The notes beneath the pieces were generated by a model. That model had not been told where the DNA came from. It was given only the letters and a program-made list of their open reading frames with translations, and made no database searches. From Hyphomonas sp. Mor2 (GTDB lineage Bacteria; Pseudomonadota; Alphaproteobacteria; Caulobacterales; Hyphomonadaceae), in NCBI RefSeq assembly GCF_001854405.1, contig NZ_CP017718.1:868001-932000 (forward strand): a stretch of DNA of 64,000 nucleotides, given 5' to 3'. The translations under genes were made by a program, and so were the position numbers. Each line of letters starts with the position of its first letter. The stretch's first letter is position 1. Below, in pieces: positions 1 to 64,000 of the stretch.

Positions 1-522
1 CCGATGTTTGTTGGCGAGCCGGAAGTGAAGCTCGGGGTGCCGATCCGAATTCGGCGACCGGAGCAGGTGGGGGCCGACCGTCTTGTCGCTGCGATCGGTG
101 CGCATGAGCGCTATCAGGGCGCCAAGATCGTGATCGATAGTGGCACAGCGACGACGTTCGACCTGGTTGGTCCGGATGGCGGGTTCGAAGGCGGGATCAT
201 TTCGCCCGGGATCAACCTGTCCATGCGGGCTCTGCATGATGCTGCCGCGCAGCTGCCGCGCATTGCAATCCAGAAGCCGGCACAAGTCATCGGACAGGAC
301 ACGGTTTCGGCCATGCAATCGGGCGTATTCTGGGGCTATGTCGATCTGATCGATGGTCTGGTGCGTAGAGTAAAAGCTGAATACAACGCACCGCTGACCG
401 TGATCGCCACTGGCGGCGTCGCGTCGCTGTTTGAAGGCGCCAGCGACACGATTGATGAATTTGATCAGGGTTTGATGGAGGTAGGCCTGCTGGAAGTCTA
501 TCGTCGGAACAAGAAAGACTGA
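1..522 (+). CDS. coaX: Type III pantothenate kinase, C-terminal part
   Basis: The reading frame is open from the first base, so the N-terminus lies outside the window; about 173 of the usual ~260 residues remain. Type III PanK phosphorylates pantothenate in the first step of coenzyme A synthesis in the cytoplasm. The segment [13 protein letters not shown] followed by [15 protein letters not shown] matches the second ASKHA phosphate/ADENOSINE-binding region and the substrate loop of CoaX, and [10 protein letters not shown] near the end is the adenosine motif. It ends 9 nt before the RNase J gene, a linkage common in Alphaproteobacteria. No frameshift is seen in the visible part. Confidence 0.93.
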
Positions 523-531
523 ACAGGGCGA

Positions 532-2217
532 ATGACCAAAACTGACACGGCTGAACTCGTTTTCCTGCCTCTTGGCGGATGCGGCGAGATCGGCATGAAC
601 CTGAACGCTTATGGCTACGGGCCGGCGCATGACCGGCGCTGGATCCTGATCGATGTCGGCGTGACGTTTGGCGGCGAAGATACGCCAGGGATCGATCTGA
701 TCACGCCGGATCCCGCTTTTCTGGAAGAACAAGGCGACCAGATCGATGCGATCTTCCTGACTCATGCGCATGAGGATCATATCGGCGCAATCGGGCTGAT
801 CCTGCCGCGCCTGCAAACCAAGGCACCGATCTATGCGACGCCATTCACCGCGCATCTGGCGCAGGCCAAGCTGATTGAACGGGGGCTCAAGCATACCAGC
901 ATCAATGTCATTCCGCTTGGGGCAGAAGTCGAAGCCGGGCCATTCAAGGTGCGTTACATCACGCTGACGCATTCCATCCCGGAACCGAATGCGCTGGCGC
1001 TCGAGACGCCGCTTGGCACCATCCTGCATACAGGTGACTGGAAGATCGATCCGGATCCACAGCTGGGCTCGGAGACCGATGTCGAGGCGTTGACGACGCT
1101 GGGCGAACAAGGCGTGCTGGCCATGGTTTGCGACAGTACCAATGTGTTCGTCGAAGGAGAGAGCGGCTCGGAAGGCGTCGTGCGTGAGAATCTGATTGAC
1201 CTGATCGGATCGCTATCGGGACGGGTCGCGGTCACGACCTTCGCTTCCAACGTCGCGCGCGTTGCCAGCGTCATCGAGGCCGCACGACAAGCCGGCCGCA
1301 GTGTCTGCCTAGTCGGGCGGAGCATGCACAAAATCACCGATGCTGCGGTTGCCACCGGCGTGATCAAGGATATGCCGGATCTGATCAGCGAGGATCAGGC
1401 TGGCAGCCTGCCGGATGACAATCTGCTCTTCCTGTGCACGGGTTCTCAAGGCGAGCCGCGCGCCGCGCTCGGCCGGATCGCGCGTGATGATCACCGCCAT
1501 ATCAGTCTTGGCGACGGCGATACCGTGATCTTCTCCAGCCGGGTTATTCCCGGCAATGAGAAGGGCATATTCGACATGCAGAACGCCCTCGCCGAGAAGG
1601 GCGTGCGCATCATCACGGATCGCATGACCGATGGCCCGATCCACGTGTCAGGACACCCGGCACGCGACGAACTGCGCCGCATGTATCAATGGGTGCGCCC
1701 GAAAGTCTCCGTTCCAGTTCATGGCGAGCGGCGGCATATCGTCGAACACGCGGCTTATGCAAAAAGCCTGCAGGTCAGCGAGGCTGTGACACCGCGCAAT
1801 GGTGATCTCATTCGTCTGGCGCCGGGTGATGCCAAGATCATCGACACTGTCCCGAACGGGCGCCTCTATCTGGATGGCAACCGGCTCGTGCCAGCAGAGA
1901 GCGAGGGCATCCGGGAGCGCCGGGCGCTCGCCAATTGGGGCTATGTCAGTGTCGCCGTGGCGATCGACGAGAATGGCGATCTGGTGGATGGCCCTCTGCT
2001 GACAGCACGCGGCCTGTCTGAACTGGATGGCAGCACGGCGGATGAAAGCCTCATCGATGTCGATGACGCGGTCGAAGAAGCCATGAATGGCATGAAACGC
2101 CGCAAGCGTATGGATGATGAAGAAGTCGAGCGTACACTGACGCGGGCGGTAAAGAAGTCCTGCGAGCGGACGTTCGGTCGCAAGCCGCTGGTCGATGTGA
2201 GTGTGCTAAGGGTCTGA
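532..2217 (+). CDS. rnj: Ribonuclease J
   Basis: A 561-residue metallo-beta-lactamase/beta-CASP ribonuclease that processes and degrades RNA from the 5' end (and internally). The zinc site HAHEDH is at residues 78-83, followed by later histidine/aspartate motifs (TLTHSIPEPN, HTGDWKID) and the beta-CASP segments around residues 220-400 (CDSTNVF, SGHPARDEL, PVHGERRHI). Length and C-terminal extension fit alphaproteobacterial RNase J. It lies 9 nt after coaX and 16 nt before the epimerase gene, so probable co-transcription. Confidence 0.97.
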   Translation: MTKTDTAELVFLPLGGCGEIGMNLNAYGYGPAHDRRWILIDVGVTFGGEDTPGIDLITPDPAFLEEQGDQIDAIFLTHAHEDHIGAIGLILPRLQTKAPIYATPFTAHLAQAKLIERGLKHTSINVIPLGAEVEAGPFKVRYITLTHSIPEPNALALETPLGTILHTGDWKIDPDPQLGSETDVEALTTLGEQGVLAMVCDSTNVFVEGESGSEGVVRENLIDLIGSLSGRVAVTTFASNVARVASVIEAARQAGRSVCLVGRSMHKITDAAVATGVIKDMPDLISEDQAGSLPDDNLLFLCTGSQGEPRAALGRIARDDHRHISLGDGDTVIFSSRVIPGNEKGIFDMQNALAEKGVRIITDRMTDGPIHVSGHPARDELRRMYQWVRPKVSVPVHGERRHIVEHAAYAKSLQVSEAVTPRNGDLIRLAPGDAKIIDTVPNGRLYLDGNRLVPAESEGIRERRALANWGYVSVAVAIDENGDLVDGPLLTARGLSELDGSTADESLIDVDDAVEEAMNGMKRRKRMDDEEVERTLTRAVKKSCERTFGRKPLVDVSVLRV

Positions 2218-2233
2218 CCGAAGGAGAAACGCG

Positions 2234-2665
2234 ATGTCTGAATTCAAGATCGGTCCCCTAAATCATGTCGGTGTGGCAGTGCCGGATATCCAGGACGCGA
2301 TGGACACCTATCGCACGTTGTATGGCGCCACAGATATCACTGAGCCATTCGACATGCCGGCGCAGGGCGTGAAGGTTTGTTTTGTCAACTTGCCGAATAG
2401 CCAGATCGAACTGATAGAGCCGCTCAATGAGCAGAGCCCGATCCACAATTTCATCGCCAAAAACCCGAAAGGTGGCCAGCATCATGTCTGCTTCGAGGTC
2501 GAGGACATCAATGATGCTGTCAGTGTGATGAAAGAGCGGGGCGCGACTGTCCTGGGCGAGCCACGTATCGGGGCGCATGGTACGATGATTGTCTTCATCC
2601 ATCCGAAGAATTCGAATGGCGTTCTCGTCGAGCTGATGGAAAGCCCGAAAGACGGAGCGCACTAA
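2234..2665 (+). CDS. mce: Methylmalonyl-CoA epimerase
   Basis: A 143-residue VOC-fold enzyme that interconverts (2R)- and (2S)-methylmalonyl-CoA in propionyl-CoA metabolism. Two VOC half-repeats are visible; likely metal ligands are the His of NHVGVAV near the N-terminus, a His of GGQHHVCFEV in the middle and the Glu of VLVELMES at the end. A clear ribosome-binding site (AAGGAG) precedes the ATG. The stop codon abuts the GTG of the next gene. Confidence 0.94.
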   Translation: MSEFKIGPLNHVGVAVPDIQDAMDTYRTLYGATDITEPFDMPAQGVKVCFVNLPNSQIELIEPLNEQSPIHNFIAKNPKGGQHHVCFEVEDINDAVSVMKERGATVLGEPRIGAHGTMIVFIHPKNSNGVLVELMESPKDGAH

Positions 2666-2905
2666 GTGGACCTGGTCGGTGGCATCGTCGTTTTTGTCAT
2701 CTCCTGGTGGCTGAGCTTTTTCTGCGTGCTTCCAATTGGCGTTCAGGGCCAGTTTGAAGAGGGCGGAGAGGTGATTGAAGGCACCGAAGAGGGCGCGCCG
2801 AAAGAGCCAATGCTGAAGAAGAAGGCGCTCTGGGCGACGATTGGCGCGGTGGTCCTGACCGTGCTTGCCCACTTTGTGGTGGTGCCCTGGTTAGCGGCCA
2901 GCTGA
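2666..2905 (+). CDS. DUF1467 family membrane protein
   Basis: A 79-residue protein starting with GTG directly after the epimerase stop. It has two predicted membrane spans (about residues 4-24 and 55-75) joined by an acidic loop rich in Glu/Gly. Small proteins of this type (DUF1467) sit next to mce in many Alphaproteobacteria; their function is unknown. The last 15 nt overlap the 3' end of argE on the other strand. Confidence 0.85.
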   Translation: MDLVGGIVVFVISWWLSFFCVLPIGVQGQFEEGGEVIEGTEEGAPKEPMLKKKALWATIGAVVLTVLAHFVVVPWLAAS

Positions 2906-4054
2906 CAATCGCTCGATCAGTTTGTGGAAGATCGCCACCCCTTGCTTCAATTGCTCCGGGTCGATGAATTCGTTCGGTTTATGCGCCTGATCGATGGAGC
3001 CCGGGCCGCAGATGACGGAAGGCAGACCGGCGACATGGAATTGCCCGGCCTCTGTCGCGTAGGCGACCGCGCGCAAGGCATTGTCGCCCGTCAGAGCGCG
3101 AACGAGGTGTTCTGCAGAATTGTCAGAATCCACCGCCAGGGGTGGGACATTGGAGAGGCGATTCACGTCGATCCCGCATTCCGGGAAGCGCTGCTTTAGC
3201 GCCCGGTCGGCCTCGTCCACAGCAGCGAAAAAGGGCGCGAGGATTTGATCCGGATCGAAGCCAGGCGGGCATCTGAGGTCAAAACCGAAATGACAATGCC
3301 GGGCCAGGATATTGTGTGCGGTGCCGCCTCTGATTTCTCCGATAGAGAGTGTGGGATAAGACGGATCAAATGGCGACTCCGGCGGCCCTTGGGTGGTCAG
3401 ATCCTTCTCGATCGTGCGCAAAACCCCCATCAGGTCAACGGCGACCCCATTTGCCGAGACCCCTAGATCTGGCAGGCTCGAATGGGCTTCGTGCCCGTAA
3501 ACATCGACCTCCGTGACCGTAATACCCTTGTGTCCGGAAACGACCTGCCAGAGCGAGGGTTCGCCGACCCAGACCGCATCAGGTTGCGCGCCATGGGCGA
3601 CGATTTGCGCAATCATATCCGGTGCCCCCTGGCACCCGACTTCTTCATCATAGGAAAAAGCGAAATGGATCGGCTTGGTGAGGTCAAGCCTTGAGAATTC
3701 AGGCGCAAAGGCCAGGCACAACGCGACGAAGCCTTTCATGTCGCTGGTGCCACGTCCGAACAGCAATCCATCATTTTCTGTGAGCGTGAACGGATCCGTG
3801 TGCCAATCCTGGCCATCCACCGGGACAACATCTGTATGTCCGGAGAGGACAATACCGCCCGGGACGTCCGGCCCGATCCGGACCCAGAGGTTGGCCTTGG
3901 TGCCCTCAGCGTTCGGGATGCGCTGGCACACAGCGCCGAGCGGTTGCAGTTCACCCTCGACCCAGTCGATCAGAGCGAGATTGGAGAGGCGCGAGGTCGT
4001 ATCAAAGGCGATCAGCCGGGCAAGCGTGTCGCGAACAATTGCATATGTGCTCAT
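2891..4054 (-). CDS. argE: Acetylornithine deacetylase (M20 family)
   Basis: A 387-residue zinc peptidase-family (M20) enzyme that removes the acetyl group from N-acetylornithine in arginine synthesis. Metal motifs are visible: SGHTDVVP, GRGTSDMKG and SYDEEVGCQGAP carry the His, Asp and Glu ligands and the general base; HKPNEFI near the end supplies the last His. ArgE fits best; a different M20 amidohydrolase cannot be excluded by sequence alone. It converges with DUF1467 with a 15-nt overlap. Confidence 0.88.
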   Translation of the reverse strand: MSTYAIVRDTLARLIAFDTTSRLSNLALIDWVEGELQPLGAVCQRIPNAEGTKANLWVRIGPDVPGGIVLSGHTDVVPVDGQDWHTDPFTLTENDGLLFGRGTSDMKGFVALCLAFAPEFSRLDLTKPIHFAFSYDEEVGCQGAPDMIAQIVAHGAQPDAVWVGEPSLWQVVSGHKGITVTEVDVYGHEAHSSLPDLGVSANGVAVDLMGVLRTIEKDLTTQGPPESPFDPSYPTLSIGEIRGGTAHNILARHCHFGFDLRCPPGFDPDQILAPFFAAVDEADRALKQRFPECGIDVNRLSNVPPLAVDSDNSAEHLVRALTGDNALRAVAYATEAGQFHVAGLPSVICGPGSIDQAHKPNEFIDPEQLKQGVAIFHKLIERLSAGR

Positions 4055-4331
4055 GGCTGCAGTCTATCGCGCAGCGATCTGCCGGGTGCAATCCTTTAAC
4101 GCGTGCCTCTGGGTCGGTTTCGCGCCTGCGCTCTCATCGACCAGAGCTTCAAATGGTGTTGTAAAGAGAATCGCTTTGTTTCTGGAGACCTTCGAATTGA
4201 ATGAGAGGATCAGTGTTCAAAAGAGGAAATTCTGTATTCATTTCTACAGATTGCTTGCATAGACCACAATTCTTGTGTCAGCTTATGGTGCACGTTATTG
4301 CCTGCCATTGTTGCGAAATGCGCAGGTCTGG

Positions 4332-5996
4332 ATGGGGACCATGTCAAACATGACCGAACCGGCAGGCTGGGTCAGCTTGCTCAAGGAAAAACTTGCTGCC
4401 TTGCGCTGGCCCCACTTCCTTGTGGGAGCGCTGCTTATCGGCGTGTTGTTGCGCCTGGTCCATTATGGTCTCGGCAGGATGCTCTGGCTCGATGAAGCGA
4501 TGCTGGTGCTCAACCTGGTCAGTCGATCCGGGGCAGAATTGTTTGCGCCTCTGGATTTTCGACAAGTGGCACCGACCGGTTGGCTCCTTCTGACCGATCT
4601 GTTTGTCGATGCGACCGGAAACTACGCTTACGGGGCACGCTTTCCTGTATTTGTGGCAGGATTGGCAAGCCTCTGGGTGTTTTACCGGATTTGTCTCTCC
4701 CAGCTGAGCAAGCCTGCCGCATTCCTGGCCATTCTGATGTTCGGGTTGAATTTTCCTGCGATCTACTACTCAGCCGAGATCAAGGCGTACGGACTGGACA
4801 TGTTGCTTTGGCTCGTGTTGGCGTGGATGGCGCTGAAACAACTTGATACGGAACGCCTGTCTCCCCGCTGGATCGCTTTGTTCGTCCTCGTCTTTTTGCT
4901 CGGCAGCGTCATGACACTGGCTGCCCCTATCGTGATCGGGGCGATTGGTGGGTGTATGATCGTGAACCGCTACCTGAAAAAAGACATGCGCGCCGCCTTG
5001 GGACTGAGTGCTGGCGGGGCTGCGGCGGCAGCACTTTATCTCATTCTATCCCTGACCCTCTACAAAACGCAGGTGGATGTCAGCGGTATGAACGAAGGAG
5101 GAATGGGACATTTCTTCAATCGGCTGTTTGCGCCATTCCCACCGCTCAGCATGCAAGATCTCGCCTGGTATCCGACGGTGATGGAAGATCTGTTCACCGG
5201 TTGGTTCGGCGCTCAATCGGCCTTCTTGATGATTTTTCTTTTTGCCTGCGGAGCGATTGTCGCCCTCAGGTCAAACATCTGGCTGGCGGTCATCTGCTTG
5301 TCGGCGCCAGTGATCGCGTTCGCGCTGTCTATCGCCCAAATCTACCCCATGTTGGCGCGCTTGATGCTGTACATGGTGCCGATTGCGATCCTGCTCGCTG
5401 CGCTGGCCGTGGAACGCCTCATCCGGGACGCCAGGGAAATCGTCCCGGTGGTCTTAGCCGGAGCGGTGATATTTACCAGCCTGGGCTCGGTCGCGACCCT
5501 AGTCTTTGAACGGACCTACGCTCCTCACGAGTCGAGCGCGGATCTATCGCGAGAGATGTCGAAAATGTCTGGAAGTATCGGAGCAGATGACATCATCTTG
5601 CTGACACGTTGGTCGCTGCCCCCCTATCTGCTGTATCGAGAGGCCCACGGGTTACAGGATCAACGCTGGGCGATTGTCGAGCGCCCTGCCTGCCTCACAG
5701 AAGAAGCCATAAACCACCTCGCGGCGAAGCAGATCTGGTTGATGAAACCATTTCGGGGCTGGCAACACCTCGATCATCGACTGGGCATTGCGCCTTCGTC
5801 GCGCGCGGATTCAACCGTCGCATACGACGCCGATACGTTGATCGATGCGGTGCATTGGATGCGCGAAAATGATCTGGAAAGAATGCCGACGGACCCGTTC
5901 GATTGCACGATCGTCAGAGAATTAGATCCGTATCTGCAAGGCGGTATTGCCCCGGTCCAGCTCGGCGAATTCTTCTCGCAAGCGACGTCAGATTAA
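4332..5996 (+). CDS. GT-C fold membrane glycosyltransferase (ArnT/PMT-like)
   Basis: A polytopic membrane protein (554 residues from this ATG) with roughly ten hydrophobic spans and a soluble C-terminal part after about residue 400. The first loop carries LWLDEAMLVLNL, the Asp-Glu motif typical of GT39/GT83-like enzymes that use polyprenyl-phosphate sugars. The start is uncertain: an in-frame GTG at 4275 and another ATG at 4341 are possible; 4332 has a modest AGG upstream. Acceptor and donor cannot be read from the sequence. It converges with the next gene with only 6 nt between stops. Confidence 0.75.
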   Translation: MGTMSNMTEPAGWVSLLKEKLAALRWPHFLVGALLIGVLLRLVHYGLGRMLWLDEAMLVLNLVSRSGAELFAPLDFRQVAPTGWLLLTDLFVDATGNYAYGARFPVFVAGLASLWVFYRICLSQLSKPAAFLAILMFGLNFPAIYYSAEIKAYGLDMLLWLVLAWMALKQLDTERLSPRWIALFVLVFLLGSVMTLAAPIVIGAIGGCMIVNRYLKKDMRAALGLSAGGAAAAALYLILSLTLYKTQVDVSGMNEGGMGHFFNRLFAPFPPLSMQDLAWYPTVMEDLFTGWFGAQSAFLMIFLFACGAIVALRSNIWLAVICLSAPVIAFALSIAQIYPMLARLMLYMVPIAILLAALAVERLIRDAREIVPVVLAGAVIFTSLGSVATLVFERTYAPHESSADLSREMSKMSGSIGADDIILLTRWSLPPYLLYREAHGLQDQRWAIVERPACLTEEAINHLAAKQIWLMKPFRGWQHLDHRLGIAPSSRADSTVAYDADTLIDAVHWMRENDLERMPTDPFDCTIVRELDPYLQGGIAPVQLGEFFSQATSD

Positions 5997-6002
5997 CCCG
6001 CT

Positions 6003-7046
6003 TCAGGGCGTTGCTGTTTGCTGCGGTCCCATCGGACGATGGCGAATATTCATCAGACTGAACGTCACCGCGCTGTAAATGTAATAGACCTGGTGGAAGG
6101 CAAGTGCTGCCAGGCCGAACGGCAAACCCTTGGTACGGGTAAAGAATGACAGAAGGCGCCAATTTGCACCGATCATGATGATGGTCATGGCCATGAAGAT
6201 CATGGCTCCATGCGGCCATAGGATCGCGGTCATGGCGAGCAGAATTGAGACCGCCCACAATCCTGCGATTCCGGCCCGAATGCGTTCTGCTTTTGAGACA
6301 TTCAGATTGTTTTCCGGCAGCTCGCGCTGTGCGATCAATCTGGACCACGGGACCGCGCGTTTGAACACGTCAGTCATAATGACTTCACGCAATGACCACT
6401 CTTTCAAGTGCGTACAGAGCAATTCAGGATCGAGCGTGATTTCACCGCCTGCTTCACAGATCCGATAGCCGAGTTCGATATCCTCGATGGACGGCTTGGT
6501 GAATTGCACCACGTCAAACCCGTTCAATCGCAAAAAGACTTCCCGGCGAATAACGCCGCAACCGGACCAGAAGGTCGATGCCTTACGATTCGAATGCGTA
6601 TGGTAGTAGCGATGCATCAAATTCTTGTACTGAGAGGCAAAGCCCGGGGCAGGAGGGTTTTCGTCATACGACCCGAACATGGCGTGGACGGCTGGGTCTG
6701 AGAACGTGACCGGAATGCGGTCCACCGAATCTGGATGCACGACAACATCGGCATCGACAAACCAGAGCAGGTCGCATTCAGTTTTTGAGGCAGCAAGGTT
6801 TCGCGCGGCACCGGGTCCGCCATTCTGAGGGGCCACGATCACTGTCGCACCCAAACGCTCTGCCGTCTCGGCCGTATCGCGACCAGGCGAGCAATCATCG
6901 ACGACGATCACCTCATCGACCCGACCAGACTCGCGCAACGCGATCAGCGGTGGAAGAGATTTTTCCAGGTAATGAGCCGCTTCAAATGCAGGTACAATCA
7001 CACAGATACGATCGGCATTTTCTAGGCTGGCGTTCTGTCTAACCAA
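6003..7046 (-). CDS. GT2 family glycosyltransferase with membrane tail
   Basis: A GT-A fold transferase (347 residues from this start). ICVIVPAFEAAHYLEKSL opens the domain, VVDDCSPGRDT binds the nucleotide, FVDADVVVHPDS holds the DXD metal site and SIEDIELGYR is the probable catalytic ED region. Two to three C-terminal hydrophobic spans suggest membrane anchoring. The frame is open up to an ATG at 7172, but the extra 42 residues resemble no GT2 sequence; a TTG at 7046 sits 6 nt after GAGGGG and directly before the conserved domain, so I prefer it. A CtrA-like box lies upstream. Confidence 0.82.
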   Translation of the reverse strand: MVRQNASLENADRICVIVPAFEAAHYLEKSLPPLIALRESGRVDEVIVVDDCSPGRDTAETAERLGATVIVAPQNGGPGAARNLAASKTECDLLWFVDADVVVHPDSVDRIPVTFSDPAVHAMFGSYDENPPAPGFASQYKNLMHRYYHTHSNRKASTFWSGCGVIRREVFLRLNGFDVVQFTKPSIEDIELGYRICEAGGEITLDPELLCTHLKEWSLREVIMTDVFKRAVPWSRLIAQRELPENNLNVSKAERIRAGIAGLWAVSILLAMTAILWPHGAMIFMAMTIIMIGANWRLLSFFTRTKGLPFGLAALAFHQVYYIYSAVTFSLMNIRHRPMGPQQTATP

Positions 7047-7183
7047 TTCTGTCCCCTCACTATACAACGCACGTTCTGTACGGTCGGTGGCATGATCCCC
7101 AATGCAGACGCAAACTGCACTTCGCTTCAACTTTTGACTGCAAATCCCACGCCAGAAGTATCGGCTTGCCACCGAACCTTACA

Positions 7184-7198
7184 TTAACGCTTTGTTAA
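7184..7198 (-). promoter_or_regulatory. CtrA-like binding site TTAA-N7-TTAA
   Basis: TTAACAAAGCGTTAA on the minus strand is an exact match to the CtrA consensus TTAA-N7-TTAA used for cell-cycle control in Caulobacterales and relatives. It lies about 140 nt upstream of the preferred start of the GT2 gene at 7046, between that gene and the terminator of the preceding one. Function is inferred from the motif only. Confidence 0.45.
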
Positions 7199-7249
7199 GC
7201 CTGAAATCAAGGCAATTTTTGTGAATTCGTCGCTCGATCTGGCGACAAG

Positions 7250-7271
7250 AAAAAGGCGGCCAATGGCCGCC
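7250..7271 (-). terminator. Rho-independent terminator of the FAD oxidoreductase gene
   Basis: On the minus strand, GGCGGCCA-T-TGGCCGCC forms an 8-bp perfect stem and is followed by TTTTTC. It lies about 55 nt beyond the stop of the gene at 7328-8830. It separates that gene from the GT2 gene downstream, which therefore probably has its own promoter. Confidence 0.8.
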
Positions 7272-7327
7272 TGATTCGATGCCTCCGAGTTGAGAAGCAT
7301 GTGCCTCTCGCGATGCGCGATCTGCGC

Positions 7328-8830
7328 CTAACTGGTCTCCAGGGCCTTTTTCTTGCTGATCTGGAATTCTTCATGATACGAGCGCTCGACATTCACGTTC
7401 CAGATGTCGTGCTCTTCTCCCATGATGATCTTCGAAGCCAGCATGGCCGTCAGCATGGAGTGGTCCTGATTGTTGTAACGGTGCATTCCGTTTCGCCCCA
7501 CTGTCTGGAAGTTTTCCAGAGTCAGAACCCAGTCCTTGATTGTATCCAGGGCGTCTTTGTAGACCGCATCATAAACCGGGTAGGCCTTTTTCTGGCGGAT
7601 GACGCAGCCATCTATGACGCTTTCCTTTGAAGCCAGGCCGAGGAATTCCAGCTCTTCAGAGGCCTGTTTGATCAGGTCTTCATCACTCGATTCCCAAAGG
7701 CCATCTCCCTCGTGACAGAAGAATTCCATGCCGATGGAGGCATTCTCCTGATTGGGCAGCATCTCTGGTGACCAGGCGCGGAAGTTCTGGATCCGACCGA
7801 CTTTCACTTCCGGGCTATGGATATAGATCCAATTGTCATCAAACGGATCCGGATGATCCAGAACCAGGGTGACGATCAGGAAGTCCCGATATTTCAGCTT
7901 ATCAGCGGCTTCGATGACATGGGCTGGCGGTGGCGGGTCCATGCAGTGGACCAGTTCTCGCACCGGCATCGTATTGATGAAGTGGTCGGCTGACATGCGA
8001 TACGGGGTGCGTTCGCCGTCAACGTCCTTGATGATCTCGATCTCGGTCACGCGGTTACCATCCATGAAGACGCGGCTGACCCACTCCTCCATACGAACTT
8101 CGCCGCCATTATCCCGAACCAGTTCAGATGCTTTTTCCCACATCATACCTGGGCCAAGGCGTGGATATTCGAATTCTTCAATCAGGCTGGCTGTATCATT
8201 GGCGCCGGTCAGCGCGTTCCAGACCGCCTTCATCAGAGACAGGTTCTTGATCCGCTGCGCGGCCCAGTCCGCCCGAATTTCGGAGCAGGGGATGCCCCAG
8301 ACCTTTTCGGTATAGGTCTCGAAGAAGTGTTGGAACAGACGCTTGCCGAAGCGATTGGAGACCCATTGTTCAAAGGTTTCCTCCGGCTTTGACGGAAAAA
8401 GCTGTGCTTTGACATAGGAGAGGCCGACGCGGATCGATTCCACAATGCCGATGTTCAGCAGAGCATTGGTGATCTTCAACGGATAGTCGTAATACTTCCC
8501 GCGGTAGAAAATTCGGCTCTTGCGTGGCCTTGTGATGAAATCGTCGGTCAGGATTTCATGCCAAACCTCTTCGACTTCGGTCACCTTGGTAAAGAACCGG
8601 TGCCCGCCAATGTCGAAACGATACCCGTTATGGGACTCTGTGCGGGAGATGCCGCCCACGAGTTTGTCGGCTTCGAACACGACGGGTTTGTAGTCCTTCG
8701 AATTGCGTTGCAACTCATACGCAGCAGTCAGGCCAGCCGGTCCACCGCCAATAATGGCAACGGTTTTACGGCTGTCTTCTTTTCGGTCGTCTATGGGCAG
8801 CGTTTCTGCGCCTACGGGAGTCCCGTCCAT
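7328..8830 (-). CDS. FAD/NAD(P)-binding oxidoreductase, UDP-galactopyranose mutase-like
   Basis: A 500-residue flavoprotein. TVAIIGGGPAGLTAAYEL (from about residue 24) is the Rossmann FAD site; the following Glu-x8-GG pattern (FEADKLVGGISRT) and YRFDIGGHRFF match the UDP-galactopyranose mutase / protoporphyrinogen oxidase-like amine oxidase superfamily. Such proteins are frequent in polysaccharide loci and may isomerise or oxidise sugar nucleotides or lipid-linked sugars; the true substrate is unknown. A ribosome-binding site AGGGGA precedes the ATG. It is a distant paralogue of the protein at 11244-12692. Confidence 0.8.
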   Translation of the reverse strand: MDGTPVGAETLPIDDRKEDSRKTVAIIGGGPAGLTAAYELQRNSKDYKPVVFEADKLVGGISRTESHNGYRFDIGGHRFFTKVTEVEEVWHEILTDDFITRPRKSRIFYRGKYYDYPLKITNALLNIGIVESIRVGLSYVKAQLFPSKPEETFEQWVSNRFGKRLFQHFFETYTEKVWGIPCSEIRADWAAQRIKNLSLMKAVWNALTGANDTASLIEEFEYPRLGPGMMWEKASELVRDNGGEVRMEEWVSRVFMDGNRVTEIEIIKDVDGERTPYRMSADHFINTMPVRELVHCMDPPPPAHVIEAADKLKYRDFLIVTLVLDHPDPFDDNWIYIHSPEVKVGRIQNFRAWSPEMLPNQENASIGMEFFCHEGDGLWESSDEDLIKQASEELEFLGLASKESVIDGCVIRQKKAYPVYDAVYKDALDTIKDWVLTLENFQTVGRNGMHRYNNQDHSMLTAMLASKIIMGEEHDIWNVNVERSYHEEFQISKKKALETS

Positions 8831-9323
8831 TTTCTAATGTCCCCTTTGATACAGACCTATCTCTTGTGTCCCCGATACAAAAGCAAGAGCTGTGCCAATG
8901 ATTTGTCTATCGAAATAGCCGCTCGCTTGGGAAATCAAGGGCATTTATTGGAGGATTGCCGAAAATCTGATCAATCATGAGAAGGAGTGTTGCACTTCAT
9001 GCGCAATTCGCCTGAAAAATGGGTAGAGTATGCTTGCCCGAAGGCGATGGGCTGGCATAGTCTTCGCGAAGCTGGGGACATGGATGAGGAGACGGGGACC
9101 AAGAACGCCGGGCACGAGACCGAGTCAAAATACCACCCTCGAGTGCACCTTTTGGAGGCGTTCGTCACCATAAGGTAACTCAATGGTGGGAATCCATTGC
9201 GTCAGATCAGGCGCTTCTCAATTCGTCACAGTTACACAGAGCAAAGCTGGACGGCCTGAAACGGATTGGAACTGGTATGGGACTTGCTGCATAGCGCGTT
9301 CAAGGATCGGATTGGGGAACAAG
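8831..9323. other. 493-nt divergent intergenic region
   Basis: This stretch separates the divergent FAD gene and the GT2 gene and must contain promoters for both. It is A+T-richer than its flanks near 8860-8960. I see no RNA gene or strong operator in it; the only candidate gene is a small frame at 8999-9178, listed separately. Confidence 0.6.
8999..9178 (+). CDS. Possible small protein, unrecognised
   Basis: A 59-residue frame beginning MRNSPEKWVEYACPKAMG, preceded by AAGGAG with an 11-nt spacer. It is charged, has no membrane span or signal peptide and matches no family I know. The strong purine box is the only positive sign; the region may simply be the leader of the GT2 gene. Confidence 0.2.
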   Translation: MRNSPEKWVEYACPKAMGWHSLREAGDMDEETGTKNAGHETESKYHPRVHLLEAFVTIR

Positions 9324-10235
9324 ATGACAGCCATGGTCAAAGAGGACACACCGGTGAAGACCAAAAAGCGACCCGTTGAGCGTGTCTACGATCTATCGAT
9401 CGTCGTTCCCGCCTATAATGAAGTCAATGCCATCGTGCCGACGATTGAGCAGCTGGATGAGATGATCAAATCCGCCGGCCTCGACGCGGAAATTGTCGTG
9501 GTGGATGACGGGTCCACAGATGGCACATACGAAAAGGCTGTTGAAACGGTCGCCAGGGTGATCCGAAAGGAAGAGAATGTCGGCTACGGCCATTCACTCA
9601 AAACCGGCATCGTGAATTCTAAATCGCATTTCGTCGCGATCATTGATGCAGACGGGACCTATCCAGCTGAAAAAATTCCGGAAATGCTGGAAATGTGTGA
9701 GACGGCCGACATGATTGTCGGCAATCGCGGTGCCGCCATGACGGGCGTGCCACTGGTTCGCAGGCCGGCCAAATGGGTCCTTAACAAGCTCGCGAACATC
9801 CTGGCCCAAAGAAAGATCCCGGATCTGAATTCAGGCCTGCGCGTGTTTCGCCGGGAGTCGATTGAGCGTTTTCTCGGACTGATGCCTGACGGCTTTTCGT
9901 TCAGCACGACCAGCACCTTGTGCATGATCTGCTCGAACCTGCGCGTTGTGTACACGCCGATCACCTATGCGAAGCGCGTCGGACATTCCAAGATCCGTCC
10001 GACGGATTTCTTCCGTTTCATGCTGCTGGTTGTGCGGATTATCGTTCTGTTCCACCCCTTGCGCGTGTTCCTGCCGTTTGGCGCGATCCTGTTTGCGCTC
10101 GGCGCCGCCAAGGGTGTTTACGACATCTTCCAGATGAACCTGTCTGAAAGTGCGGTTTTCGCGATGCTGGCTGCCTTGGTGGTCTGGTCTCTTGGCCTGA
10201 TCGCCGACATGATTTCGCGTCTCCACTTCAAGTAA
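9324..10235 (+). CDS. GT2 family glycosyltransferase, polyprenyl-phosphate mannosyl/glucosyl type
   Basis: A 303-residue DPM1/GtrB-like transferase that would load a sugar onto a polyprenyl phosphate at the inner membrane. LSIVVPAYNEVNAI opens the GT-A domain, VVVDDGSTDGT binds nucleotide, IIDADGTYP is the DXD site and the last ~80 residues hold two hydrophobic spans. The frame extends upstream to 9183, but this ATG follows GGGGAAC closely and starts just before the conserved domain. It leads a tight four-gene operon to 13465. Confidence 0.85.
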   Translation: MTAMVKEDTPVKTKKRPVERVYDLSIVVPAYNEVNAIVPTIEQLDEMIKSAGLDAEIVVVDDGSTDGTYEKAVETVARVIRKEENVGYGHSLKTGIVNSKSHFVAIIDADGTYPAEKIPEMLEMCETADMIVGNRGAAMTGVPLVRRPAKWVLNKLANILAQRKIPDLNSGLRVFRRESIERFLGLMPDGFSFSTTSTLCMICSNLRVVYTPITYAKRVGHSKIRPTDFFRFMLLVVRIIVLFHPLRVFLPFGAILFALGAAKGVYDIFQMNLSESAVFAMLAALVVWSLGLIADMISRLHFK

Positions 10236-10261
10236 ATGCGTGAAAGCAGAGCGATCTGACA

Positions 10262-11230
10262 ATGACAGCGGACGCCTCGCCACAGACAAAAAAGCCCCGG
10301 CCTTATCTGGCTGCAGGACTGAAATTTTTATTCACCGCCATTGTTCTGGCGGTGATTTTTCACTTTGTGTCCGTAGAGGATATCTGGGCGGGCATCACGC
10401 GCACCGACCCCTGGGTCTGGGGCGCAGTATTGGCGGGCTTCCTCGCCGGCCACGTCCTCGCATCATTCAAGTGGGGTTTGTTGGTCGGACAGAAATTGCC
10501 GTTTCCGACCATCGTGAAAGCCCATTTCGCCGGTCTGGCTGCCAATATCGCTTTGCCAGGCGTGGCTGGCGGAGATGTCGCGCGCGCCGCGATCCTGTCT
10601 CAAAAAGTCACGTCGCGATCAAAATTGGTGACCGGATCTATCCTGGACCGGTTGATCGATGTCGGCGGGCTCGTCCTGATCGCTGCGTTTGGCGCTGCTC
10701 TATTGGGCACGGCGGGCCAGACCGGGGTCTGGCTGCAATGGGTTTCAGCGGCCTTGGTCCTGCTGGGTGTGATCACTTTCCTGATGCTTCCACCGCTGGC
10801 GCGGTTAGTCGAGGCTCAGATGGCAGGACGCGGCAAAGTCGGCGACATGGTTGCTGAAATTGCGCATTACATGGCGGAACACCGCATTCGAATTCTGGTC
10901 TGCGCCGTGCTCTCGATTGGCATTCAGACGGGGTTCGTTTTGCTGAACGTCGCGCTGGCCTGGAGCATGCAAGGCCCCACGGAGATTGGCATCTGGTTGT
11001 TTGCCTGGCCGCTGGCGAAATTGATCGCGACCCTGCCGATCAGCCTTGGCGGTCTCGGCGTTCGAGAAGCGAGCCTGGCGGCGATTTTTGCCGGCTTTGC
11101 CTTTGAGTCGCCAGTGGTGATCGCGGTCGGGTTTGTCTGGCAGACCATCCTGATTTCAACCGGTTTGATCGGCCTTGCGGTGCAAGCCTGGTCAGGAAAA
11201 TTCAAGTCGGCGCCAGAAGGCGCTCAGTAG
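10262..11230 (+). CDS. Lysylphosphatidylglycerol synthase TM-domain / flippase-like membrane protein
   Basis: A 322-residue integral membrane protein with about eight spans, matching the UPF0104/AglD-type family that occurs beside polyprenyl-phosphate glycosyltransferases. The conserved patterns FAGLAANIALPGVAGGDVARA and LPISLGGLGVREASL are visible. Some relatives are proposed flippases or partners of DPM-type transferases; function here is inferred from its position 26 nt after such a gene and 13 nt before the FAD gene. Confidence 0.82.
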   Translation: MTADASPQTKKPRPYLAAGLKFLFTAIVLAVIFHFVSVEDIWAGITRTDPWVWGAVLAGFLAGHVLASFKWGLLVGQKLPFPTIVKAHFAGLAANIALPGVAGGDVARAAILSQKVTSRSKLVTGSILDRLIDVGGLVLIAAFGAALLGTAGQTGVWLQWVSAALVLLGVITFLMLPPLARLVEAQMAGRGKVGDMVAEIAHYMAEHRIRILVCAVLSIGIQTGFVLLNVALAWSMQGPTEIGIWLFAWPLAKLIATLPISLGGLGVREASLAAIFAGFAFESPVVIAVGFVWQTILISTGLIGLAVQAWSGKFKSAPEGAQ

Positions 11231-11243
11231 ATTGGGACAAGAA

Positions 11244-12692
11244 ATGGCTGATACGGAACAGACGGGGCAGGGACAAGCGCACAAGATAGCTGTCCTCGGG
11301 GGTGGGCCTGCGGGCCTTGGCGCCGCCTGGAAACTGCGCCAGGAAACATCTTTTGACGTGACCCTGCATGAGGGCGCGCCTTTAGTCGGCGGCAACGCCG
11401 CCAGCTTTGATGTCGAAGGAATTCGCGTCGATTATGGCAGCCACCGCCTGCACCCGGTGACGGACCCGGAGATCATGGGGCACATCAAGGAGATCCTGGG
11501 CGATGATCTGCTCTTGCGTCCGCGACACGGCCGCATCCGGCTGCGCAAGTCCTGGATCCACTTCCCACTGAAGCCGTTCGATCTGGCGACCCGTTTGCCG
11601 ATCCCTTTTGCTTTTTCCCTGTTCTTTGACGCGCTGACAGCGAAGTTCCGGGCGCCCAAGACCGACGATCCGACCTTCAAGACCGTCCTGCTCGGCGGTC
11701 TCGGCAAGACCATGTGTGAGAGCTTTTACTTCCCCTATGTGCGCAAGCTCTGGGGCAAGGACCCAGACGAGCTTGCAACGACACTGGCACAGCGCCGGGT
11801 CTCCGGCAGCTCGCTTCCGAAACTTCTCAAGAAGATTTTTGGCCAATTGCCGGGCCTGAAATCGCCAACGACCGGTAAGTTCTACTACCCGAGAGAAGGC
11901 TTCGGGCAGATCTGCACCGGCTTTGCGGGCGCAGCCGAGGCTTCAGGCGCCGAAATCGCGCTCAATTCCAAAGTTGTCGGCCTCAAGGTCGAGGGAAAGC
12001 GGGTGACGGAAATGACGGTCGAGACACCATCCGGCCTGCAGACCAGCTCGCCAGACAAGATCTGGTCGACCTTGCCGATTTCAACACTGATCCGCGCCGC
12101 AGGCGACGCGGTGCCCGCGGAGGTGAAAACCGCAGCGGAGAATATCGAGTATCGCGGCATGATCCTGATCTATCTCGTCCTCGATACCGATCAGTTCACC
12201 GAGTATGACGCCCATTACTTCCCGGAAGCGGCCATTCCTATGTCGCGTATGTCCGAGCCGAAGAATTATTCGGCGACCGTAGAGCCCAAGGGAAGAACCG
12301 TGCTCTGCGCCGAATTGCCCGCTGACCCGGGCGATGAGCATTGGGACCTCTCAAATGAAGAACTGGGCGAGAAGATGCGCGAGTGGATCGAGGCGGCAGG
12401 CCTGACGCTCACGGCCAAGACGGTAAAGGTCGAGACGCGCCGTCTGCCCTTCGCTTATCCAGTCTATAATCGCACATATGCCGACAATTTCGCGGTTATG
12501 GATGAGTGGATTTCCGGTCTGGAAAACGTTCTGACCTTTGGGCGACAGGGTCTGTTTGCACATGACAATACCCACCACGCCTTGTCTATGGCATATGGAG
12601 CTGTCAGCTGCCTGGATGATAGCGGAACCTTCGACCGCACCCGCTGGGCTGAGCTGCGCGAAGAATTCGAGACCCACGTTGTAGAAGACTAG
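11244..12692 (+). CDS. FAD-binding oxidoreductase, UDP-galactopyranose mutase-like
   Basis: A 482-residue flavoprotein with the FAD-binding IAVLGGGPAGLGAAWKL, a GG doublet in PLVGGNAASF and YGSHRLHP, the amine oxidase/UGM-like pattern. The open frame reaches back to 11175 inside the previous gene; the ATG at 11244 follows GGGACAAG and begins just before the domain. It lies second-to-last in the GT2-flippase-FAD-deacetylase operon. It resembles the protein at 7328-8830 in layout but is clearly diverged. Substrate unknown. Confidence 0.8.
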   Translation: MADTEQTGQGQAHKIAVLGGGPAGLGAAWKLRQETSFDVTLHEGAPLVGGNAASFDVEGIRVDYGSHRLHPVTDPEIMGHIKEILGDDLLLRPRHGRIRLRKSWIHFPLKPFDLATRLPIPFAFSLFFDALTAKFRAPKTDDPTFKTVLLGGLGKTMCESFYFPYVRKLWGKDPDELATTLAQRRVSGSSLPKLLKKIFGQLPGLKSPTTGKFYYPREGFGQICTGFAGAAEASGAEIALNSKVVGLKVEGKRVTEMTVETPSGLQTSSPDKIWSTLPISTLIRAAGDAVPAEVKTAAENIEYRGMILIYLVLDTDQFTEYDAHYFPEAAIPMSRMSEPKNYSATVEPKGRTVLCAELPADPGDEHWDLSNEELGEKMREWIEAAGLTLTAKTVKVETRRLPFAYPVYNRTYADNFAVMDEWISGLENVLTFGRQGLFAHDNTHHALSMAYGAVSCLDDSGTFDRTRWAELREEFETHVVED

Positions 12693-12694
12693 AG

Positions 12695-13465
12695 ATGAGC
12701 AAGCCGGCGGTACAAGTTCCGATACTGATGTTCCACTCCATCTCCGATGCGGGTGGTCCAACGTCGATTGCGCCGGACACGTTCAAATCCATGATGACGG
12801 CGCTGGCCGAAAGCGCTTACGACGTTGTGTCGCTTCAAGACGTTGCCGCCTGGCACAGGGGTGAGCAGACGCTGCCCGAAAGGTCCATGGCGATCACGTT
12901 CGATGACGGATTTGTCGACTTCCGGGAGCATGCGCATCCGGTGCTCGAAGCGTTCAAGTTCCCAAGCACCCTGTTCGTGCCAACCCGCAAGACGGGCGGT
13001 CACGAGGATTGGTATGGCGGGCATGAGGCGACGCGCCCTTTGCTCGACTGGCCAGCGCTGCGTGACCTTGAGCAATCGCTTGTTGAGATCGCGCCGCACG
13101 GGCGCCACCATACCGCGCTGAGCACGCTTGAAGGCCCCGACTTGTCTGATGAAATAGCGGGTTCCAAGTTGGATCTGGAGGCGGAACTCGGCAAGACAAG
13201 CTCACACTTCGCGCCGCCCTATGGCCAGGTCAGTCCGAGCGCATTGGCGCAGATTGCGGAACACTATGATCTCTCCGTCGGCGTTGAACACGGCATCGCG
13301 ACCCGTAAGAGCAATATTCATGATCTCCCGCGCATAGAGATGTTCTACTATCAGCAGCCCAGTCGCTGGCAGGATTTTCTCGATGGCAAAGGCGGACCCT
13401 ATCTCGCTCTGCGCCGCGGATTGCGGGCTGTCCGAAACGTCCTCAAACCGGCGGTCTATTCCTAG
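12695..13465 (+). CDS. Polysaccharide deacetylase (NodB/CE4 family)
   Basis: A 256-residue NodB-domain enzyme expected to remove N- or O-acetyl groups from a sugar polymer or intermediate. Motif 1 ITFDDG is at residues 67-72 (catalytic base and metal Asp), the histidine motif is HGRHHTALS, and FAPPYG is the motif 3 region. There is no signal peptide, so it probably acts on a cytoplasmic or membrane-linked intermediate. It starts 2 nt after the FAD gene and its last 4 nt overlap the convergent dehydrogenase gene. Confidence 0.87.
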   Translation: MSKPAVQVPILMFHSISDAGGPTSIAPDTFKSMMTALAESAYDVVSLQDVAAWHRGEQTLPERSMAITFDDGFVDFREHAHPVLEAFKFPSTLFVPTRKTGGHEDWYGGHEATRPLLDWPALRDLEQSLVEIAPHGRHHTALSTLEGPDLSDEIAGSKLDLEAELGKTSSHFAPPYGQVSPSALAQIAEHYDLSVGVEHGIATRKSNIHDLPRIEMFYYQQPSRWQDFLDGKGGPYLALRRGLRAVRNVLKPAVYS

Positions 13466-14844
13466 GCCTTGGTGACATTGTCCATGGGCAGATTGTTGCG
13501 CTGCATGACATTGCGGGTGTCGATGATCGGAATTCCGCTCTCGGCCAGTTTCGCATAGTCGACCTTGTCATGATCCGTCGCGATGATGACTGCTTCGTAA
13601 GCACCAGAAATAATAGCACTTTCTGACACAGACGTGCGACCTTCCAGCGTCGGATGCTCTTCATTCTTTGGAATGAACGGCACCATCGGGTCATAGAAAT
13701 CCACCGTAGAGCCTGCGGCTTCGAAATATTCCAGAATGCGCAGGGCCGGGCTCTCGCGCATGTCTCCGACATTCTTTTTGTAAGCCACGCCAATCACCAG
13801 GATCTTCGCGCTGGACAGGCCTTTGCCGGTGGTGCGGTCGATCACTTCGCGCGTCCGCTGAACGACATAGCGCGGCATCGACTGGTTCACCTCCCCGGCC
13901 AGTTCGACGAACTTGGTCGGCAGATCATGCTCGCGGGCTTTCCAGGTGAGATAGAACGGGTCAATCGGAATGCAGTGACCGCCCAGACCGGGCCCCGGAT
14001 AGAAGGGCATGAAGCCGAAAGGCTTGGTCGCTGCGCCGTCGATAATCTCCCAGATGTCGAGCCCCATGGCGTCGTAAATCGTCTTCAGCTCGTTCACGAG
14101 CCCGATATTCACGGCGCGAAAGATGTTCTCCGTGATCTTCACCGCTTCAGCGGCGCGTGTGGACGAGACCGGCACGACGCGATCAACCACGCCGCTATAG
14201 AATTGCTGCGCCAGGATCGCGGCCATTTCACCGTCCCCACCGACAATCTTGGGAATTGTGGACGTATTGAAGCTCTTATTGCCCGGATCCTCGCGCTCTG
14301 GCGACGAGGCCATGAAGAAGTCTTCACCGGCTTTCAATCCGCTGGTTTCCAGAATTGGTACCAGAATATCCTGCGTGGTGCCGGGATAGGTGGTGGATTC
14401 AAGCACGATGAGAACGCCAGGTTTCATGTACTTGGCGATCTCGCGGCCCGCGGATTCGACATAGGAAAGGTCTGGGTCGCGATGGGAAGAGAGTGGCGTC
14501 GGTACGCAGATGACGATCACATCGCACGCATCAAGCGCAGCGAAACTGGATGTGCTGGAAAACGTCGTGCCAGAGACCGCCTGCAACGCCTCATCGCTGA
14601 CCGCATCAATATAGCTGGAGCCTTGCTCCAGAAGACTGTTCTTGTTGGGATTGATCTCGATTCCGACCACAGGATTGCCGCGTGTCGCTGCCGTCACCGC
14701 GAGCGGTAGGCCGACATAGCCCAGTCCGATAATGCCGACGCGAGCGGTCTGGGCTTTCAGTTTTTCGAGCAATTCAAGGCCGCGCGCAGGCAAACCGGCC
14801 TCGTCAACGTCCGTCATCGCGGAATTGATGTTTAACGTCCCCAT
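13462..14844 (-). CDS. UDP-N-acetylhexosamine 6-dehydrogenase (WbpA/TviB-like)
   Basis: A 460-residue nucleotide-sugar dehydrogenase that oxidises C6 of a UDP-HexNAc to a uronate using NAD+. The Rossmann site VGIIGLGYVGLPLAV is at about residues 36-50, SPEREDPGN at 181-189 is typical of the UDP-GlcNAc/GalNAc branch, and the catalytic cysteine is Cys291 in GGHCIPIDPF. An alternative start is Met10. It provides an acidic sugar for the polymer. It follows the sulfotransferase gene on the same strand. Confidence 0.9.
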   Translation of the reverse strand: MGTLNINSAMTDVDEAGLPARGLELLEKLKAQTARVGIIGLGYVGLPLAVTAATRGNPVVGIEINPNKNSLLEQGSSYIDAVSDEALQAVSGTTFSSTSSFAALDACDVIVICVPTPLSSHRDPDLSYVESAGREIAKYMKPGVLIVLESTTYPGTTQDILVPILETSGLKAGEDFFMASSPEREDPGNKSFNTSTIPKIVGGDGEMAAILAQQFYSGVVDRVVPVSSTRAAEAVKITENIFRAVNIGLVNELKTIYDAMGLDIWEIIDGAATKPFGFMPFYPGPGLGGHCIPIDPFYLTWKAREHDLPTKFVELAGEVNQSMPRYVVQRTREVIDRTTGKGLSSAKILVIGVAYKKNVGDMRESPALRILEYFEAAGSTVDFYDPMVPFIPKNEEHPTLEGRTSVSESAIISGAYEAVIIATDHDKVDYAKLAESGIPIIDTRNVMQRNNLPMDNVTKA

Positions 14845-14949
14845 GGCAGTCTATCTCTACATGTCCCTGTTCATCGGGAATACAGCAAGAAACAAGCCAT
14901 TCAACCGTCTTCGCCTTGTTGGCGACGGAATCCCTCGAATTGCGCGGCT

Positions 14950-15855
14950 TCAGCGCAACCAGTCGCCAAGATCCCAATCCAGCAGATTCTCCAGCAATTG
15001 GATGTCATCTGACAGGCGATCCAGCAAAACGGTCCGCGCTTCGGCATTGAGTGCTTCCGGGGCGTTCATGTTCTTTTTTGCCATCCAGTCGCGGATTTTC
15101 AGGCGCGTTTGCTGAGGGACCACGAGGCCGATCGCCTTCGTCACCGGGTTGGATTTCATCAGGAAGTCCTGAAACGCCTGGTTTTTCGGGACACCGCCTG
15201 CATTGACCTTGTCACCCATGCTTGGCTCAAACGTCTTGTCCACACCAATGAAATCGAACACGTCGCGCAAGAAAGAGTCAGGCGTGGCTTGATAATCTTC
15301 ATAGCGCTTGATCAGGAATTGCTCACGCGGAAACAGCTCAAAATAGCGGGCCAGCTGTTCGCCGTAGCGTGGAAACGCCGAGTACCCGAAAAGCGGTTGC
15401 CAATGCGCCGCCATCCGCTCGCGTTCAAGTGTGAGCGCCTTGCCAAAATCCGCTTCAGTTTCAATGCATTGCTTTGTGGCATACATGAAGTGCGAATAGG
15501 CTTGCTCGACCGGATTGCGCAGGATCAGGATCATCTTCGCGTCTGGAACATGATGCTTGATCCGACCGGGCGCCTTCTCGCTATAGAGGTAGAGCGGTGA
15601 AGCTTCGCCAAGGCACGCATTCGCCGGGGCATCCGAGAACAGCGCGGTATAATCTGCCAGATCGGTAATCGAATTGTTGATATAGTCAGCCCCGGGACCC
15701 TGGCAGTCGAGGTCTTCGTCTTCAAAGGCAAAGAAATTGGGCTCCTTGTTGACCGGCATGAAGACGTCCGGGTGTTGCCTCAAATAGGCATGCAGGGCCG
15801 TCGTGCCTGCACGTGCGGCCCCAATCACCAGGAAGTTGGGTAATCTTGTGGTCAT
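14950..15855 (-). CDS. PAPS-dependent sulfotransferase
   Basis: A 301-residue P-loop-like sulfotransferase. FLVIGAARAGTTALHAYL near the N-terminus is the 5'-phosphosulfate loop and KMILILRNPVEQAYSHF is the 3'-phosphate site with its Arg and Ser. NKEPNFF after the first strand is typical of the Sulfotransfer_1/heparan-type group. It would sulfate a sugar of the exported polymer or a lipid-linked precursor. The gene is about 105 nt upstream of the dehydrogenase on the same strand. Confidence 0.9.
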   Translation of the reverse strand: MTTRLPNFLVIGAARAGTTALHAYLRQHPDVFMPVNKEPNFFAFEDEDLDCQGPGADYINNSITDLADYTALFSDAPANACLGEASPLYLYSEKAPGRIKHHVPDAKMILILRNPVEQAYSHFMYATKQCIETEADFGKALTLERERMAAHWQPLFGYSAFPRYGEQLARYFELFPREQFLIKRYEDYQATPDSFLRDVFDFIGVDKTFEPSMGDKVNAGGVPKNQAFQDFLMKSNPVTKAIGLVVPQQTRLKIRDWMAKKNMNAPEALNAEARTVLLDRLSDDIQLLENLLDWDLGDWLR

Positions 15856-16037
15856 GTCTTCCCCGGCTTAACCGACTGTCTGGGCTACGTGAACCAATCT
15901 ATCTCCGGATTGATCACAGGTGAAACACATATGCAGGCTCCGTGCCCATCTCTCGACACCGTCTGGCGATTCAGGCATCCCTTTTGCAGCGTCAGGAGCC
16001 GTCGAACAGGCCGGCGATGCGGGAGAGATCCAGTCGA

Positions 16038-17474
16038 ATGAACGAAGATCGCCAACAGGTAGGAGCCAGTATTGCCTGGATGGCGATGGGAAATTGGGTC
16101 GAACAGGCCTTTAATGTCCTGATCTTCGTTATTCTGGCGCGACTCCTCGGGGTGGAAGCGTTCGGATTGATCGCCATGGCGGCCGCCATTGTGGTCCTGT
16201 GCGAGTTTCTGGTCCGCGAGACACTGACGGAGTACCTGGTCGCCTCGCCAAACGAGGATCAGGCTCATTCCGATGCGGTATTCTACAGTCTGAACACGTT
16301 CTCGGTCGTTCTGTTCTTGGGCCTATGGGGGGCCGCTGGCCCGATTGCCGGATTGTACCAGCAGGACATTGTCAGCAGCCTCATCCAGTATCTGGGCGTT
16401 TCTGTCCTGCTTGTCGCGCTCGGCGCTGTTCCGGCGAGCCTGTTACGTCGGCATATGAAATTCAGAGCGCTGGCCATCCGGGCGATTGCCGGGGTTGTTT
16501 GCGGCGGGGTGGTTGCGATCTGGATGGCGCTTAACGGCTATGGAGTCTGGGCTCTGGTGGCGCAGCGGCTCGTTCAGGTTGGTGTGAACACTTTACTCGC
16601 CTGGGGCGCTGTCTCCTGGCGGCCAAGTCTTTCCATAAACCGACAAGCGGTGCGCGAGATTTTCGGGCTTGGCCGTACTGTGCTGGCCCTCCAGGCCGCG
16701 CAAATAGCCCGCGTGCAGATGCCGATGGCGCTGATCGGCGCGTTGCTGGGACCGGTCGTGCTTGGATATTTTTCACTGGCCTGGCGTCTCCTGGAGATTG
16801 CCGTGTTCCTGATATCGACGCCGATGCGAATGGTGTCGCAATCCGCCTTTGCAGCGCGTCTACGGGAAGGCCGTCCCGCCCGCACGCTCCTGCTTGAATT
16901 GTCGCGACTTTCCGGGTGGATCGCCTTTCCAGCCATGTTCGGAATGATGGTTCTGTCCGGACCCGTCGTGAGCCTGGTGTTCGGCGAAAAATGGGGGCCC
17001 GCAGCGTCGGCACTCTCGATCATCGGGGTCGTCGGTGCCTATCTCTCGATCGAGATGGTGCATCAGTCCTATTGCCTGGCTGCGCGGAAGATTGGCGCAC
17101 TGGCATGCGTCGCCTGGCTGGAAGTGGGCATGACGACAGGCGCAATTGCGGTGGTCCACCAGCAGGGATTGAGCGGCGTGTCCTACGGATTCGCGGCGTC
17201 TTTCCTTGTGCTTTGGGGGGCGAGATTCGCGATCGTCTCAAATCTATCGGGCGTTGGCATGTTGCACCTGGTTCGACAGCATTTGCTGCCGCTATTGATC
17301 AGCGCCGGGATGGCAGTGATGGTGTCATACGTCGTCGGTTGGGTGCCGAGTGAGTCGGCTTTGCTTCTGCTTGCATCCGGCGCGTTGCTTGGAGTCCTGC
17401 TCTATGGCCTGGCCTCCTGGCGACTGATGCCGGATCGCGTGGAGCTGGCGCGTCAGTACTTCCTCCGAACCTGA
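16038..17474 (+). CDS. Wzx-type oligosaccharide flippase (MATE/MOP superfamily)
   Basis: A 478-residue polytopic protein with about 12-14 spans, of the polysaccharide-transport family that flips undecaprenyl-linked repeat units. GNWVEQAFNVLIFVILARLL is the characteristic first span with its LARLLG ending; RHMKFRALAIR is the typical cytosolic loop. The open frame reaches 15942, but the first 32 residues are unlike the family and the ATG at 16038 begins just before the first span. It is followed by a GT4 gene on the same strand. Confidence 0.87.
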   Translation: MNEDRQQVGASIAWMAMGNWVEQAFNVLIFVILARLLGVEAFGLIAMAAAIVVLCEFLVRETLTEYLVASPNEDQAHSDAVFYSLNTFSVVLFLGLWGAAGPIAGLYQQDIVSSLIQYLGVSVLLVALGAVPASLLRRHMKFRALAIRAIAGVVCGGVVAIWMALNGYGVWALVAQRLVQVGVNTLLAWGAVSWRPSLSINRQAVREIFGLGRTVLALQAAQIARVQMPMALIGALLGPVVLGYFSLAWRLLEIAVFLISTPMRMVSQSAFAARLREGRPARTLLLELSRLSGWIAFPAMFGMMVLSGPVVSLVFGEKWGPAASALSIIGVVGAYLSIEMVHQSYCLAARKIGALACVAWLEVGMTTGAIAVVHQQGLSGVSYGFAASFLVLWGARFAIVSNLSGVGMLHLVRQHLLPLLISAGMAVMVSYVVGWVPSESALLLLASGALLGVLLYGLASWRLMPDRVELARQYFLRT

Positions 17475-17561
17475 CCAGATTGTTTCGCTTGTCGACAAAG
17501 TTTTGCTTGCAGATTTGGCCCGAAACTTGAGTGTGTTGGGGTTGGTTGAGTAGGGCTGATC

Positions 17562-18830
17562 ATGCGTGCCTTGAAGATCCTGATGTTCACGACCTTCTAT
17601 CCCCCATACTCCTTCGGTGGGGATGCCGTGGGTGTGCAACGCATGGCGCAGGCGCTGGTGAGACGCGGGCATGACGTGACTGTTGTCCATGACAAGGATG
17701 CCTATCAGACCGGCGGCGGCGAGATTACCGGAAAATCCTATACCGATGATGGCGTGACAGAGATCGCGCTTTCATCTGGCTGGCCGATGATGACCAATCT
17801 GATGACGCAGCAAACCGGTCGTCCCTTGGTGCATGGGGGCAGGATCAAGCAGATTATCGATGATGGCGCGTTCGACATTATCTGGCACAATAATACATCC
17901 CTGGTTGGTGGCCCGGGTCTGCTTGATTATGGGGCGGCGCTGAAGATCTACGAGGCGCATGAGCATTGGCTGGTTTGTCCGATGCACGTGCTCTGGAAAG
18001 AGAACAAGGCGCTTTGTGAAGAGCGTGAATGCCTGAAATGCACGCTATCCTTTAAACGGCCACCGCAGCTTTGGCGCTATACCGGCTTCCTTGAGCGTAA
18101 GCTTGAGCAAATCGATCTGTTGATTGCGAAGAGCGAATTCTCGCGTCAGAAACACAAGGAATTCGGGCTCAAGAAAGACATGACGGTCCTGCCGTATTTT
18201 CTGCCTGACATCGACGAGTCCGCTTTGCCGGCCGCGGCGGAACATGATCGACCCTATTTCCTGTTCGTTGGTCGTCTGGAGAAGATCAAAGGCCTGCAGG
18301 ACGTGTTCCCGGCCTTTGACAAGTATCCGGATGCCGATCTGCTGATCCTGGGAGATGGCGACTATACCGACGACCTGAAAGCACTCGCAGCGAACAATCC
18401 CCGTATCAAGTTTCTCGGGCGCAAATCCCTGGACGAGTTGAACGCTTATTATCGCGGCGCACTGGGCCTGATTGTCCCGTCGGTCTGCTATGAGACGTTC
18501 GGCATCATCCTGATCGAGAGTTTTCGGATCGGCACGCCCGTGATTGCGCGCCGCCTGGGACCCTTCCCGGAGATTGTCGAGGCGGCGGATGCTGGCGCTC
18601 TGTTCGAAACCGAAGCGGACCTGATCAACGCCATGACAACGATCCAGACCGACGCGACCTGGCGCGATCGGCACGGAAAGCTTGCGCGGCAAGGGTTCGA
18701 AACCCGCTGGCGGGAAGACCGGGTGCTCGCTGCCTATGGCGTTGAACTCGCCAAAGCGGCTCATGCCAGAGGGGACGCGGATTTGGCCGCTGCGCTGGAC
18801 GGCGGCGCGTTTGAGAACGGACCCGCTTAG
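17562..18830 (+). CDS. GT4 family glycosyltransferase
   Basis: A 422-residue GT-B transferase. TFYPPYSFGGDAVGVQRMAQAL at the N-terminus holds the acceptor-side glycine loop, FVGRLEKIKGLQDV opens the donor domain and ETFGIILIE is the E-x7-E nucleotide-sugar motif. A cysteine cluster (one Cys in HWLVCP, then a C-x6-C-x2-C pattern around 18010-18040) is shared by a subgroup of GT4 proteins and could bind a metal. Donor and acceptor unknown. The final 4 nt overlap the convergent GMC gene. Confidence 0.88.
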   Translation: MRALKILMFTTFYPPYSFGGDAVGVQRMAQALVRRGHDVTVVHDKDAYQTGGGEITGKSYTDDGVTEIALSSGWPMMTNLMTQQTGRPLVHGGRIKQIIDDGAFDIIWHNNTSLVGGPGLLDYGAALKIYEAHEHWLVCPMHVLWKENKALCEERECLKCTLSFKRPPQLWRYTGFLERKLEQIDLLIAKSEFSRQKHKEFGLKKDMTVLPYFLPDIDESALPAAAEHDRPYFLFVGRLEKIKGLQDVFPAFDKYPDADLLILGDGDYTDDLKALAANNPRIKFLGRKSLDELNAYYRGALGLIVPSVCYETFGIILIESFRIGTPVIARRLGPFPEIVEAADAGALFETEADLINAMTTIQTDATWRDRHGKLARQGFETRWREDRVLAAYGVELAKAAHARGDADLAAALDGGAFENGPA

Positions 18831-20359
18831 GCGAGGGATCCGATCCGGTGGGCGTTTGCCATGACCGTAAACGTAATCGTGCTCGCTGGAATGCTGGGCA
18901 AGACCGAAGCATCGACAATGTGCAAGTTCTCGAAACCGCTCAATCGACCTAATGGATCGGTCTGGAGCCGATCGGGCGAGGCAGACATTGGCAGCGTGCC
19001 GCCGGAGTGAAAACTGGCCCCTGGCGCTTCCACGCGCTTGGCGAAAGTGAGGGGCTGTAATCCCGCCTGAGACAGGGCCTTTCCCAAGGTGGCAGCCGCC
19101 CGATCAATCGTCCGCAGCATGTCCGCATTCGGAAGGATGGATGTCTTCAAACGGTTCGTTTTCTGGTCGAGCCGCAGCTCCACTTGATCGCAATGGTCCG
19201 AGTGAAGGAAGGTCTGCGCCACCAGGAGGCGTTTGGAGATCATCCTGAACAGCGCGCCGCTGCCGGGGATCCCGCGACCGTAATTGGCGCTCATCTCCCG
19301 CGCGTAATACTCGTTCCAGCTGTAGATTTGCGAATGCGTGAGATAGGGCGAGACGTCCGCATTGTCGATTTCGACGAACGCCTTCGCGAGTGTATGCAAG
19401 GGCCGCTTCGACGGATCGGAGGTCGCGCGCCAGCGATGCAACATGGGCAGGAAGAACTGACGGCTGTCCTGCAGGGTCAGATGACTTTCTGAGTCAGACA
19501 TAGTGCCCAAAACCAGCCGCGCGGTCTCGTAAACACCCGTCGCCAGGAACACCTTGTCCGCGCTCAACACCTCCCCATCAGAGAGATGGATACGACAGGC
19601 TTCGCCAGATTTCGAAAGACCGGTGACAATTGCACCTGGCCGATAGGTGAACCGCTCGGATCTCCGAAGCTCGGTCAGGGTCTGCTCTGCGGAATAGATC
19701 AAGGACCAGGGGCAACCGTGCAGACATTGTCCGCAAAGGAAGCAACTATCGCGCACGGCCTGGCGCGATGGGCCAAAGAAGACACCAGCGGCTCTCAAGG
19801 CTTCCCGTCGATCGGCCAGCCGGTCGAGAAGCGCGCTGGCTTGTGGCCCAGACGGCAAGGCTGTCAGGGCGGCCGCATCAAACGCTGTGAACAGGTCCTG
19901 CAGATCCCCGCCAGAGGTCCCGGAGATCGGCATGAACCTGGACACTGCCTGATAATGCGAAGCGAGTTCGTCGGCGGTGACGGGCCAGGCCGCGATGTCT
20001 TGCTGACGGTAGGGCAGAACGGCGGCGCCCCAGACATTGGAAAGACCGCCACTGGCATGCGACGATCGCCCGGAGAACGGCGTTTCAGGTGCGAACAGAT
20101 CATCGAGAGGGGTCTGGGCATGGGTTGACCCGAACCGCATGGCGAGGTCGCCTGAGTGCTCCAATTGCGGTTGCTGCCAGTTGAGCGCGTCCTCATCACT
20201 CCAGGTGTCGGCCGCTTTGTCGGCAAATGTGTTCTGACGATCGCGAAGGTTCTCCGGCAGAGTTTTACCGCCATCCAGAAGGGTCACACTCTGACCCCGC
20301 GCGATCAACGCCATCGCGGCAGAGACGCCCGCAGGACCGGAGCCGATGACGAGGTTCAT
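18827..20359 (-). CDS. GMC-family oxidoreductase with a four-cysteine cluster
   Basis: A 510-residue flavoprotein of the glucose-methanol-choline superfamily. MNLVIGSGPAGVSAAMAL binds FAD, HASGGLSNVWGAAVLPY is the GMC signature region and the C-terminal FHSGGTLPM and VLPSIPASTITFTVMANAHRIG carry the active-site His and conserved Asn/His region. Cys206, Cys209, Cys212 and Cys216 (C-x2-C-x2-C-x3-C) form a ferredoxin-like cluster seen in some relatives. It probably oxidises a sugar or sugar-lipid; there is no signal peptide. Last gene of a three-gene operon (epimerase, GT-C, GMC). Confidence 0.82.
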   Translation of the reverse strand: MNLVIGSGPAGVSAAMALIARGQSVTLLDGGKTLPENLRDRQNTFADKAADTWSDEDALNWQQPQLEHSGDLAMRFGSTHAQTPLDDLFAPETPFSGRSSHASGGLSNVWGAAVLPYRQQDIAAWPVTADELASHYQAVSRFMPISGTSGGDLQDLFTAFDAAALTALPSGPQASALLDRLADRREALRAAGVFFGPSRQAVRDSCFLCGQCLHGCPWSLIYSAEQTLTELRRSERFTYRPGAIVTGLSKSGEACRIHLSDGEVLSADKVFLATGVYETARLVLGTMSDSESHLTLQDSRQFFLPMLHRWRATSDPSKRPLHTLAKAFVEIDNADVSPYLTHSQIYSWNEYYAREMSANYGRGIPGSGALFRMISKRLLVAQTFLHSDHCDQVELRLDQKTNRLKTSILPNADMLRTIDRAAATLGKALSQAGLQPLTFAKRVEAPGASFHSGGTLPMSASPDRLQTDPLGRLSGFENLHIVDASVLPSIPASTITFTVMANAHRIGSLA

Positions 20360-20361
20360 GG

Positions 20362-21816
20362 CTAAACTCGCTTGAAGATCAGGACAGCACCGTCGCCGAG
20401 TGTACCGGGAAAACGCTTAACAAGTTCAAGTTGGCCCGTGTCTGTCATCTCGTCCATGCGAGGGAGGGTCCGAAACGATCGGGCGGGAAACGCGATGACC
20501 AGGTAGACCGGCCCTGACGCTTCGAGCGCCACATCGAGATCCTCTGGCGTCGAAATTTCCGCCCAGTCCGCTTCATAGAAACTGTTATAGAGCGGACCGG
20601 CGACGCCGACGCCATAGACGCGTGCGCCCTCAGTTGCGTTCGCGCTCAGATAGTCGACGGCGCCGGCGAGATCCTGCTTTGGTGCGGCGTAGTTGCGTGT
20701 GGCCAGACCGACAGACAGGACCGTCATGGCGAGCACCGCGGCTGGGAACACCGCCTTACCCGGCACAAAGGTGATGATCTGACGGCCCCAGACGCAGACG
20801 GCTTGGACGCCAACAATGATCAGCAGCATCAGGAAGCCGATATCGACGAAGAAGAATCGTGGCCAGATGCGCATACCAAGGGCCAGCAGAAGCGCCATGG
20901 TCAGAGCGATGTGCAAGCCAACGATAGGAGCGAAGTAAGGACTCTTGCGGTGGAGCTGGAAGGCACCGATCACACCGAGCGAAATGACACCGAAGGCGAT
21001 GAGGCCGAGCACCGGACCGAGTGATCCAAGTACGGTCCGGAACGCTTCGAGTATGGACCAGAGCGGGTTTTGATATTCCTGCATGACATCGACCTGGGAC
21101 GTGTCGCTGACACTCGAGGTGACTTCAAAAACGCTGCCCAGGATCGGTGCGTAGAAAATCAATGTTGCGACACCGCCGATGAGATAGCCGAGCGCGGGGA
21201 GTCTGATTGCGTCATTCAGAACGCCGAGTCGACGGACATTCAGTGCCGCGAACCCCAGCCAGATCAGGCCCTGCGCGGCAAAGAAGAAAAACCCGGTCAG
21301 ATGCGTCGCGATGGCCAGCGCGAGGCATGCGGCATAAGCGAGCCAGGTCTTCAGCTTCGGATCTCGCAGGCCGTCCAGAAAGAAGATCATTCCGAGCGTG
21401 CTCCAGAACGCCAGTTCGGTATAGCCGCGGGCGTTCTGCGAGAACCAGATATGATGGAAAGACAGCGCCAGGAGCAGCGCGGTAACATGTGCAATCCGTA
21501 CGTCCGCAACCCGCTTGGCCAGCGCCCACATCGCCGCGATCGAACCGACGCCGAACAGCATTGCCGGTAAGCGAACCGTCCAGGCCGCCTCGCCAAAGAG
21601 GCCAGCAAATAGCTTAGCCTGCAGGCTGTACAGATAGTGATGGTTCATCGAGTAGGAGCTCATCATCTCATCCCATGGCAGCCGCAAATGGGTCTCCACG
21701 GTGGCGATCTCGTCAAACCAAAGAGGGGCATTGAGGCCCCAGACTCGCAAGCCAAGTGCGAGCGCCAGGATTGCGGTGAGGATCTGATGATCGCGGTCTG
21801 AGAACCAGCGGGTCAT
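20362..21816 (-). CDS. GT39-like membrane glycosyltransferase
   Basis: A 484-residue polytopic protein with about 11 spans. PLWFDEIATVETHLRLPWDE in the first periplasmic loop carries the acidic motif of GT-C enzymes, and SFHHIWFSQNARGYTEL is characteristic of the PMT/ArnT-like family in polysaccharide loci. It would transfer a polyprenyl-linked sugar in the periplasm. It begins 4 nt after the epimerase stop and ends 2 nt before the GMC start, so the three genes are translationally close. Confidence 0.83.
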   Translation of the reverse strand: MTRWFSDRDHQILTAILALALGLRVWGLNAPLWFDEIATVETHLRLPWDEMMSSYSMNHHYLYSLQAKLFAGLFGEAAWTVRLPAMLFGVGSIAAMWALAKRVADVRIAHVTALLLALSFHHIWFSQNARGYTELAFWSTLGMIFFLDGLRDPKLKTWLAYAACLALAIATHLTGFFFFAAQGLIWLGFAALNVRRLGVLNDAIRLPALGYLIGGVATLIFYAPILGSVFEVTSSVSDTSQVDVMQEYQNPLWSILEAFRTVLGSLGPVLGLIAFGVISLGVIGAFQLHRKSPYFAPIVGLHIALTMALLLALGMRIWPRFFFVDIGFLMLLIIVGVQAVCVWGRQIITFVPGKAVFPAAVLAMTVLSVGLATRNYAAPKQDLAGAVDYLSANATEGARVYGVGVAGPLYNSFYEADWAEISTPEDLDVALEASGPVYLVIAFPARSFRTLPRMDEMTDTGQLELVKRFPGTLGDGAVLIFKRV

Positions 21817-21820
21817 GCGA

Positions 21821-22801
21821 TTAGTGGGCTTCTACGCCGAGCGCGGCGCGCTTTTCGGTCACGATGTCGGCGATGATCTCATCCAGGGTACGCATGGGTC
21901 TGAAATCGATCGCGGCCTGGAGCTTGTCGACGCTTGGCAGGCGGCGGGCCATGTCCTCGAACCCTTCAGGGAAGACATCGGAATATGGGATCAGTTCGAT
22001 CTCGGACTCTGACCCGGTCGCTGCGACGACTTTCTGGGCGAGCTCCATGATCGAGACCTCCTGGTCCGTTCCGATATTGTAGACCTGGCCGAAGGCTTCA
22101 GGCTTGTCCATCAACCGGAGCAGGGCCTCGACCACGTCAAAGACATGCCCGAAACACCGCGTCTGCTCGCCGGTGCCATGCACCTTGAGCGGCTTGCCGG
22201 TCAGAGCGTTCAAGACAAAGTTCGGCAGAACCATGCCATAGCGCCCGGTCTGACGGGGCCCGGTTGTGTTGAAGAATCGCAAGACGACGACCGGCAGATC
22301 GACTTCCCGTGCGTAGGCGAGGGCGAGGAACTCATCGAGTTGCTTGGCGCTGGCATAGGACCAGCGCAGGTTCTTTGTCGCCCCGATGGTCATGTCATCA
22401 TCTTCGCGGAAGGGGAATTTGGTGGTCTTGCCATACACTTCCGACGTCGAAGCGATGAAGGTTGGAGTTTTCCCCGGAATGGCGGCTTTCAGCACATTCT
22501 CCGTCCCGGTAATATTGGTGAGGATCGAGCGGCTGGGTTCATCCATGATCAATTTCACACCGACGGCGGCGGCCATGTGGAATACCATGTCCGCTTCACC
22601 GACGAGCTGATTGACCAGGTCGATGTCCAGAACAGAACCTTCGATGAAGCGGAAGTGATTGTTGCCATCCAGGCTGGCCAGATTTTTCTTCTGGCCGGTC
22701 GAAAGGTCATCCAGGGCCACGACGTCATGGCCTTCAGCCACCAGTCTTTCGGCCAGGTGAGACCCGATAAATCCAGCCCCCCCGGTGATCAGAATGCGCA
22801 T
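21821..22801 (-). CDS. NAD-dependent sugar epimerase/dehydratase
   Basis: A 326-residue extended SDR. TGGAGFIGSHLAERL is the NAD-binding loop, and the catalytic Tyr-Lys pair is in SYASAKQLDEF with a preceding STSEVYGKT (Ser). The closest groups are UDP-glucuronate decarboxylases and UDP-glucose/GlcNAc 4-epimerases; RFFNTTGPRQTGRYGMVLP fits either. First gene of the minus-strand operon ending at 18827. The exact sugar cannot be assigned. Confidence 0.87.
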   Translation of the reverse strand: MRILITGGAGFIGSHLAERLVAEGHDVVALDDLSTGQKKNLASLDGNNHFRFIEGSVLDIDLVNQLVGEADMVFHMAAAVGVKLIMDEPSRSILTNITGTENVLKAAIPGKTPTFIASTSEVYGKTTKFPFREDDDMTIGATKNLRWSYASAKQLDEFLALAYAREVDLPVVVLRFFNTTGPRQTGRYGMVLPNFVLNALTGKPLKVHGTGEQTRCFGHVFDVVEALLRLMDKPEAFGQVYNIGTDQEVSIMELAQKVVAATGSESEIELIPYSDVFPEGFEDMARRLPSVDKLQAAIDFRPMRTLDEIIADIVTEKRAALGVEAH

Positions 22802-23228
22802 AGTCCCCTCATATGAAACAATATCGATTCAAGGTCCTCGACATACGCAATAATAAGGCCAGTCGTCACCTGCGAAATCGCGCCAGAGAGACATTCTTAG
22901 GGAAATGCGTGCGAATTGACCCGTACGGCCTATCCATCGCCACACGCAATTCCGACCTGCTGCATCAATTTCCCGGTCGAGAGCGGTTCAAACGCGCCGT
23001 CAAGATCGCCAGGAAAGCTGTGGGCAAAACCGGTCGGCCCCCTCCGAATCGGAATATATCCGAACTGTAGAGTGCACGTGCGGAGACTTCAGATCTCCAT
23101 GCGTGACAATGGCTGGGATACCAACCTTGTTGTGGGTCGAGAGATTGATTCAAGATCGCTTCGCCCTAGTTGGTTCGGAAAGCCTTAACCTTTGGTCACC
23201 AAAAATCGCCTCAGAAAGGTGGTTCAAC
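22802..23228. other. 427-nt divergent intergenic region
   Basis: It lies between the epimerase operon (minus) and a small membrane protein gene (plus). An 85-codon frame at 22813-23070 is open but highly basic, without a ribosome-binding site, and I do not accept it. No terminator, RNA gene or convincing operator was seen. Confidence 0.5.
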
Positions 23229-23474
23229 ATGAACAAGGCCCTCTACCTTCTTTTCTTTCTGACCCTGATCGCGTCGTTTTTCGGCTTGCTTTTCAGTGGG
23301 GTATCCATCGGCGTGTCGCTGATGCTTGTGGGTCCGTTGACCACGGCCTTGTTTACCGCCGGCGCATTCATCTTCCTGCTCTTTGCTGTCGTGTTTGAGA
23401 AAGAGGGCACGAAGCCGCATCCTGTCCGTTCTGCCGACAATCACTGGATAGCCGAGCCGAAACTGCAACATTGA
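23229..23474 (+). CDS. Small two-span membrane protein, unrecognised
   Basis: An 81-residue protein with two hydrophobic segments (about residues 4-24 and 31-56) and a short hydrophilic C-terminus. AGGTGG lies 6 nt before this ATG; the frame opens at 23103 but the upstream part is not hydrophobic or conserved-looking. It precedes gtrB by 181 nt. No family is recognised; it may be a small accessory protein of the envelope. Confidence 0.6.
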   Translation: MNKALYLLFFLTLIASFFGLLFSGVSIGVSLMLVGPLTTALFTAGAFIFLLFAVVFEKEGTKPHPVRSADNHWIAEPKLQH

Positions 23475-23655
23475 TGTAGCTGACACGTTTGTCGACCGTT
23501 CTGGTTGGTGCTCACCATCTGGCACCAAATTTGCTGTTTTTATGAAGAATTTGTCTGATTGATTGACATCGCGTGGGTTCGGCGATGACATCATTTGGTG
23601 TGTGGGACCGGTTTCTGGGGGGATCTCAGCGACCATTTGTTTTCGAGAGATAGAC

Positions 23656-24645
23656 GTGAAGACCATTTCGATCATTTCGCCGTGCTACAACGAGGAAGAC
23701 AATGTCGAGAACTGCTATGAAAAGGTAAAGCAGATCTTCGAAGAGCATCTGCCGGATTATCAGCGTCAACACGTCTTCGTAGACAATGATTCCAGCGACG
23801 GAACCGTTGAGAAATTACGCGCGATCGCGGAGAAAGATCCCGCGGTTGGTGTGGTTGTAAACTCGCGAAACTTCGGCGTTTTCAGATCCTCATTCAACGG
23901 ATTGCGGCACGCCGATGGGGATGCAGTCCTGGTCATGCTGCCGGTTGATCTGCAGGATCCCCCGGAAAAGCTCCCGGAATTCGTCAAGCTTTGGGAAAGT
24001 GGCTACGACATCGTCGCCGGGGCGCGCTCCAACCGGGAAGAATCCTGGCTTTTGCGACGGACACGGTGGATTTTCTACCGGATCGTGAATTCCCTGTCGG
24101 ATTTCGAGATTTCACCCGATGTCGGCGAATTCCAGCTCATCGATAAGAAAGTCCACCAGGCCGTGCTCGAGCACGACGATCATTACCCCTACATTCGCGG
24201 GATTATCGCGTCGGTCGGGTTCAAGAAAGTGATCGTGCCTTATACCTGGAAAGCGCGGAAGCGTGGCGTCACCAAGCACAATCTGCTGACCCTGATTGAT
24301 CAGGCGATGAACGGGATTTTCTCGTTCACCCGAGCCCCGCTCAGACTGTGTACCTTTGCCGGTATCGGGATTTCGATCCTTTGTATTCTGTTCGCGATCT
24401 ACTCGGTGATTGCGTACTTTGCGACGGATGTCGGCGCGCCACGCGGCACGACCACGACAATTGTGGCCTTGTTCTTCCTGTCGGGCATTCAGCTCTTTTT
24501 TATTGGTATGCTCGGAGAATATGTAACCTCCATCCATAGCCAGGTCCGACGCGGTCCGTTGGTGGTGGAGCGTGAAACGATCAATCTGGGCGATGCCCGG
24601 GCCAGTGTTCGAGCAGGTGCTGAGACTGCATCTGAGGTCACATGA
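23656..24645 (+). CDS. GtrB-like polyprenyl-phosphate glycosyltransferase
   Basis: A 329-residue GT2 enzyme of the GtrB/DPM class. ISIISPCYNEEDNVENCY opens the domain, VDNDSSDGT binds the nucleotide, PVDLQDPPE takes the place of the DXD motif, and two C-terminal spans (from about residue 235) anchor it. It would form undecaprenyl-phosphate-glucose or a similar donor for the GT-C enzymes nearby. The family begins at KTISII, so the GTG at 23656 is preferred over the upstream frame opening at 23563. It overlaps the next gene by 4 nt (ATGA). Confidence 0.86.
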   Translation: MKTISIISPCYNEEDNVENCYEKVKQIFEEHLPDYQRQHVFVDNDSSDGTVEKLRAIAEKDPAVGVVVNSRNFGVFRSSFNGLRHADGDAVLVMLPVDLQDPPEKLPEFVKLWESGYDIVAGARSNREESWLLRRTRWIFYRIVNSLSDFEISPDVGEFQLIDKKVHQAVLEHDDHYPYIRGIIASVGFKKVIVPYTWKARKRGVTKHNLLTLIDQAMNGIFSFTRAPLRLCTFAGIGISILCILFAIYSVIAYFATDVGAPRGTTTTIVALFFLSGIQLFFIGMLGEYVTSIHSQVRRGPLVVERETINLGDARASVRAGAETASEVT

Positions 24646-26762
24646 GCTTCCTGCAAAAGATAAGCCTGGCGCTGTTTGCCGGTCTGATTGTTTTTGCCGG
24701 CCTGGTGGCGGTCTCCGCCGTTCCGGCACCGATTGGTGAGCATTCGGCGAAAATGACGTGGTTTATGTCAGCTGCCGCCTTTTCAGGCGCGATCGGTTTG
24801 CTGCTCGCCTGGCGGGGCGCCCCGAAAGCAGCGTGGCTGGCGACCTTGCTCATTCTGAGCGGGGCCAGTCAGTTATGGTTGAGTGATGCAGGCTGGTTCA
24901 AGACCTTCAAAGTCGACAATTTCGCTTCAATGGGGCTGCTGGCTTATGGCTGTATTCTGCTGCAAGGCTTGATTAGCACGGCGGTCCTGTGTCTGGATTC
25001 CCAGCAGTGGTTCCTGCGGAGCGTTCGCGCGGCCAAGATCGATCAGATCGTTCGGGTCGGACTGCTATTCGGCCTCCTCACGCTGGCCTCTGTTTCGATC
25101 CTCAGCTTCATCGGGACATATGATCGGAGTGGATACATCCTGCAGCTGGTGATTGGCGGCGCTGCTATGGCCGCGTCCGTCGCCGGCGTGGCGGCGCTTC
25201 TGTTCGCGAGTGACTTGGACGCATTGGCTGTCTCTGAGACTATGGTCGAAACGCTGGAGCGACGCGCTTATTTGCTGATTCCGTTGGCGTTTCTCGTGAT
25301 TGCGGGACTCTATTCAGTGTTTGCGTTTGGGCGTGTGCCGGTCGTGGAAGACGAAACAGCCTATCTGTTTCAGGCCAAAACGCTGGCGGGCGGTGCTTTC
25401 CACGCGCCCGAATTGCCGGCCGGTGTTTCGGAGCGGTTCGAATTCTACCTGATCCCGAATGATGAGCGTGGCTGGTATGCTGCGATTGTTCCAGGCTGGC
25501 CGATCGTGCTTGCCATCGGTGTGTGGCTGGGGCTGCCTTGGCTGGTCAATCCCGTCCTGGGGGCGACGTCGGTATGGCTCGGCATGACGGTCTGGCGCCG
25601 TGTCACCGATCGCCAGCAAGGCATGATTGTGGGGCTGCTCATGCTCGCTTCGCCCTGGCTTCTGCAAACGTCTGCTTCACTGATGACGCACCCGCTGGTC
25701 CTGGCTTTGACGCTCGGCGCGTGGTGTCTGGCGATCGCCGCGAAAGATGAAGACGACCAGAAGTGGCTCAAAGTTTCGGCCTGGGTCTTCCTGGCCGGGC
25801 TGATGATGGGATGGATCTTCCTCACCCGAGCGCTGGAAGGTTTTCTGCTTGGCGGGCTGACCGGGCTTTGGATTCTCTGGGTGTTCGGCCGCCAGCGCCG
25901 ACTTCTGCCAGTGATCACCTATGGCATTGGATGCCTGGCGACCGGGTCGCTCTATTTCCTCTTCAATCTCCATATGACCGGCGACCTGATGTCGACGCCG
26001 CTCATGATCTATGTGAACGAGTTCTGGGGCGAGGGTGCAAACGCGTTCGGGTTCGGGCCGGATATTGGTCCACCAGGCGGTTGGGGCTTGCTCGATCTTT
26101 GGGATGGACACTCGCTGTCAGAGGGCATCGTCAATCTGAACGAGAGCGTCAACGCGCTGAATACCGAGCTGTATGGCTGGACCATGGGGTCCTTATCCCT
26201 GTTGCTGATCTTTCTGATCTGGCGTCGGCCAGGCGGTGCCAATCTGGCGATGCTGATCCTTGCGGCGGTCGTCATCCTGGTTCACGTATTTTACTGGTTT
26301 GTAGGCACGTTCTATGTCGGTCCGCGTTACTGGTTCGGGGCGTTCTTCGCCTTTATCGCCCTCTCGGCCGGCGGATACGAAACCCTGCGCAGCTATGTTC
26401 GATCTGTCGGTAATTCCAGTTCAAACAAGAGTTTGCACACGGTCTTGTTCATCTTGTGCGGCTTCTCAATCATCGTCTTTTCCAGCTGGCGCGGGGCGGA
26501 GAAATTCCATAAGCGATCCGAGCACGCGCGGATCATGGCGAGCTATCAGCTGCCGACAGATGCCTCTCCCGGGGCCATCGTGATCCTGCCGTGCGGGGAT
26601 TTGTTTGAAGGCGCGATGCATCGCAACGATCCGTTCCTGCGTGAGAACCGGCCAATTTTTGTCTTGGCAAATGACCAAGGGACCATTTCGGATCTGGAGA
26701 CGGCGTTCCCAAGCCGGGCGATTGTCGACGCGGCAGAGCTGCAAGGCCACTGCCCGAATTAG
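24642..26762 (+). CDS. Large GT-C type membrane protein
   Basis: A 706-residue protein with about 15 hydrophobic spans. After four to six N-terminal spans without known motif comes VPVVEDETAYLFQAKTLAGG, the acidic loop motif of ArnT/PMT-like glycosyltransferases, followed by the usual span pattern. Coupling to gtrB through an ATGA overlap suggests that it uses the GtrB product to decorate a polymer or LPS in the periplasm. The N-terminal extension makes it longer than most family members (450-600). Confidence 0.78.
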   Translation: MSFLQKISLALFAGLIVFAGLVAVSAVPAPIGEHSAKMTWFMSAAAFSGAIGLLLAWRGAPKAAWLATLLILSGASQLWLSDAGWFKTFKVDNFASMGLLAYGCILLQGLISTAVLCLDSQQWFLRSVRAAKIDQIVRVGLLFGLLTLASVSILSFIGTYDRSGYILQLVIGGAAMAASVAGVAALLFASDLDALAVSETMVETLERRAYLLIPLAFLVIAGLYSVFAFGRVPVVEDETAYLFQAKTLAGGAFHAPELPAGVSERFEFYLIPNDERGWYAAIVPGWPIVLAIGVWLGLPWLVNPVLGATSVWLGMTVWRRVTDRQQGMIVGLLMLASPWLLQTSASLMTHPLVLALTLGAWCLAIAAKDEDDQKWLKVSAWVFLAGLMMGWIFLTRALEGFLLGGLTGLWILWVFGRQRRLLPVITYGIGCLATGSLYFLFNLHMTGDLMSTPLMIYVNEFWGEGANAFGFGPDIGPPGGWGLLDLWDGHSLSEGIVNLNESVNALNTELYGWTMGSLSLLLIFLIWRRPGGANLAMLILAAVVILVHVFYWFVGTFYVGPRYWFGAFFAFIALSAGGYETLRSYVRSVGNSSSNKSLHTVLFILCGFSIIVFSSWRGAEKFHKRSEHARIMASYQLPTDASPGAIVILPCGDLFEGAMHRNDPFLRENRPIFVLANDQGTISDLETAFPSRAIVDAAELQGHCPN

Positions 26763-26783
26763 CGGTCTCGTACGGGGGGCCGA

Positions 26784-27179
26784 TCAGGTGCGATCCGGCA
26801 AGACTCGCGACAAAAGCGCGAAAGTGATCACTGCGAAGATCGGGGTCAGGACCGCTTGCGCCAGCAAGGGTTCGATATTCTTATCGATCGCGAATTGCAG
26901 AATTCCGGCATTGAGGGCGTAGATGAAGACATAGCAGATGCAATAGGCCGGAAGACGACCAAAGCCGGTAATCTCGAAGACAAATCGAGCCGTCGTCAGA
27001 TAGTTCCAGAGCACTCCGATCGCGAAGGACAAGAGGAGGGCGACTTGCGGTGTCAGGCCGAGAAGGACCAATACCGCATAAACGGCATAGCCGAAGCCAG
27101 TATTCACAAGTCCGACGAGCAGAAACTTGATGAAACGCCGGATCGTGGCGGCATCGAGAGAAGCAAATTTTACCGACAT
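26784..27179 (-). CDS. gtrA: GtrA family membrane protein
   Basis: A 131-residue protein with four spans, matching GtrA proteins proposed to flip or assist polyprenyl-phosphate-glucose. FIKFLLVGLVNTGFGYAVYAVL is the typical first span and WNYLTTARFVF the typical Asn/Phe loop. It is the last gene of the CDP-sugar operon, overlapping the reductase stop by 3 nt, and converges on the gtrB-GT-C pair. It may work with that pair despite the opposite strand. Confidence 0.88.
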   Translation of the reverse strand: MSVKFASLDAATIRRFIKFLLVGLVNTGFGYAVYAVLVLLGLTPQVALLLSFAIGVLWNYLTTARFVFEITGFGRLPAYCICYVFIYALNAGILQFAIDKNIEPLLAQAVLTPIFAVITFALLSRVLPDRT

Positions 27180-28078
27180 CAGAGGGCTGCCTCACGTCTC
27201 GCCAGCGTGTCCTTTATGCCCGCCATTAAGTCGAATCGCGGCGAGAATCCAAGCGCTTGCAGGGGGGCAATGTCCGCTTCGATCTCTTCGGGATCGCCTG
27301 GTCGTTGTGGGATGGCGCCAAATTGCGGAAGACCAGGTTGCGCCAGTTGGTCAGCTGTCGTCTGCACGAGATCGCGAACTGCGATCGACTGGCCACTGCC
27401 TATATTAAACTCACCGGAAGCTTGAGCCTCTGCGATGGTCACGAAGGCCTGAGCAATATCGGCTGCGTAGAGATAGTCGCGGCGCTGCAGGCCGTCGCTA
27501 CATTTGAACGGCGTGCCAGCTTCCAGGTGTGCGATCAGGTCTGGCAACAGTCGGCCCACCGGTTCTCCATGCCCGTAACAAAAGAACAAACGGGCGTGCG
27601 CGATGGCGATGCCGAGTTCCGATTGGGCGGCACGTAACAATTGTCCCGTCCTCGCCTTGGCCTCGCCGTACAAGGTCGCGGGCTTCAGCGGCGTTATCCC
27701 GACGCGAAGCGGACTGGATTGCCACTCATATTCGGCGCAACTGCCTGCGAAGAGGAAGTGCTTACCGGTCTGCGCGGCGAAGGCGCGGGCCAGGTTGAGG
27801 GTCGCTGAGACCCAATCCAGATTGGCCGCCGAGGTCCATCTGGCGCTCGCATCACTGAGCCAGGCGAGATGAAGCAAGTGAGTCGCACCGACATCGGTAA
27901 CGACCTTCTGTGTTCGGTCGTGATCCAGCAGATCGCAATCCACCGTTTCGGTCGCCCAAGGCAGAGTGCCTGGCGATCTCATGCAAGCGATCGTTTCCCA
28001 GCCGGCCGTCGAAAATGCTTCGATGCAATACCGACCGATAAACCCATTCGCGCCTGTGATCAGAATGCGATTGGTCAT
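27179..28078 (-). CDS. NAD(P)-dependent sugar epimerase/reductase of the CDP-sugar cassette
   Basis: A 299-residue SDR. ILITGANGFIGRYC is the cofactor loop; FAGSCAEYEW holds the catalytic Ser region and TLYGEAKARTGQLL the Tyr-x3-Lys. It probably reduces or epimerises the 4-keto-6-deoxy intermediate made by RfbG after C-methylation. It follows the methyltransferase by 11 nt. A C4 ketoreductase role is the simplest reading but the reaction is not visible in the sequence. Confidence 0.83.
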   Translation of the reverse strand: MTNRILITGANGFIGRYCIEAFSTAGWETIACMRSPGTLPWATETVDCDLLDHDRTQKVVTDVGATHLLHLAWLSDASARWTSAANLDWVSATLNLARAFAAQTGKHFLFAGSCAEYEWQSSPLRVGITPLKPATLYGEAKARTGQLLRAAQSELGIAIAHARLFFCYGHGEPVGRLLPDLIAHLEAGTPFKCSDGLQRRDYLYAADIAQAFVTIAEAQASGEFNIGSGQSIAVRDLVQTTADQLAQPGLPQFGAIPQRPGDPEEIEADIAPLQALGFSPRFDLMAGIKDTLARREAAL

Positions 28079-28089
28079 TCAGACAAGGC

Positions 28090-29331
28090 CTACTCTATGA
28101 TTTCGATGTGCGGGACGGCCGTAACGAACCGCGTGCCCTGGCGGCGAAGGTCGGCCAGTTGTGACACCACTTCATCGCGAATGTTCCATGGCAGGATAAG
28201 AATGTCATCCGGTCGCTTCTCGTAGAGTTTCTCGACAGGGTGAACCGGGATCCGGCTTCCAGGCAGCAAGGTATTTTGCTTGGCCGGGTTTTTGTCGACC
28301 ACGTAGGCGATCAGATCGGAATTGATATCGCTGTAGTTCAGCAGCGTGTTGCCTTTCGCAGCAGCGCCATATCCCACGACCGTCCGACCGGCGGCTTTGG
28401 CTTCCTTGAGATAGTCGAGCAAGCCATCCCGCAGAGTCTCGACCCGTGTTTCAAAGCCCAGATACCCCTCGAGTGAGTCCAGCTTCGCCGCTGCTTCCTT
28501 CTCGCGGACGACGCCGACGCCATCTGTAAGCTTGTGTGAAGCCCCTTCCAGACAGGCATAGACTCTCAGCGACCCGCCATGTGTCGGGATCTCTTCGACA
28601 TCAAAAATCCGTAGCCCGTTATCGCGGAAGATCCTCTCGACTGCGACCAGAGAAAGATAGGTGTAGTGTTCGTGATAAATCGTATCGAACTGGACGAGAT
28701 TGATCAGATTCAGGAGATGCGGAAACTCTACGGTATAGACCCCCTCATCGCTGAGCAGAGACGCCACGCCGGAGACAAAGTTCCCGATGTCCGGCACGTG
28801 CGCCAGGACATTCGCCGAGCAGATCAGATCTGGCTTAACGCCTTCACTGCGCAGCTGTTTGGCGAACGCATCGCCGAAGAATTCGATGCGTGTATCGATG
28901 CCTTTTTCTCGGGCCACCTTCGCCACACTCGCGCTCGGTTCGACGCCGAGCACGCGAATGCCTTTCTCGAGAAAATACTGCAGCAGATATCCGTCATTCG
29001 ATGCGATTTCGACGACGGTGGAGTCCTGGTTCAGACCGAACCGTGCGCTGCTAGTGTCGGCAAACGCCTTGCAGTGCTCCAGCCAGCTTTGAGAGAAGGA
29101 AGAGAAATAGGCATAGTCCTGATGAAAGTGTTCGTCCGCCGGAACCACGTCATCAACCTGTACCAGGAAGCAGGATCCACACACCCGGGCGTGCAGCGGA
29201 TACATATTGTCCGGGGTCTCTGCGCGTTCCAGTGGCACATAGGAGTTTGACAGCGGCGACAAGCCGAGATCGACCAGCGTGGCCGTAAGCGGGGTGCCAC
29301 AATACAGGCACTTGGGAGACGATTGGGTCAT
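28090..29331 (-). CDS. SAM-dependent sugar C-methyltransferase
   Basis: A 413-residue enzyme with the three-part layout of NovU/TylC3/TcaB9-like sugar C-methyltransferases: an N-terminal zinc site (CLYCGTPL and later CGSCFLVQVDD), a Rossmann SAM domain (VVEIASNDGYLLQYFLEKG) and a C-terminal domain with VGYGAAAKGNTLLNY. The conserved TIYHEHYTYLSL region contains the proposed catalytic Tyr/His/Glu. The start is moved to the ATG at 29331, 7 nt after AGGA and 1 nt after the RfbG stop. It would add a methyl group to a CDP-4-keto-6-deoxyhexose. Confidence 0.88.
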   Translation of the reverse strand: MTQSSPKCLYCGTPLTATLVDLGLSPLSNSYVPLERAETPDNMYPLHARVCGSCFLVQVDDVVPADEHFHQDYAYFSSFSQSWLEHCKAFADTSSARFGLNQDSTVVEIASNDGYLLQYFLEKGIRVLGVEPSASVAKVAREKGIDTRIEFFGDAFAKQLRSEGVKPDLICSANVLAHVPDIGNFVSGVASLLSDEGVYTVEFPHLLNLINLVQFDTIYHEHYTYLSLVAVERIFRDNGLRIFDVEEIPTHGGSLRVYACLEGASHKLTDGVGVVREKEAAAKLDSLEGYLGFETRVETLRDGLLDYLKEAKAAGRTVVGYGAAAKGNTLLNYSDINSDLIAYVVDKNPAKQNTLLPGSRIPVHPVEKLYEKRPDDILILPWNIRDEVVSQLADLRRQGTRFVTAVPHIEIIE

Positions 29332-29332
29332 C

Positions 29333-30418
29333 TTATTGTCCTGAGCTGGCGTGATAACCATGGATTTGTTGTTCGGTGATCGAGCGAACTGGCTCGCCTT
29401 TGGCCCAACGCGCATACCATTCTGCAGTCAGAGCGACGGTTTGATCAAAATCGAGAACCGGGTGCCAGTCCAATTCGGACGTTGCTTTGGAGGCGTCCAG
29501 ACGCAGAAACTTCGCTTCATGCGGGGCATTGGGGTTGGCTTGGACGACAAGCTCTCCTGTGCCGAGTGCGCTGACCAGGTTTTCCGCCAGATTCAGCACC
29601 GGCTGCTCGCTTACGGTCCCAGGGCCGAAGTTCCAGCCATCTGAATAGTCAGCGCTGGCCTCGCAGAGCTTTTCAGCCAGCAGCACATAACCGCACAGGG
29701 GTTCGAGCACATGTTGCCAGGGTCGGATTGAAGCTGGGGAGCGAATAATGGCTTTCTTATCAGGGCCGAGGCAGCCGCGAATAATGTCTGGGATGATGCG
29801 ATTGTCTGACCAGTCGCCGCCGCCGATCACGTTCCCAGCCCGAACCGTGGCTATTTGTGCCGGGTGTCCGTCCGCGACATGGGGCTGGAAGAAACTCATG
29901 CGCATCGAAGCGGCCGTGATCTCGGCGCAGCCTTTCGAGGCGGAGTAGGGGTCACGCCCCCCGAACCGATCTTCCTCGGTAAAGGGCTTATCGAGTTCCT
30001 GATTGTCATAGCACTTGTCTGACGTTGCAATGACGACCGCTGAGATACATGCGTGACGGCGCACCACGTCCAGAAGCGACACAATGCCGAGGACATTGCT
30101 GGCAAACGTCTCGATCGGATTATCGTATGACCGCAAAACCAGGGACTGGGCCGCGAGATGAAAGATCACCTCCGGCTGGAATTGCTCGAAAATCTGGTGC
30201 AGCTTGGCGGTATCATTGATATCGCCAATGACGGATTGCACGCGATCCTCAATGTCCAGGTCGACCCATAAATTGCGTTCACCTTCCGGTGCCAGCGAGT
30301 ATCCGCAGACCTCTGCGCCCATTGCTGATAGCCAGGTCACCAGCCACGCGCCCTTGAATCCGGTATGCCCGGTGACGAGAACGCGCTTGCCGTGCCAGAA
30401 TTCAGCCGACGGCATCAT
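29333..30418 (-). CDS. rfbG: CDP-glucose 4,6-dehydratase
   Basis: A 361-residue SDR that converts CDP-glucose to CDP-4-keto-6-deoxyglucose. FWHGKRVLVTGHTGFKGAWLVTWL is the near-diagnostic N-terminus of RfbG; the Thr/Tyr-Lys catalytic region is ATSDKCYDN and RDPYSASKGCAE. The start is set at an ATG whose bases overlap the rfbF stop (ATGA); an in-frame ATG 15 nt further upstream (30433) is possible. It follows rfbF and precedes the C-methyltransferase. Confidence 0.93.
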   Translation of the reverse strand: MMPSAEFWHGKRVLVTGHTGFKGAWLVTWLSAMGAEVCGYSLAPEGERNLWVDLDIEDRVQSVIGDINDTAKLHQIFEQFQPEVIFHLAAQSLVLRSYDNPIETFASNVLGIVSLLDVVRRHACISAVVIATSDKCYDNQELDKPFTEEDRFGGRDPYSASKGCAEITAASMRMSFFQPHVADGHPAQIATVRAGNVIGGGDWSDNRIIPDIIRGCLGPDKKAIIRSPASIRPWQHVLEPLCGYVLLAEKLCEASADYSDGWNFGPGTVSEQPVLNLAENLVSALGTGELVVQANPNAPHEAKFLRLDASKATSELDWHPVLDFDQTVALTAEWYARWAKGEPVRSITEQQIHGYHASSGQ

Positions 30419-31188
30419 TTCCAGAGTTTCCACGGCGCCGCGTTATCATCCCAAAGTCCGTTCAGGTAATTGGCGTCCCGCAATGTATCCATGGGCTGCC
30501 AGAATCCGGGGTGTTGGTAAGCCTCAAGCTGGCCCGTTTTCGCCAGGGACGTCAGGGGCTCCTGCTCCCAGATCGTCACATCAGAGGTAATCAGTTTGCC
30601 GACTTCTGGCGACAAGACGAAAAATCCACCATTGATCAATCCGCCTTCGCCGACCGGCTTTTCCAGGAAGTTTGTCACTTGCGTGCCGTCCAGTTCGAGC
30701 TGGCCGAACCGACGGGGCGGTGCCACCGCGGTGACCGTGGCCTGCTTGCCATGCGATTTGTGGAACTCGATCAGTTCCGCAACATTGATGTCGGCAACCC
30801 CGTCCCCATAGGTCATGCAGAACGCGTCCTCGCCTTCCAGATAGGGCATAACCCGACGCAGACGACCGCCGGTCATACTGTCGGCACCTGTATCAATTAG
30901 CGTCACTTTCCAGGGCTCGGCGTGGCTCTGGATAATCTCGTGCTGGCCCGTCGACAGGTCGAACACGGCGTCGCTGACGTGCAAATGGTAGTTGGCGAAG
31001 AATTCCTTGATGACATAGCCCTTGTAGCCGAGGCAGATGATGAAATCCGTGATGCCCCAATGGCTATAGGTTTTCATGATATGCCAGAGGATCGGGCGTC
31101 CACCGATTTGCACCATTGGTTTGGGTATGCGCGAAGTCTCTTCGCTCAGCCGGGTGCCGTAACCCCCCGCCAGTATTACGCATTTCAT
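30415..31188 (-). CDS. rfbF: Glucose-1-phosphate cytidylyltransferase
   Basis: A 257-residue nucleotidyltransferase making CDP-glucose from CTP and glucose-1-phosphate. MKCVILAGGYGTRLSEET is the nucleotide loop with its GGxGTR core, IPKPMVQIGGRPILWHIM and MTYGDGVADIN follow as in RfbF. The open frame extends to 31236 but alignment and the GGGGACT before 31188 support this start. First gene of the five-gene minus-strand operon rfbF-rfbG-methyltransferase-reductase-gtrA. Confidence 0.94.
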   Translation of the reverse strand: MKCVILAGGYGTRLSEETSRIPKPMVQIGGRPILWHIMKTYSHWGITDFIICLGYKGYVIKEFFANYHLHVSDAVFDLSTGQHEIIQSHAEPWKVTLIDTGADSMTGGRLRRVMPYLEGEDAFCMTYGDGVADINVAELIEFHKSHGKQATVTAVAPPRRFGQLELDGTQVTNFLEKPVGEGGLINGGFFVLSPEVGKLITSDVTIWEQEPLTSLAKTGQLEAYQHPGFWQPMDTLRDANYLNGLWDDNAAPWKLWK

Positions 31189-31306
31189 AGTCGAGTCCCC
31201 AAGTCTACATTCGTCTACAAGTCCCAGTCCCAGCAAACTTCATGCCTCTTTCAAGGAAGTGGCATATCCCCACTTATCGTTTCGAAGAAGCGGGCGTTTC
31301 CGAGCG

Positions 31307-31318
31307 TTATGATCATAA
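31307..31318. promoter_or_regulatory. Palindrome upstream of rfbF
   Basis: TTATGATCATAA is a perfect 12-bp palindrome about 120 nt upstream of the rfbF start in an A+T-richer stretch. Twelve-base palindromes occur by chance many times in a window this long, so only its position makes it a possible operator. Confidence 0.25.
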
Positions 31319-31459
31319 TCCAACCGCACGCAATACGCGTTCGGCAAGGTCCTCACGTTTTATCGCCTTTCTCAATCCATGGTGTGCTTGACGAATGGTC
31401 AAATGTGAACCCGCAACCAAGCAAATGGTCGCGGATTTGCGTTGAAATTTGACGACTAC

Positions 31460-32836
31460 TTAAGGCGCGCGGGATGAAATCGTGATCAGACCAGCGCCAG
31501 GTATCTCGACGTCCAGCCCGCCTGTCTCATCGGTGGTCAGTGGCGCAGGAAGCTCTTCAGTTTGCCCATCAACGATGGAATAGACCCGGTAGGAGCCGGG
31601 TGGCAGCGCCTGGAGCCTGAGCTGGGCAGCGCGATCCGTCTTGATGACGATTGCCAGAGAGCCGTCTGTGTTTTGAAACGCCAAGGGTTTGGCGACCCGT
31701 CGATTATCTGAATTGGCAGCTATCCGAACGGCGCCGAGCCGCACATCATAAAAATACTGTCGATTGGTGCGTGTATCAGGGCGTGGGGTGAGCGTGACTT
31801 CCCCACCGCCTCGCGTCTCTGAGTCGAATAAACCCGTCACGGCGCGCCCTTGCCACGCCACATTGTTTCCGATTGCCAGGTCTTGGTACAGAAGCTCCGC
31901 GTTACCGCGTCCAAACCAGTATTCCAGCATACTCGCGCCGATATCGTGTTTGTCGGCGAGTTTGGCGATGTTGCGCAGGTTGCGTTCATTTGCGCCTTTG
32001 TATCGGTGATAAGAAAACTCGATCACATGATCCATCGCACCTGGTACTTTCGCGATTTGGTTCATGTACGGCGTCGCATTGCGCATATCGGTGACGGAGG
32101 GGACAATGAACGCTGGTTCGAAACCCGCTTCTTGCAGGCGTGGTGCAGTCGCAACAATCGCCTGACCGATCATTTTTCCGGTCCACATATCGTTTTTCAG
32201 ATCAGGTTCGAGAATGACTTCCCAGCTATCTGGCACGATGCCATATTTTTCCTGCAAATAGAGGTAAGTCGCGAGCACAAACTCGGCATACTCGTCCGGA
32301 TCGTAATGGGCTTCACGGCTATTGATAAAAGCCACATAGCAGATATTGATCCACAGCTTCTCGCCCCGCGCCTCCGATTTCGCCATCATCGGCAGGAGGT
32401 GTTCTTCAACGGTCCAATCGAGTTCCTCGAAGCTGAATCCGTCCCAATTGATCACGTTCGGATCATCATTGTCGTTCTGGACCGGGTACCGATAAGGCTT
32501 CCAATCCTGATAGGAGAGGTCGCCATTGAAGAACCTATTGTTCCAATCGCTATGTGTTTCAGCCCCGGATCGCACCTCAAGGCGCACGCGATTGATGCCG
32601 ACTTCGTTGATCGCGCGATCCAGGACCTGATCATGGAAGCTCGCCCATCGGGGCGCATGCGGCTGGTCGCTCAGCGCGAGGGTGACTTCCCAACCGTTCA
32701 TGGTCTGAAACTGCTCGGACGGATCGATTGCAATAGAGATCGGCTTTGCCTCTACAGGCGCGTGGAGAATGGGCACCGCGAACACGGCCATTAAAACCAG
32801 GGCCACTCCCATTGCGGCGAGGCGTCTAAAACTCAT
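31460..32836 (-). CDS. Secreted clan GH-A glycoside hydrolase (GH30-like)
   Basis: A 458-residue protein with an N-terminal signal peptide (residues 1 to about 30, cut near HAPVEA). EQFQTMNGWEVTLAL resembles the entry strand of GH30 enzymes. Candidate catalytic residues are Glu210 in SWEVILEPD (acid/base) and Glu305 in ASMLEYWFGRG (nucleophile), with spacing typical of clan GH-A, and a C-terminal beta domain follows from about residue 370. It may trim or degrade the exported polymer in the periplasm. GH39/GH5-like assignment remains possible. Confidence 0.65.
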   Translation of the reverse strand: MSFRRLAAMGVALVLMAVFAVPILHAPVEAKPISIAIDPSEQFQTMNGWEVTLALSDQPHAPRWASFHDQVLDRAINEVGINRVRLEVRSGAETHSDWNNRFFNGDLSYQDWKPYRYPVQNDNDDPNVINWDGFSFEELDWTVEEHLLPMMAKSEARGEKLWINICYVAFINSREAHYDPDEYAEFVLATYLYLQEKYGIVPDSWEVILEPDLKNDMWTGKMIGQAIVATAPRLQEAGFEPAFIVPSVTDMRNATPYMNQIAKVPGAMDHVIEFSYHRYKGANERNLRNIAKLADKHDIGASMLEYWFGRGNAELLYQDLAIGNNVAWQGRAVTGLFDSETRGGGEVTLTPRPDTRTNRQYFYDVRLGAVRIAANSDNRRVAKPLAFQNTDGSLAIVIKTDRAAQLRLQALPPGSYRVYSIVDGQTEELPAPLTTDETGGLDVEIPGAGLITISSRAP

Positions 32837-33148
32837 TGCGATTCATCCTATTTCCGGCATCGATATGTCGCTTATGGTGCAAAGATCACGCCGCAGCGCA
32901 ACAACAGAAAGTGATTGGAGATCGCGGCGGCCCTGGAGTAGCGTTTCCGGGCAAAACAAGCGCATCTATGGACAGATCCTTGCGTTCATATGGGCAAACA
33001 CACGTTAGAGGCGAATTTGTTCCGGATTCGTTGGGAATTCCTTTATTAAAATGATGTCAGCTGTTCTCTGAAGACTCGACATAAAAATGACAATCATTAT
33101 CGGGACTTTCTCGGACTGCGCTGATGCGATGAAATAGGGACGAACACC
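32837..33148. other. 312-nt divergent intergenic region with a Fur-like box
   Basis: It lies between the hydrolase gene (minus) and the lipoprotein gene (plus). Besides the Fur-like box at 33083-33101, it has A+T-rich stretches at 33035-33060. A short frame around 32850-33008 has no ribosome-binding site and is rejected. Confidence 0.55.
33083..33101 (+). promoter_or_regulatory. Fur-box-like sequence
   Basis: AAAAATGACAATCATTATC matches the classical 19-bp Fur consensus (GATAATGATAATCATTATC) at 16 of 19 positions, by direct comparison. It ends 47 nt before the ATG of the lipoprotein gene, where it could cover a promoter. Iron control is inferred. Confidence 0.5.
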
Positions 33149-34783
33149 ATGAAGAAATCGATATTATGCACATCTGCGGCACTTGCGCTGATCGTCTCAG
33201 TCGCTGCCTGTTCCGGAGGCGGGTCTTCGACGCCTACGACCACACCACCCGTTGCGTCACCACCTCCGCCGCCTCCGCCACCGCCGCCTCCTCCGCCTCC
33301 ACCTCCGCCGCCAAGCGGCAGCTATTCAGTGACGGTTCTCGGATTGCTGGATCAGACGTCTTCGAACTCCGGCGAGGATTCGTCTCGCAGTGTGGTCTTT
33401 GATTCTACAGGAGCGATGTATGTCAGTGGTGGATACGGAGACCAGGATTTCCCGTTTCCCGACCCGAATGCCTACGATACGACCTTTGCAACCGGTGGAA
33501 CGGCGATAGGTAATGCAGGGCCGCTGGATGCATATGTGGCCAAGTTCGATGCCAACGGTCAGCATCTTTGGACGACGTCGTTTGGCGGTCCAAACTATGA
33601 CCGCGTCTACGCCATGGAAATTGACGAAAGCGGACCCAATCCAGGCGTCATCATTGTCGGGCGCTCCGGACCTGGCATGCCGACGACACCTGGGGTCCTT
33701 CAACCGACTTTTGCCGGCGATAATAACCCGAACAGCCTGTATGGGCAGCAAGACGGGTTCGTCGCAAAGTTCTCGCTCGACGGACGCCGATTGATGTGGT
33801 CGACCTATATTGGCGGGCCGGGGCGAGGGTTTGTCCGCGGGGTGGATGTTGATTCCCAGGGGCGCGCGCATATTGGCTTCATCGCTATTGGAGAGCCCGG
33901 TTATGTAACCGGAAATGCCATTCGCGGCACGCGGCAAGGCAGCGCTGATGCGAATTACATCGTCTTGTCGGAAGATGGATCCAGCGTCGTGTACGGCACC
34001 TATCTGGGGGGCACCAGTCAGACCTATATTGAGCCGATCTCGTCTATTCAGGTGATCGAGAACAATGGAAATTTCGCCGGAACCTATATCAATTTCGTCG
34101 ATAACGCATCGGACGTTCCGACCACACCAAACGCGTTTCAGCCCAATCATGGTGGCGCGGCAGATATCGTCGTCGCCAAACTTAGCAGTACGTTCACTCT
34201 GGACTGGATGACGTATCTAGGCGGCAGCAGATCAGAGTTCATGGAAACACATGGATTGTCGATAGATTCTGCAGGTCGGCCGATCATCGCAGCGGTTACG
34301 GCCTCCAGCAATTATCCAACCACCCCCGGCGCCTATGATCGGACCATGGATGGCCGAACAGATGCGTTCATTTCAATTCTGGCCGCCGACGGACAGAGCA
34401 TGTTTGCCTCTTCTGTTCTGGGCGGATCGGGTGATGACTCATTCGAAGGCGTCGATTTGCTCAGCGATGGGACGATTGTCGTGACCGGAACCACGGCGTC
34501 TTCCAGTGGGCTTCCCGTCTCGTCGGGCGCTTTTCAATCCTTCCTGGGGGGCGGTGAGGATGGACTATATGCGCGATGGTCTGCTGATCTCTCAGATGTG
34601 CTCGAATTCACTTATTTCGGTGGGAACGCAAACGATAGAACCTCGGACATATCGACCTCTGCGACGGATCAGATCGGAATAGCAGGGTTCGCGAGATCTT
34701 CTCCATTCCCCATCGCCAATACAAGCGATTCCACGGCAAACGGTTCGTCTGCCGCGGTTTATGGTTTGATGGAACCCGACTAA
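33149..34783 (+). CDS. SBBP-type repeat lipoprotein with poly-proline linker
   Basis: A 544-residue lipoprotein. The signal peptide ends at the lipobox VAAC with Cys21; Ser22-Gly rather than Asp follows, which fits outer-membrane sorting. Residues 38-55 are 18 consecutive prolines. The rest consists of repeats of about 55-60 residues with patterns like DAYVAKFDANG, WTTSFGG and TYIGG, typical of SBBP beta-propeller proteins of unknown function exposed at the cell surface. A Fur-like box lies upstream. No enzyme motif is seen. Confidence 0.82.
   Translation: MKKSILCTSAALALIVSVAACSGGGSSTPTTTPPVASPPPPPPPPPPPPPPPPPPSGSYSVTVLGLLDQTSSNSGEDSSRSVVFDSTGAMYVSGGYGDQDFPFPDPNAYDTTFATGGTAIGNAGPLDAYVAKFDANGQHLWTTSFGGPNYDRVYAMEIDESGPNPGVIIVGRSGPGMPTTPGVLQPTFAGDNNPNSLYGQQDGFVAKFSLDGRRLMWSTYIGGPGRGFVRGVDVDSQGRAHIGFIAIGEPGYVTGNAIRGTRQGSADANYIVLSEDGSSVVYGTYLGGTSQTYIEPISSIQVIENNGNFAGTYINFVDNASDVPTTPNAFQPNHGGAADIVVAKLSSTFTLDWMTYLGGSRSEFMETHGLSIDSAGRPIIAAVTASSNYPTTPGAYDRTMDGRTDAFISILAADGQSMFASSVLGGSGDDSFEGVDLLSDGTIVVTGTTASSSGLPVSSGAFQSFLGGGEDGLYARWSADLSDVLEFTYFGGNANDRTSDISTSATDQIGIAGFARSSPFPIANTSDSTANGSSAAVYGLMEPD
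33260..33313 (+). repeat. CCN tract encoding 18 prolines
   Basis: Eighteen successive proline codons using CCT, CCG and CCA in irregular order. The tract separates the lipid anchor from the folded domain like a rigid stalk. Triplet slippage could change its length between strains without breaking the frame. Confidence 0.95.
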
Positions 34784-34854
34784 GCGCCATCATAGGAGCT
34801 TCGCGAGATCAGTTTCGAGAATCAACCGCCGCTATCGTCGAGCGGTCGTCGATT

Positions 34855-36033
34855 TCATCCCCGTGGCTTCAGGGCGTTTCGAAACGAGGTCTCGGCGAGT
34901 TGGGCGCCTTTATGCCAGGAGAATTTCTGTGCCTGTTCCAGCGCGTGAGCGCGTTGTTGTGCGCGTAAGTCTGGATCATTCAACAACCGGATCGCCCGGG
35001 CTGCGATGTCGGTCGTTGAGGTGGGATCAAAATAAAGGCCGTTCGTGCCCACCACTTCAGGCAGGCTGCCGCGATCCGAGCACAGGACCGGCGTGCCGCA
35101 GGACATGGCTTCCAGCGCTGGCAATCCGAAACCTTCCCAAAGCGATGGGAAAACCAGCGCGGTCGCCGCGTTCAGCAATTCAGCAAGTTCGGGATCACTG
35201 ATTTCCCCGGTGAACACAATCCGGCCTGAAGCCTTGGCGTCACGGGCGGCGCGATTTTGCAACTCGTCAACATTATCCCAGAACCGTGCGCCGCTGGTGC
35301 GTCCGACAATGGCCAGTCGGGTTTCGGGATGGGCGTCCAATATGGCAGGCATGGCTTCGATCAGGCGCAGGACGTTCTTGTGCCGGTTAAAACCACCCAC
35401 ATAGACGAGCAGGGGTGCGTCCATCGGAATGTCGTAATTAGCGCGACGGGCGGCGAGACGTGCCGGATCATCAATCGGAGCGAAAATCTCGTCGGCCCCT
35501 TCCGTGATCACATCGATGCGTTCAGGCTTGATCTTCAATATATCTGTGAGGTCCTGCGCCGATGCCGCCGAGATCGTCATCACACGGGTGGCTTGGACCT
35601 TGGCAAGCCAGCATTTGGCCTGCCACAGACGGAAATTGAGCTTTGACGGAAAGATCAGGTCGGGAAAACGCTCCGGGATCGTGTCGTGATAGCAGACCAC
35701 GCTTCTGGAGGAACCGAGTTTCGGAAAGTAGGAATAGACTGCGGGATAGAAGAAGACATCCGCTCTCAGCCCCGCCGCGGCGCGTGCCATGGTTAGCAGG
35801 TCAGCGCCGCCGCGCGCCGCTTTGCCCGTCGACGCCTCAGCCATTGACGTATCCGCGCCGGCAATCACGATCTCGACATTATCCGGCACCGCGCGGGTCG
35901 GCGGCTGATCAAACAGCAGCGTATAGCGAAACTCGCTCTCACGTGCCGCCAATGCGGCCACGAGTTCTCGGGTAAATCGTCCGAATCCACGATCATTTTC
36001 CCAGGCGCTGGCATCGATACCGACATGAACCAT
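34855..36033 (-). CDS. GT4 family glycosyltransferase
   Basis: A 392-residue GT-B transferase with VHVGIDASAWENDRGFGRFTREL at the N-terminus (glycine-rich acceptor loop), VYVGGFNRHKNVLRLIEAM opening the donor domain and EGFGLPALE as the E-x7-E motif. The N-terminal pattern is that of mannosyl/rhamnosyl transferases of the WbaZ/WbdA type, but the sugar is not certain. It starts 11 nt after the epimerase gene on the same strand. Confidence 0.9.
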   Translation of the reverse strand: MVHVGIDASAWENDRGFGRFTRELVAALAARESEFRYTLLFDQPPTRAVPDNVEIVIAGADTSMAEASTGKAARGGADLLTMARAAAGLRADVFFYPAVYSYFPKLGSSRSVVCYHDTIPERFPDLIFPSKLNFRLWQAKCWLAKVQATRVMTISAASAQDLTDILKIKPERIDVITEGADEIFAPIDDPARLAARRANYDIPMDAPLLVYVGGFNRHKNVLRLIEAMPAILDAHPETRLAIVGRTSGARFWDNVDELQNRAARDAKASGRIVFTGEISDPELAELLNAATALVFPSLWEGFGLPALEAMSCGTPVLCSDRGSLPEVVGTNGLYFDPTSTTDIAARAIRLLNDPDLRAQQRAHALEQAQKFSWHKGAQLAETSFRNALKPRG

Positions 36034-36044
36034 GATCTGAGTCC

Positions 36045-37136
36045 CTAGCTGGGCGACCTGAAGCGCCGTTCGAGATAGGGGGCGATCGCCGCCAATCCGG
36101 CAGGGAGATCATATCTCGGTTCATATCCGAGGCGCGCTTGCGCCGCATCGATCCTGCAAGTGCCGGTGGCCGTGAAGACTCTAAACAAATGGTGGTCCGG
36201 CCACATCGGACCGGAGGCGCGCTGGCCGAGAATTGCCTTCGCGGTGTTGACCATCCCGTCAAAGGCCGAGTTTCCGATCGCCCGGCGGCCGAACGCACTG
36301 ATCCGCGCGGCGAGGGAAGGGGTGTCCTGTATCTCGGGCTCGGGACCCAGCGCGTCCGCGATTGCAGTCGCGGGTTCGTGTTGTATCTCTCCTCCGACAC
36401 TGGCAGCGTAACCTGACAGCAAGTCGGTCCAGCTCACCGGCGACCGTCCTGAAATCAGAAATCGCTCCCGCCCAAGATCTGGCAGGTTGACGGCATGCAC
36501 CACGGCTTGAGCCACATCATCCACATAGACGGCATTGCACACACCCTCGGGCTCAGGCAGGACCAGGCCGCCGCGCGCCAGATGCTGGGCGAGACCGTCG
36601 GTCCATAAGGCGCTGCCTGCCCCATAAACGAGTGTCGGTTGCAAGATCGCGGCTGGAAGATCCCCTTTCATGAGTGTCTCTTCCATCTCCATCTTCGCGC
36701 GGCGATAGGGGCTGCCCCCGGCTGAACCAATCGGGCTTTCGGCGTCCAGGTCTTCCGTCGGCCAACCATCATAAACCACAATCGAGCTCATATGGACGAT
36801 TCGGCGGATCCTTGCTTGTTGCGCAGCTTCGATCAGCGCTTTGAAGGTTTGCAAATTCGCCTGACCGCTGGCCCGGACGTCATAAGCAAGGTGGACCAGG
36901 GCATCTGTGCTCGCCAGCAAGTCGGCAATCCTCGCAGTCTCCGTCAACGCCGTGACAATCGCGATTGCGCCGGTTTTCGCGATCAGGTTTGCCCCTTGTT
37001 TATTGCGGGCCAGAGCGGTCACTTCTGCGCCGTTTTCGAGCAGGGCGGCGACAACGCGTTGACCGATGAATCCCGACCCGCCGGTCACCACCACGCGCTG
37101 GCCTGCGAGGTCAGAGATGCCCGAAAAGTCTGCCAT
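36045..37136 (-). CDS. NAD-dependent sugar epimerase/dehydratase
   Basis: A 363-residue extended SDR: VVVTGGSGFIGQRVVAALL is the NAD loop, VHMSSIVVYDG and SPYRRAKMEMEE hold the Ser and Tyr-x3-Lys. The open frame extends to 37190; the ATG at 37136 follows GGGGGAC and fits the domain start. It forms a two-gene operon with the GT4 gene and is divergent from the Gfo/Idh-GT fusion. Substrate unknown. Confidence 0.83.
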   Translation of the reverse strand: MADFSGISDLAGQRVVVTGGSGFIGQRVVAALLENGAEVTALARNKQGANLIAKTGAIAIVTALTETARIADLLASTDALVHLAYDVRASGQANLQTFKALIEAAQQARIRRIVHMSSIVVYDGWPTEDLDAESPIGSAGGSPYRRAKMEMEETLMKGDLPAAILQPTLVYGAGSALWTDGLAQHLARGGLVLPEPEGVCNAVYVDDVAQAVVHAVNLPDLGRERFLISGRSPVSWTDLLSGYAASVGGEIQHEPATAIADALGPEPEIQDTPSLAARISAFGRRAIGNSAFDGMVNTAKAILGQRASGPMWPDHHLFRVFTATGTCRIDAAQARLGYEPRYDLPAGLAAIAPYLERRFRSPS

Positions 37137-37302
37137 TTGTCCCCCGGCTGCATGATTTGCCGTCAATAGTGTTCTCGTGAGCGCTTGCAAAAATCAAGCC
37201 TAGCAGCCGGTTCAAGTGCATGTTACTTCGCAGCGCACAATCCCTAAGTTGGCACGTTCTCAGCATGGGGGGCGGGGACAAGCTGGAAATGGGACACAGC
37301 GA

Positions 37303-39330
37303 ATGAAAATTGGTGTGATCGGAGCGGCCGGAAAAATCGGCCAGATGCGGGTTCAGAATGTATTGGACAATCCCGATACGACGCTGGTTGCCGTACATGA
37401 CCTGAACATTGAAGGTGCAAAATCGGTGGCCAATGGCGCCGCCGCCTTTGATGATCTCGACGCCTTTTTTGCCGTCCCCATGGATGCGGTGATCATTTCG
37501 ACACCGGCCCATGTGCGCGAACCGATCTGTTTGACCGCTTATGAACACGGGCTACATGTCCTGGCCGAGAAACCGCTCGCGAGTTCGGTTGAGTCCTGTC
37601 AGCGCATTGTCGATGCCGCGAAGAAAGCCGGCAAGGCGCTCGGTGGCGGCTTCAACATGCGCTACTATCCGGCCTTTTCTTACGTCAAGGATGTGATCGA
37701 GAGCGGCCAGATCGGCGAGATCGATCATGTCCGGATCTATGGCGGACATGATGGCCTTGGTCACTTTACCCATGACTGGGAATATCAGTCCGAATATTCC
37801 GGTGGCGGGGCGATGTGGGATGTCGGCATTCATATGTCAGATATGGCGCGCTTCGTGCTCGGAGAAATCACCTCGGTCTATGGTGTCTCGAGCAATTCGG
37901 TCTGGAACGTGCCGGGCTCGGAAGATAATGCCATGGCGATCTTCAAGAACCCGAATGGCGTCAGCGCGATCTATCAGGCGAGCTGGAATGACTGGAAGGG
38001 CTACAAGAGCGCCGTCGAAGTCTATGGCAGCCACGGAATGGTACGCGGGGCGTATGCGCCGATGGAGAACCTGCTGATCACCATGGACAAGCCTGGCGGC
38101 AAACAGAAACGCGAGAAGAAGAATTATCTCGACGTCGCTGTTCGCGAAAAGCTTCAATCCTGGAAAACAACCGCCGTGGCCTCATTCGCGGATGAGCTGA
38201 ATGATTTTGTCCGCCAGTGCCAGGGCGAAACGGGCCTTCGCAATGCGGATGGCCACGCCGCCATTCGCGCCATCGAGGTCGCGACGGCCGTCGCCAAGAG
38301 TCAGGAAACCGGCCAGCCGGTCGACCTTGAGAATCTCGGCGAAATGACGGTTTCCAATGCCAGCGTCGCCCCTGTCATCGTGACCAATGAGGTCGACAAA
38401 GATGCTCCGGCTCCGGAGGATCCGACCCTATCGATCGTACTGACCATTGTTCAGGGCGGCGATTATGTGCGCGACTTTCTCGAGCGCGTGCGCGCCTTCG
38501 AGAGTGCCCCCAAGCTGGACGTCATTGTCCCGTACGATGCCAGCATTTCCGAAGTTGGCGATTATGCTGAAGAGTTTCCGGAAGTTACTTTTCTGGATCT
38601 CGGCAGCATCGCACCGATCCGTCCGATTACCAGTGAAGCCGGCAAGCATGAACTCTATGATCGCCGTCGCTCGGCTGGCCTGAAGGCGGCCAAAGGCGAC
38701 TATATCGCTATTCTCGAGGATCGCGGCTTGCCACGCCCTGACTGGGCGGCAACGGTCGTGCGCCTGTTCCAGGAAACCGGCAAGCATTGCATTGGCGGCG
38801 CCATTGAGTGCGTAGAGCCCGCCAAGGGCCTGAATTGGTCCTTCTATGTCACGGATTTCGGGCGTTACGGATTGCCCTTCGAGACCGGCGCTGCGGACTG
38901 GGTCACAGACGTGAACCTGGCTTATAGCCGCTGGGCGCTGGAAGAAACCCGTCACCTCTGGAACGATCGTTATCACGAGCCGATTGTGCACTGGCACCTG
39001 ATCGGAAAGGGCGAACAGCTTTGGCTGTCGAACGAAATGGTGGTCGACCATCGACGTCCCGACGCGACACTCGGTGAGCTATTGCCTGAACGCTTCGACT
39101 GGGGCCGCCTGTTTGGAGAAATTCGTGTTCGCAAAGCCAGCAACATGAAGCGCCTGCTGTGGATTCTGGCCGGACCGTTGATCCCACCGGTTCTGTGGAT
39201 CCGACATTTTCGCATTCAGTCGAGCAAGGGCCGCGGCGGGCGATACCTGAAATCGCTGCCTAACGTCATGCTCTTGTCCACCGCGTGGACCATGGGCGAG
39301 ATCTGGGGATACATCACGAAGCGCCCTTAG
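37303..39330 (+). CDS. Gfo/Idh/MocA oxidoreductase fused to a GT2-like domain
   Basis: A 675-residue two-domain protein. Residues 1 to about 345 are a complete Gfo/Idh/MocA oxidoreductase: KIGVIGAAGKIGQMRVQNV binds NAD(P), HVLAEKPLASS contains the catalytic Lys (EKP), and GGGAMWDVGIHMSDMARFVLG is the substrate-side His region. After an acidic Pro-rich linker, residues ~376-675 resemble a GT2 transferase: LSIVLTIVQGGDYVRDFLERV, AAKGDYIAILEDRGLPRPDW (ED in the place of DXD) and DVNLAYSRWAL, with a weak C-terminal hydrophobic segment. The frame opens at 37216 but the family starts at Met 37303. No frameshift or stop interrupts the join. Confidence 0.85.
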   Translation: MKIGVIGAAGKIGQMRVQNVLDNPDTTLVAVHDLNIEGAKSVANGAAAFDDLDAFFAVPMDAVIISTPAHVREPICLTAYEHGLHVLAEKPLASSVESCQRIVDAAKKAGKALGGGFNMRYYPAFSYVKDVIESGQIGEIDHVRIYGGHDGLGHFTHDWEYQSEYSGGGAMWDVGIHMSDMARFVLGEITSVYGVSSNSVWNVPGSEDNAMAIFKNPNGVSAIYQASWNDWKGYKSAVEVYGSHGMVRGAYAPMENLLITMDKPGGKQKREKKNYLDVAVREKLQSWKTTAVASFADELNDFVRQCQGETGLRNADGHAAIRAIEVATAVAKSQETGQPVDLENLGEMTVSNASVAPVIVTNEVDKDAPAPEDPTLSIVLTIVQGGDYVRDFLERVRAFESAPKLDVIVPYDASISEVGDYAEEFPEVTFLDLGSIAPIRPITSEAGKHELYDRRRSAGLKAAKGDYIAILEDRGLPRPDWAATVVRLFQETGKHCIGGAIECVEPAKGLNWSFYVTDFGRYGLPFETGAADWVTDVNLAYSRWALEETRHLWNDRYHEPIVHWHLIGKGEQLWLSNEMVVDHRRPDATLGELLPERFDWGRLFGEIRVRKASNMKRLLWILAGPLIPPVLWIRHFRIQSSKGRGGRYLKSLPNVMLLSTAWTMGEIWGYITKRP

Positions 39331-39353
39331 CGCGCTTGGGATTTTCGTAGAGT

Positions 39354-40601
39354 TTAAAGTCGGGACTTGCGCCGAGCGAGATCGAAATAGGTCTGTTCGA
39401 AGACATTGTGGACCCAATCCGGATCAAACCGGTCTTCGCGGCTGCGCGCAAGCGCCGTCTCGCCCATTGTTTTCAGGCGCTGATCATCGCTCAGGACGCG
39501 GATCACGGCGTCGCAGATCGCGGGGACATCCCCGATCGGGACAACCGCCCCGACCTCATCGTCAATCAGTTCGACAACGCCGGAACAAGCGGTGGCGACG
39601 GACGGGGTGCCGACTTGAAAGGCTTCCACAATGGTGAAGGGCAAGGCTTCCCAGCGAGAGGTGAGCAGAAAGATATCCGCCGCTTTCAAATGCAGATGCG
39701 GCCGCGACGTGCGTCCGATGAAGCTGAGATGGGTGTCGACGCCTTTCTCTCGCGCCAGCGCCTTGAGGGCGTCTTCATCCGGGCCATCACCGGCCAGGAC
39801 AAAGCGATAGCCTGGATGGGTGTCTTTCAGGCGGGCGACGCAATCAATCAGGATATCGATGCCCTTTTGTTCGAGCAGGCGCGCGACCGTGACGATCAGA
39901 TGCGTACCGTCGCCGAGGAGTTCCTGGCGCAGGGCAGCCACTTCTTCATCAGGGTCTTGCGGGGCCGGTGTCACACCGAGGCCAATGACTTTCAGCTTTT
40001 CGCGCGGCACGCCGCCAATCTTCACCAGGTCTTCACCGGACGCATAGCTCGGTGTGATCACCAGATCGCAGCGTTTTGCGATTGCGCCAAAGGCTGCAAT
40101 CCGGTCCGGTTCGGATCCGTGATATGTCACAGCGATGGGAATATTCCGCCCAACGCGCGCGGCGAGAGCGACGAGGGCAGGGGCCGATTCATGGGCATGA
40201 ATCAGGTCAACCGGATGTTTCGCCAACCAGCTTCGTAGCTTGAGGCTGGCCTTGGCGACATGTCCCAGACGAGCCGGCAAGCCGCCGCCTTCGCCAGCAA
40301 CGAAACGGGTTGGTATATCCAGATAGAGGCTTGGATCTTCGACTTTGGGCGTCCACGCGTCCGAGGTGCCAGCAAAGGCAATTGTGTGCCCGCGAGACTT
40401 CAGCCAATCGCTGAGCGTCAGGATATGTCGCGTAATTCCGCCAACGCCGAACTGCGTGCCCATTTCGAGCACATTCAGGGGTTGGTTCTGGTTCGGCGTG
40501 GAGCGGTTCAACACTTTTCCCTTCGGCCTGAAGACCTCGTGCGTCCGTTTCAGATCGCGTTTGTTCTGCTGATAAGACTTTGCAAACAGAATGCCAATCA
40601 C
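39354..40601 (-). CDS. GT4 family glycosyltransferase
   Basis: A 415-residue GT-B transferase. LEMGTQFGVGGITRHILTLSDWL is the acceptor loop region, VTVARLLEQKGIDILIDCV opens the donor domain and EALPFTIVE is the E-x7-E motif. The first ~40 residues are basic and not family-like, so an internal start near the domain is possible, but no better start codon stands out. It converges on the fusion gene and closes the polysaccharide locus. Confidence 0.87.
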   Translation of the reverse strand: MIGILFAKSYQQNKRDLKRTHEVFRPKGKVLNRSTPNQNQPLNVLEMGTQFGVGGITRHILTLSDWLKSRGHTIAFAGTSDAWTPKVEDPSLYLDIPTRFVAGEGGGLPARLGHVAKASLKLRSWLAKHPVDLIHAHESAPALVALAARVGRNIPIAVTYHGSEPDRIAAFGAIAKRCDLVITPSYASGEDLVKIGGVPREKLKVIGLGVTPAPQDPDEEVAALRQELLGDGTHLIVTVARLLEQKGIDILIDCVARLKDTHPGYRFVLAGDGPDEDALKALAREKGVDTHLSFIGRTSRPHLHLKAADIFLLTSRWEALPFTIVEAFQVGTPSVATACSGVVELIDDEVGAVVPIGDVPAICDAVIRVLSDDQRLKTMGETALARSREDRFDPDWVHNVFEQTYFDLARRKSRL

Positions 40602-40673
40602 GAGCCTTGTCTATTCCAGGCAAACCAGCTGATCGGACGCAAAGACCGCCGTGTCAGGAGAGGCCAAAGAGTC

Positions 40674-42455
40674 TTACTCCGCTGATGCCGGCGCCATTTC
40701 GGCATCGGCCATGCCATGGGACCGACGCGTTCCCGGCACGCGGATATCTTCAACCAGGTCCTGAATGTCCTGAGGCGGCGCTGCGGTGGCGAGAGATATC
40801 CCTATTCCCAGGGCACCGGACACCCACATGAAGACGAACCCGATGCCTTCAGGAGAAACGCCGAAGAGATACTGATCCGACGTGCCACCGCCAAACTTGA
40901 AGTAGACGATATAAGCAAAGGTCGAGATCAGACCGAACAGCATGGCGACGATCGCGCCTTCCTTGTTCATCCGTTTCCAGAAGATCCCCAGGAAGATGAC
41001 CGGGAAGAGGGAGGCTGAAGCCAGGCCAAAGGCGAAGGCCACCACCTGAGCCACAAAGCCGAGCTGTGAGGAGAAAATCCCGAGCAATCCGGCCGCGACC
41101 ACGGCTCCGGCGGCCGCGCCGCGCGCGACCAGAAGCTCTGTCTTGTCATCCATGTCCTTGAACAAGGTCCTTCGGCAAATGTCGTGGCTCACTGCGGACG
41201 AGATCACCATCAGCAAACCGGCTGCGGTCGAGAGCGCTGCCGCCAGTCCGCCCGCCACGACGAGCCCGATCACCCAGGCGGGTAATTGCGCGATTTGCGG
41301 ATTGGCCAGGACGTGAATGTCGGCGCTGAACGGAACAACTTCATTTTCCAGCTGGTCCGGCGGGTTGGGCCCGCGAAACTGGACAATGCCGTCGCCATTC
41401 TTGTCTTCGAAACCGATCAGACCGGTGACTTCCCAGTCGCCATACCATTCCGGGATTGGTGTGCCGCCATTTGCTTCGATTTCTGCTGCACGCGCCTCAT
41501 AATCCTCATCCGGCGCGATATAGGTGCTTTCATTCACCGTATCGATGAAGTTGAGCCGAGCGAAGGACGCAACCGCTGGGGCCGTGGTGTAGAGCGCCGC
41601 AATGAAGACCAGCGCCCAGCCAGCAGACAGACGCGCGGCTTTGGCGCTGGGGACTGTGAAGAAACGAATGATGACGTGTGGCAGGCCCGCCGTCCCGAAC
41701 ATAAGTGCGCCGGTAATGGCAAACACGTCGAACATGGATTTATCGGTCTGCGTATATTCCCGGAAGCCCAGATCCGTGACGACAGTGTCGAGCTTCTCCA
41801 GCATGGAAATGTCTTCCCCGGAAACATTGCTGATAAAGCCAAGCTGCGGGATCGCGTTGCCGGTAATGATCAGCGACATGAAGATTGCCGGGACCGTGTA
41901 AGCGAAGATCAGGACACAGTACTGAGCCACCTGGGTATAGGTCACGCCCTTCATCCCGCCGAGCACGGCGTAGAAGAAGACGATCACCATGCCGATGATG
42001 ATCCCGACATTGAAGTCAACGCCGAGGAAGCCCGAGAAGGCCACGCCAACGCCTTTCATCTGACCGGCAATATAGGTGAAGGACACGAACAGCGCGCAGA
42101 TCACGGCGATGATCCGGGCGAGGTCAGAATAGTAGCGGTCACCGACAAAGTCCGGCACGGTAAACTTGCCAAACTCGCGCAGAAAAGGGGCGAGCAGAAC
42201 GGCGAGCAGAACGTATCCTCCGGTCCAGCCCATTAGGTAGACAGAGCCGCCATAGCCCAGGAAGGCGATGAGTCCCGCCATGGACAGGAAAGAGGCGGCT
42301 GACATCCAGTCTGCGGCCGTCGCCATTCCGTTGACGGTCGGATGGACGTCATGACCTGCGACGTAGAAATCATCGGTCGAACCTGCGCGGGCCCAGATGG
42401 CAATGCCGATATAGAGCGCGAATGTGGTCGTGACGAAAAAGAGGGTCCAGTCCAT
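40674..42455 (-). CDS. Sodium:solute symporter, large subunit (ActP-like, VC_2705 type)
   Basis: A 593-residue SSS-family transporter with about 13 spans. TDDFYVAGHDVHPTVNGMATAADWMSA is near-diagnostic of cation/acetate symporter-type proteins. A periplasmic loop (around residues 300-370) carries FEDKNGDGIVQF, a calcium-loop-like DxNxDG pattern. It pairs with the DUF4212 small subunit 4 nt upstream. The likely substrate is a short organic acid such as acetate, but this is inferred from the family. Confidence 0.88.
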   Translation of the reverse strand: MDWTLFFVTTTFALYIGIAIWARAGSTDDFYVAGHDVHPTVNGMATAADWMSAASFLSMAGLIAFLGYGGSVYLMGWTGGYVLLAVLLAPFLREFGKFTVPDFVGDRYYSDLARIIAVICALFVSFTYIAGQMKGVGVAFSGFLGVDFNVGIIIGMVIVFFYAVLGGMKGVTYTQVAQYCVLIFAYTVPAIFMSLIITGNAIPQLGFISNVSGEDISMLEKLDTVVTDLGFREYTQTDKSMFDVFAITGALMFGTAGLPHVIIRFFTVPSAKAARLSAGWALVFIAALYTTAPAVASFARLNFIDTVNESTYIAPDEDYEARAAEIEANGGTPIPEWYGDWEVTGLIGFEDKNGDGIVQFRGPNPPDQLENEVVPFSADIHVLANPQIAQLPAWVIGLVVAGGLAAALSTAAGLLMVISSAVSHDICRRTLFKDMDDKTELLVARGAAAGAVVAAGLLGIFSSQLGFVAQVVAFAFGLASASLFPVIFLGIFWKRMNKEGAIVAMLFGLISTFAYIVYFKFGGGTSDQYLFGVSPEGIGFVFMWVSGALGIGISLATAAPPQDIQDLVEDIRVPGTRRSHGMADAEMAPASAE

Positions 42456-42459
42456 CCTC

Positions 42460-42723
42460 CTAGTCCTCTACGCCATACTTGCGTTCGAGACGCGCCATGG
42501 CGAAGCAGTAATAGAAGATCAGCGCTACGAAGACATAGATGGACCCTTGCTGCGCGAACCAGAATCCCAGCGGTGCTCCGCCGATTGCGAACTGATCCAG
42601 GAACTCCCGGAACAGGATGCCGGCTCCATAGGAGACGACAAACCAGATGGCGAGCAAGGTCAAAGTCAGGCGGATCGTGGCCGCCCAATAGCCTTTCGCG
42701 TCGGTTTCTTTCTTCTCGGACAC
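42460..42723 (-). CDS. DUF4212 symporter small subunit
   Basis: An 87-residue protein with two spans, of the family that always accompanies the VC_2705-type symporter. GYWAATIRLTLTLLAIWFVV and GFWFAQQGSIYVFVALIFYY are the spans, and the C-terminal RLERKYGVED is typical. The open frame reaches 42846, but the GTG at 42723 has GGAGG 8 nt upstream and fits the family length. Confidence 0.9.
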   Translation of the reverse strand: MSEKKETDAKGYWAATIRLTLTLLAIWFVVSYGAGILFREFLDQFAIGGAPLGFWFAQQGSIYVFVALIFYYCFAMARLERKYGVED

Positions 42724-43030
42724 GACCGAATCCTCCCTGATGGCCTTGAAGGGTAGGTTTACCGCAGCATCAGAGCGATTCAATGCCTGCCCGATATAGA
42801 GATCGACTTTGGTCCAGGACTCGCGGGATAGCGACGGTCCGCGCACCTGCGCTGCCCGTCTGATCCGCCCCCGTCTCCAGCAGCCTTCGGGGCAGGGGTC
42901 TCACTCAGCCAGAAGTTGGCGCCATTTGAAATAGGTCGAGACCCTTCACGGATCGAAGCCCGATAGGGCAGCGGTAAGGTGTGGCGATTCACAGATTTGA
43001 AAATATGGTCGACCGGGCTAAGACAGGGCG
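42724..43030. other. 307-nt divergent intergenic region
   Basis: It lies between the symporter operon (minus) and the araC-type gene (plus). Direct reading shows a loose 7-bp inverted pair, GGGTCTC near 42896 and GAGACCC near 42947, about 45 nt apart. It must hold both promoters. No gene is supported. Confidence 0.5.
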
Positions 43031-44110
43031 ATGTCGATAGCAGTGCCTCATTCCGAGCACTCGAGTGCACGGGTGAAGTTGGACCAACTTCACCCGATTC
43101 TTGAGTCCGCCGCCGAAAGCGGTGTGGATGTCGAACAGATCTTAAGTGATATCGGTGTGACCGAAGGTCTCCGCGGCGTTGTCCCTGGAGTCGAGATCGA
43201 GTTGATCGACTATTATCGAGTTCAGCGCCGGATCGGTCGCATCCTGGACGATTTCACATCGAACCTGTCGGAGCGACGCCTCACCTACCGAACCGGCACA
43301 TTCCTGGTGTCGACGATTCAGGAAGCTGCAACATTGCACGCCGCCGTTCAGAGTACATGCGACCACTACAACATGCTGCATGGCGATGAGTACAATACAT
43401 GCTTTGTCCGAGATGGCCTTTTGTGTTTGAGGATCGATGATGCAACGTTTCCTTACCGCTTTAGAGACGATCGGAAGTTGAGGCTCTTGGTGGGCGACTG
43501 TCTCGCCATAAAAACCCATTGCACTCTCGATAGTTTGACGAACGGACAAGCAGCCAAAGCGCTGCGTTATGTGCGACTGAAAAGAAAGAGAAACGTCGCA
43601 GACAATCCGCAAAACGCATTTTGGACTGTGCCTGTAAAGTATGGCGGGGCGGCTTATGAACTTGTCTACGATTTCGACGAAGCCTGTGTGCCTGTTCCAC
43701 GCGTGTCAGACGCGGATTTGAGTGCGGATGGTGTTCTGACACGGGTGATCGCCTATTTGCGCGAGCGCTCTGATCAGGTGGATCAACGAAGCTATCACGC
43801 GCGGGTTTTCGACTTCATGTTAAGTGCGAACAACAGTCAGTCGTCGATCGCCAAGCAACTTGGCGTCAGCGTCGCGACTTTGCGTCGACGATTATCCGAA
43901 GAGGGATACACGTTTCGCGATTTGCGGATGAAAATGATGTTGGAAAAAGCAGACCGATTGCTGGTTCGCGGGCAAACCGTGGCGCAGGTATCAGAAGCTT
44001 TGAAATACTCCGATATGCGCTCTTTCATTCGCGCTTACAAAAAGTGCAAAGGTCTCACGCCTTCTGCTTTTCTTCGGACCCAGAAAGCGGTTCCGGATAG
44101 TGGCGTTTGA
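43031..44110 (+). CDS. AraC-family transcriptional regulator (OruR/ArgR-type sensor domain)
   Basis: A 359-residue regulator. Residues ~15-210 match the Arabinose_bd-type sensor domain seen in OruR/VirS-like regulators (LDQLHPILESAAESGVD). The C-terminal ~100 residues hold two helix-turn-helix motifs: SSIAKQLGVSVATLRRRLSEEG and TVAQVSEALKYSDMRSFIRAYKKCKG. It lies between the divergent symporter and the downstream TonB receptor/MFS/hydrolase genes and probably controls one or both. Its 5' coding region contains two palindromes (43057-43095). Confidence 0.88.
   Translation: MSIAVPHSEHSSARVKLDQLHPILESAAESGVDVEQILSDIGVTEGLRGVVPGVEIELIDYYRVQRRIGRILDDFTSNLSERRLTYRTGTFLVSTIQEAATLHAAVQSTCDHYNMLHGDEYNTCFVRDGLLCLRIDDATFPYRFRDDRKLRLLVGDCLAIKTHCTLDSLTNGQAAKALRYVRLKRKRNVADNPQNAFWTVPVKYGGAAYELVYDFDEACVPVPRVSDADLSADGVLTRVIAYLRERSDQVDQRSYHARVFDFMLSANNSQSSIAKQLGVSVATLRRRLSEEGYTFRDLRMKMMLEKADRLLVRGQTVAQVSEALKYSDMRSFIRAYKKCKGLTPSAFLRTQKAVPDSGV
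43057..43068. repeat. 12-bp perfect palindrome in the araC-type gene
   Basis: GCACTCGAGTGC lies at codons 9-13 of the regulator gene, 2 nt before a longer palindrome. Alone it would be unremarkable; the tandem placement is notable. Confidence 0.6.
43071..43095. promoter_or_regulatory. 25-nt perfect inverted repeat (possible operator or mRNA hairpin)
   Basis: Arms GGGTGAAGTTGG and CCAACTTCACCC flank a single A, a perfect 12-bp inverted repeat at codons 14-22 of the regulator gene. As DNA it could be an autoregulatory operator; as RNA it would form a strong hairpin just after the start codon. A 12-bp arm pair with a one-base centre is expected by chance well under once in 64 kb. Confidence 0.5.
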
Positions 44111-44206
44111 GCGAAAGTGTTCAAAAAAGTTGATTTAATCTGTCGTATTGGACTGCCACAAATTCCCTAGGTTCCTCCCAAAATAGAAATCCGATGGGAG
44201 GATATT

Positions 44207-46498
44207 ATGAAGTCCGCACTTACAACGACAACTCGTCTCTGCCTGGTATCCACGTTGGCACTCGGTCTCGGTGCAGCGCCTGGCCTTGCGCAAGACGCGA
44301 ATGAAGAACCGGAAGCTCGGCGTCTGGGCGCGGTCAAGGTGACCGCTCAACGCCGCGAAGAGAATTTACTCGATGTGCCCTTGTCCGTATCCGCCTTCAG
44401 CGCGGAACAACTCGAAGCCACCGGGGCGGTCGACATCACCACCATTCAGCGGTCGACACCCAACGCGACCATCGAAGTGGCCCGCGGGTCAAACTCTACA
44501 TTGATCGCGTTTATCCGAGGGGTTGGACAGCAAGACCCACTTTGGGGATTTGAACCTGGCGTCGGTCTTTATGTCGATGATATCTATGTCGCCCGTCCGC
44601 AGGGCGCCATCCTCGACATATTCGATATTGAGCGGATCGAGGTGCTGCGTGGCCCGCAAGGGACGCTATACGGACGCAACACAATTGGCGGTGCGATCAA
44701 ATACGTCACCAAGAAGCTTGGCGACGAGCCAGACCTGAAAGCCAAGGTCAATGTCGGCTCTTTCAGTCAGTTGGATGCGATCGTTTCTGGATCTGTGCCG
44801 TTGAGTGACACATTCGCGGTTGGCGGTGCCATCGCGAAATATGATCGCGACGGCTATGGCACCAACCTGAACACAGGCGCTGAGCACTATGACAAGGATG
44901 TGCTTGCCTATCGCCTGAGCGCTGAATGGCAACCGACCAGCGACTTGTTCTTCCGCCTCGCCTATGATCGCTCGGAAGATGATTCAAATGCCAAGCACGG
45001 CCATCGCCTGTTGCCGAGCGCAGATGGCACAATTCCGGTGACCAGCAATGTCTTTGACACGCGGGCCGGCATTGGAGACGCCAACTCGGTTGAAACCGAA
45101 GGGTACTCGCTTACCGGCGAGTGGGCAGTGAATTCGGATGTGACATTGAAATCGATCACCGCTTATCGCGAAGGCTCGACGGTCACGCCAATTGATTTCG
45201 ACGCTCTCCCTCAAAACGATTTCGACGTTCCTGCAACTTATCAGGACGACCAGTTCAGCCAGGAGTTCCAGCTCGTGTACACCGGTGAGCGTTTATCCGG
45301 TGTGGCCGGGATCTATTACCTGGATGGCAATGCCAGTGGTGATTTCGATGTGATCCTGGGCGGCCTCGGGCTAACCGTCTATCAAGCCGGTGATCAGAAG
45401 AAAGAGAATTTCTCTGTCTATGGCGATTTCACCTATGATCTCACTGATGAGTGGAGCCTGTCGGTGGGCGGTCGATTCACGCAGGATGAAACCACGGCTG
45501 ATGTGCTGCGGGAGGTCTGGCTGGGCGCTGGGTCCGGGTCATTCGATCCGACCAATACGACCTCTGTTTTCTTTGTCGCCCAAACCGACTTCCAGGGCCT
45601 GACGCGAGAGGATGAAGAATTCACGCCGCGGGTCTCATTGTCGTATCAGCCACATGACGATCTGAACATCTACGCGACCTTCGCTCAAGGCTTCAAAGCT
45701 GGCGGGTTTGACCCACGTGCGCGGGCTGATCTCGACCCGACGGGCCTGTCCGAGCAAGGGTTCGGACCGGAATTCGTCGACAGCTATGAGCTGGGATTCA
45801 AAGGCTCATTCTTCGATGACACTCTGCTGCTCAACACCGCGGTATTCTTCGCTGAATATTCCGATCAACAGATCACCGTGCAGAACGGTGCGGATTCCGA
45901 CAATGATGGTATCAATGACACATTCGTATCCTCAGTCTTCAATGCCGGTCAGTCCGAATATACAGGGCTTGAGATTGAAGGCACATGGTACATCTCCGAT
46001 GAGTTCACGCTGCTCGGCAATCTTGGTTTGATCGACGCAGAGATCACCGAGATCATCTCCGCCGATATGAACATCGCTGACCAGTTCGTGACCCAGAACA
46101 CGCCCGAGATGCAAGGTCGCGTGGCCCTGAACTACACGAATGAGCTTGGTCCGAACAAAGGCGAAATCTCAATCACGGGGGCGCTGTCCTATCGTGATGA
46201 GTATCATCTCTTCAATGTCGAGAACCCGGGCTTCCCAGCGGGCCAAAGCGCCATCTTCCCCGCGGGTGGACCCGCCCTGGACCCGGACTCCTATACACTC
46301 GCAGACTTGAGCATCGTGTGGACTTCGCCATCTGAGAAATACACGTTCGGTCTGCACGGGCGGAACCTGACGGACGAAGAATACCGCGTTGCAGCGTACA
46401 ATTTTGTGACGCCAAGCCAGCTCGGTATTGATGGTGCCTACTCGGCATTCTACGGCGCCCCGACCACCGTCACGGCCTCTTTATCAGTCGACTTCTGA
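44207..46498 (+). CDS. TonB-dependent outer-membrane receptor
   Basis: A 763-residue receptor. The signal peptide ends near GAAPGLAQ (about residue 28). The plug domain starts with AVKVTAQRREENLLDVPLSV and contains IFDIERIEVLRGPQGTLYGRNTIGGAI, the typical plug motif; a 22-strand barrel follows and the protein ends in an aromatic residue (SVDF), the outer-membrane insertion signal. GGGAGGATATT before the ATG is a strong ribosome-binding site. Ligand unknown; the catabolic neighbours suggest an organic nutrient rather than iron. A terminator follows. Confidence 0.93.
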   Translation: MKSALTTTTRLCLVSTLALGLGAAPGLAQDANEEPEARRLGAVKVTAQRREENLLDVPLSVSAFSAEQLEATGAVDITTIQRSTPNATIEVARGSNSTLIAFIRGVGQQDPLWGFEPGVGLYVDDIYVARPQGAILDIFDIERIEVLRGPQGTLYGRNTIGGAIKYVTKKLGDEPDLKAKVNVGSFSQLDAIVSGSVPLSDTFAVGGAIAKYDRDGYGTNLNTGAEHYDKDVLAYRLSAEWQPTSDLFFRLAYDRSEDDSNAKHGHRLLPSADGTIPVTSNVFDTRAGIGDANSVETEGYSLTGEWAVNSDVTLKSITAYREGSTVTPIDFDALPQNDFDVPATYQDDQFSQEFQLVYTGERLSGVAGIYYLDGNASGDFDVILGGLGLTVYQAGDQKKENFSVYGDFTYDLTDEWSLSVGGRFTQDETTADVLREVWLGAGSGSFDPTNTTSVFFVAQTDFQGLTREDEEFTPRVSLSYQPHDDLNIYATFAQGFKAGGFDPRARADLDPTGLSEQGFGPEFVDSYELGFKGSFFDDTLLLNTAVFFAEYSDQQITVQNGADSDNDGINDTFVSSVFNAGQSEYTGLEIEGTWYISDEFTLLGNLGLIDAEITEIISADMNIADQFVTQNTPEMQGRVALNYTNELGPNKGEISITGALSYRDEYHLFNVENPGFPAGQSAIFPAGGPALDPDSYTLADLSIVWTSPSEKYTFGLHGRNLTDEEYRVAAYNFVTPSQLGIDGAYSAFYGAPTTVTASLSVDF

Positions 46499-46512
46499 TC
46501 GATTGAGTTGCG

Positions 46513-46563
46513 ATCAGCCAGCCCGACCTACTTACCTCCCAGCGGCTGGCTGATTGCGTTTCT
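46513..46563 (+). terminator. Terminator-like hairpin after the TonB receptor gene
   Basis: ATCAGCCAGCC and GGCTGGCTGAT form an 11-bp perfect stem with a 20-nt loop, followed by TGCGTTTCTT. It starts 14 nt after the receptor stop. The T-run is broken, so termination may be partial and the MFS gene could still be read from the same promoter. Confidence 0.6.
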
Positions 46564-46602
46564 TGTCGCACCTTAGATCCATCCTCTTCCGAGCGGGCTG
46601 TC

Positions 46603-47907
46603 ATGACGTCTTCTTCGCCGACCCTGCAGGCGCAACCCAGCGCCACCCACACCCAGTCGCGGACTTATGTCCTGATCATTTTGACGCTGGTTTACACGTT
46701 CAATCATATTGATCGCCAAATCCTGGTCATCCTGCTGGAGCCCATCAAGGCTGATCTTGGGTTGAGCGACGGCCAGTTAGGTCTCCTCTCAGGTCTGGCC
46801 TTTGCCGCGTTTTATGCCACGCTGGGTATTCCAATTGCGATGTGGGCTGATCGCGGTGATCGCCGGTCAATCATTGCCCTGGCGCTGACTATTTGGTCGG
46901 GCATGACTGCGCTTTCGGGGTTCGCTCAGAACTTTTGGCATCTGCTTCTTGCCCGCATGGGCGTTGGCGTTGGTGAGGCAGGCGGAACGCCGCCAGCGAC
47001 GTCGATGATATCCGACCTCTATGCGCCCCACGAACGCGCCACGGCGCTCGGTATTTACACCACTGGTATCGGTTTGGGTATTCTCGCCGGCTTCATCATG
47101 GGCGGTTATGTTTACGAAGCCTGGGGCTGGCGGGTCGCCTTTTTCGTGGCTGGCGTGCCGGGGCTCGTCCTTGCGGCTGTTGTGCGCTTTACCTTGAAAG
47201 AGCCAGTGCGCGGCGCGGTAGAACAGCGACAGGATGAGGGCGAAGCGCCGACCTTGTTCGAGACGTTGAAATTCATCGGCGGACAGTCTTCCTTTCTCTG
47301 GCTCCTGTTCGGGTGCAGCTTGATCTGTGTTTCAGCGAACGGTTTCCTGGTTTTCACGTCGAGCCATCTGCAGCGCACCTATGAGGTGGGCCCGGGCGAC
47401 GTCGCCGCGCCGCTCGGCCTCTTGATCGGCGGGGTCGGCGGCGTCGGCGCTGTCGTGCTGGGACTGATTTGCGATCGGTTGTCGCGAAAGAACCTGATCT
47501 GGCGGCCACTCATCATCGCAGTCTGCGCCGCCATTGCGCTGCCATTTGCCTGGTTCTTCCTGCAAGCCGATACGATCATGGCGGCCTATGCCTGGAACGT
47601 CGTACCAAGCTTCATCGGGCTCGTTTACGCGAGCGTCGCTTATACCGCGTCGCAGGAGCTTGTCGGTCTGCGAATGCGGGCCTTCGCGGCGGCATTCATG
47701 CTCTTGTGCTTGACCTTGATTGGCATTGGTGGCGGCCCAACGATTGTCGGCGTCCTTAGCGACTGGATGGCAAATGCCGGTCACGTAACGCCGCTCAAGG
47801 CGGCATTGGAGTTCATGTTGCTGCTCAACGCGTTCAGCATCCTTGCGCTTGTTTTGTCGGCGCGGACCTATTCTCGAGATGCCGAACGCGCTGCTAAGAT
47901 GTCATGA
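46603..47907 (+). CDS. MFS transporter (spinster-like)
   Basis: A 434-residue, 12-span major facilitator protein. NHIDRQILVILLEPIKADLGLSDGQLGLL and WADRGDRRSIIALAL (the motif A loop between spans 2 and 3) match the spinster-like group common in Hyphomonadaceae and sphingomonads next to TonB receptors. It would carry the receptor's ligand or a breakdown product across the inner membrane. It overlaps the hydrolase gene by 4 nt (ATGA). Confidence 0.88.
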   Translation: MTSSSPTLQAQPSATHTQSRTYVLIILTLVYTFNHIDRQILVILLEPIKADLGLSDGQLGLLSGLAFAAFYATLGIPIAMWADRGDRRSIIALALTIWSGMTALSGFAQNFWHLLLARMGVGVGEAGGTPPATSMISDLYAPHERATALGIYTTGIGLGILAGFIMGGYVYEAWGWRVAFFVAGVPGLVLAAVVRFTLKEPVRGAVEQRQDEGEAPTLFETLKFIGGQSSFLWLLFGCSLICVSANGFLVFTSSHLQRTYEVGPGDVAAPLGLLIGGVGGVGAVVLGLICDRLSRKNLIWRPLIIAVCAAIALPFAWFFLQADTIMAAYAWNVVPSFIGLVYASVAYTASQELVGLRMRAFAAAFMLLCLTLIGIGGGPTIVGVLSDWMANAGHVTPLKAALEFMLLLNAFSILALVLSARTYSRDAERAAKMS

Positions 47908-48761
47908 TGACCGGCGATATCTTTTATCGAAGCGGAGACGAGCTGACGCTCTATGCGCGCGCCTATGGCGATCCCGATGCACCGCTCGCCGCTTTGTGCA
48001 TGCATGGCCTGACGCGCAACCACAAAGACTTCGAGCCGATGATCGCGGCGCTTGGCCATCAACATCGCTATATCAGTGTCGACGTTCGGGGCCGGGGTCG
48101 ATCGAACCGATGTGATGATTCCAGCCTGTACAATCCGGCGCAGTATGCTGACGATATGATCGCGCTGCTCGATCATCTCGGCCTCGCTCGTGTGGTGCTG
48201 ATCGGGACGTCTATGGGCGGTCTGATGTCCATGCTGCTCATGGACAGGATCCCCGAACGAATTGCGGGCGTCATCCTCAACGATATTGGTCCGATTCCAG
48301 ATCCGTCTGGCCTTGCTCGTATTTCAGCCTATGCCACGAAGACGCCCGTTTATACCGATTGGTCGGCTGCGGCGGTGGCAATCGCAGAAACCCAAAACGT
48401 CGCTTATCAAGACTATACATCTGCCGACTGGGAGGCATTTGCCCACCGGACCTGTCGACGAGAAGAGGACGGAACAATTGTGCCGGATTACGATCCGAAG
48501 ATCATGGATCAGTTCTCGATCGAGCCACCCAGCCGGATGATGAAATTCGCGATGTGGCGGCTGTTCGGTAAGCTGAAATCGCGGCCACTTTTGATCTTGC
48601 GTGGTGAGGACTCCGACATTCTCACCTCAAAAATGGCCGCGCGCATGCACCGGCGCCATCGCGGTAGCCACCTCGTCTATATTCCCCGGCGGGGGCATGC
48701 GCCAATGCTCGATGAGCCCTCAGCGGTTGAGGCAATCTCAGATTTTTTGAGCCGATTCTAA
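47904..48761 (+). CDS. Alpha/beta hydrolase
   Basis: A 285-residue hydrolase. CMHGLTRNHKDFEPMI gives the oxyanion loop, GTSMGGLMSML the nucleophile elbow (Ser), and GHAPMLDEPSAV the catalytic His; the acid is probably the Asp of ILRGEDSDIL. It probably cleaves an ester or lactone brought in by the MFS transporter, with which it overlaps by 4 nt. Substrate unknown; there is no signal peptide. Confidence 0.88.
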   Translation: MMTGDIFYRSGDELTLYARAYGDPDAPLAALCMHGLTRNHKDFEPMIAALGHQHRYISVDVRGRGRSNRCDDSSLYNPAQYADDMIALLDHLGLARVVLIGTSMGGLMSMLLMDRIPERIAGVILNDIGPIPDPSGLARISAYATKTPVYTDWSAAAVAIAETQNVAYQDYTSADWEAFAHRTCRREEDGTIVPDYDPKIMDQFSIEPPSRMMKFAMWRLFGKLKSRPLLILRGEDSDILTSKMAARMHRRHRGSHLVYIPRRGHAPMLDEPSAVEAISDFLSRF

Positions 48762-48909
48762 GCAGCGCGTACCATTGGCAGAAATGTCCTCGAAACCGAG
48801 GTCAGCTTCTGACAATATCCAGCTGACATTTGCATGACCAGATTTCGTCATAGATCGCGCCTATTCAATTTGAAGGGCCCTACACCCAAACACGAAACTG
48901 GAATTCAGA

Positions 48910-49638
48910 TTGTTCAGCTCAGAGAAAACACCTTCCAAGTCGGCCGTTCTTTACGCGATCGGAGACGTGCATGGCGAAGCTTCTCGATTACGCAGATTGC
49001 ACAGTCTGATCGAAGAACGACATGACATATTGTATGGCGGACGCAAGAAGCGGCTGATCCATCTGGGTGATTATGTTGATCGAGGCAGCGACAGCGCAGG
49101 CGTGATCGAGTCGCTGATAAAGGCGCAAGACCGAATGGGGCGTGACTGCGTTTGCCTGCAAGGCAACCACGAAGCCATGATGCTGAATGGCTTGCAAGCG
49201 ACCGGTCCGACGGATTACGAGACTTGGTTGATGAATGGCGGCGAGGAGACCGTAGCGAGCTATCGCCTGTCCGGGGCCTATCCGATACCGAAATCGCATA
49301 TCAAATGGCTCAAAGCGCTTCCCAAGATTCATGTCGAGTCTGATGACAAACTGATATTCGTCCATGCCGGTATAAACCCGGTCGAGTTTCCGGATGAGCG
49401 CGAGGAAGTTTATTTATGGACTCGGTCGCCACAATTCTTCGATGTCGCCGGCTGGCGGAATTCAACGCTGGATGGATGGACGGTGGTGCACGGACACACG
49501 CCCACAGACGACTTCTACCCGGACCAGATTCAGGCGCGTTCGAAGCGTATCAACATTGATACAGGTGCCGTTTTCGGGGGGCGCCTGACCGCTGCTATCT
49601 TTGATGGCGAAGCGCCGGTGAGTTTCATCTACGCCTAG
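48910..49638 (+). CDS. PPP-family metallophosphatase (protein phosphatase-like)
   Basis: A 242-residue calcineurin-like phosphatase with all PPP motifs: AIGDVHG, HLGDYVDRG, LQGNHE, VHAG and VVHGHTP. This set is shared by bacterial Ser/Thr protein phosphatases (PrpA/PrpB) and symmetrical diadenosine tetraphosphatases. The frame starts with TTG at 48910; the true start is uncertain by a few codons because the first motif lies near residue 17. Its stop overlaps by 4 nt with the convergent Ser/Thr kinase gene, so dephosphorylation of that kinase's targets is an attractive guess. Confidence 0.85.
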   Translation: MFSSEKTPSKSAVLYAIGDVHGEASRLRRLHSLIEERHDILYGGRKKRLIHLGDYVDRGSDSAGVIESLIKAQDRMGRDCVCLQGNHEAMMLNGLQATGPTDYETWLMNGGEETVASYRLSGAYPIPKSHIKWLKALPKIHVESDDKLIFVHAGINPVEFPDEREEVYLWTRSPQFFDVAGWRNSTLDGWTVVHGHTPTDDFYPDQIQARSKRINIDTGAVFGGRLTAAIFDGEAPVSFIYA

Positions 49639-52028
49639 TCGGTGCGACAGCCATATTCCGCCTGGCGTGCGGCGACTTCGGGAATCCAGACTTCTTGTTC
49701 GAGTTCGGTCAACGTATCTCCCTCCAGAAGCGCGCCCAGTTCGGCGGAAGACAGGGCGAGCGCGTCGCAAGCCCGCGTGTTCTGATTGGCTTTCTGGAAG
49801 ACGATGGCGGCGGTTTTCAGCGAGCCAGCATAATCGCGGCGATGACCGAGCGTGTCGGGGAAGTCGGCGATGACGCTGCGGCGAATCTCGAGGGCCTCTT
49901 CGGTTGCAGAGAGGGCTTTGGCAGCGTCCCCAAACTCGATCTCCACGCGCCCCAACATTTCCAACTGAGTCGCGACATAGCCTCGGCCTGAGGCATCCCT
50001 TGGGTCGCCATCACGCAGGGTTTCGGCAATCTCGACCGCTTCTCGACCGCGTGCGAGCGCTTCGGGACCGTTCTCGAGTTGCAGTTGCGCCATCACCAAT
50101 GGCCCGAGCGCGGTCATCTTCTGCAGGTTGTAATAGTAAGCAGAAGTGTCCGACGCGAGGATCGTATCGTAATTGGCAATTGCAAACTCCAGAGGCTCGA
50201 CCGCCTGCGCCCATTGCTGAGTATCTGAATAGGCCTCCCCCTCGAGCCGCGCAAAATAGGCCATTCGGGAGTTTCGGCGCTGTGGCGCCTCATCATATGT
50301 GCTTGCCGCCAGTTCTTGGCGGAAGCGTTTTGCGTCGGCGATGGCGGTCTCATAATCATTTTCGTACATGAGGATTTTCACGCGATCGGTCCGCGAATTC
50401 CAAAGCCTGAAATAGAGGCGCGTGTCTTCAGCCCCGGGCAGGCTCATCCCGCGTGCAATCAAGGCCAGGCCTTCTTCATTGGTCTTTCGGGCCGACGCGA
50501 CATCCAGTTGATAGGTCAGCTCCTGGTTCGCCTTGAGCCGTTTTACCCAGGCCATTTCATCGATCGCGGCAACCGAATCGGGTGTGCGCGCGAGCAAGCT
50601 ATCCAGCGCCTCCTCGGCTTGTAACAAAAGGCTGTAGGACGTTTCGGTGTCGCCGAAATTTGCGACACCAAGCCCACCATACAAATCGGAGAGGCGCGTG
50701 TTCTGAATCGCAATGTCGAGGAGAACATCGTCCGGGGCGTTGGGGTCGGTGGCCAATTCCTCGACATAGTCTTTGACGATCCCGGCCAGGTTTTGACGCG
50801 CTTCCAATGTGCCTGGAATTTGCTCGATAGCATCATAGACATCGATGATCACAGTTTTGCTGAGCGAGCGGGCCTGCTCAAATCGGGCATTGGCGCCCGC
50901 GAGCGCCGTTTCTGCGCGGTTATATTGGTACGAGGTGACTGCCAGCGCGCCAGCGAGCCCCATGAATGCAACTACACCGACGGAAACCGCCATTGAGTTG
51001 CGGCGTAGGAATTTGGCGAAGCGATATCCGGACCCGTTGCCGCGGGCGTCGACAGGGTAGCCCGAGCGTTGGTTGCCGAGATCTTCTATCAAGGCATCAA
51101 CCGAAGGGTAGCGATCCCCTGGCGCGGTCGCGGCGGCTTTAGCAATGATCGCCGCCAGGTCGGCGTCTGGGCTCTGACGCTGAAGCAGGGACTCGAGCAG
51201 TTTGCCGAGTGAGTAGACATCCGAGAGTGTGTTGGAGGGCGCGCCTTCGGCCCGTTCGGGGGCACCATAGCCAGGCGTAAAGCTCAACGATGCCAATGAC
51301 TTGCTGTCCGAGTTGGCATGTTCTGCGAGCAAGTCTTCATCTGCCTGCGGCTTGGCGATGCCGAAATCGATCAGTTTCACGGTGCCCGCCTGAGTGACGA
51401 GGACATTGGAAGGGGTGAGGTCGCGATGCACGATCAGGTTCTGGTGGGCATGTCTGACCGCGGCGCAGACGTCTCGAAATATCCAGACGCGATCTGCCGT
51501 GTCCAAATCACGCTCATCCGCCCAATCGGTAATTGGCATTCCGTCAACGAACTCCATGACGAAATAGGGCGAACCGTCCTCCAGCGCGCCGCCATCCAGC
51601 AATCGGGCAATATTCGGGTGGGTCAGGTCGGCAAGGATCTGTCGCTCGCGCTCAAACCGCGCAATCAAACTGTCGCTGAGCACGCCAGGACGAATGACTT
51701 TGATCGCCGCCGTTTGCTCAAAATCCCCGGTATCACGCTCCCCGCGATAGACGGCGCCCATGCCGCCTCGGCCGATTAGGTCGCCGATTTTGTACGATCC
51801 GGCGCGTTCGGGGGCAGGCGTTTCTCCGAGGTCCTGGTTGGCGCCGCCAGTGCGTAGGACTCGGCCAGCGGACCCGTCGGCATTCAGCAGGGATACAACC
51901 CGTTCGTACAGGGCTGTGTCCGAGCCCGTTTGCGCTTTTAACCAAGCGATGCGATCGCTGCTCGCTTGTTCGAATGCCTCAGATACGAGCGCCAGCGCGC
52001 GTTGTTCCAATGCATCAGCCTCTGACAT
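49635..52028 (-). CDS. Ser/Thr protein kinase with transmembrane segment and TPR-like periplasmic tail
   Basis: A 797-residue Hanks-type kinase. Residues 1-60 form the helical leader common in kinases coupled to ECF43 sigma factors; the kinase domain spans about 79-320 with GRGGMGAVYRG, Lys110, HRDLTPSN (Asp203) and DFGIA (221-225). The Lys usually found in HRDLK is Thr204. One span at about 346-366 is followed by a long helical region with TPR-like repeats, predicted to be periplasmic and to sense a signal. It overlaps the sigma factor gene by 14 nt and probably phosphorylates it. Confidence 0.9.
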   Translation of the reverse strand: MSEADALEQRALALVSEAFEQASSDRIAWLKAQTGSDTALYERVVSLLNADGSAGRVLRTGGANQDLGETPAPERAGSYKIGDLIGRGGMGAVYRGERDTGDFEQTAAIKVIRPGVLSDSLIARFERERQILADLTHPNIARLLDGGALEDGSPYFVMEFVDGMPITDWADERDLDTADRVWIFRDVCAAVRHAHQNLIVHRDLTPSNVLVTQAGTVKLIDFGIAKPQADEDLLAEHANSDSKSLASLSFTPGYGAPERAEGAPSNTLSDVYSLGKLLESLLQRQSPDADLAAIIAKAAATAPGDRYPSVDALIEDLGNQRSGYPVDARGNGSGYRFAKFLRRNSMAVSVGVVAFMGLAGALAVTSYQYNRAETALAGANARFEQARSLSKTVIIDVYDAIEQIPGTLEARQNLAGIVKDYVEELATDPNAPDDVLLDIAIQNTRLSDLYGGLGVANFGDTETSYSLLLQAEEALDSLLARTPDSVAAIDEMAWVKRLKANQELTYQLDVASARKTNEEGLALIARGMSLPGAEDTRLYFRLWNSRTDRVKILMYENDYETAIADAKRFRQELAASTYDEAPQRRNSRMAYFARLEGEAYSDTQQWAQAVEPLEFAIANYDTILASDTSAYYYNLQKMTALGPLVMAQLQLENGPEALARGREAVEIAETLRDGDPRDASGRGYVATQLEMLGRVEIEFGDAAKALSATEEALEIRRSVIADFPDTLGHRRDYAGSLKTAAIVFQKANQNTRACDALALSSAELGALLEGDTLTELEQEVWIPEVAARQAEYGCRTD

Positions 52029-52587
52029 CTTGCCCCTCCTTCATTGCATCCAGGAGCCAGGCACGTGCGACACGCCATTGGCGTTTCACCGTCGACTCCG
52101 ATGTGCCCACAACCTCTGATATCTCCGGCAGGCTCATGCCGCCAAAGTATCGAAGCTCGACGATGCCGGCTTTGTCCGCATCGATGACTGCCAGCCGGAT
52201 CAGGGCTTTTTCAAGCAGATCAATGTCCAGTCTTTGCTCGACGCCTTCCAGCCGGGTCACCAGAGTCACCTTGTGGTGGTGTCGCTTGTCCGACTTCTTC
52301 TTCCGCGCATGATCGATGAGCACCCGCCGCATGGCGCGGGCGGAAAGCGCGAGGAAATGACTCTTGTCGACCCAGTCTATTTGATCCAGGCGGATCAGAC
52401 GCAATGTGGCTTCATTGACGAGGTCGCCAGTGGACAGAGAATTGTTGCTTTCGGCACGTAGCAGTGCTGCTGAAACTTGCCGAAGCTCACTGTAAAGCAG
52501 CGCGAATAGCTGATCACGTGCGTTTGTGTCGCCCGATCTCCAGGCTTTCAAGAGTGCTTTGGAATCCGTTTCGCTCACATTTTTCAT
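52015..52587 (-). CDS. ECF sigma factor (ECF43-like)
   Basis: A 190-residue sigma factor with regions 2 (about residues 15-85, DLVNEATLRLIRL) and 4 (about 130-182, VELRYFGGMSLPEISEVVG and STVKRQWRVARAWL). It belongs to the group annotated as TIGR02999-like/ECF43, whose members (EcfP of Vibrio parahaemolyticus, EcfK of Xanthomonas citri) are activated by Thr phosphorylation in region 2 by the adjacent kinase. Thr61 takes the place of the usual aromatic residue in region 2.2 and is a candidate site. The following kinase gene overlaps it by 14 nt. Confidence 0.88.
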   Translation of the reverse strand: MKNVSETDSKALLKAWRSGDTNARDQLFALLYSELRQVSAALLRAESNNSLSTGDLVNEATLRLIRLDQIDWVDKSHFLALSARAMRRVLIDHARKKKSDKRHHHKVTLVTRLEGVEQRLDIDLLEKALIRLAVIDADKAGIVELRYFGGMSLPEISEVVGTSESTVKRQWRVARAWLLDAMKEGQDVRG

Positions 52588-52631
52588 CCTACCCCACGCG
52601 CGAAGACTAGTGGCAATAATCCCTCAAACAC

Positions 52632-52645
52632 AAGGGCTAGCCCTT
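52632..52645. promoter_or_regulatory. 14-bp palindrome between the sigma factor gene and the divergent operon
   Basis: AAGGGCTAGCCCTT is a perfect palindrome in the 175-nt gap between the ECF gene and the eight-gene operon, 45 nt from the sigma factor start. Placement between the two divergent units makes it a candidate operator. Confidence 0.35.
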
Positions 52646-52762
52646 TCCTGGGTGGCGATATTTAGACGCTGACCCGGTTATCCTCATTCTTGCGCCTACT
52701 CAGATATGGCCCGCTGTTCTGATGGCGTGCCGCATATGAAATCGAGGCGAAAGGTCGATCAA

Positions 52763-53209
52763 ATGAGACACGCACTAACGCTCTTCCCGCTGCTACTGGT
52801 ACCGGTCCTGGTCTATAATCTGATCGCAATATTTGGCGGCGGGGGAGGGGACGCCGCGATTTCGCCGGCGCTGTCCAGTCTGGATAGTAGCCTGATCCGA
52901 ATGCCGATGATCTCAGGCGTGCGCTGGGAGTTCAGCGTCGGCGACGGCGTGCTGTTCCTCGGCTTCGTGATGCTCTTCATCGAAGTCATCAAAGCCACCA
53001 GCACGCGATCGACGGCGATCATGAACCATGCGGCCTCCATGTTCGTGCTGATGTTCTGCGTGTTCGAGTTCCTTCTGTTCAAGAGCTTCGCCACGTCCGA
53101 ATTCTTCATGCTGACCATGATGTGTTTCCTGGATGTCCTCGCGGGCGCCATGGTCACCATCGTTTCGGCACGCCGTGACTTCGGAGTTGGCGACGGATTT
53201 TCCGGATAA
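52763..53209 (+). CDS. Four-span membrane protein, unrecognised
   Basis: A 148-residue protein with four hydrophobic segments (about residues 4-24, 54-74, 85-105 and 112-132) and a glycine-rich loop after the first. This ATG has AAAGG 8 nt upstream; earlier in-frame starts at 52706 and 52736 would add polar residues. First gene of the zinc-ribbon/kinase operon. No family recognised. Confidence 0.7.
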   Translation: MRHALTLFPLLLVPVLVYNLIAIFGGGGGDAAISPALSSLDSSLIRMPMISGVRWEFSVGDGVLFLGFVMLFIEVIKATSTRSTAIMNHAASMFVLMFCVFEFLLFKSFATSEFFMLTMMCFLDVLAGAMVTIVSARRDFGVGDGFSG

Positions 53210-53293
53210 GCCGCGGGGCCAGAAAATTTCTTTGACCCGATCCCCCGCAACTCTGCGCCTTCCCCAATAGACGGGTAATTTGAGGACAACACC

Positions 53294-53845
53294 ATGCCGG
53301 AGACTTTGAACCAGATCCCACCTGAAGCGTGGCCACTGATCGACTTGCTGTTCAACATCACAATGGTGACCGTAGCGGTCTGGCTCGCGATTACTGTCTT
53401 TGTCTGGTGGCGCCGGAGCGCCTCCAATCTGACGCCGGTCAATGCCGGCAGCAAGAACAAGGACGCGCAACCCGATTTTCTCTCAGTTGATAACAAGGCG
53501 CGCGCCGAAGCCATCGAGCGCGGTGAGACATTCGACAAGGAAATCGAGCGACGGGAACGTGAAGAAGCCCGCGCCGCCGCCCGGGCGCATCGGCCAAGAC
53601 CAACCCTGAGCCAGAAACTGGCGCGCTTTGTCAGCTTCTTCATGTCGCTGTTCACGCTCGCGACCATGATATTTGGGGCGATTTTCCAGGTGACCCGCAT
53701 GGGCGACATGATGCGCGAATACTCCACCACGGAGCGCATCCTCACGGTGATCCAGAACCACCCGATCTCGTTCTCTGTCGCGGGGCTCGTGATCCTGTTC
53801 CAGATTTATCGCTTTTACGTAGACCGCAATTGGCAGGAGGGCTGA
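53294..53845 (+). CDS. Three-span membrane protein with charged central loop, unrecognised
   Basis: A 183-residue protein: span 1 at about residues 18-40, a highly charged helix (ERREREEARAAARAHRP) at about 75-105, then two spans at about 110-130 and 157-175. GAGGA lies 7 nt before the ATG. It is separated by only 3 nt from the SPFH gene, and the charged loop on one face of the membrane could be a docking site for it. No family recognised. Confidence 0.72.
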   Translation: MPETLNQIPPEAWPLIDLLFNITMVTVAVWLAITVFVWWRRSASNLTPVNAGSKNKDAQPDFLSVDNKARAEAIERGETFDKEIERREREEARAAARAHRPRPTLSQKLARFVSFFMSLFTLATMIFGAIFQVTRMGDMMREYSTTERILTVIQNHPISFSVAGLVILFQIYRFYVDRNWQEG

Positions 53846-53848
53846 TCC

Positions 53849-55516
53849 ATGGCCTCGGAACCACTCGTACTTACTGATCCCAATCTTCTTGCAGAATTTG
53901 TCCGCGAGAGTGAATTCAAGGGCTTCTTCGAAAAGCGTTTTGCGACGCCGCCGGATCTTGCTGCTCTCCTGTTTCGCAATGGCGAACTGATCGACACGTT
54001 CAAGGGTGCGCATTTCTCTGTCGGTGGCCTGGCCACGGCTGTGAAAAGTGTCGTCGGCGGGTCCACGCATATCGCGCTGATGCTCGCGGACCTGAAGCCT
54101 TTCTCGGTGCAATTCCCAGTCAAGGCCATGTCGAAGGACAGTGTCGAAGTTGCCGGCGTGGCAACGCTCGAGCTCCAGCTCAATCCTGACCGACCCGCCA
54201 ACATTCTCGGTTTGATGGGCGGGGTTTCTCGCCAGCAAACGGATGAAGGGACGGGCGATATTCCGGCCACCGGCAAGAATGCCCTGACGCGCTCTGACGT
54301 GGTCGAACGGATTGCACCGCACTTCAATGATCGCGTCTTCGAGGCGGCGATTGGCAGCGTCAATGCCGATGAGATCCGCGGTGAAACGGGTCTGCAGGAC
54401 AAGATTCAAGCTGACTTGATGACCGAAGCAGAGCGCATTTGCGGTGATCTTGGCGTCATGGTGCGGTCGGCGAGCGTGACCTGGGCAATGAATGCGGTCG
54501 AACGCGAGGCCTTTGAGCGTGCACAAGTTGCACGTCAACAAGAAGCCCTCGATTACGAGCTCGAATTGCTCACACGCGAAGTCGATCGCCAATCTGAAGC
54601 GACCCGTATCAAGGTCGCGTCGACTGTTGATCTCGCGAAGCTGGAAAATGCCAGCGAAGATGAACTGGCGCAGATGGTGCTGAAGAGCGAAGTCGAATTC
54701 CTCGACGCGCGCGAAGCGGCCACCCGCCGTCAGGAAATGGAAGCGCTCGCGCATGAGATCGAAGTGCTGCGCACAGAGCGGGCCGCCAAGATGGAGGGTC
54801 AACTCGCTGAGGCGACCCATCTTACTGATCTCACCAAGGAAGCTGCGCGGTTGCGGACAACGGAACGCGACATCGAGCTGCTGGATGCGAAACATATCGC
54901 GAAGATGAAAGAGGTTGGTGCGTTTTCCGATCAGGATATCGATGATCGTAAACAACGCATGGACCTCGAGATCAGCAAGATCGCAGCCAAACAATCGGCG
55001 GACAATTTGCGAACCCTGATGGAGTTGGAGCAAGGCGTCGAGGACAAGATCGCAGCGCGGGACATCAAGAAAGCGGATGCCGCTTCAGCCAACAAGATTG
55101 CTGAAGGGAAAGCGGACGCGGACAGCCGCGTGGCACAGCTGCAAGCGGGGGCCAAAATGACGCCGGAGCAGATCATGGCGATCAATGCGGGCCTGTCTCC
55201 AGATGTCGCGGATGTTCTCAAGGAACAAGCGCGCGCCAATGCAAAAGCTGGCGAGGACACAATGGAGTCTATGCGAGAGCTGATCAAAGGCGCTGCGGAA
55301 GAACGCGCGGCGAGCCGTGAGCATGAGCTAAACATCCTCAAGGCCGGGATGGCCGGGGCAAGTGGCGTCGCGCACGGCGCCGGTGGCAAAGAGAGCAGCG
55401 GTTCAAGCGATGACCTGGGTGAAACACCAACCATGGTGGATTGCCCCAAATGCGGTCGATCGCTGCCTGCCAAAGCCAATTTCTGCACTGGCTGCGGTCA
55501 CAAGATGCGGACCTGA
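53849..55516 (+). CDS. SPFH/band-7-like protein with coiled coil and C-terminal zinc ribbon
   Basis: A 555-residue protein. Residues ~20-215 look like an SPFH-type domain (FRNGELIDTFKGAHFSV, FPVKAMSKDSVEVAGVATLEL). Residues ~220-430 are predicted long helices rich in Glu/Ala/Lys, and residues 532-549 form a zinc ribbon with Cys532, Cys535, Cys546 and Cys549. No transmembrane segment is seen. The layout recalls Bacillus YdjI and related virion-core-like proteins of membrane-stress (PspA-linked) operons. It may form a ring or scaffold at the membrane with the two preceding small membrane proteins. Confidence 0.75.
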   Translation: MASEPLVLTDPNLLAEFVRESEFKGFFEKRFATPPDLAALLFRNGELIDTFKGAHFSVGGLATAVKSVVGGSTHIALMLADLKPFSVQFPVKAMSKDSVEVAGVATLELQLNPDRPANILGLMGGVSRQQTDEGTGDIPATGKNALTRSDVVERIAPHFNDRVFEAAIGSVNADEIRGETGLQDKIQADLMTEAERICGDLGVMVRSASVTWAMNAVEREAFERAQVARQQEALDYELELLTREVDRQSEATRIKVASTVDLAKLENASEDELAQMVLKSEVEFLDAREAATRRQEMEALAHEIEVLRTERAAKMEGQLAEATHLTDLTKEAARLRTTERDIELLDAKHIAKMKEVGAFSDQDIDDRKQRMDLEISKIAAKQSADNLRTLMELEQGVEDKIAARDIKKADAASANKIAEGKADADSRVAQLQAGAKMTPEQIMAINAGLSPDVADVLKEQARANAKAGEDTMESMRELIKGAAEERAASREHELNILKAGMAGASGVAHGAGGKESSGSSDDLGETPTMVDCPKCGRSLPAKANFCTGCGHKMRT

Positions 55517-55518
55517 TC

Positions 55519-56679
55519 ATGCCGCAAGCGAGCGCCCCTCCCCATATGCCGCGCCGGACTCAGAAAGAGTGCTGCTACACCTCCGCGGTAGATGCAGACG
55601 CAACCTATTGCGGGGATTGCGGGAAACCGCTGATCCGGTGCATGGCGGCGGAAGAGTGTGGCGGGTTATTGGATGATGAGGGATTGTGCACGGTCTGTGT
55701 GTCGCCGCATGTCCAGGTGGATTCCGGCGCTCTGAAAGTCGCCAAGGTCGGCGGCGCGGTCGCGCTGCCCGTTTCGATCGCCAATGTGTCCGTGGTCGGA
55801 CGCCCAATCTTCGTGACGCGCATCTGGAGCCGCGAAGCATCGGGCGAATGGCGAACCGAGAGTCTCGGTTGGGAACGCCTCGACGCCGGACAGACTCGGC
55901 CGGTCTCGATTACGGCCCGAAACCTCGATCGCGCGGGCGCCCATAATATTGAAGTCCTGGTGGAAGTCGCCAGCCGGTGGCGCTGGCGCGAAGAGCGCTA
56001 CGCGTTTGCGGCTTCGTTGCGGCTCCACGTCAAGGCGGAAGACAAGTCCGTCGGGCCGACCGTGACGGTGGGGGGTACAGAAGCGGGCCACGGCAACACC
56101 GTCTATATCTCGGGCAAGACCGAGACGTCCGCTGAACTGGAAACCACCGCCGAAGCACTCCACCTGGTCATGGAGCGCGTAGAGGTGGAAGAGCGCCGCC
56201 TCGGTATTCGCGGAATCAGCAAGGACCTCGCCGTCTCGCGCGGCGTGTCCGTGCAATGGCGCGGGTTCGCGCCGGAACACGTCCCAAGCGACGGCCCAAT
56301 TCTGACAGCAGACAGTCTGCTTTCGGTGGGCCGCGCGCGCGGGCGACAAGCGGGCGGAACAGGGGACGTCCGCCTGCTTGTCGAATCCCAGGACGGGACG
56401 CTGGATGAGGATCTCAGCCGGCTGATCTCGCGGCGTCATTTCGAGCTTTATATCGAATGTGATCGTTTGATGCTGCGGGTCACCGGGAGTGGCGGCCTTC
56501 GCGTCGATGGCGACGCGTTCGGTCCGGGGAAGGTGGTCGCCTTGAACGATGGCGCGCGGATCAGTCCGGTGGTCAAGGCGCCTGATGCGCTCTCGCTCCG
56601 GGTCCAGTTTCACGCGGAACACAAAACAGTCACCCAGGTCACCGTCACACGGTCACCTGCCAGAGGACAAGGAACCTAG
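55519..56679 (+). CDS. Zinc-ribbon / beta-domain / FHA protein
   Basis: A 386-residue cytoplasmic protein. Residues 18-60 hold eight cysteines (18, 19, 31, 34, 41, 47, 57, 60), consistent with a double zinc ribbon; ~65-175 look like a beta-sandwich; ~262-365 form an FHA domain with SVGR (269-272) and the phosphothreonine-binding SRRH (304-307). FHA domains bind phosphorylated Thr, so the kinase encoded next is a likely partner. The frame opens at 55441 inside the SPFH gene, but the ATG at 55519, 2 nt after that stop, fits the cysteine domain. Confidence 0.78.
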   Translation: MPQASAPPHMPRRTQKECCYTSAVDADATYCGDCGKPLIRCMAAEECGGLLDDEGLCTVCVSPHVQVDSGALKVAKVGGAVALPVSIANVSVVGRPIFVTRIWSREASGEWRTESLGWERLDAGQTRPVSITARNLDRAGAHNIEVLVEVASRWRWREERYAFAASLRLHVKAEDKSVGPTVTVGGTEAGHGNTVYISGKTETSAELETTAEALHLVMERVEVEERRLGIRGISKDLAVSRGVSVQWRGFAPEHVPSDGPILTADSLLSVGRARGRQAGGTGDVRLLVESQDGTLDEDLSRLISRRHFELYIECDRLMLRVTGSGGLRVDGDAFGPGKVVALNDGARISPVVKAPDALSLRVQFHAEHKTVTQVTVTRSPARGQGT

Positions 56680-56682
56680 GCC

Positions 56683-58275
56683 ATGGCTCATTGCGGAAAT
56701 TGCGGCGCAAAGGTCGATGCAGACGCCAAATTCTGTCCCGATTGCGGACACCAGCTGGATGCCCCTGCTGCAGAGGTGGTGGAAAGCACGATGATGACGG
56801 TGGGCGGGCTGGAAACGCTCGCAGACGCCCCGACACAGGATGACCGTTCAAGCTCAGCCGCGGTCCTTGAGGCAGGCACTCAGTTCGCCGATCGCTACAC
56901 AATCGAAGAAATTGTCGGACGGGGCGGCATGGGCGTCGTCTATCGCGCAACCGACAAATTGAGTGAGAAGACAGTGGCGCTCAAACTGATCCGGCCGGAA
57001 CGCCTGTCCGGGACCAATGCGATCAAGAAACTGATCGCTGAGGGAATTACCGCGCGCGATATTCGCCACCCAAATATCGTCGCGGTTTATGATGTCGGCG
57101 AGTCAGACGGACAGCCCTTTGTCTCGATGGAATATCTCGGCGGGCAGTCGCTGCGGGCCTGGCATCGCCAGAAGACCCAGGATCGGGAAGACATCAGTCT
57201 GATCGTGGCCTGCCGGATCATTGCCGAGACGCTGAAAGGATTGAGCGCCGCCCATGAGGCCGGCGTGATTCACCGCGATCTCAAGCCCGAGAACATCGTT
57301 CTGACCGGCGAACCCACAGATGAAGCAGCGCCTTTGAAGATTCTCGATTTCGGGATCGCGCGGGCGACCGGTGGCGCACAGGATAGTGGGACGGGAACCG
57401 GGACCGGGTTGGGCACGCCCCTATACATGGCGCCGGAGCAGATCACCAATCCCGATAGTGCGGGTCCCGCAGCTGATTTCTATTCCCTGTCGGTCATGTT
57501 TTACGAGTTACTCATGGATGTGGTCCCGCAAGGACACTGGCAGCCACCATCGGGCGGTCGCTCAGATGTGCCAACCGGCATCGACGCCTTGATAGAACGG
57601 GGCTTGTCGAACCGGCCCGCCAATCGACCGCAAACAGCCAAGGACTATCTCGAAGCACTGGAGCTCGCCTTCGCTGGACGCGATATGAATTTCAACAAAC
57701 CCAGTGGACCGACGAGTGACATTCCGGTCGCGAAAATTCTCAAATGGTCAGGGGTCGCGCTGGGCGGCGTCCTGGCGCTCGGCGTCATCGGCATGATGAT
57801 TCCGGATGATGGCGGTATGACCGACCCGTGTGACGGATTGTTCGGCCAAGAGCGTGCCCTTTGCTTGGGAGAGGTGTGGGACGATCCGGTTCCTGACCCG
57901 ATACCGAGGCCTGGGCCAGATCCAGATCCTGTTCCCGACCCGCGGCTGCCGACCCTGGCGGACCTTTCTGGCCAGTGGAATGATGGCCTTGGCACAACCT
58001 ATTCGATGCGGGTGCGTTCGAATGGGCAGTTCTCTGGCTCCGGCCGCAGCGCCGATGGTTACAATCTGCAGATCTCGGGCTCTTTCTCCGGGGCCAACGG
58101 CTCCTACACTTTGCAGGCACCTGAACTTGGTCTGACGTTTCAGGGGCGCCTGGTCTGGGATCGCAATTGCCACATCAATTTCCAGACGCTCGATCCGTTC
58201 AGCGGCGTGGTTCTCGAACAGGGACAGATGCATGTGAACCATGCGCCCGGTGGTCCGTGTCCGGTGTTGCGATGA
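56683..58275 (+). CDS. Zinc-ribbon Ser/Thr protein kinase with one span and a beta-rich tail
   Basis: A 530-residue kinase. A zinc ribbon (Cys4, Cys7, Cys18, Cys21) comes first. The kinase domain spans about 72-330: GRGGMGVVYRA, Lys101, HRDLKPEN (Asp199), DFGIA (222-226) and APE (250-252), all intact. A single span lies at about 353-373, then a Pro/Asp linker (~400-422) and a small beta-rich domain (428-530) predicted to be periplasmic. The last domain resembles the end of the protein at 60549-61145. It lies 3 nt after the FHA gene. Confidence 0.88.
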   Translation: MAHCGNCGAKVDADAKFCPDCGHQLDAPAAEVVESTMMTVGGLETLADAPTQDDRSSSAAVLEAGTQFADRYTIEEIVGRGGMGVVYRATDKLSEKTVALKLIRPERLSGTNAIKKLIAEGITARDIRHPNIVAVYDVGESDGQPFVSMEYLGGQSLRAWHRQKTQDREDISLIVACRIIAETLKGLSAAHEAGVIHRDLKPENIVLTGEPTDEAAPLKILDFGIARATGGAQDSGTGTGTGLGTPLYMAPEQITNPDSAGPAADFYSLSVMFYELLMDVVPQGHWQPPSGGRSDVPTGIDALIERGLSNRPANRPQTAKDYLEALELAFAGRDMNFNKPSGPTSDIPVAKILKWSGVALGGVLALGVIGMMIPDDGGMTDPCDGLFGQERALCLGEVWDDPVPDPIPRPGPDPDPVPDPRLPTLADLSGQWNDGLGTTYSMRVRSNGQFSGSGRSADGYNLQISGSFSGANGSYTLQAPELGLTFQGRLVWDRNCHINFQTLDPFSGVVLEQGQMHVNHAPGGPCPVLR

Positions 58276-58305
58276 ACGCGCCAATTCATACCCGGAGGTC
58301 TTGCC

Positions 58306-59382
58306 ATGTCCGAATGCTATAACTGCAAGTCACCCTTGCCCGTCTTCTCGTACATTTGCGGCATTTGCGGCGCAAACAATACGCCGGTCGGCGCTGACCT
58401 CACCCCCGTAGACCTTAGTGATGGAGGACCCAACATGTCCGACAAGTGGAGCGAATACAGTCTTAACGGGTGTCTATTTGAAGACGCCCCCAAACCTTCG
58501 CCCATGCTGGGCGCGCCATCAGCTGATCTGCCGCAACGAATTGATCTGCGTATGCATTGCCCACCGGTCGAGAGCCAGTTGACGACCAATTCCTGCGTGG
58601 CCAATGCGGTGGTCAGCGCGCTGGAAATTCATCAGAAGAAGGTAGGCCTGCCGCTCACGGACATGTCGCGTCTGTTCGTCTATTACAATGCGCGTTCATT
58701 GGCCGGGAATCAGATGCAGGATACGGGCAGTCTGATCCATCACGGCATGGCCGCGGTGTTGGCATATGGCGCCTGCGAAGAGCGGCTATGGCCCTTCGAA
58801 CCGGCCATGGTCATGGCGCAACCACCGGCCAATTGCTACGAAAACGCGATGCAGTACGAGGCGGTGCAATACGCAAGAACACCGCGTGGTGCGCCGGCGC
58901 TTGCAGCTCTGGCACAAGGACTGCCTGTCGTGTTCGGCATGTCGGCACCGGCAGTCTATTTCGAAATCGCCGCGCAAACCGGTGCGATGCCACGTCCCGA
59001 TCAATTGCCGCCACAAGTCCAGCCACCGACCGGACATGCCATGATCATTGTCGGCTACGACCTGTCGGACAAGACCTATCTGGTGCGCAATAGCTGGGGC
59101 CCAATGTGGGCCGATCAGGGCTATTGTCGGATCCCGTTCGAGACCATGGATACCTGGGCACGGGCGGAAGAATTCTGGACCATCGGCGCCATCGAACAGG
59201 CCGAAGGGTTTGCACTCTCCGGACCAAGCATGATCGACGCCATGAAAGGCGTGGGCGTGTCACAAGCGACTCTCGACGCAGCCGCATCGGGGCTCGGCCG
59301 CCTGAAAGGTGATTTGCGCGCCCGCCTGTCCAGTGACCTGGAAACCGCCAAGCGCGATTTCAAGAAACGCCTGCGGGACTAG
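58306..59382 (+). CDS. Papain-like (C1A) cysteine protease with N-terminal zinc ribbon
   Basis: A 358-residue protein. Residues 4-21 form a zinc ribbon (Cys4, Cys7, Cys18, Cys21). The protease domain (~75-300) has Gln91, catalytic Cys97 in TTNSCVANAVV, His244 in GHAMIIVGYD and Asn262 in VRNSWGPMWADQGYC, the full papain triad and oxyanion Gln. No signal peptide or pro-domain is seen, so it is predicted to be cytoplasmic. A GGAGG 7 nt before the ATG supports this start; a second equally good one precedes in-frame Met44. The C-terminus is a polar helix. Targets may be operon partners. Confidence 0.85.
   Translation: MSECYNCKSPLPVFSYICGICGANNTPVGADLTPVDLSDGGPNMSDKWSEYSLNGCLFEDAPKPSPMLGAPSADLPQRIDLRMHCPPVESQLTTNSCVANAVVSALEIHQKKVGLPLTDMSRLFVYYNARSLAGNQMQDTGSLIHHGMAAVLAYGACEERLWPFEPAMVMAQPPANCYENAMQYEAVQYARTPRGAPALAALAQGLPVVFGMSAPAVYFEIAAQTGAMPRPDQLPPQVQPPTGHAMIIVGYDLSDKTYLVRNSWGPMWADQGYCRIPFETMDTWARAEEFWTIGAIEQAEGFALSGPSMIDAMKGVGVSQATLDAAASGLGRLKGDLRARLSSDLETAKRDFKKRLRD
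58423..58437 (+). promoter_or_regulatory. Internal ribosome-binding site and second start in the protease gene
   Basis: GGAGG at 58423-58427, a 7-nt spacer and ATG at 58435 form a site as good as the main one. The ATG is in frame and corresponds to Met44, giving a 315-residue protease without the zinc ribbon. Two products from one gene are inferred. Confidence 0.5.
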
Positions 59383-59395
59383 GAAGGGGGGAGAA

Positions 59396-60487
59396 ATGAA
59401 ACGGGGACTCATTGAACTTGCGCTTTCGGCGCTGGCACTTGGCCTGTCCGGATGCGCTACCAGCTATGGCGCGAAGACGATCGTGCCGTCAGGCTATAAC
59501 TATAATACGGCGATCGCGGACTCGAAGGATCAGCAATTATTGCTCAATCTGGTTCGATTGAGATATCGCGACACTGTCGTGTTCATGAACATCACCAGTG
59601 TGACGACCCAGCATCAATACTCAGCCGGGCTGTCGGCGGAGAATGCCATCCCGTTTCGCCGCGCGAGTGATGGCGCCTCCGTGATCACGCCGAGCGCCGG
59701 ATATTCTGAGACTCCGACCATCTCGTACGCCCCGGTGACAGGCACGGAGTTCGCGACCAATCTGCTGTCGCCCATATCGGCAGAGACGATCGTGTTGCTG
59801 GCCAATTCCGGGTGGAGCATCGAGCGCTTGATGACCTGCTGCGTCGAGCGCCTGGGACGATTGTCGAACGCGCCGAGCGCGTCTGGCCCGACGCCGCCTG
59901 TCTTGCCGAACAATCAGGAATTTCGGCGCCTCGCCAGGTTGCTCCGCCAGCTTCAGATGGGCGAACAGGTTTATGTCGAGCAAGTCCCCGCCGATGATGG
60001 CGCCGAGCCTGAGACGCACCTGTCTGTGAATGCCGCCCCTGGACCAGAATGCGATGACCTCAAACATTTGCTCGGGATTGAGTCCTGCCAGGCGAAACTC
60101 AATCTGGTGGCTCGCGGCATGGCCGATGAAGACGCCGCGCTTCTGGCGCAAACGCGCACGGTTCTCGGCGCACTCTATAACTTGTCGCATGCGGTCAGTG
60201 TTCCGGCCGTGCATGAAGCTGAGGGGCTGGTGACAGACAGCCGGATTGAGTCCGGCGAGACATCGACCTGGCGCGCTTTTCTCGGTGAGCAGTTTCAGGT
60301 CAAAAATTCGAAACAGGAACCTGACCGAGCCTTCGTGAAAATCCAGTATCGAGATCACTGGTTCTGGATCGATGATAGCGACCTGGAATCCAAGACCACG
60401 TTCAATCTGATCCTGTTCCTACTCTCTCTGCAATCGGCGGCCAGCGAGGGTGCAACCCCGCTCCTGACGGTCAGCGCCTCCAGATAA
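59396..60487 (+). CDS. Lipoprotein of unknown family
   Basis: A 363-residue protein with a lipoprotein signal ending in LSGC (Cys20); Ala-Thr follow, so outer-membrane sorting is possible. The first mature part contains DSKDQQLLLNLVRLRYRDTV, a pattern I believe occurs in uncharacterised lipoproteins of many Gram-negatives, but I cannot name a family. GGGGGAG precedes the ATG; the longer frame opening at 59309 lies inside the protease gene. Four cysteines in the middle could form disulfides. It could be the envelope sensor of this operon. Confidence 0.75.
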   Translation: MKRGLIELALSALALGLSGCATSYGAKTIVPSGYNYNTAIADSKDQQLLLNLVRLRYRDTVVFMNITSVTTQHQYSAGLSAENAIPFRRASDGASVITPSAGYSETPTISYAPVTGTEFATNLLSPISAETIVLLANSGWSIERLMTCCVERLGRLSNAPSASGPTPPVLPNNQEFRRLARLLRQLQMGEQVYVEQVPADDGAEPETHLSVNAAPGPECDDLKHLLGIESCQAKLNLVARGMADEDAALLAQTRTVLGALYNLSHAVSVPAVHEAEGLVTDSRIESGETSTWRAFLGEQFQVKNSKQEPDRAFVKIQYRDHWFWIDDSDLESKTTFNLILFLLSLQSAASEGATPLLTVSASR

Positions 60488-60548
60488 CCCAGAGGTCTGG
60501 CCCGTTTTTCCGTCAGGCTACGCCTTTTACATTAGGAGGACCAATCCG

Positions 60549-61145
60549 ATGACAGATGACAAGTTCGATTCCTTGAGACAACGCGTAGAAGCGCGGCGAC
60601 TGGCAGCCTCTCGCAAACTGCAACAGACACTGGGCAAGTCGGGTTCGCTCGCCCAATCGAGTGCACCGCCGACGGCTGACACCCCTGTCGATCAGGTACG
60701 GTTGCAGGCCGCCAGTGCGCCGTTTCAAGGCGATGTGGAAACCGTTCCGATCGGAGCGCCGACCCCATATGGCGACGAACCAGCGGTTGCGGCCAAGCGG
60801 CCGGATGCGCCAACTGGCAGATGGCGCTGTATCGTGCACAGCAGCGTCGTATCCATCGACCTGATCGCAAACATCGCCGCCGATGGAAGCTTGTCCGGCC
60901 AAGGGACGATCATCTATGTGGCCACCAACCGGATCTATCAGGTTTCCGGCCAGGGGGACTGGACGGCCTTGCCGCCAGACCCGTCATCGCCGAACTGGTT
61001 GTTCAAGTTCAGACTACAGCCCTCCAATCATGCCATTTTCAGCTGGTTCGCCACCCCGACCAGCTCCCCAAATCACATGACCAACCGGTTCGTGGTGCCA
61101 AATAATGGCGGTGTCGTGGAAACCAATTGCGAGCGGATCGGCTGA
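60549..61145 (+). CDS. Small protein with beta-rich domain, unrecognised
   Basis: A 198-residue protein with a strong AGGAGGA ribosome-binding site 61 nt after the lipoprotein gene. Residues 1-30 form a charged helix, 31-88 are a low-complexity Ala/Pro/Gln linker and 89-198 a beta-rich domain starting with GRWRC and containing DGSLSGQG and QVSGQGDW. The pattern resembles the kinase tail (GQWN, NGQFSGSG, QISGSFS). No signal peptide is seen. Last gene of the operon. Confidence 0.65.
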   Translation: MTDDKFDSLRQRVEARRLAASRKLQQTLGKSGSLAQSSAPPTADTPVDQVRLQAASAPFQGDVETVPIGAPTPYGDEPAVAAKRPDAPTGRWRCIVHSSVVSIDLIANIAADGSLSGQGTIIYVATNRIYQVSGQGDWTALPPDPSSPNWLFKFRLQPSNHAIFSWFATPTSSPNHMTNRFVVPNNGGVVETNCERIG

Positions 61146-61195
61146 GCAGACGCTATTCCGAATCAGAGGGCAGGGCGATCGCCGCCGACCGGTCT

Positions 61196-61954
61196 TTACA
61201 TCGGGAAAATCGTGTGGCCGCCGTCCATGACCATGCCTTGGCCCGTCATGAAGTCGCTATGCTTCGAAGCGAGGAAGACAGCGACCCCCTCCATATCTTC
61301 CAGCGTTCCGATCCGGCCGATCGCAGCGCGTCGACGCGCGGACTCCTGAAACGCCTGGCTTGTCGTCAGAGACATTTCCGTTTCGATGAAGCCGGGCAAT
61401 ATGGCATTGACCCGGATGCCAGAGCGTCCGAGCTCAACCGCCAGCGCTTGTACAAGGCCAAGCACAGCCGCCGTGGTGGTGGAATAGCCCGCGGCTCCGC
61501 CGGTTCCCATTAGCGCGGCGACTGAAGAGGTCACGATGAGGCGACCGCCTTCGCCGCGTTGCAGCATGTGCTCTGTGACCGGCGCCCAGGTCTGGACCAC
61601 GCTCATCAGGTTGAGATCGATCGTATCCAGCCAGGCCTGTCTATCGGTTTGATGCGACAGACCGCGATATCCGCCACCGCCAGCATTTGCGAAACAGGAA
61701 TCGACTTTGTCGAACCGTGCAATTGTGGCTTCGAAGGCTGACGCGACTTGAGCTTCATCTGTGACGTCACAGACAAAGGCTTCAACCTCACCGCCGAGTG
61801 CGGTCAGTTCCTCTACCGCCTTGGCATTCTTCTCCGCGTTGCGCCCCCAGATCGCGACTTTGGCGCCGCACTTCACTAACCCACGACCAAACGCGAGTCC
61901 CACACCACCATTGCCTCCGGTAACCAGAGCGACGTCCCCTGACAAATCGAACAT
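61196..61954 (-). CDS. SDR-family oxidoreductase
   Basis: A 252-residue classical short-chain dehydrogenase/reductase. ALVTGGNGGVGLAFGRGL binds NAD(P), FANAGGGG follows, the catalytic Ser is in IVTSSVAALMG and the Tyr-x3 motif region is AAGYSTTTAAVLGLV (Lys position is Ala/Thr-rich, see findings). The C-terminal GFIETEMSLTT and GQGMVMDGGHTIFP are typical. AGGGG 5 nt before the ATG at 61954 supports this start over 62023. It converges with the signalling operon. Substrate unknown. Confidence 0.85.
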   Translation of the reverse strand: MFDLSGDVALVTGGNGGVGLAFGRGLVKCGAKVAIWGRNAEKNAKAVEELTALGGEVEAFVCDVTDEAQVASAFEATIARFDKVDSCFANAGGGGYRGLSHQTDRQAWLDTIDLNLMSVVQTWAPVTEHMLQRGEGGRLIVTSSVAALMGTGGAAGYSTTTAAVLGLVQALAVELGRSGIRVNAILPGFIETEMSLTTSQAFQESARRRAAIGRIGTLEDMEGVAVFLASKHSDFMTGQGMVMDGGHTIFPM

Positions 61955-62110
61955 ATCTACCCCTAAGTTGGCCCGTCTCCACCGACTCCTAATACGACAA
62001 ATCGTCAGTAACAATCCCTTCAATGCGATCTTCAGGATGAAAATTACGTGCGAAATGGATCAAAGCTCCATTACGTGGATCAATGGGCGCTTTTTTCCTT
62101 ATGTTGGCGC

Positions 62111-63832
62111 TTATTCAGTTGATGACGTCGGGGCGTGATCTCTGGATCGAAGGGCCCGCATCCAGATCAAGGCAAGCGCCCCTGCCAGAGCTGCATTCAA
62201 GGCCCAATATGTGCCCCCGAGCCGGGCACCTGCCAGTCCAATTGGGGAAAACAACAGATACAGAGCGACGACCATGGCCAGCAGGGTGGCCGATACCGGC
62301 AATGTATACCGCCACGGCGTCAGGCTGACTTTTTCATTGCGCTCAAACGTCCACGGAGTCTCACGAGGGGATAGATATCCGCAGGTCATCATGATCGCGA
62401 CTTCGAGCGCGAACAGGATGGCGTAGAGATGCAGGAAATGGATGGTGACATAATCGTTGAAGGCGAACTTTAGCAGTCCATAGGCGAGCACATGAACGAC
62501 GATGACGATCTTGGCGCCGATTGCGGGGACTCGGCGCGTGAACAGTCCGACCAAGACGATGGCGATGATCGGGATGTTGTAGAAGCCGGTGAAAATTCGA
62601 ATGATCTGCCAAAGGCCTTCTGGCGCGAACCAGAGGAGCGGCGCCACGATGAAAGAGAACAGGGCGATCACGACACTGGCGATCATGGCGATTCTGACCG
62701 CGTGCTGATCACTAAGCGGCGATTGGCGGAGCGGCGCGTAGATGTCCAAGGTAAACATGGTCGCGGCGCTGTTCAGCAGCGAGTTGAACGAGGAAAACAC
62801 CGCGCCCATCAGGACCGCCAGGAAGAAACCCATCATCCAAATTGGGAAAACATCCCGGATCAGCGCCGGGTAGGCCTGGTCGATACTGGCCAGTCCCGGG
62901 CCGTAAAGGTGGAATGCGATGACGCCCGGAATCATCATGAAGAAGGGCACCAGGATCTTGAAGAACCCGGACATCAGGACGCCTTTCTGCCCCTCGGCCA
63001 GGTTGCGCGCAGCGAGCGTGCGCTGGATCACGTACTGGTTGGTGCACCAATAGAACAGATTGGCAAAGATCATGCCCGTAAACAGCGTTCCGAACGGCGT
63101 TGGGGCGGATGCATCGCCGATCGCATTGAGCTTCTCAGGTGCTTCGGACGCGATGGTCTTGAGACCAGAGAACAGGTTTCCGTCACCAAGGGCCATCAGG
63201 CCGAGCACCGGAACGGTCACACCGACGATCAACAGACCAATTCCATTGATCGTATCAGAGACCGCGACGGCTTTGAGACCGCCAAAGACAGCATAAATTG
63301 ATCCGACGATTCCGATCGTGACCACAGTGATGACCAGGGCTTCGAATTGCCCCACTCCCAAAATGGTCGGCACATCAAATAGTTTGATCACCGCGATCGA
63401 CCCGGAATAGAGCACCGAAGGGATCGTCACCAGGCCGTAACCGAGCATGAAGAGCAGCACTGAGAGTCGCTGAACGTCTTTGTCGAAGCGGTCGTTCAGG
63501 AATTGCGGCAGGGTTGTGAAAGCGCCTGCGAGATAGCGCGGCAGGAAAATCACTGCCATCGCTACCGTCGCGACTGCGGCGGTGACCTCCCACGCCATCG
63601 ACGACATGTTGGCGCCATAGGCCGAGCCGTTCAGCCCGATCAGTTGCTCCGCTGACAAGTTCGTCAGAAGCAGCGAGCCTGCAATGAAAATCCCGCCAAG
63701 ATTGCGGCCAGCCAGAAAGTAGCCGTCCTTGGAATTCACCTCGCCTTTGGAGCGCTGATACGCAATCCAGGCCACCAGCGCCATGAACATGACACAGGTC
63801 GAGAGTGTGAGTGTCAGATCAATGTGGCTCAT
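62111..63832 (-). CDS. Sodium:solute symporter (SSS family, sugar-type)
   Basis: A 573-residue transporter with about 14 spans. YFLAGRNLGGIFIAGSLLLTNLSAEQLIGLNGSAYG is typical of the solute:sodium symporters near sugar-acid and glycoside genes, and GGLKAVAVSDTINGIGLLIVG is the conserved mid-region. It is longer than ActP-type members of the family and differs from the symporter at 40674. Substrate (sugar, uronate or amino acid) cannot be told from the sequence. Confidence 0.88.
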   Translation of the reverse strand: MSHIDLTLTLSTCVMFMALVAWIAYQRSKGEVNSKDGYFLAGRNLGGIFIAGSLLLTNLSAEQLIGLNGSAYGANMSSMAWEVTAAVATVAMAVIFLPRYLAGAFTTLPQFLNDRFDKDVQRLSVLLFMLGYGLVTIPSVLYSGSIAVIKLFDVPTILGVGQFEALVITVVTIGIVGSIYAVFGGLKAVAVSDTINGIGLLIVGVTVPVLGLMALGDGNLFSGLKTIASEAPEKLNAIGDASAPTPFGTLFTGMIFANLFYWCTNQYVIQRTLAARNLAEGQKGVLMSGFFKILVPFFMMIPGVIAFHLYGPGLASIDQAYPALIRDVFPIWMMGFFLAVLMGAVFSSFNSLLNSAATMFTLDIYAPLRQSPLSDQHAVRIAMIASVVIALFSFIVAPLLWFAPEGLWQIIRIFTGFYNIPIIAIVLVGLFTRRVPAIGAKIVIVVHVLAYGLLKFAFNDYVTIHFLHLYAILFALEVAIMMTCGYLSPRETPWTFERNEKVSLTPWRYTLPVSATLLAMVVALYLLFSPIGLAGARLGGTYWALNAALAGALALIWMRALRSRDHAPTSSTE

Positions 63833-63862
63833 GAGTCGCCGCGAAGTCTCAGCATTGATCGA

Positions 63863-64000
63863 TCAGTCATTGTCAGCCGTTCGCGGACGTCGCGTGATTT
63901 TGGATCGGGTGAAATGATCATTGCGGACCATGACCAGCGAACCGAGGATCATGCTCACGGTGAGCTTCTCCACTTGTTCGAGATCTGCATTCTTGCGCAG
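63863..64000 (-). CDS. C-terminus of a possible TetR-like regulator
   Basis: The last 45 codons of a gene running in from the right edge of the window. The helical sequence LEQVEKLTVSMILGSLVMVR resembles the last helix of TetR-type ligand domains, but there is too little to assign a family. It lies 30 nt upstream of the symporter start on the same strand. Confidence 0.4.
   Translation of the reverse strand: MRKNADLEQVEKLTVSMILGSLVMVRNDHFTRSKITRRPRTADND

Follow-up and report, generated by a model that had tools for sequence, protein, structure and literature searches.

Proteins of the YdjI family carry a zinc ribbon at their C-terminus, and sigma W belongs to the ECF sigma factors. Several described systems have something in common with the locus presented here. 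In Bacillus, YdjI requires YdjG and YdjH for its place at the membrane, and the operon that encodes them is under the control of sigma W (PMC8581546). Among SPFH-protease assemblies, those of HflK/C control FtsH (PMC12048511). In the ECF43 pairs PknT/EcfP and PknS/EcfK, a receptor kinase activates the sigma factor; the ECF43 factor of Hyphomonas neptunium is activated likewise according to a review (PMC8999054), and the PknS/EcfK pair is reported to govern amoeba resistance in Xanthomonas citri (PMC13147305). Archaeal ESCRT loci, with types such as Meth_adaptin and Halo_FHA, are also comparable: Meth_adaptin loci are described as encoding a protein with SPFH, coiled-coil and zinc ribbon parts, and other ESCRT loci as encoding FHA proteins, kinases and phosphatases (PMC10936438). 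The locus presented here brings an SPFH protein, an FHA protein, a kinase and a papain-like protease together in one gene cluster. An earlier note on this DNA knew of no described system with such a gene set, and we found none in the open papers searched.

Gene layout

Eight co-directional genes, here named A to H, lie at positions 52763-61145 of the window (the whole 64,000-nucleotide stretch analyzed, from a Hyphomonadaceae genome), where the earlier note had placed them. With their neighbors, they are:

48910..49635, forward strand: PPP-type (calcineurin-like) phosphatase (PF00149, 1.8e-15), convergent with the receptor kinase; accessory
49635..52028, reverse strand: receptor-type Ser/Thr kinase (PF00069, 2.4e-33), kinase domain at 79-287, transmembrane (TM) segment at 346-364
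52015..52587, reverse strand: ECF sigma factor (PF07638, 2.7e-36), divergent from the operon
52670..52696, forward strand: promoter motif of ECF type, TGACCC-N16-GCGCC, 93 nt upstream of A
52763..53209, forward strand: A, four-TM protein, family unassigned, probably of the same regulon
53233..53259, forward strand: promoter motif of ECF type, TGACCC-N16-GCGCC, 61 nt upstream of B
53294..53845, forward strand: B, three-TM protein with a charged loop
53849..55516, forward strand: C, SPFH protein with a divergent domain (about 33-235), then a long region that looks helical and a C4 zinc ribbon at the C-terminus (529-553), without TM segment
55519..56679, forward strand: D, double zinc ribbon with 8 Cys at the N-terminus, then a middle region of unassigned fold and an FHA domain at the C-terminus
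56683..58275, forward strand: E, zinc ribbon followed by a Ser/Thr kinase domain (72-284), a TM segment (352-373), a Pro-rich linker and an outside domain ending CH...HVNH
58306..59382, forward strand: F, C1A papain-like protease, without TM segment by hydropathy
59396..60487, forward strand: G, lipoprotein, judged from its N-terminus; accessory, not core
60549..61145, forward strand: H, orphan soluble protein, in the window only; not core

The divergent sigma factor, the receptor kinase and the phosphatase are outside the gene set of the earlier note. Within the cluster the genes are closely spaced, with intergenic gaps of 84 nt (A-B), 3 nt (B-C), 2 nt (C-D), 3 nt (D-E), 30 nt (E-F), 13 nt (F-G) and 61 nt (G-H). 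Hydropathy gives four TM segments in A, three in B, one in E and none in C or F; D has only a marginal peak (1.64 at 81-99).

Inheritance of the gene set

The earlier note had treated these genes as one system, to be given up if they did not travel together in other genomes; for the center of the cluster the idea survived this test in 150 related genomes. B, C and D are all-or-none: they are present in the same 31 genomes, and the other 119 lack all three but for a single fragment of C. F accompanies them in 28 of the 31, being split at a contig end in one. The order B-C-D-E is kept in 30 of 34 loci, even with identities to the window copies down to 33-42% in the alignments of B, C, D and F. 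The core of five, B to F, is a real unit: B-E, mostly together with F, are inherited as one. Two genomes that retain B-E (G051 and G064) have no F at the locus, so the protease is not strictly needed. Another genome, G057, carries pieces of C, the sigma factor and the receptor kinase with B and D absent, which is consistent with joint decay. Gene calls in the fetched loci came from a simple caller that missed B of L050 and D of L035, both recovered by tblastn. A contig search with a single-protein query yielded three loci; a query built from an alignment would be better suited. Distances among proteins B-F are correlated (r 0.69-0.89), as expected from common descent, and we do not count this as evidence.

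The outer genes behave differently. A was called in 19 of 34 loci, G in three and H in the window locus alone, "absent" for these three meaning no blastp match within the fetched 4-22 kb and not genome-wide. G and H are not core. The idea that the lipoprotein is the outside sensor therefore fails as a core idea, G being missing from 31 of 34 loci; a likelier candidate for that outside role is E itself, through the C-terminal domain of this kinase beyond the TM helix. H has no significant match to that kinase outside domain, and distant relatives of G occur in seven plasmid records.

Within the genus of the window C is present in 8 of 29 genomes (window counted). Kinases are duplicated in five loci and proteases in five, the ends of the kinases are variable, and DUF805 forms the membrane part of the two duplicated kinases scanned. 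C was found in none of the 72,556 plasmids and 50,697 phage records searched, and on that ground a plasmid or phage origin was rejected.

Domains of the core proteins

The assignment of C to the SPFH proteins holds at the level of the family, weakly, but the window copy itself has no SPFH match in Pfam. A Band_7 match was found in one of 33 full-length C relatives (1.9e-5, among the 25 listed of 38 families), and two of ten N-terminal C fragments passed the PF01145 cut-off of 23.6, with 28.6 and 24.0 bits over residues 33-235. These few matches indicate that the SPFH label is valid for the family, though the domain is divergent. In profile-profile comparisons of C with Band_7 proteins of its own genome and with YdjI-type proteins, the best value was 0.013, which is not significant; the template sets were small, and one YdjI-type sequence, L080, looked mis-read. 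Neither the window C nor the ten fragments matched PF13421, the YdjI-type family; a match to PF13421 elsewhere in the same genome is a different gene and is below the cut-off. When the C profile was run against PDB sequences, no meaningful relative emerged: matches to a WRAP repeat protein (down to 7.9e-5) and to Rab looked spurious, and the rest were ribbons.

The kinase and the protease named in the earlier note are clear in the window copies. E scores 147.7 bits against Pkinase (cut-off 31.7); HRD and DFG are each present in 36 of 38 aligned rows, and the ATP-binding Lys pattern in 29 of 38. F scores 38.9 bits against Peptidase_C1 (cut-off 20.7), and its catalytic Q91, C97, H244 and N262 are invariant in 33 of 33 rows. 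Judging from these conserved residues, both the kinase and the protease parts look active. The closest solved relative of F is PDB 3ois (xylellain, listed as "Cysteine protease"; 5e-52 with the F profile).

The FHA domain of D stands as a property of the family; the window copy scores 18.5 bits, below the cut-off of 20.7. In the alignment of D, 30 of 31 proteins hit PF00498 with E <= 0.1, the strongest at 1.2e-8, and R272, S304 and R305 are invariant, though the canonical Asn of the phosphothreonine pocket appears to be replaced. In PDB, Rad53 and further FHA proteins matched D, but only weakly. It does not belong to the TagH family of the type VI secretion TPP pathway (TIGR03354, 13.4 bits against a cut-off of 120.25). 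A relay from kinase to FHA protein to protease, as the earlier note imagined, is still an inference.

B is likely the membrane anchor of the complex. W30, R40, R41, T47, P60, D61, F62, D66 and R70 are invariant in its alignment. Matches of A to STING_TM and of B to MARVEL were set aside as noise, and SepX/GlpR was not adopted for B (19.3 bits against a cut-off of 150).

Terminal zinc ribbons

In the window copies, zinc ribbons are found where the earlier note saw them, at the C-terminus of C and the N-termini of D, E and F. The ribbon is conserved in C, D and E; that of F, found in only 6 of 34 F proteins, is an N-terminal, lineage-specific one, so the further idea of a targeting ribbon shared by all four fails for F. 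A loose pattern finds terminal ribbons in 33 of 34 C proteins and in 37 of 38 E rows (the remaining row is no kinase but a small lipoprotein), and they occur in none of 284 other ORFs of the 34 loci by either the loose or the strict pattern, indicating that the ribbons exceed chance. In D all eight Cys are invariant in 31 rows, though just 17 of these rows have a spacing that the loose pattern accepts.

The C profile detects the E ribbon of the same genome at 4.7e-4, so that a common ribbon for C and E is supported at the level of sequence, and by eye the ribbon of D follows the same A-x-[FY]-C-x2-C-G pattern. The C profile reaches further ribbons as well, one encoded by an unrelated reading frame of G026 (6.0e-4) and one in G813 (9.6e-4), so ribbons of this family are not confined to the system.

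Probable regulation by an ECF sigma factor

The sigma factor co-occurs with the operon. At E <= 1e-30 it is found in 30 of 31 genomes with the operon and in 7 of 119 without it, and its region 2.2 reads [STA]-[ST]-[GS]-D in 21 aligned sequences. A homologue of the receptor kinase was called in 22 of 34 loci; it adjoins the sigma gene in the window and in many other loci, and follows F in L048-L052. G035 and G043 have unlinked sigma genes (L103, L104) with no receptor kinase beside them. The C-terminal part of the receptor kinase is probably periplasmic and TPR-like (TPR_12 matches at only 0.022), and the kinase is the putative activator of the sigma factor. Phosphatase homologues were found at 8 of 34 operon loci (window counted) and also at L100 and L106, two loci that have the sigma gene but no operon.

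Most B genes have an ECF-like promoter motif, TGAMCC-N16-RCGCC, 58-64 nt ahead of them. It precedes B at 20 of 21 loci with a linked sigma gene and at 2 of 11 without one; the genomes of these two (L056 and L059) encode sigma factors of 77% and 74% identity elsewhere. The motif is found before 7 of 19 A genes in its strict form and before 13 of 19 in its relaxed form, even where A is remote, and five of the six A genes that lack the relaxed motif directly follow a gene of the system. It occurs before D only at the two loci in which this gene has relocated away from the operon. Thus A, the B operon and relocated D have one promoter motif in common. Because A and B each have a motif, they are probably two transcription units.

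Among control genes the strict motif was found before none of 256 and the relaxed motif before two; the latter, with one relaxed match before 22 receptor kinase genes, show some background. The genome of the window has ten exact sites, two being those before A and B and seven of the other eight lying inside called ORFs. The linked sigma factor of L035 is 58% identical, yet no motif match precedes its B gene; none was found in the clade L061-L067, nor in the 20 kb at L100, which has a 66% sigma factor and no operon. Judged by co-occurrence, the sole basis for assigning the motif to this factor, the divergent ECF sigma probably drives the operon.

Proposed mechanism and alternatives

We tentatively favor the reading that the operon encodes an inducible machine for signaling and proteolysis attached to the inner membrane, in which an SPFH platform couples kinase/FHA signaling to a cytosolic cysteine protease; we consider this quite possible, though short of probable. 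An envelope signal would act on the receptor kinase, which would activate the ECF sigma factor as in PknT/EcfP and PknS/EcfK, and the sigma factor would then drive transcription of A and of B-F. Protein C, which is soluble, may form SPFH oligomers that B tethers to the inner membrane, as YdjG and YdjH hold YdjI. The membrane-spanning kinase E would use its C-terminal domain to sense a second cue from outside; C, D and E would be brought together by their ribbons, and the FHA domain of D would bind E or proteins phosphorylated by E. The protease F, held or released at the platform, would cleave a target marked by phosphorylation or by membrane damage. The most likely physiological role is envelope stress management. 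Counting against this reading are the two genomes without F at the locus, the apparently replaced Asn of the FHA domain, the E rows that lack the Lys pattern, the Asp in region 2.2 of the sigma factor and the loci where sigma factor and motif do not go together. A narrower version, which we regard as doubtful, is a bacterial membrane machine of a new kind: an SPFH dome gated by phosphorylation would recruit a cytosolic protease of the papain type via shared zinc ribbons and would have its own two-layer control, the receptor kinase and ECF sigma governing the making of the machine and the zinc ribbon-kinase its firing.

Defense against phages or predators, with a kinase that senses attack and licenses a protease to kill or arrest the cell, is rather unlikely. 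The patchy distribution of C within the genus, the duplicated kinases and proteases and the variable kinase ends speak for it, and PknS/EcfK supplies a precedent in amoeba resistance. However, no defense island was seen among the 114 flanking proteins scanned of 159 eligible. Five PADLOC models matched flanking proteins at 1e-10, each with one or two members (two Csa3 models, DrmC, SspA and DndA), and these were judged generic relatives; seven of the eight window proteins match no PADLOC model, and E matches kinase models. The absence of C from the plasmid and phage records also argues against defense, and control by a receptor kinase and ECF sigma would better fit a graded stress response.

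Rather unlikely, too, is a system for membrane repair or organization like the Bacillus PspA-YdjGHI operon, with protease and FHA protein as secondary controls. The plan of C, a soluble SPFH protein with membrane partners in its operon, is that of YdjI, and the two genomes with B-E and no F fit this explanation, but the lack of PF13421 matches in the window C and the ten fragments does not. Nor was PspA found among the window genes scanned or in the flanks of other loci, for which the 25 most frequent of 97 families were considered.

Membrane-protein quality control, in which an SPFH oligomer gates the protease as HflK/C does around FtsH, is improbable: an SPFH protein and a protease do belong to one unit here, but F is of the papain type without an unfoldase, and a Pfam scan of the eight window proteins turned up no AAA domain. 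That the genes are unrelated neighbors brought together by chance, as G and H appear to be, is extremely improbable and already refuted for B-E by their all-or-none occurrence, conserved order and common promoter motif.

If the favored reading of a membrane-attached signaling and proteolysis machine is right, SPFH membrane platforms, eukaryote-like phospho-signaling and a papain-family protease are joined in one small bacterial operon. One could then ask directly what part terminal zinc ribbons play as docking tags, by what means a soluble SPFH oligomer comes to sit on a membrane and whether SPFH platforms can control proteases besides FtsH. The promoter motif, which a relocated gene has retained, is a handle for outlining the regulon.

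Comparison with known systems

The actinobacterial GAP1-N2 systems are GTPase-centric, whereas the eight window proteins contain no GTPase or vWA domain. Unlike the archaeal ESCRT loci, the window has no ESCRT-III or Vps4 among the proteins scanned, and the words "papain" and "protease" are absent from the text of the paper describing those loci. The likeness to the ECF43 pairs lies in a sigma gene that adjoins a receptor kinase gene, with an outside TPR weakly seen here; by eye, region 2.2 of the present factors keeps an Asp where ECF43 has Q/S-T-T-A with no acidic residue, and the presumed target operon differs. As in HflK/C-FtsH and other SPFH-protease assemblies, an SPFH protein and a protease form one functional unit, but here a papain-type enzyme takes the place of the membrane AAA protease, TM segments are lacking in C, and a kinase/FHA layer is present. 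The pspA-ydjGHI operon of Bacillus subtilis likewise encodes a soluble SPFH protein together with membrane proteins; the operon described here differs in the family of its SPFH protein, which is outside PF13421 by the searches above, and adds a kinase, an FHA protein and a protease.

Gene content and conservation

A real, conserved system of several genes, which has a promoter motif of its own, is encoded at 52763-61145. As an earlier note had described, eight co-directional genes (here named A to H) lie there; they are on the + strand and are listed below with three genes beside them:

48910-49635, + strand: PPP-type phosphatase, beyond the ECF sigma and receptor kinase genes
49635-52028, strand opposite to A-H: receptor kinase
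52015-52587, strand opposite to A-H: ECF sigma factor
A, + strand: four-TM protein
B, + strand: three-TM protein
C, + strand: divergent SPFH protein with a C4 zinc ribbon at the C-terminus
D, + strand: double zinc ribbon-FHA protein
E, + strand: zinc ribbon-Ser/Thr kinase with a single TM helix and an outside domain
F, + strand: papain-family protease
G, 59396-60487, + strand: lipoprotein
H, + strand: orphan

Among 150 related genomes, C was present in 32 (as a 71-residue fragment in one, G057), B in 31, and D was matched in 33, two of these being FHA-only matches (2.1e-4 and 3.5e-4). With the fragment and the FHA-only matches removed, B, C and D occur in an identical set of 31 genomes and the set is missing from 119, so that the co-occurrence proposed as a check in the earlier note is borne out. 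The protease F accompanies 28 of the 31 operons, 27 at 1e-117 or better and one, in G043, split at a contig end. The operon of G040, one of the three genomes with no F match, is itself cut by a contig end, and F is absent at the locus in G051 and G064, both two-kinase genomes. C1 protease matches, including weaker ones elsewhere, were found in 44 of the 150 genomes in all.

We compared 34 loci (the window, L035, L036 and L038-L068), and 30 of them retain the order B-C-D-E. The exceptions are L053 and L054, where D lies beyond the sigma/kinase pair and adjoins A, a short contig (L063) and the C fragment of G057 (L068). The kinase is duplicated in five loci (L061, L064-L067), as is the protease (L055-L057, L061, L065). 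H occurs in one locus and G in three, and the lipoprotein, which the earlier note had placed in the system, is thus not a core component. Distant relatives of G (24-34% identity) are carried on seven plasmid records of Variovorax, Methylomonas, Cupriavidus, Caballeronia and Sulfuricella.

The system is absent from G057, where pieces of the sigma and receptor kinase genes (L107, G057:C1) and of C (L068, G057:C29) were found, and neither B nor D. Such a pattern fits joint decay.

Within the class, 1 of 385 genomes gave a C match, the genome studied here, and within the order 26 of 299 did: 24 of the same family (window included), one of another family (G768) and one ribbon-only match (G813). Within the phylum, D matches came from 3 of 388 genomes, one of them FHA-only. 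With C as sole query, the GTDB contigs yielded three records, from a Parvularculaceae MAG (L035, with the coordinates of G768), a Proteobacteria MAG (L036) and Henriciella pelagia. In the genomes sampled, the system is thus an accessory one, restricted to the lineage of Hyphomonadaceae and near kin. C had no match among plasmid or phage records.

Promoter motif and sigma factor

Intergenic stretches of the loci contain the motif TGAMCC-N16-RCGCC, scored in a strict and a relaxed version. The strict motif lies upstream of B in 22 of 32 loci, comprising 20 of 21 with the sigma gene linked to the operon and 2 of 11 without; those two (L056, L059) come from genomes (G019, G043) that carry a sigma 77% and 74% identical elsewhere. 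Relaxing the pattern raised the count to 23/32 by adding L058 (G035, sigma 75% identical elsewhere). L050, whose B was overlooked by the gene caller, also has the strict motif. The motif was not found upstream of B in L035 (linked sigma 58% identical), in L036 or in the clade L061-L067, whose genomes carry a sigma merely 48-52% identical or, in G034, none.

The motif precedes A in 7/19 loci (strict) or 13/19 (relaxed). Five of the six A genes lacking a relaxed match come directly after a system gene; the sixth (L036) has its 3' end cut, and its readable upstream stretch holds no match. D is preceded by the motif in exactly two loci, those in which it has left the operon. Control genes of the same loci gave 0/256 strict and 2/256 relaxed matches, receptor kinase genes 1/22 relaxed, and C, E, F and sigma genes none of either kind in the loci compared. 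Against six sites for the reversed pattern, the window's own genome has ten exact sites: two at this locus, seven within called ORFs and one 24 nt before an ORF.

The sigma factor was found at E <= 1e-30 in 37 of 150 genomes, including 30/31 with the operon (the exception, G034, is 82% complete) and 7/119 without it. At an identity of at least 65%, 23 of 25 genomes have the operon. The other two are G077 and G110. In G110 (L101, sigma 71% identical) the motif precedes a small secreted protein gene (13133-13600) near the sigma/kinase pair, a candidate further target of this sigma; in G077 there was no match within the 20 kb fetched. A protein near the G077 sigma (L100, 6996-7457) starts similarly to that of L101 (QDY[NS][ND]W). 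L103 has a further motif match, inside an ORF, and no receptor kinase adjoins the sigma gene in L103 or L104.

Zinc ribbons

A loose terminal ribbon pattern was matched by 33/34 C and 37/38 E proteins, versus 0/284 other ORFs of the 34 loci. For D it was matched in 17/31, yet eight Cys are invariant across all 31 aligned sequences. The ribbons on C, D and E exceed chance; that of F, present in 6/34 proteins, is outside the core features. The core idea of the earlier note, a system joining SPFH, FHA, kinase and protease genes, stands; the protease ribbon and the lipoprotein (3/34 loci) drop out of the core. A profile of C matched the E ribbon in the window's own genome (4.7e-4) and kinase-side ribbons in G051 (9.8e-5) and G040 (2.8e-4), so the ribbon of C is related to that of E. 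System-unrelated ribbons in G026 (6.0e-4) and G813 (9.6e-4) were matched as well, so the ribbon is not exclusive to the system.

Proposed function

C lacks TM segments, and the membrane protein constantly found next to it is B. The forms of E that we looked at are membrane-bound (in the window, with a single TM helix and an outside domain; in two duplicated zinc ribbon-kinases scanned, with a DUF805 domain). This combination fits a membrane platform. B would anchor this platform in the membrane, C would oligomerise, and the ribbons would bring C, D and E together; the FHA domain of D may connect to phosphorylated partners, with F the probable acting enzyme.

The DUF805 domain replaces the single TM helix and outside domain in the first of the duplicated kinases of L061 (5879-7462) and L066 (6833-8413, - strand); those of L062, L065 and L067 look similar by eye. 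In L051 (5808-6299, - strand) the outside domain of E also occurs as a separate small protein, whose lipoprotein-like start supports an outside location, and it is likewise separate in the second E matches of L048 and L049. Several F proteins of L055-L058 have one or more terminal GPGAGGGY units.

Given the control by a receptor kinase and an ECF sigma, we favour a role in envelope stress. Defence comes second: judged by the 25 most frequent of 97 Pfam families, the flanks seem to hold common genes for metabolism and transport, and a scan of 114 flanking proteins, out of 159 eligible, gave matches to few PADLOC models.

Comparison with known systems

The system is apparently new to description: the earlier note knew of no described system with this gene set, and none was found in the open-licence literature searched, though it may be described elsewhere. 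Two papers come near the combination. Archaeal ESCRT loci contain SPFH-coiled coil-zinc ribbon proteins, with FHA and kinases in other loci; the present set is not described in the parts of that paper examined (PMC10936438), nor in those of PMC7159879, where SPFH appears just in a reference title.

The sigma and receptor kinase pair resembles EcfP/PknT and EcfK/PknS, as presented in parts of PMC13147305 and PMC8999054. Region 2.2 of the sigma keeps an Asp, and we therefore do not file it as ECF43; a conserved Ser/Thr stands two residues ahead in 21/21 sequences. The need of C for a membrane partner would be like that of YdjI, a soluble SPFH protein requiring membrane partners according to part of PMC8581546. 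HflK/C controls FtsH (PMC12048511), indicating that SPFH assemblies are able to govern a protease.
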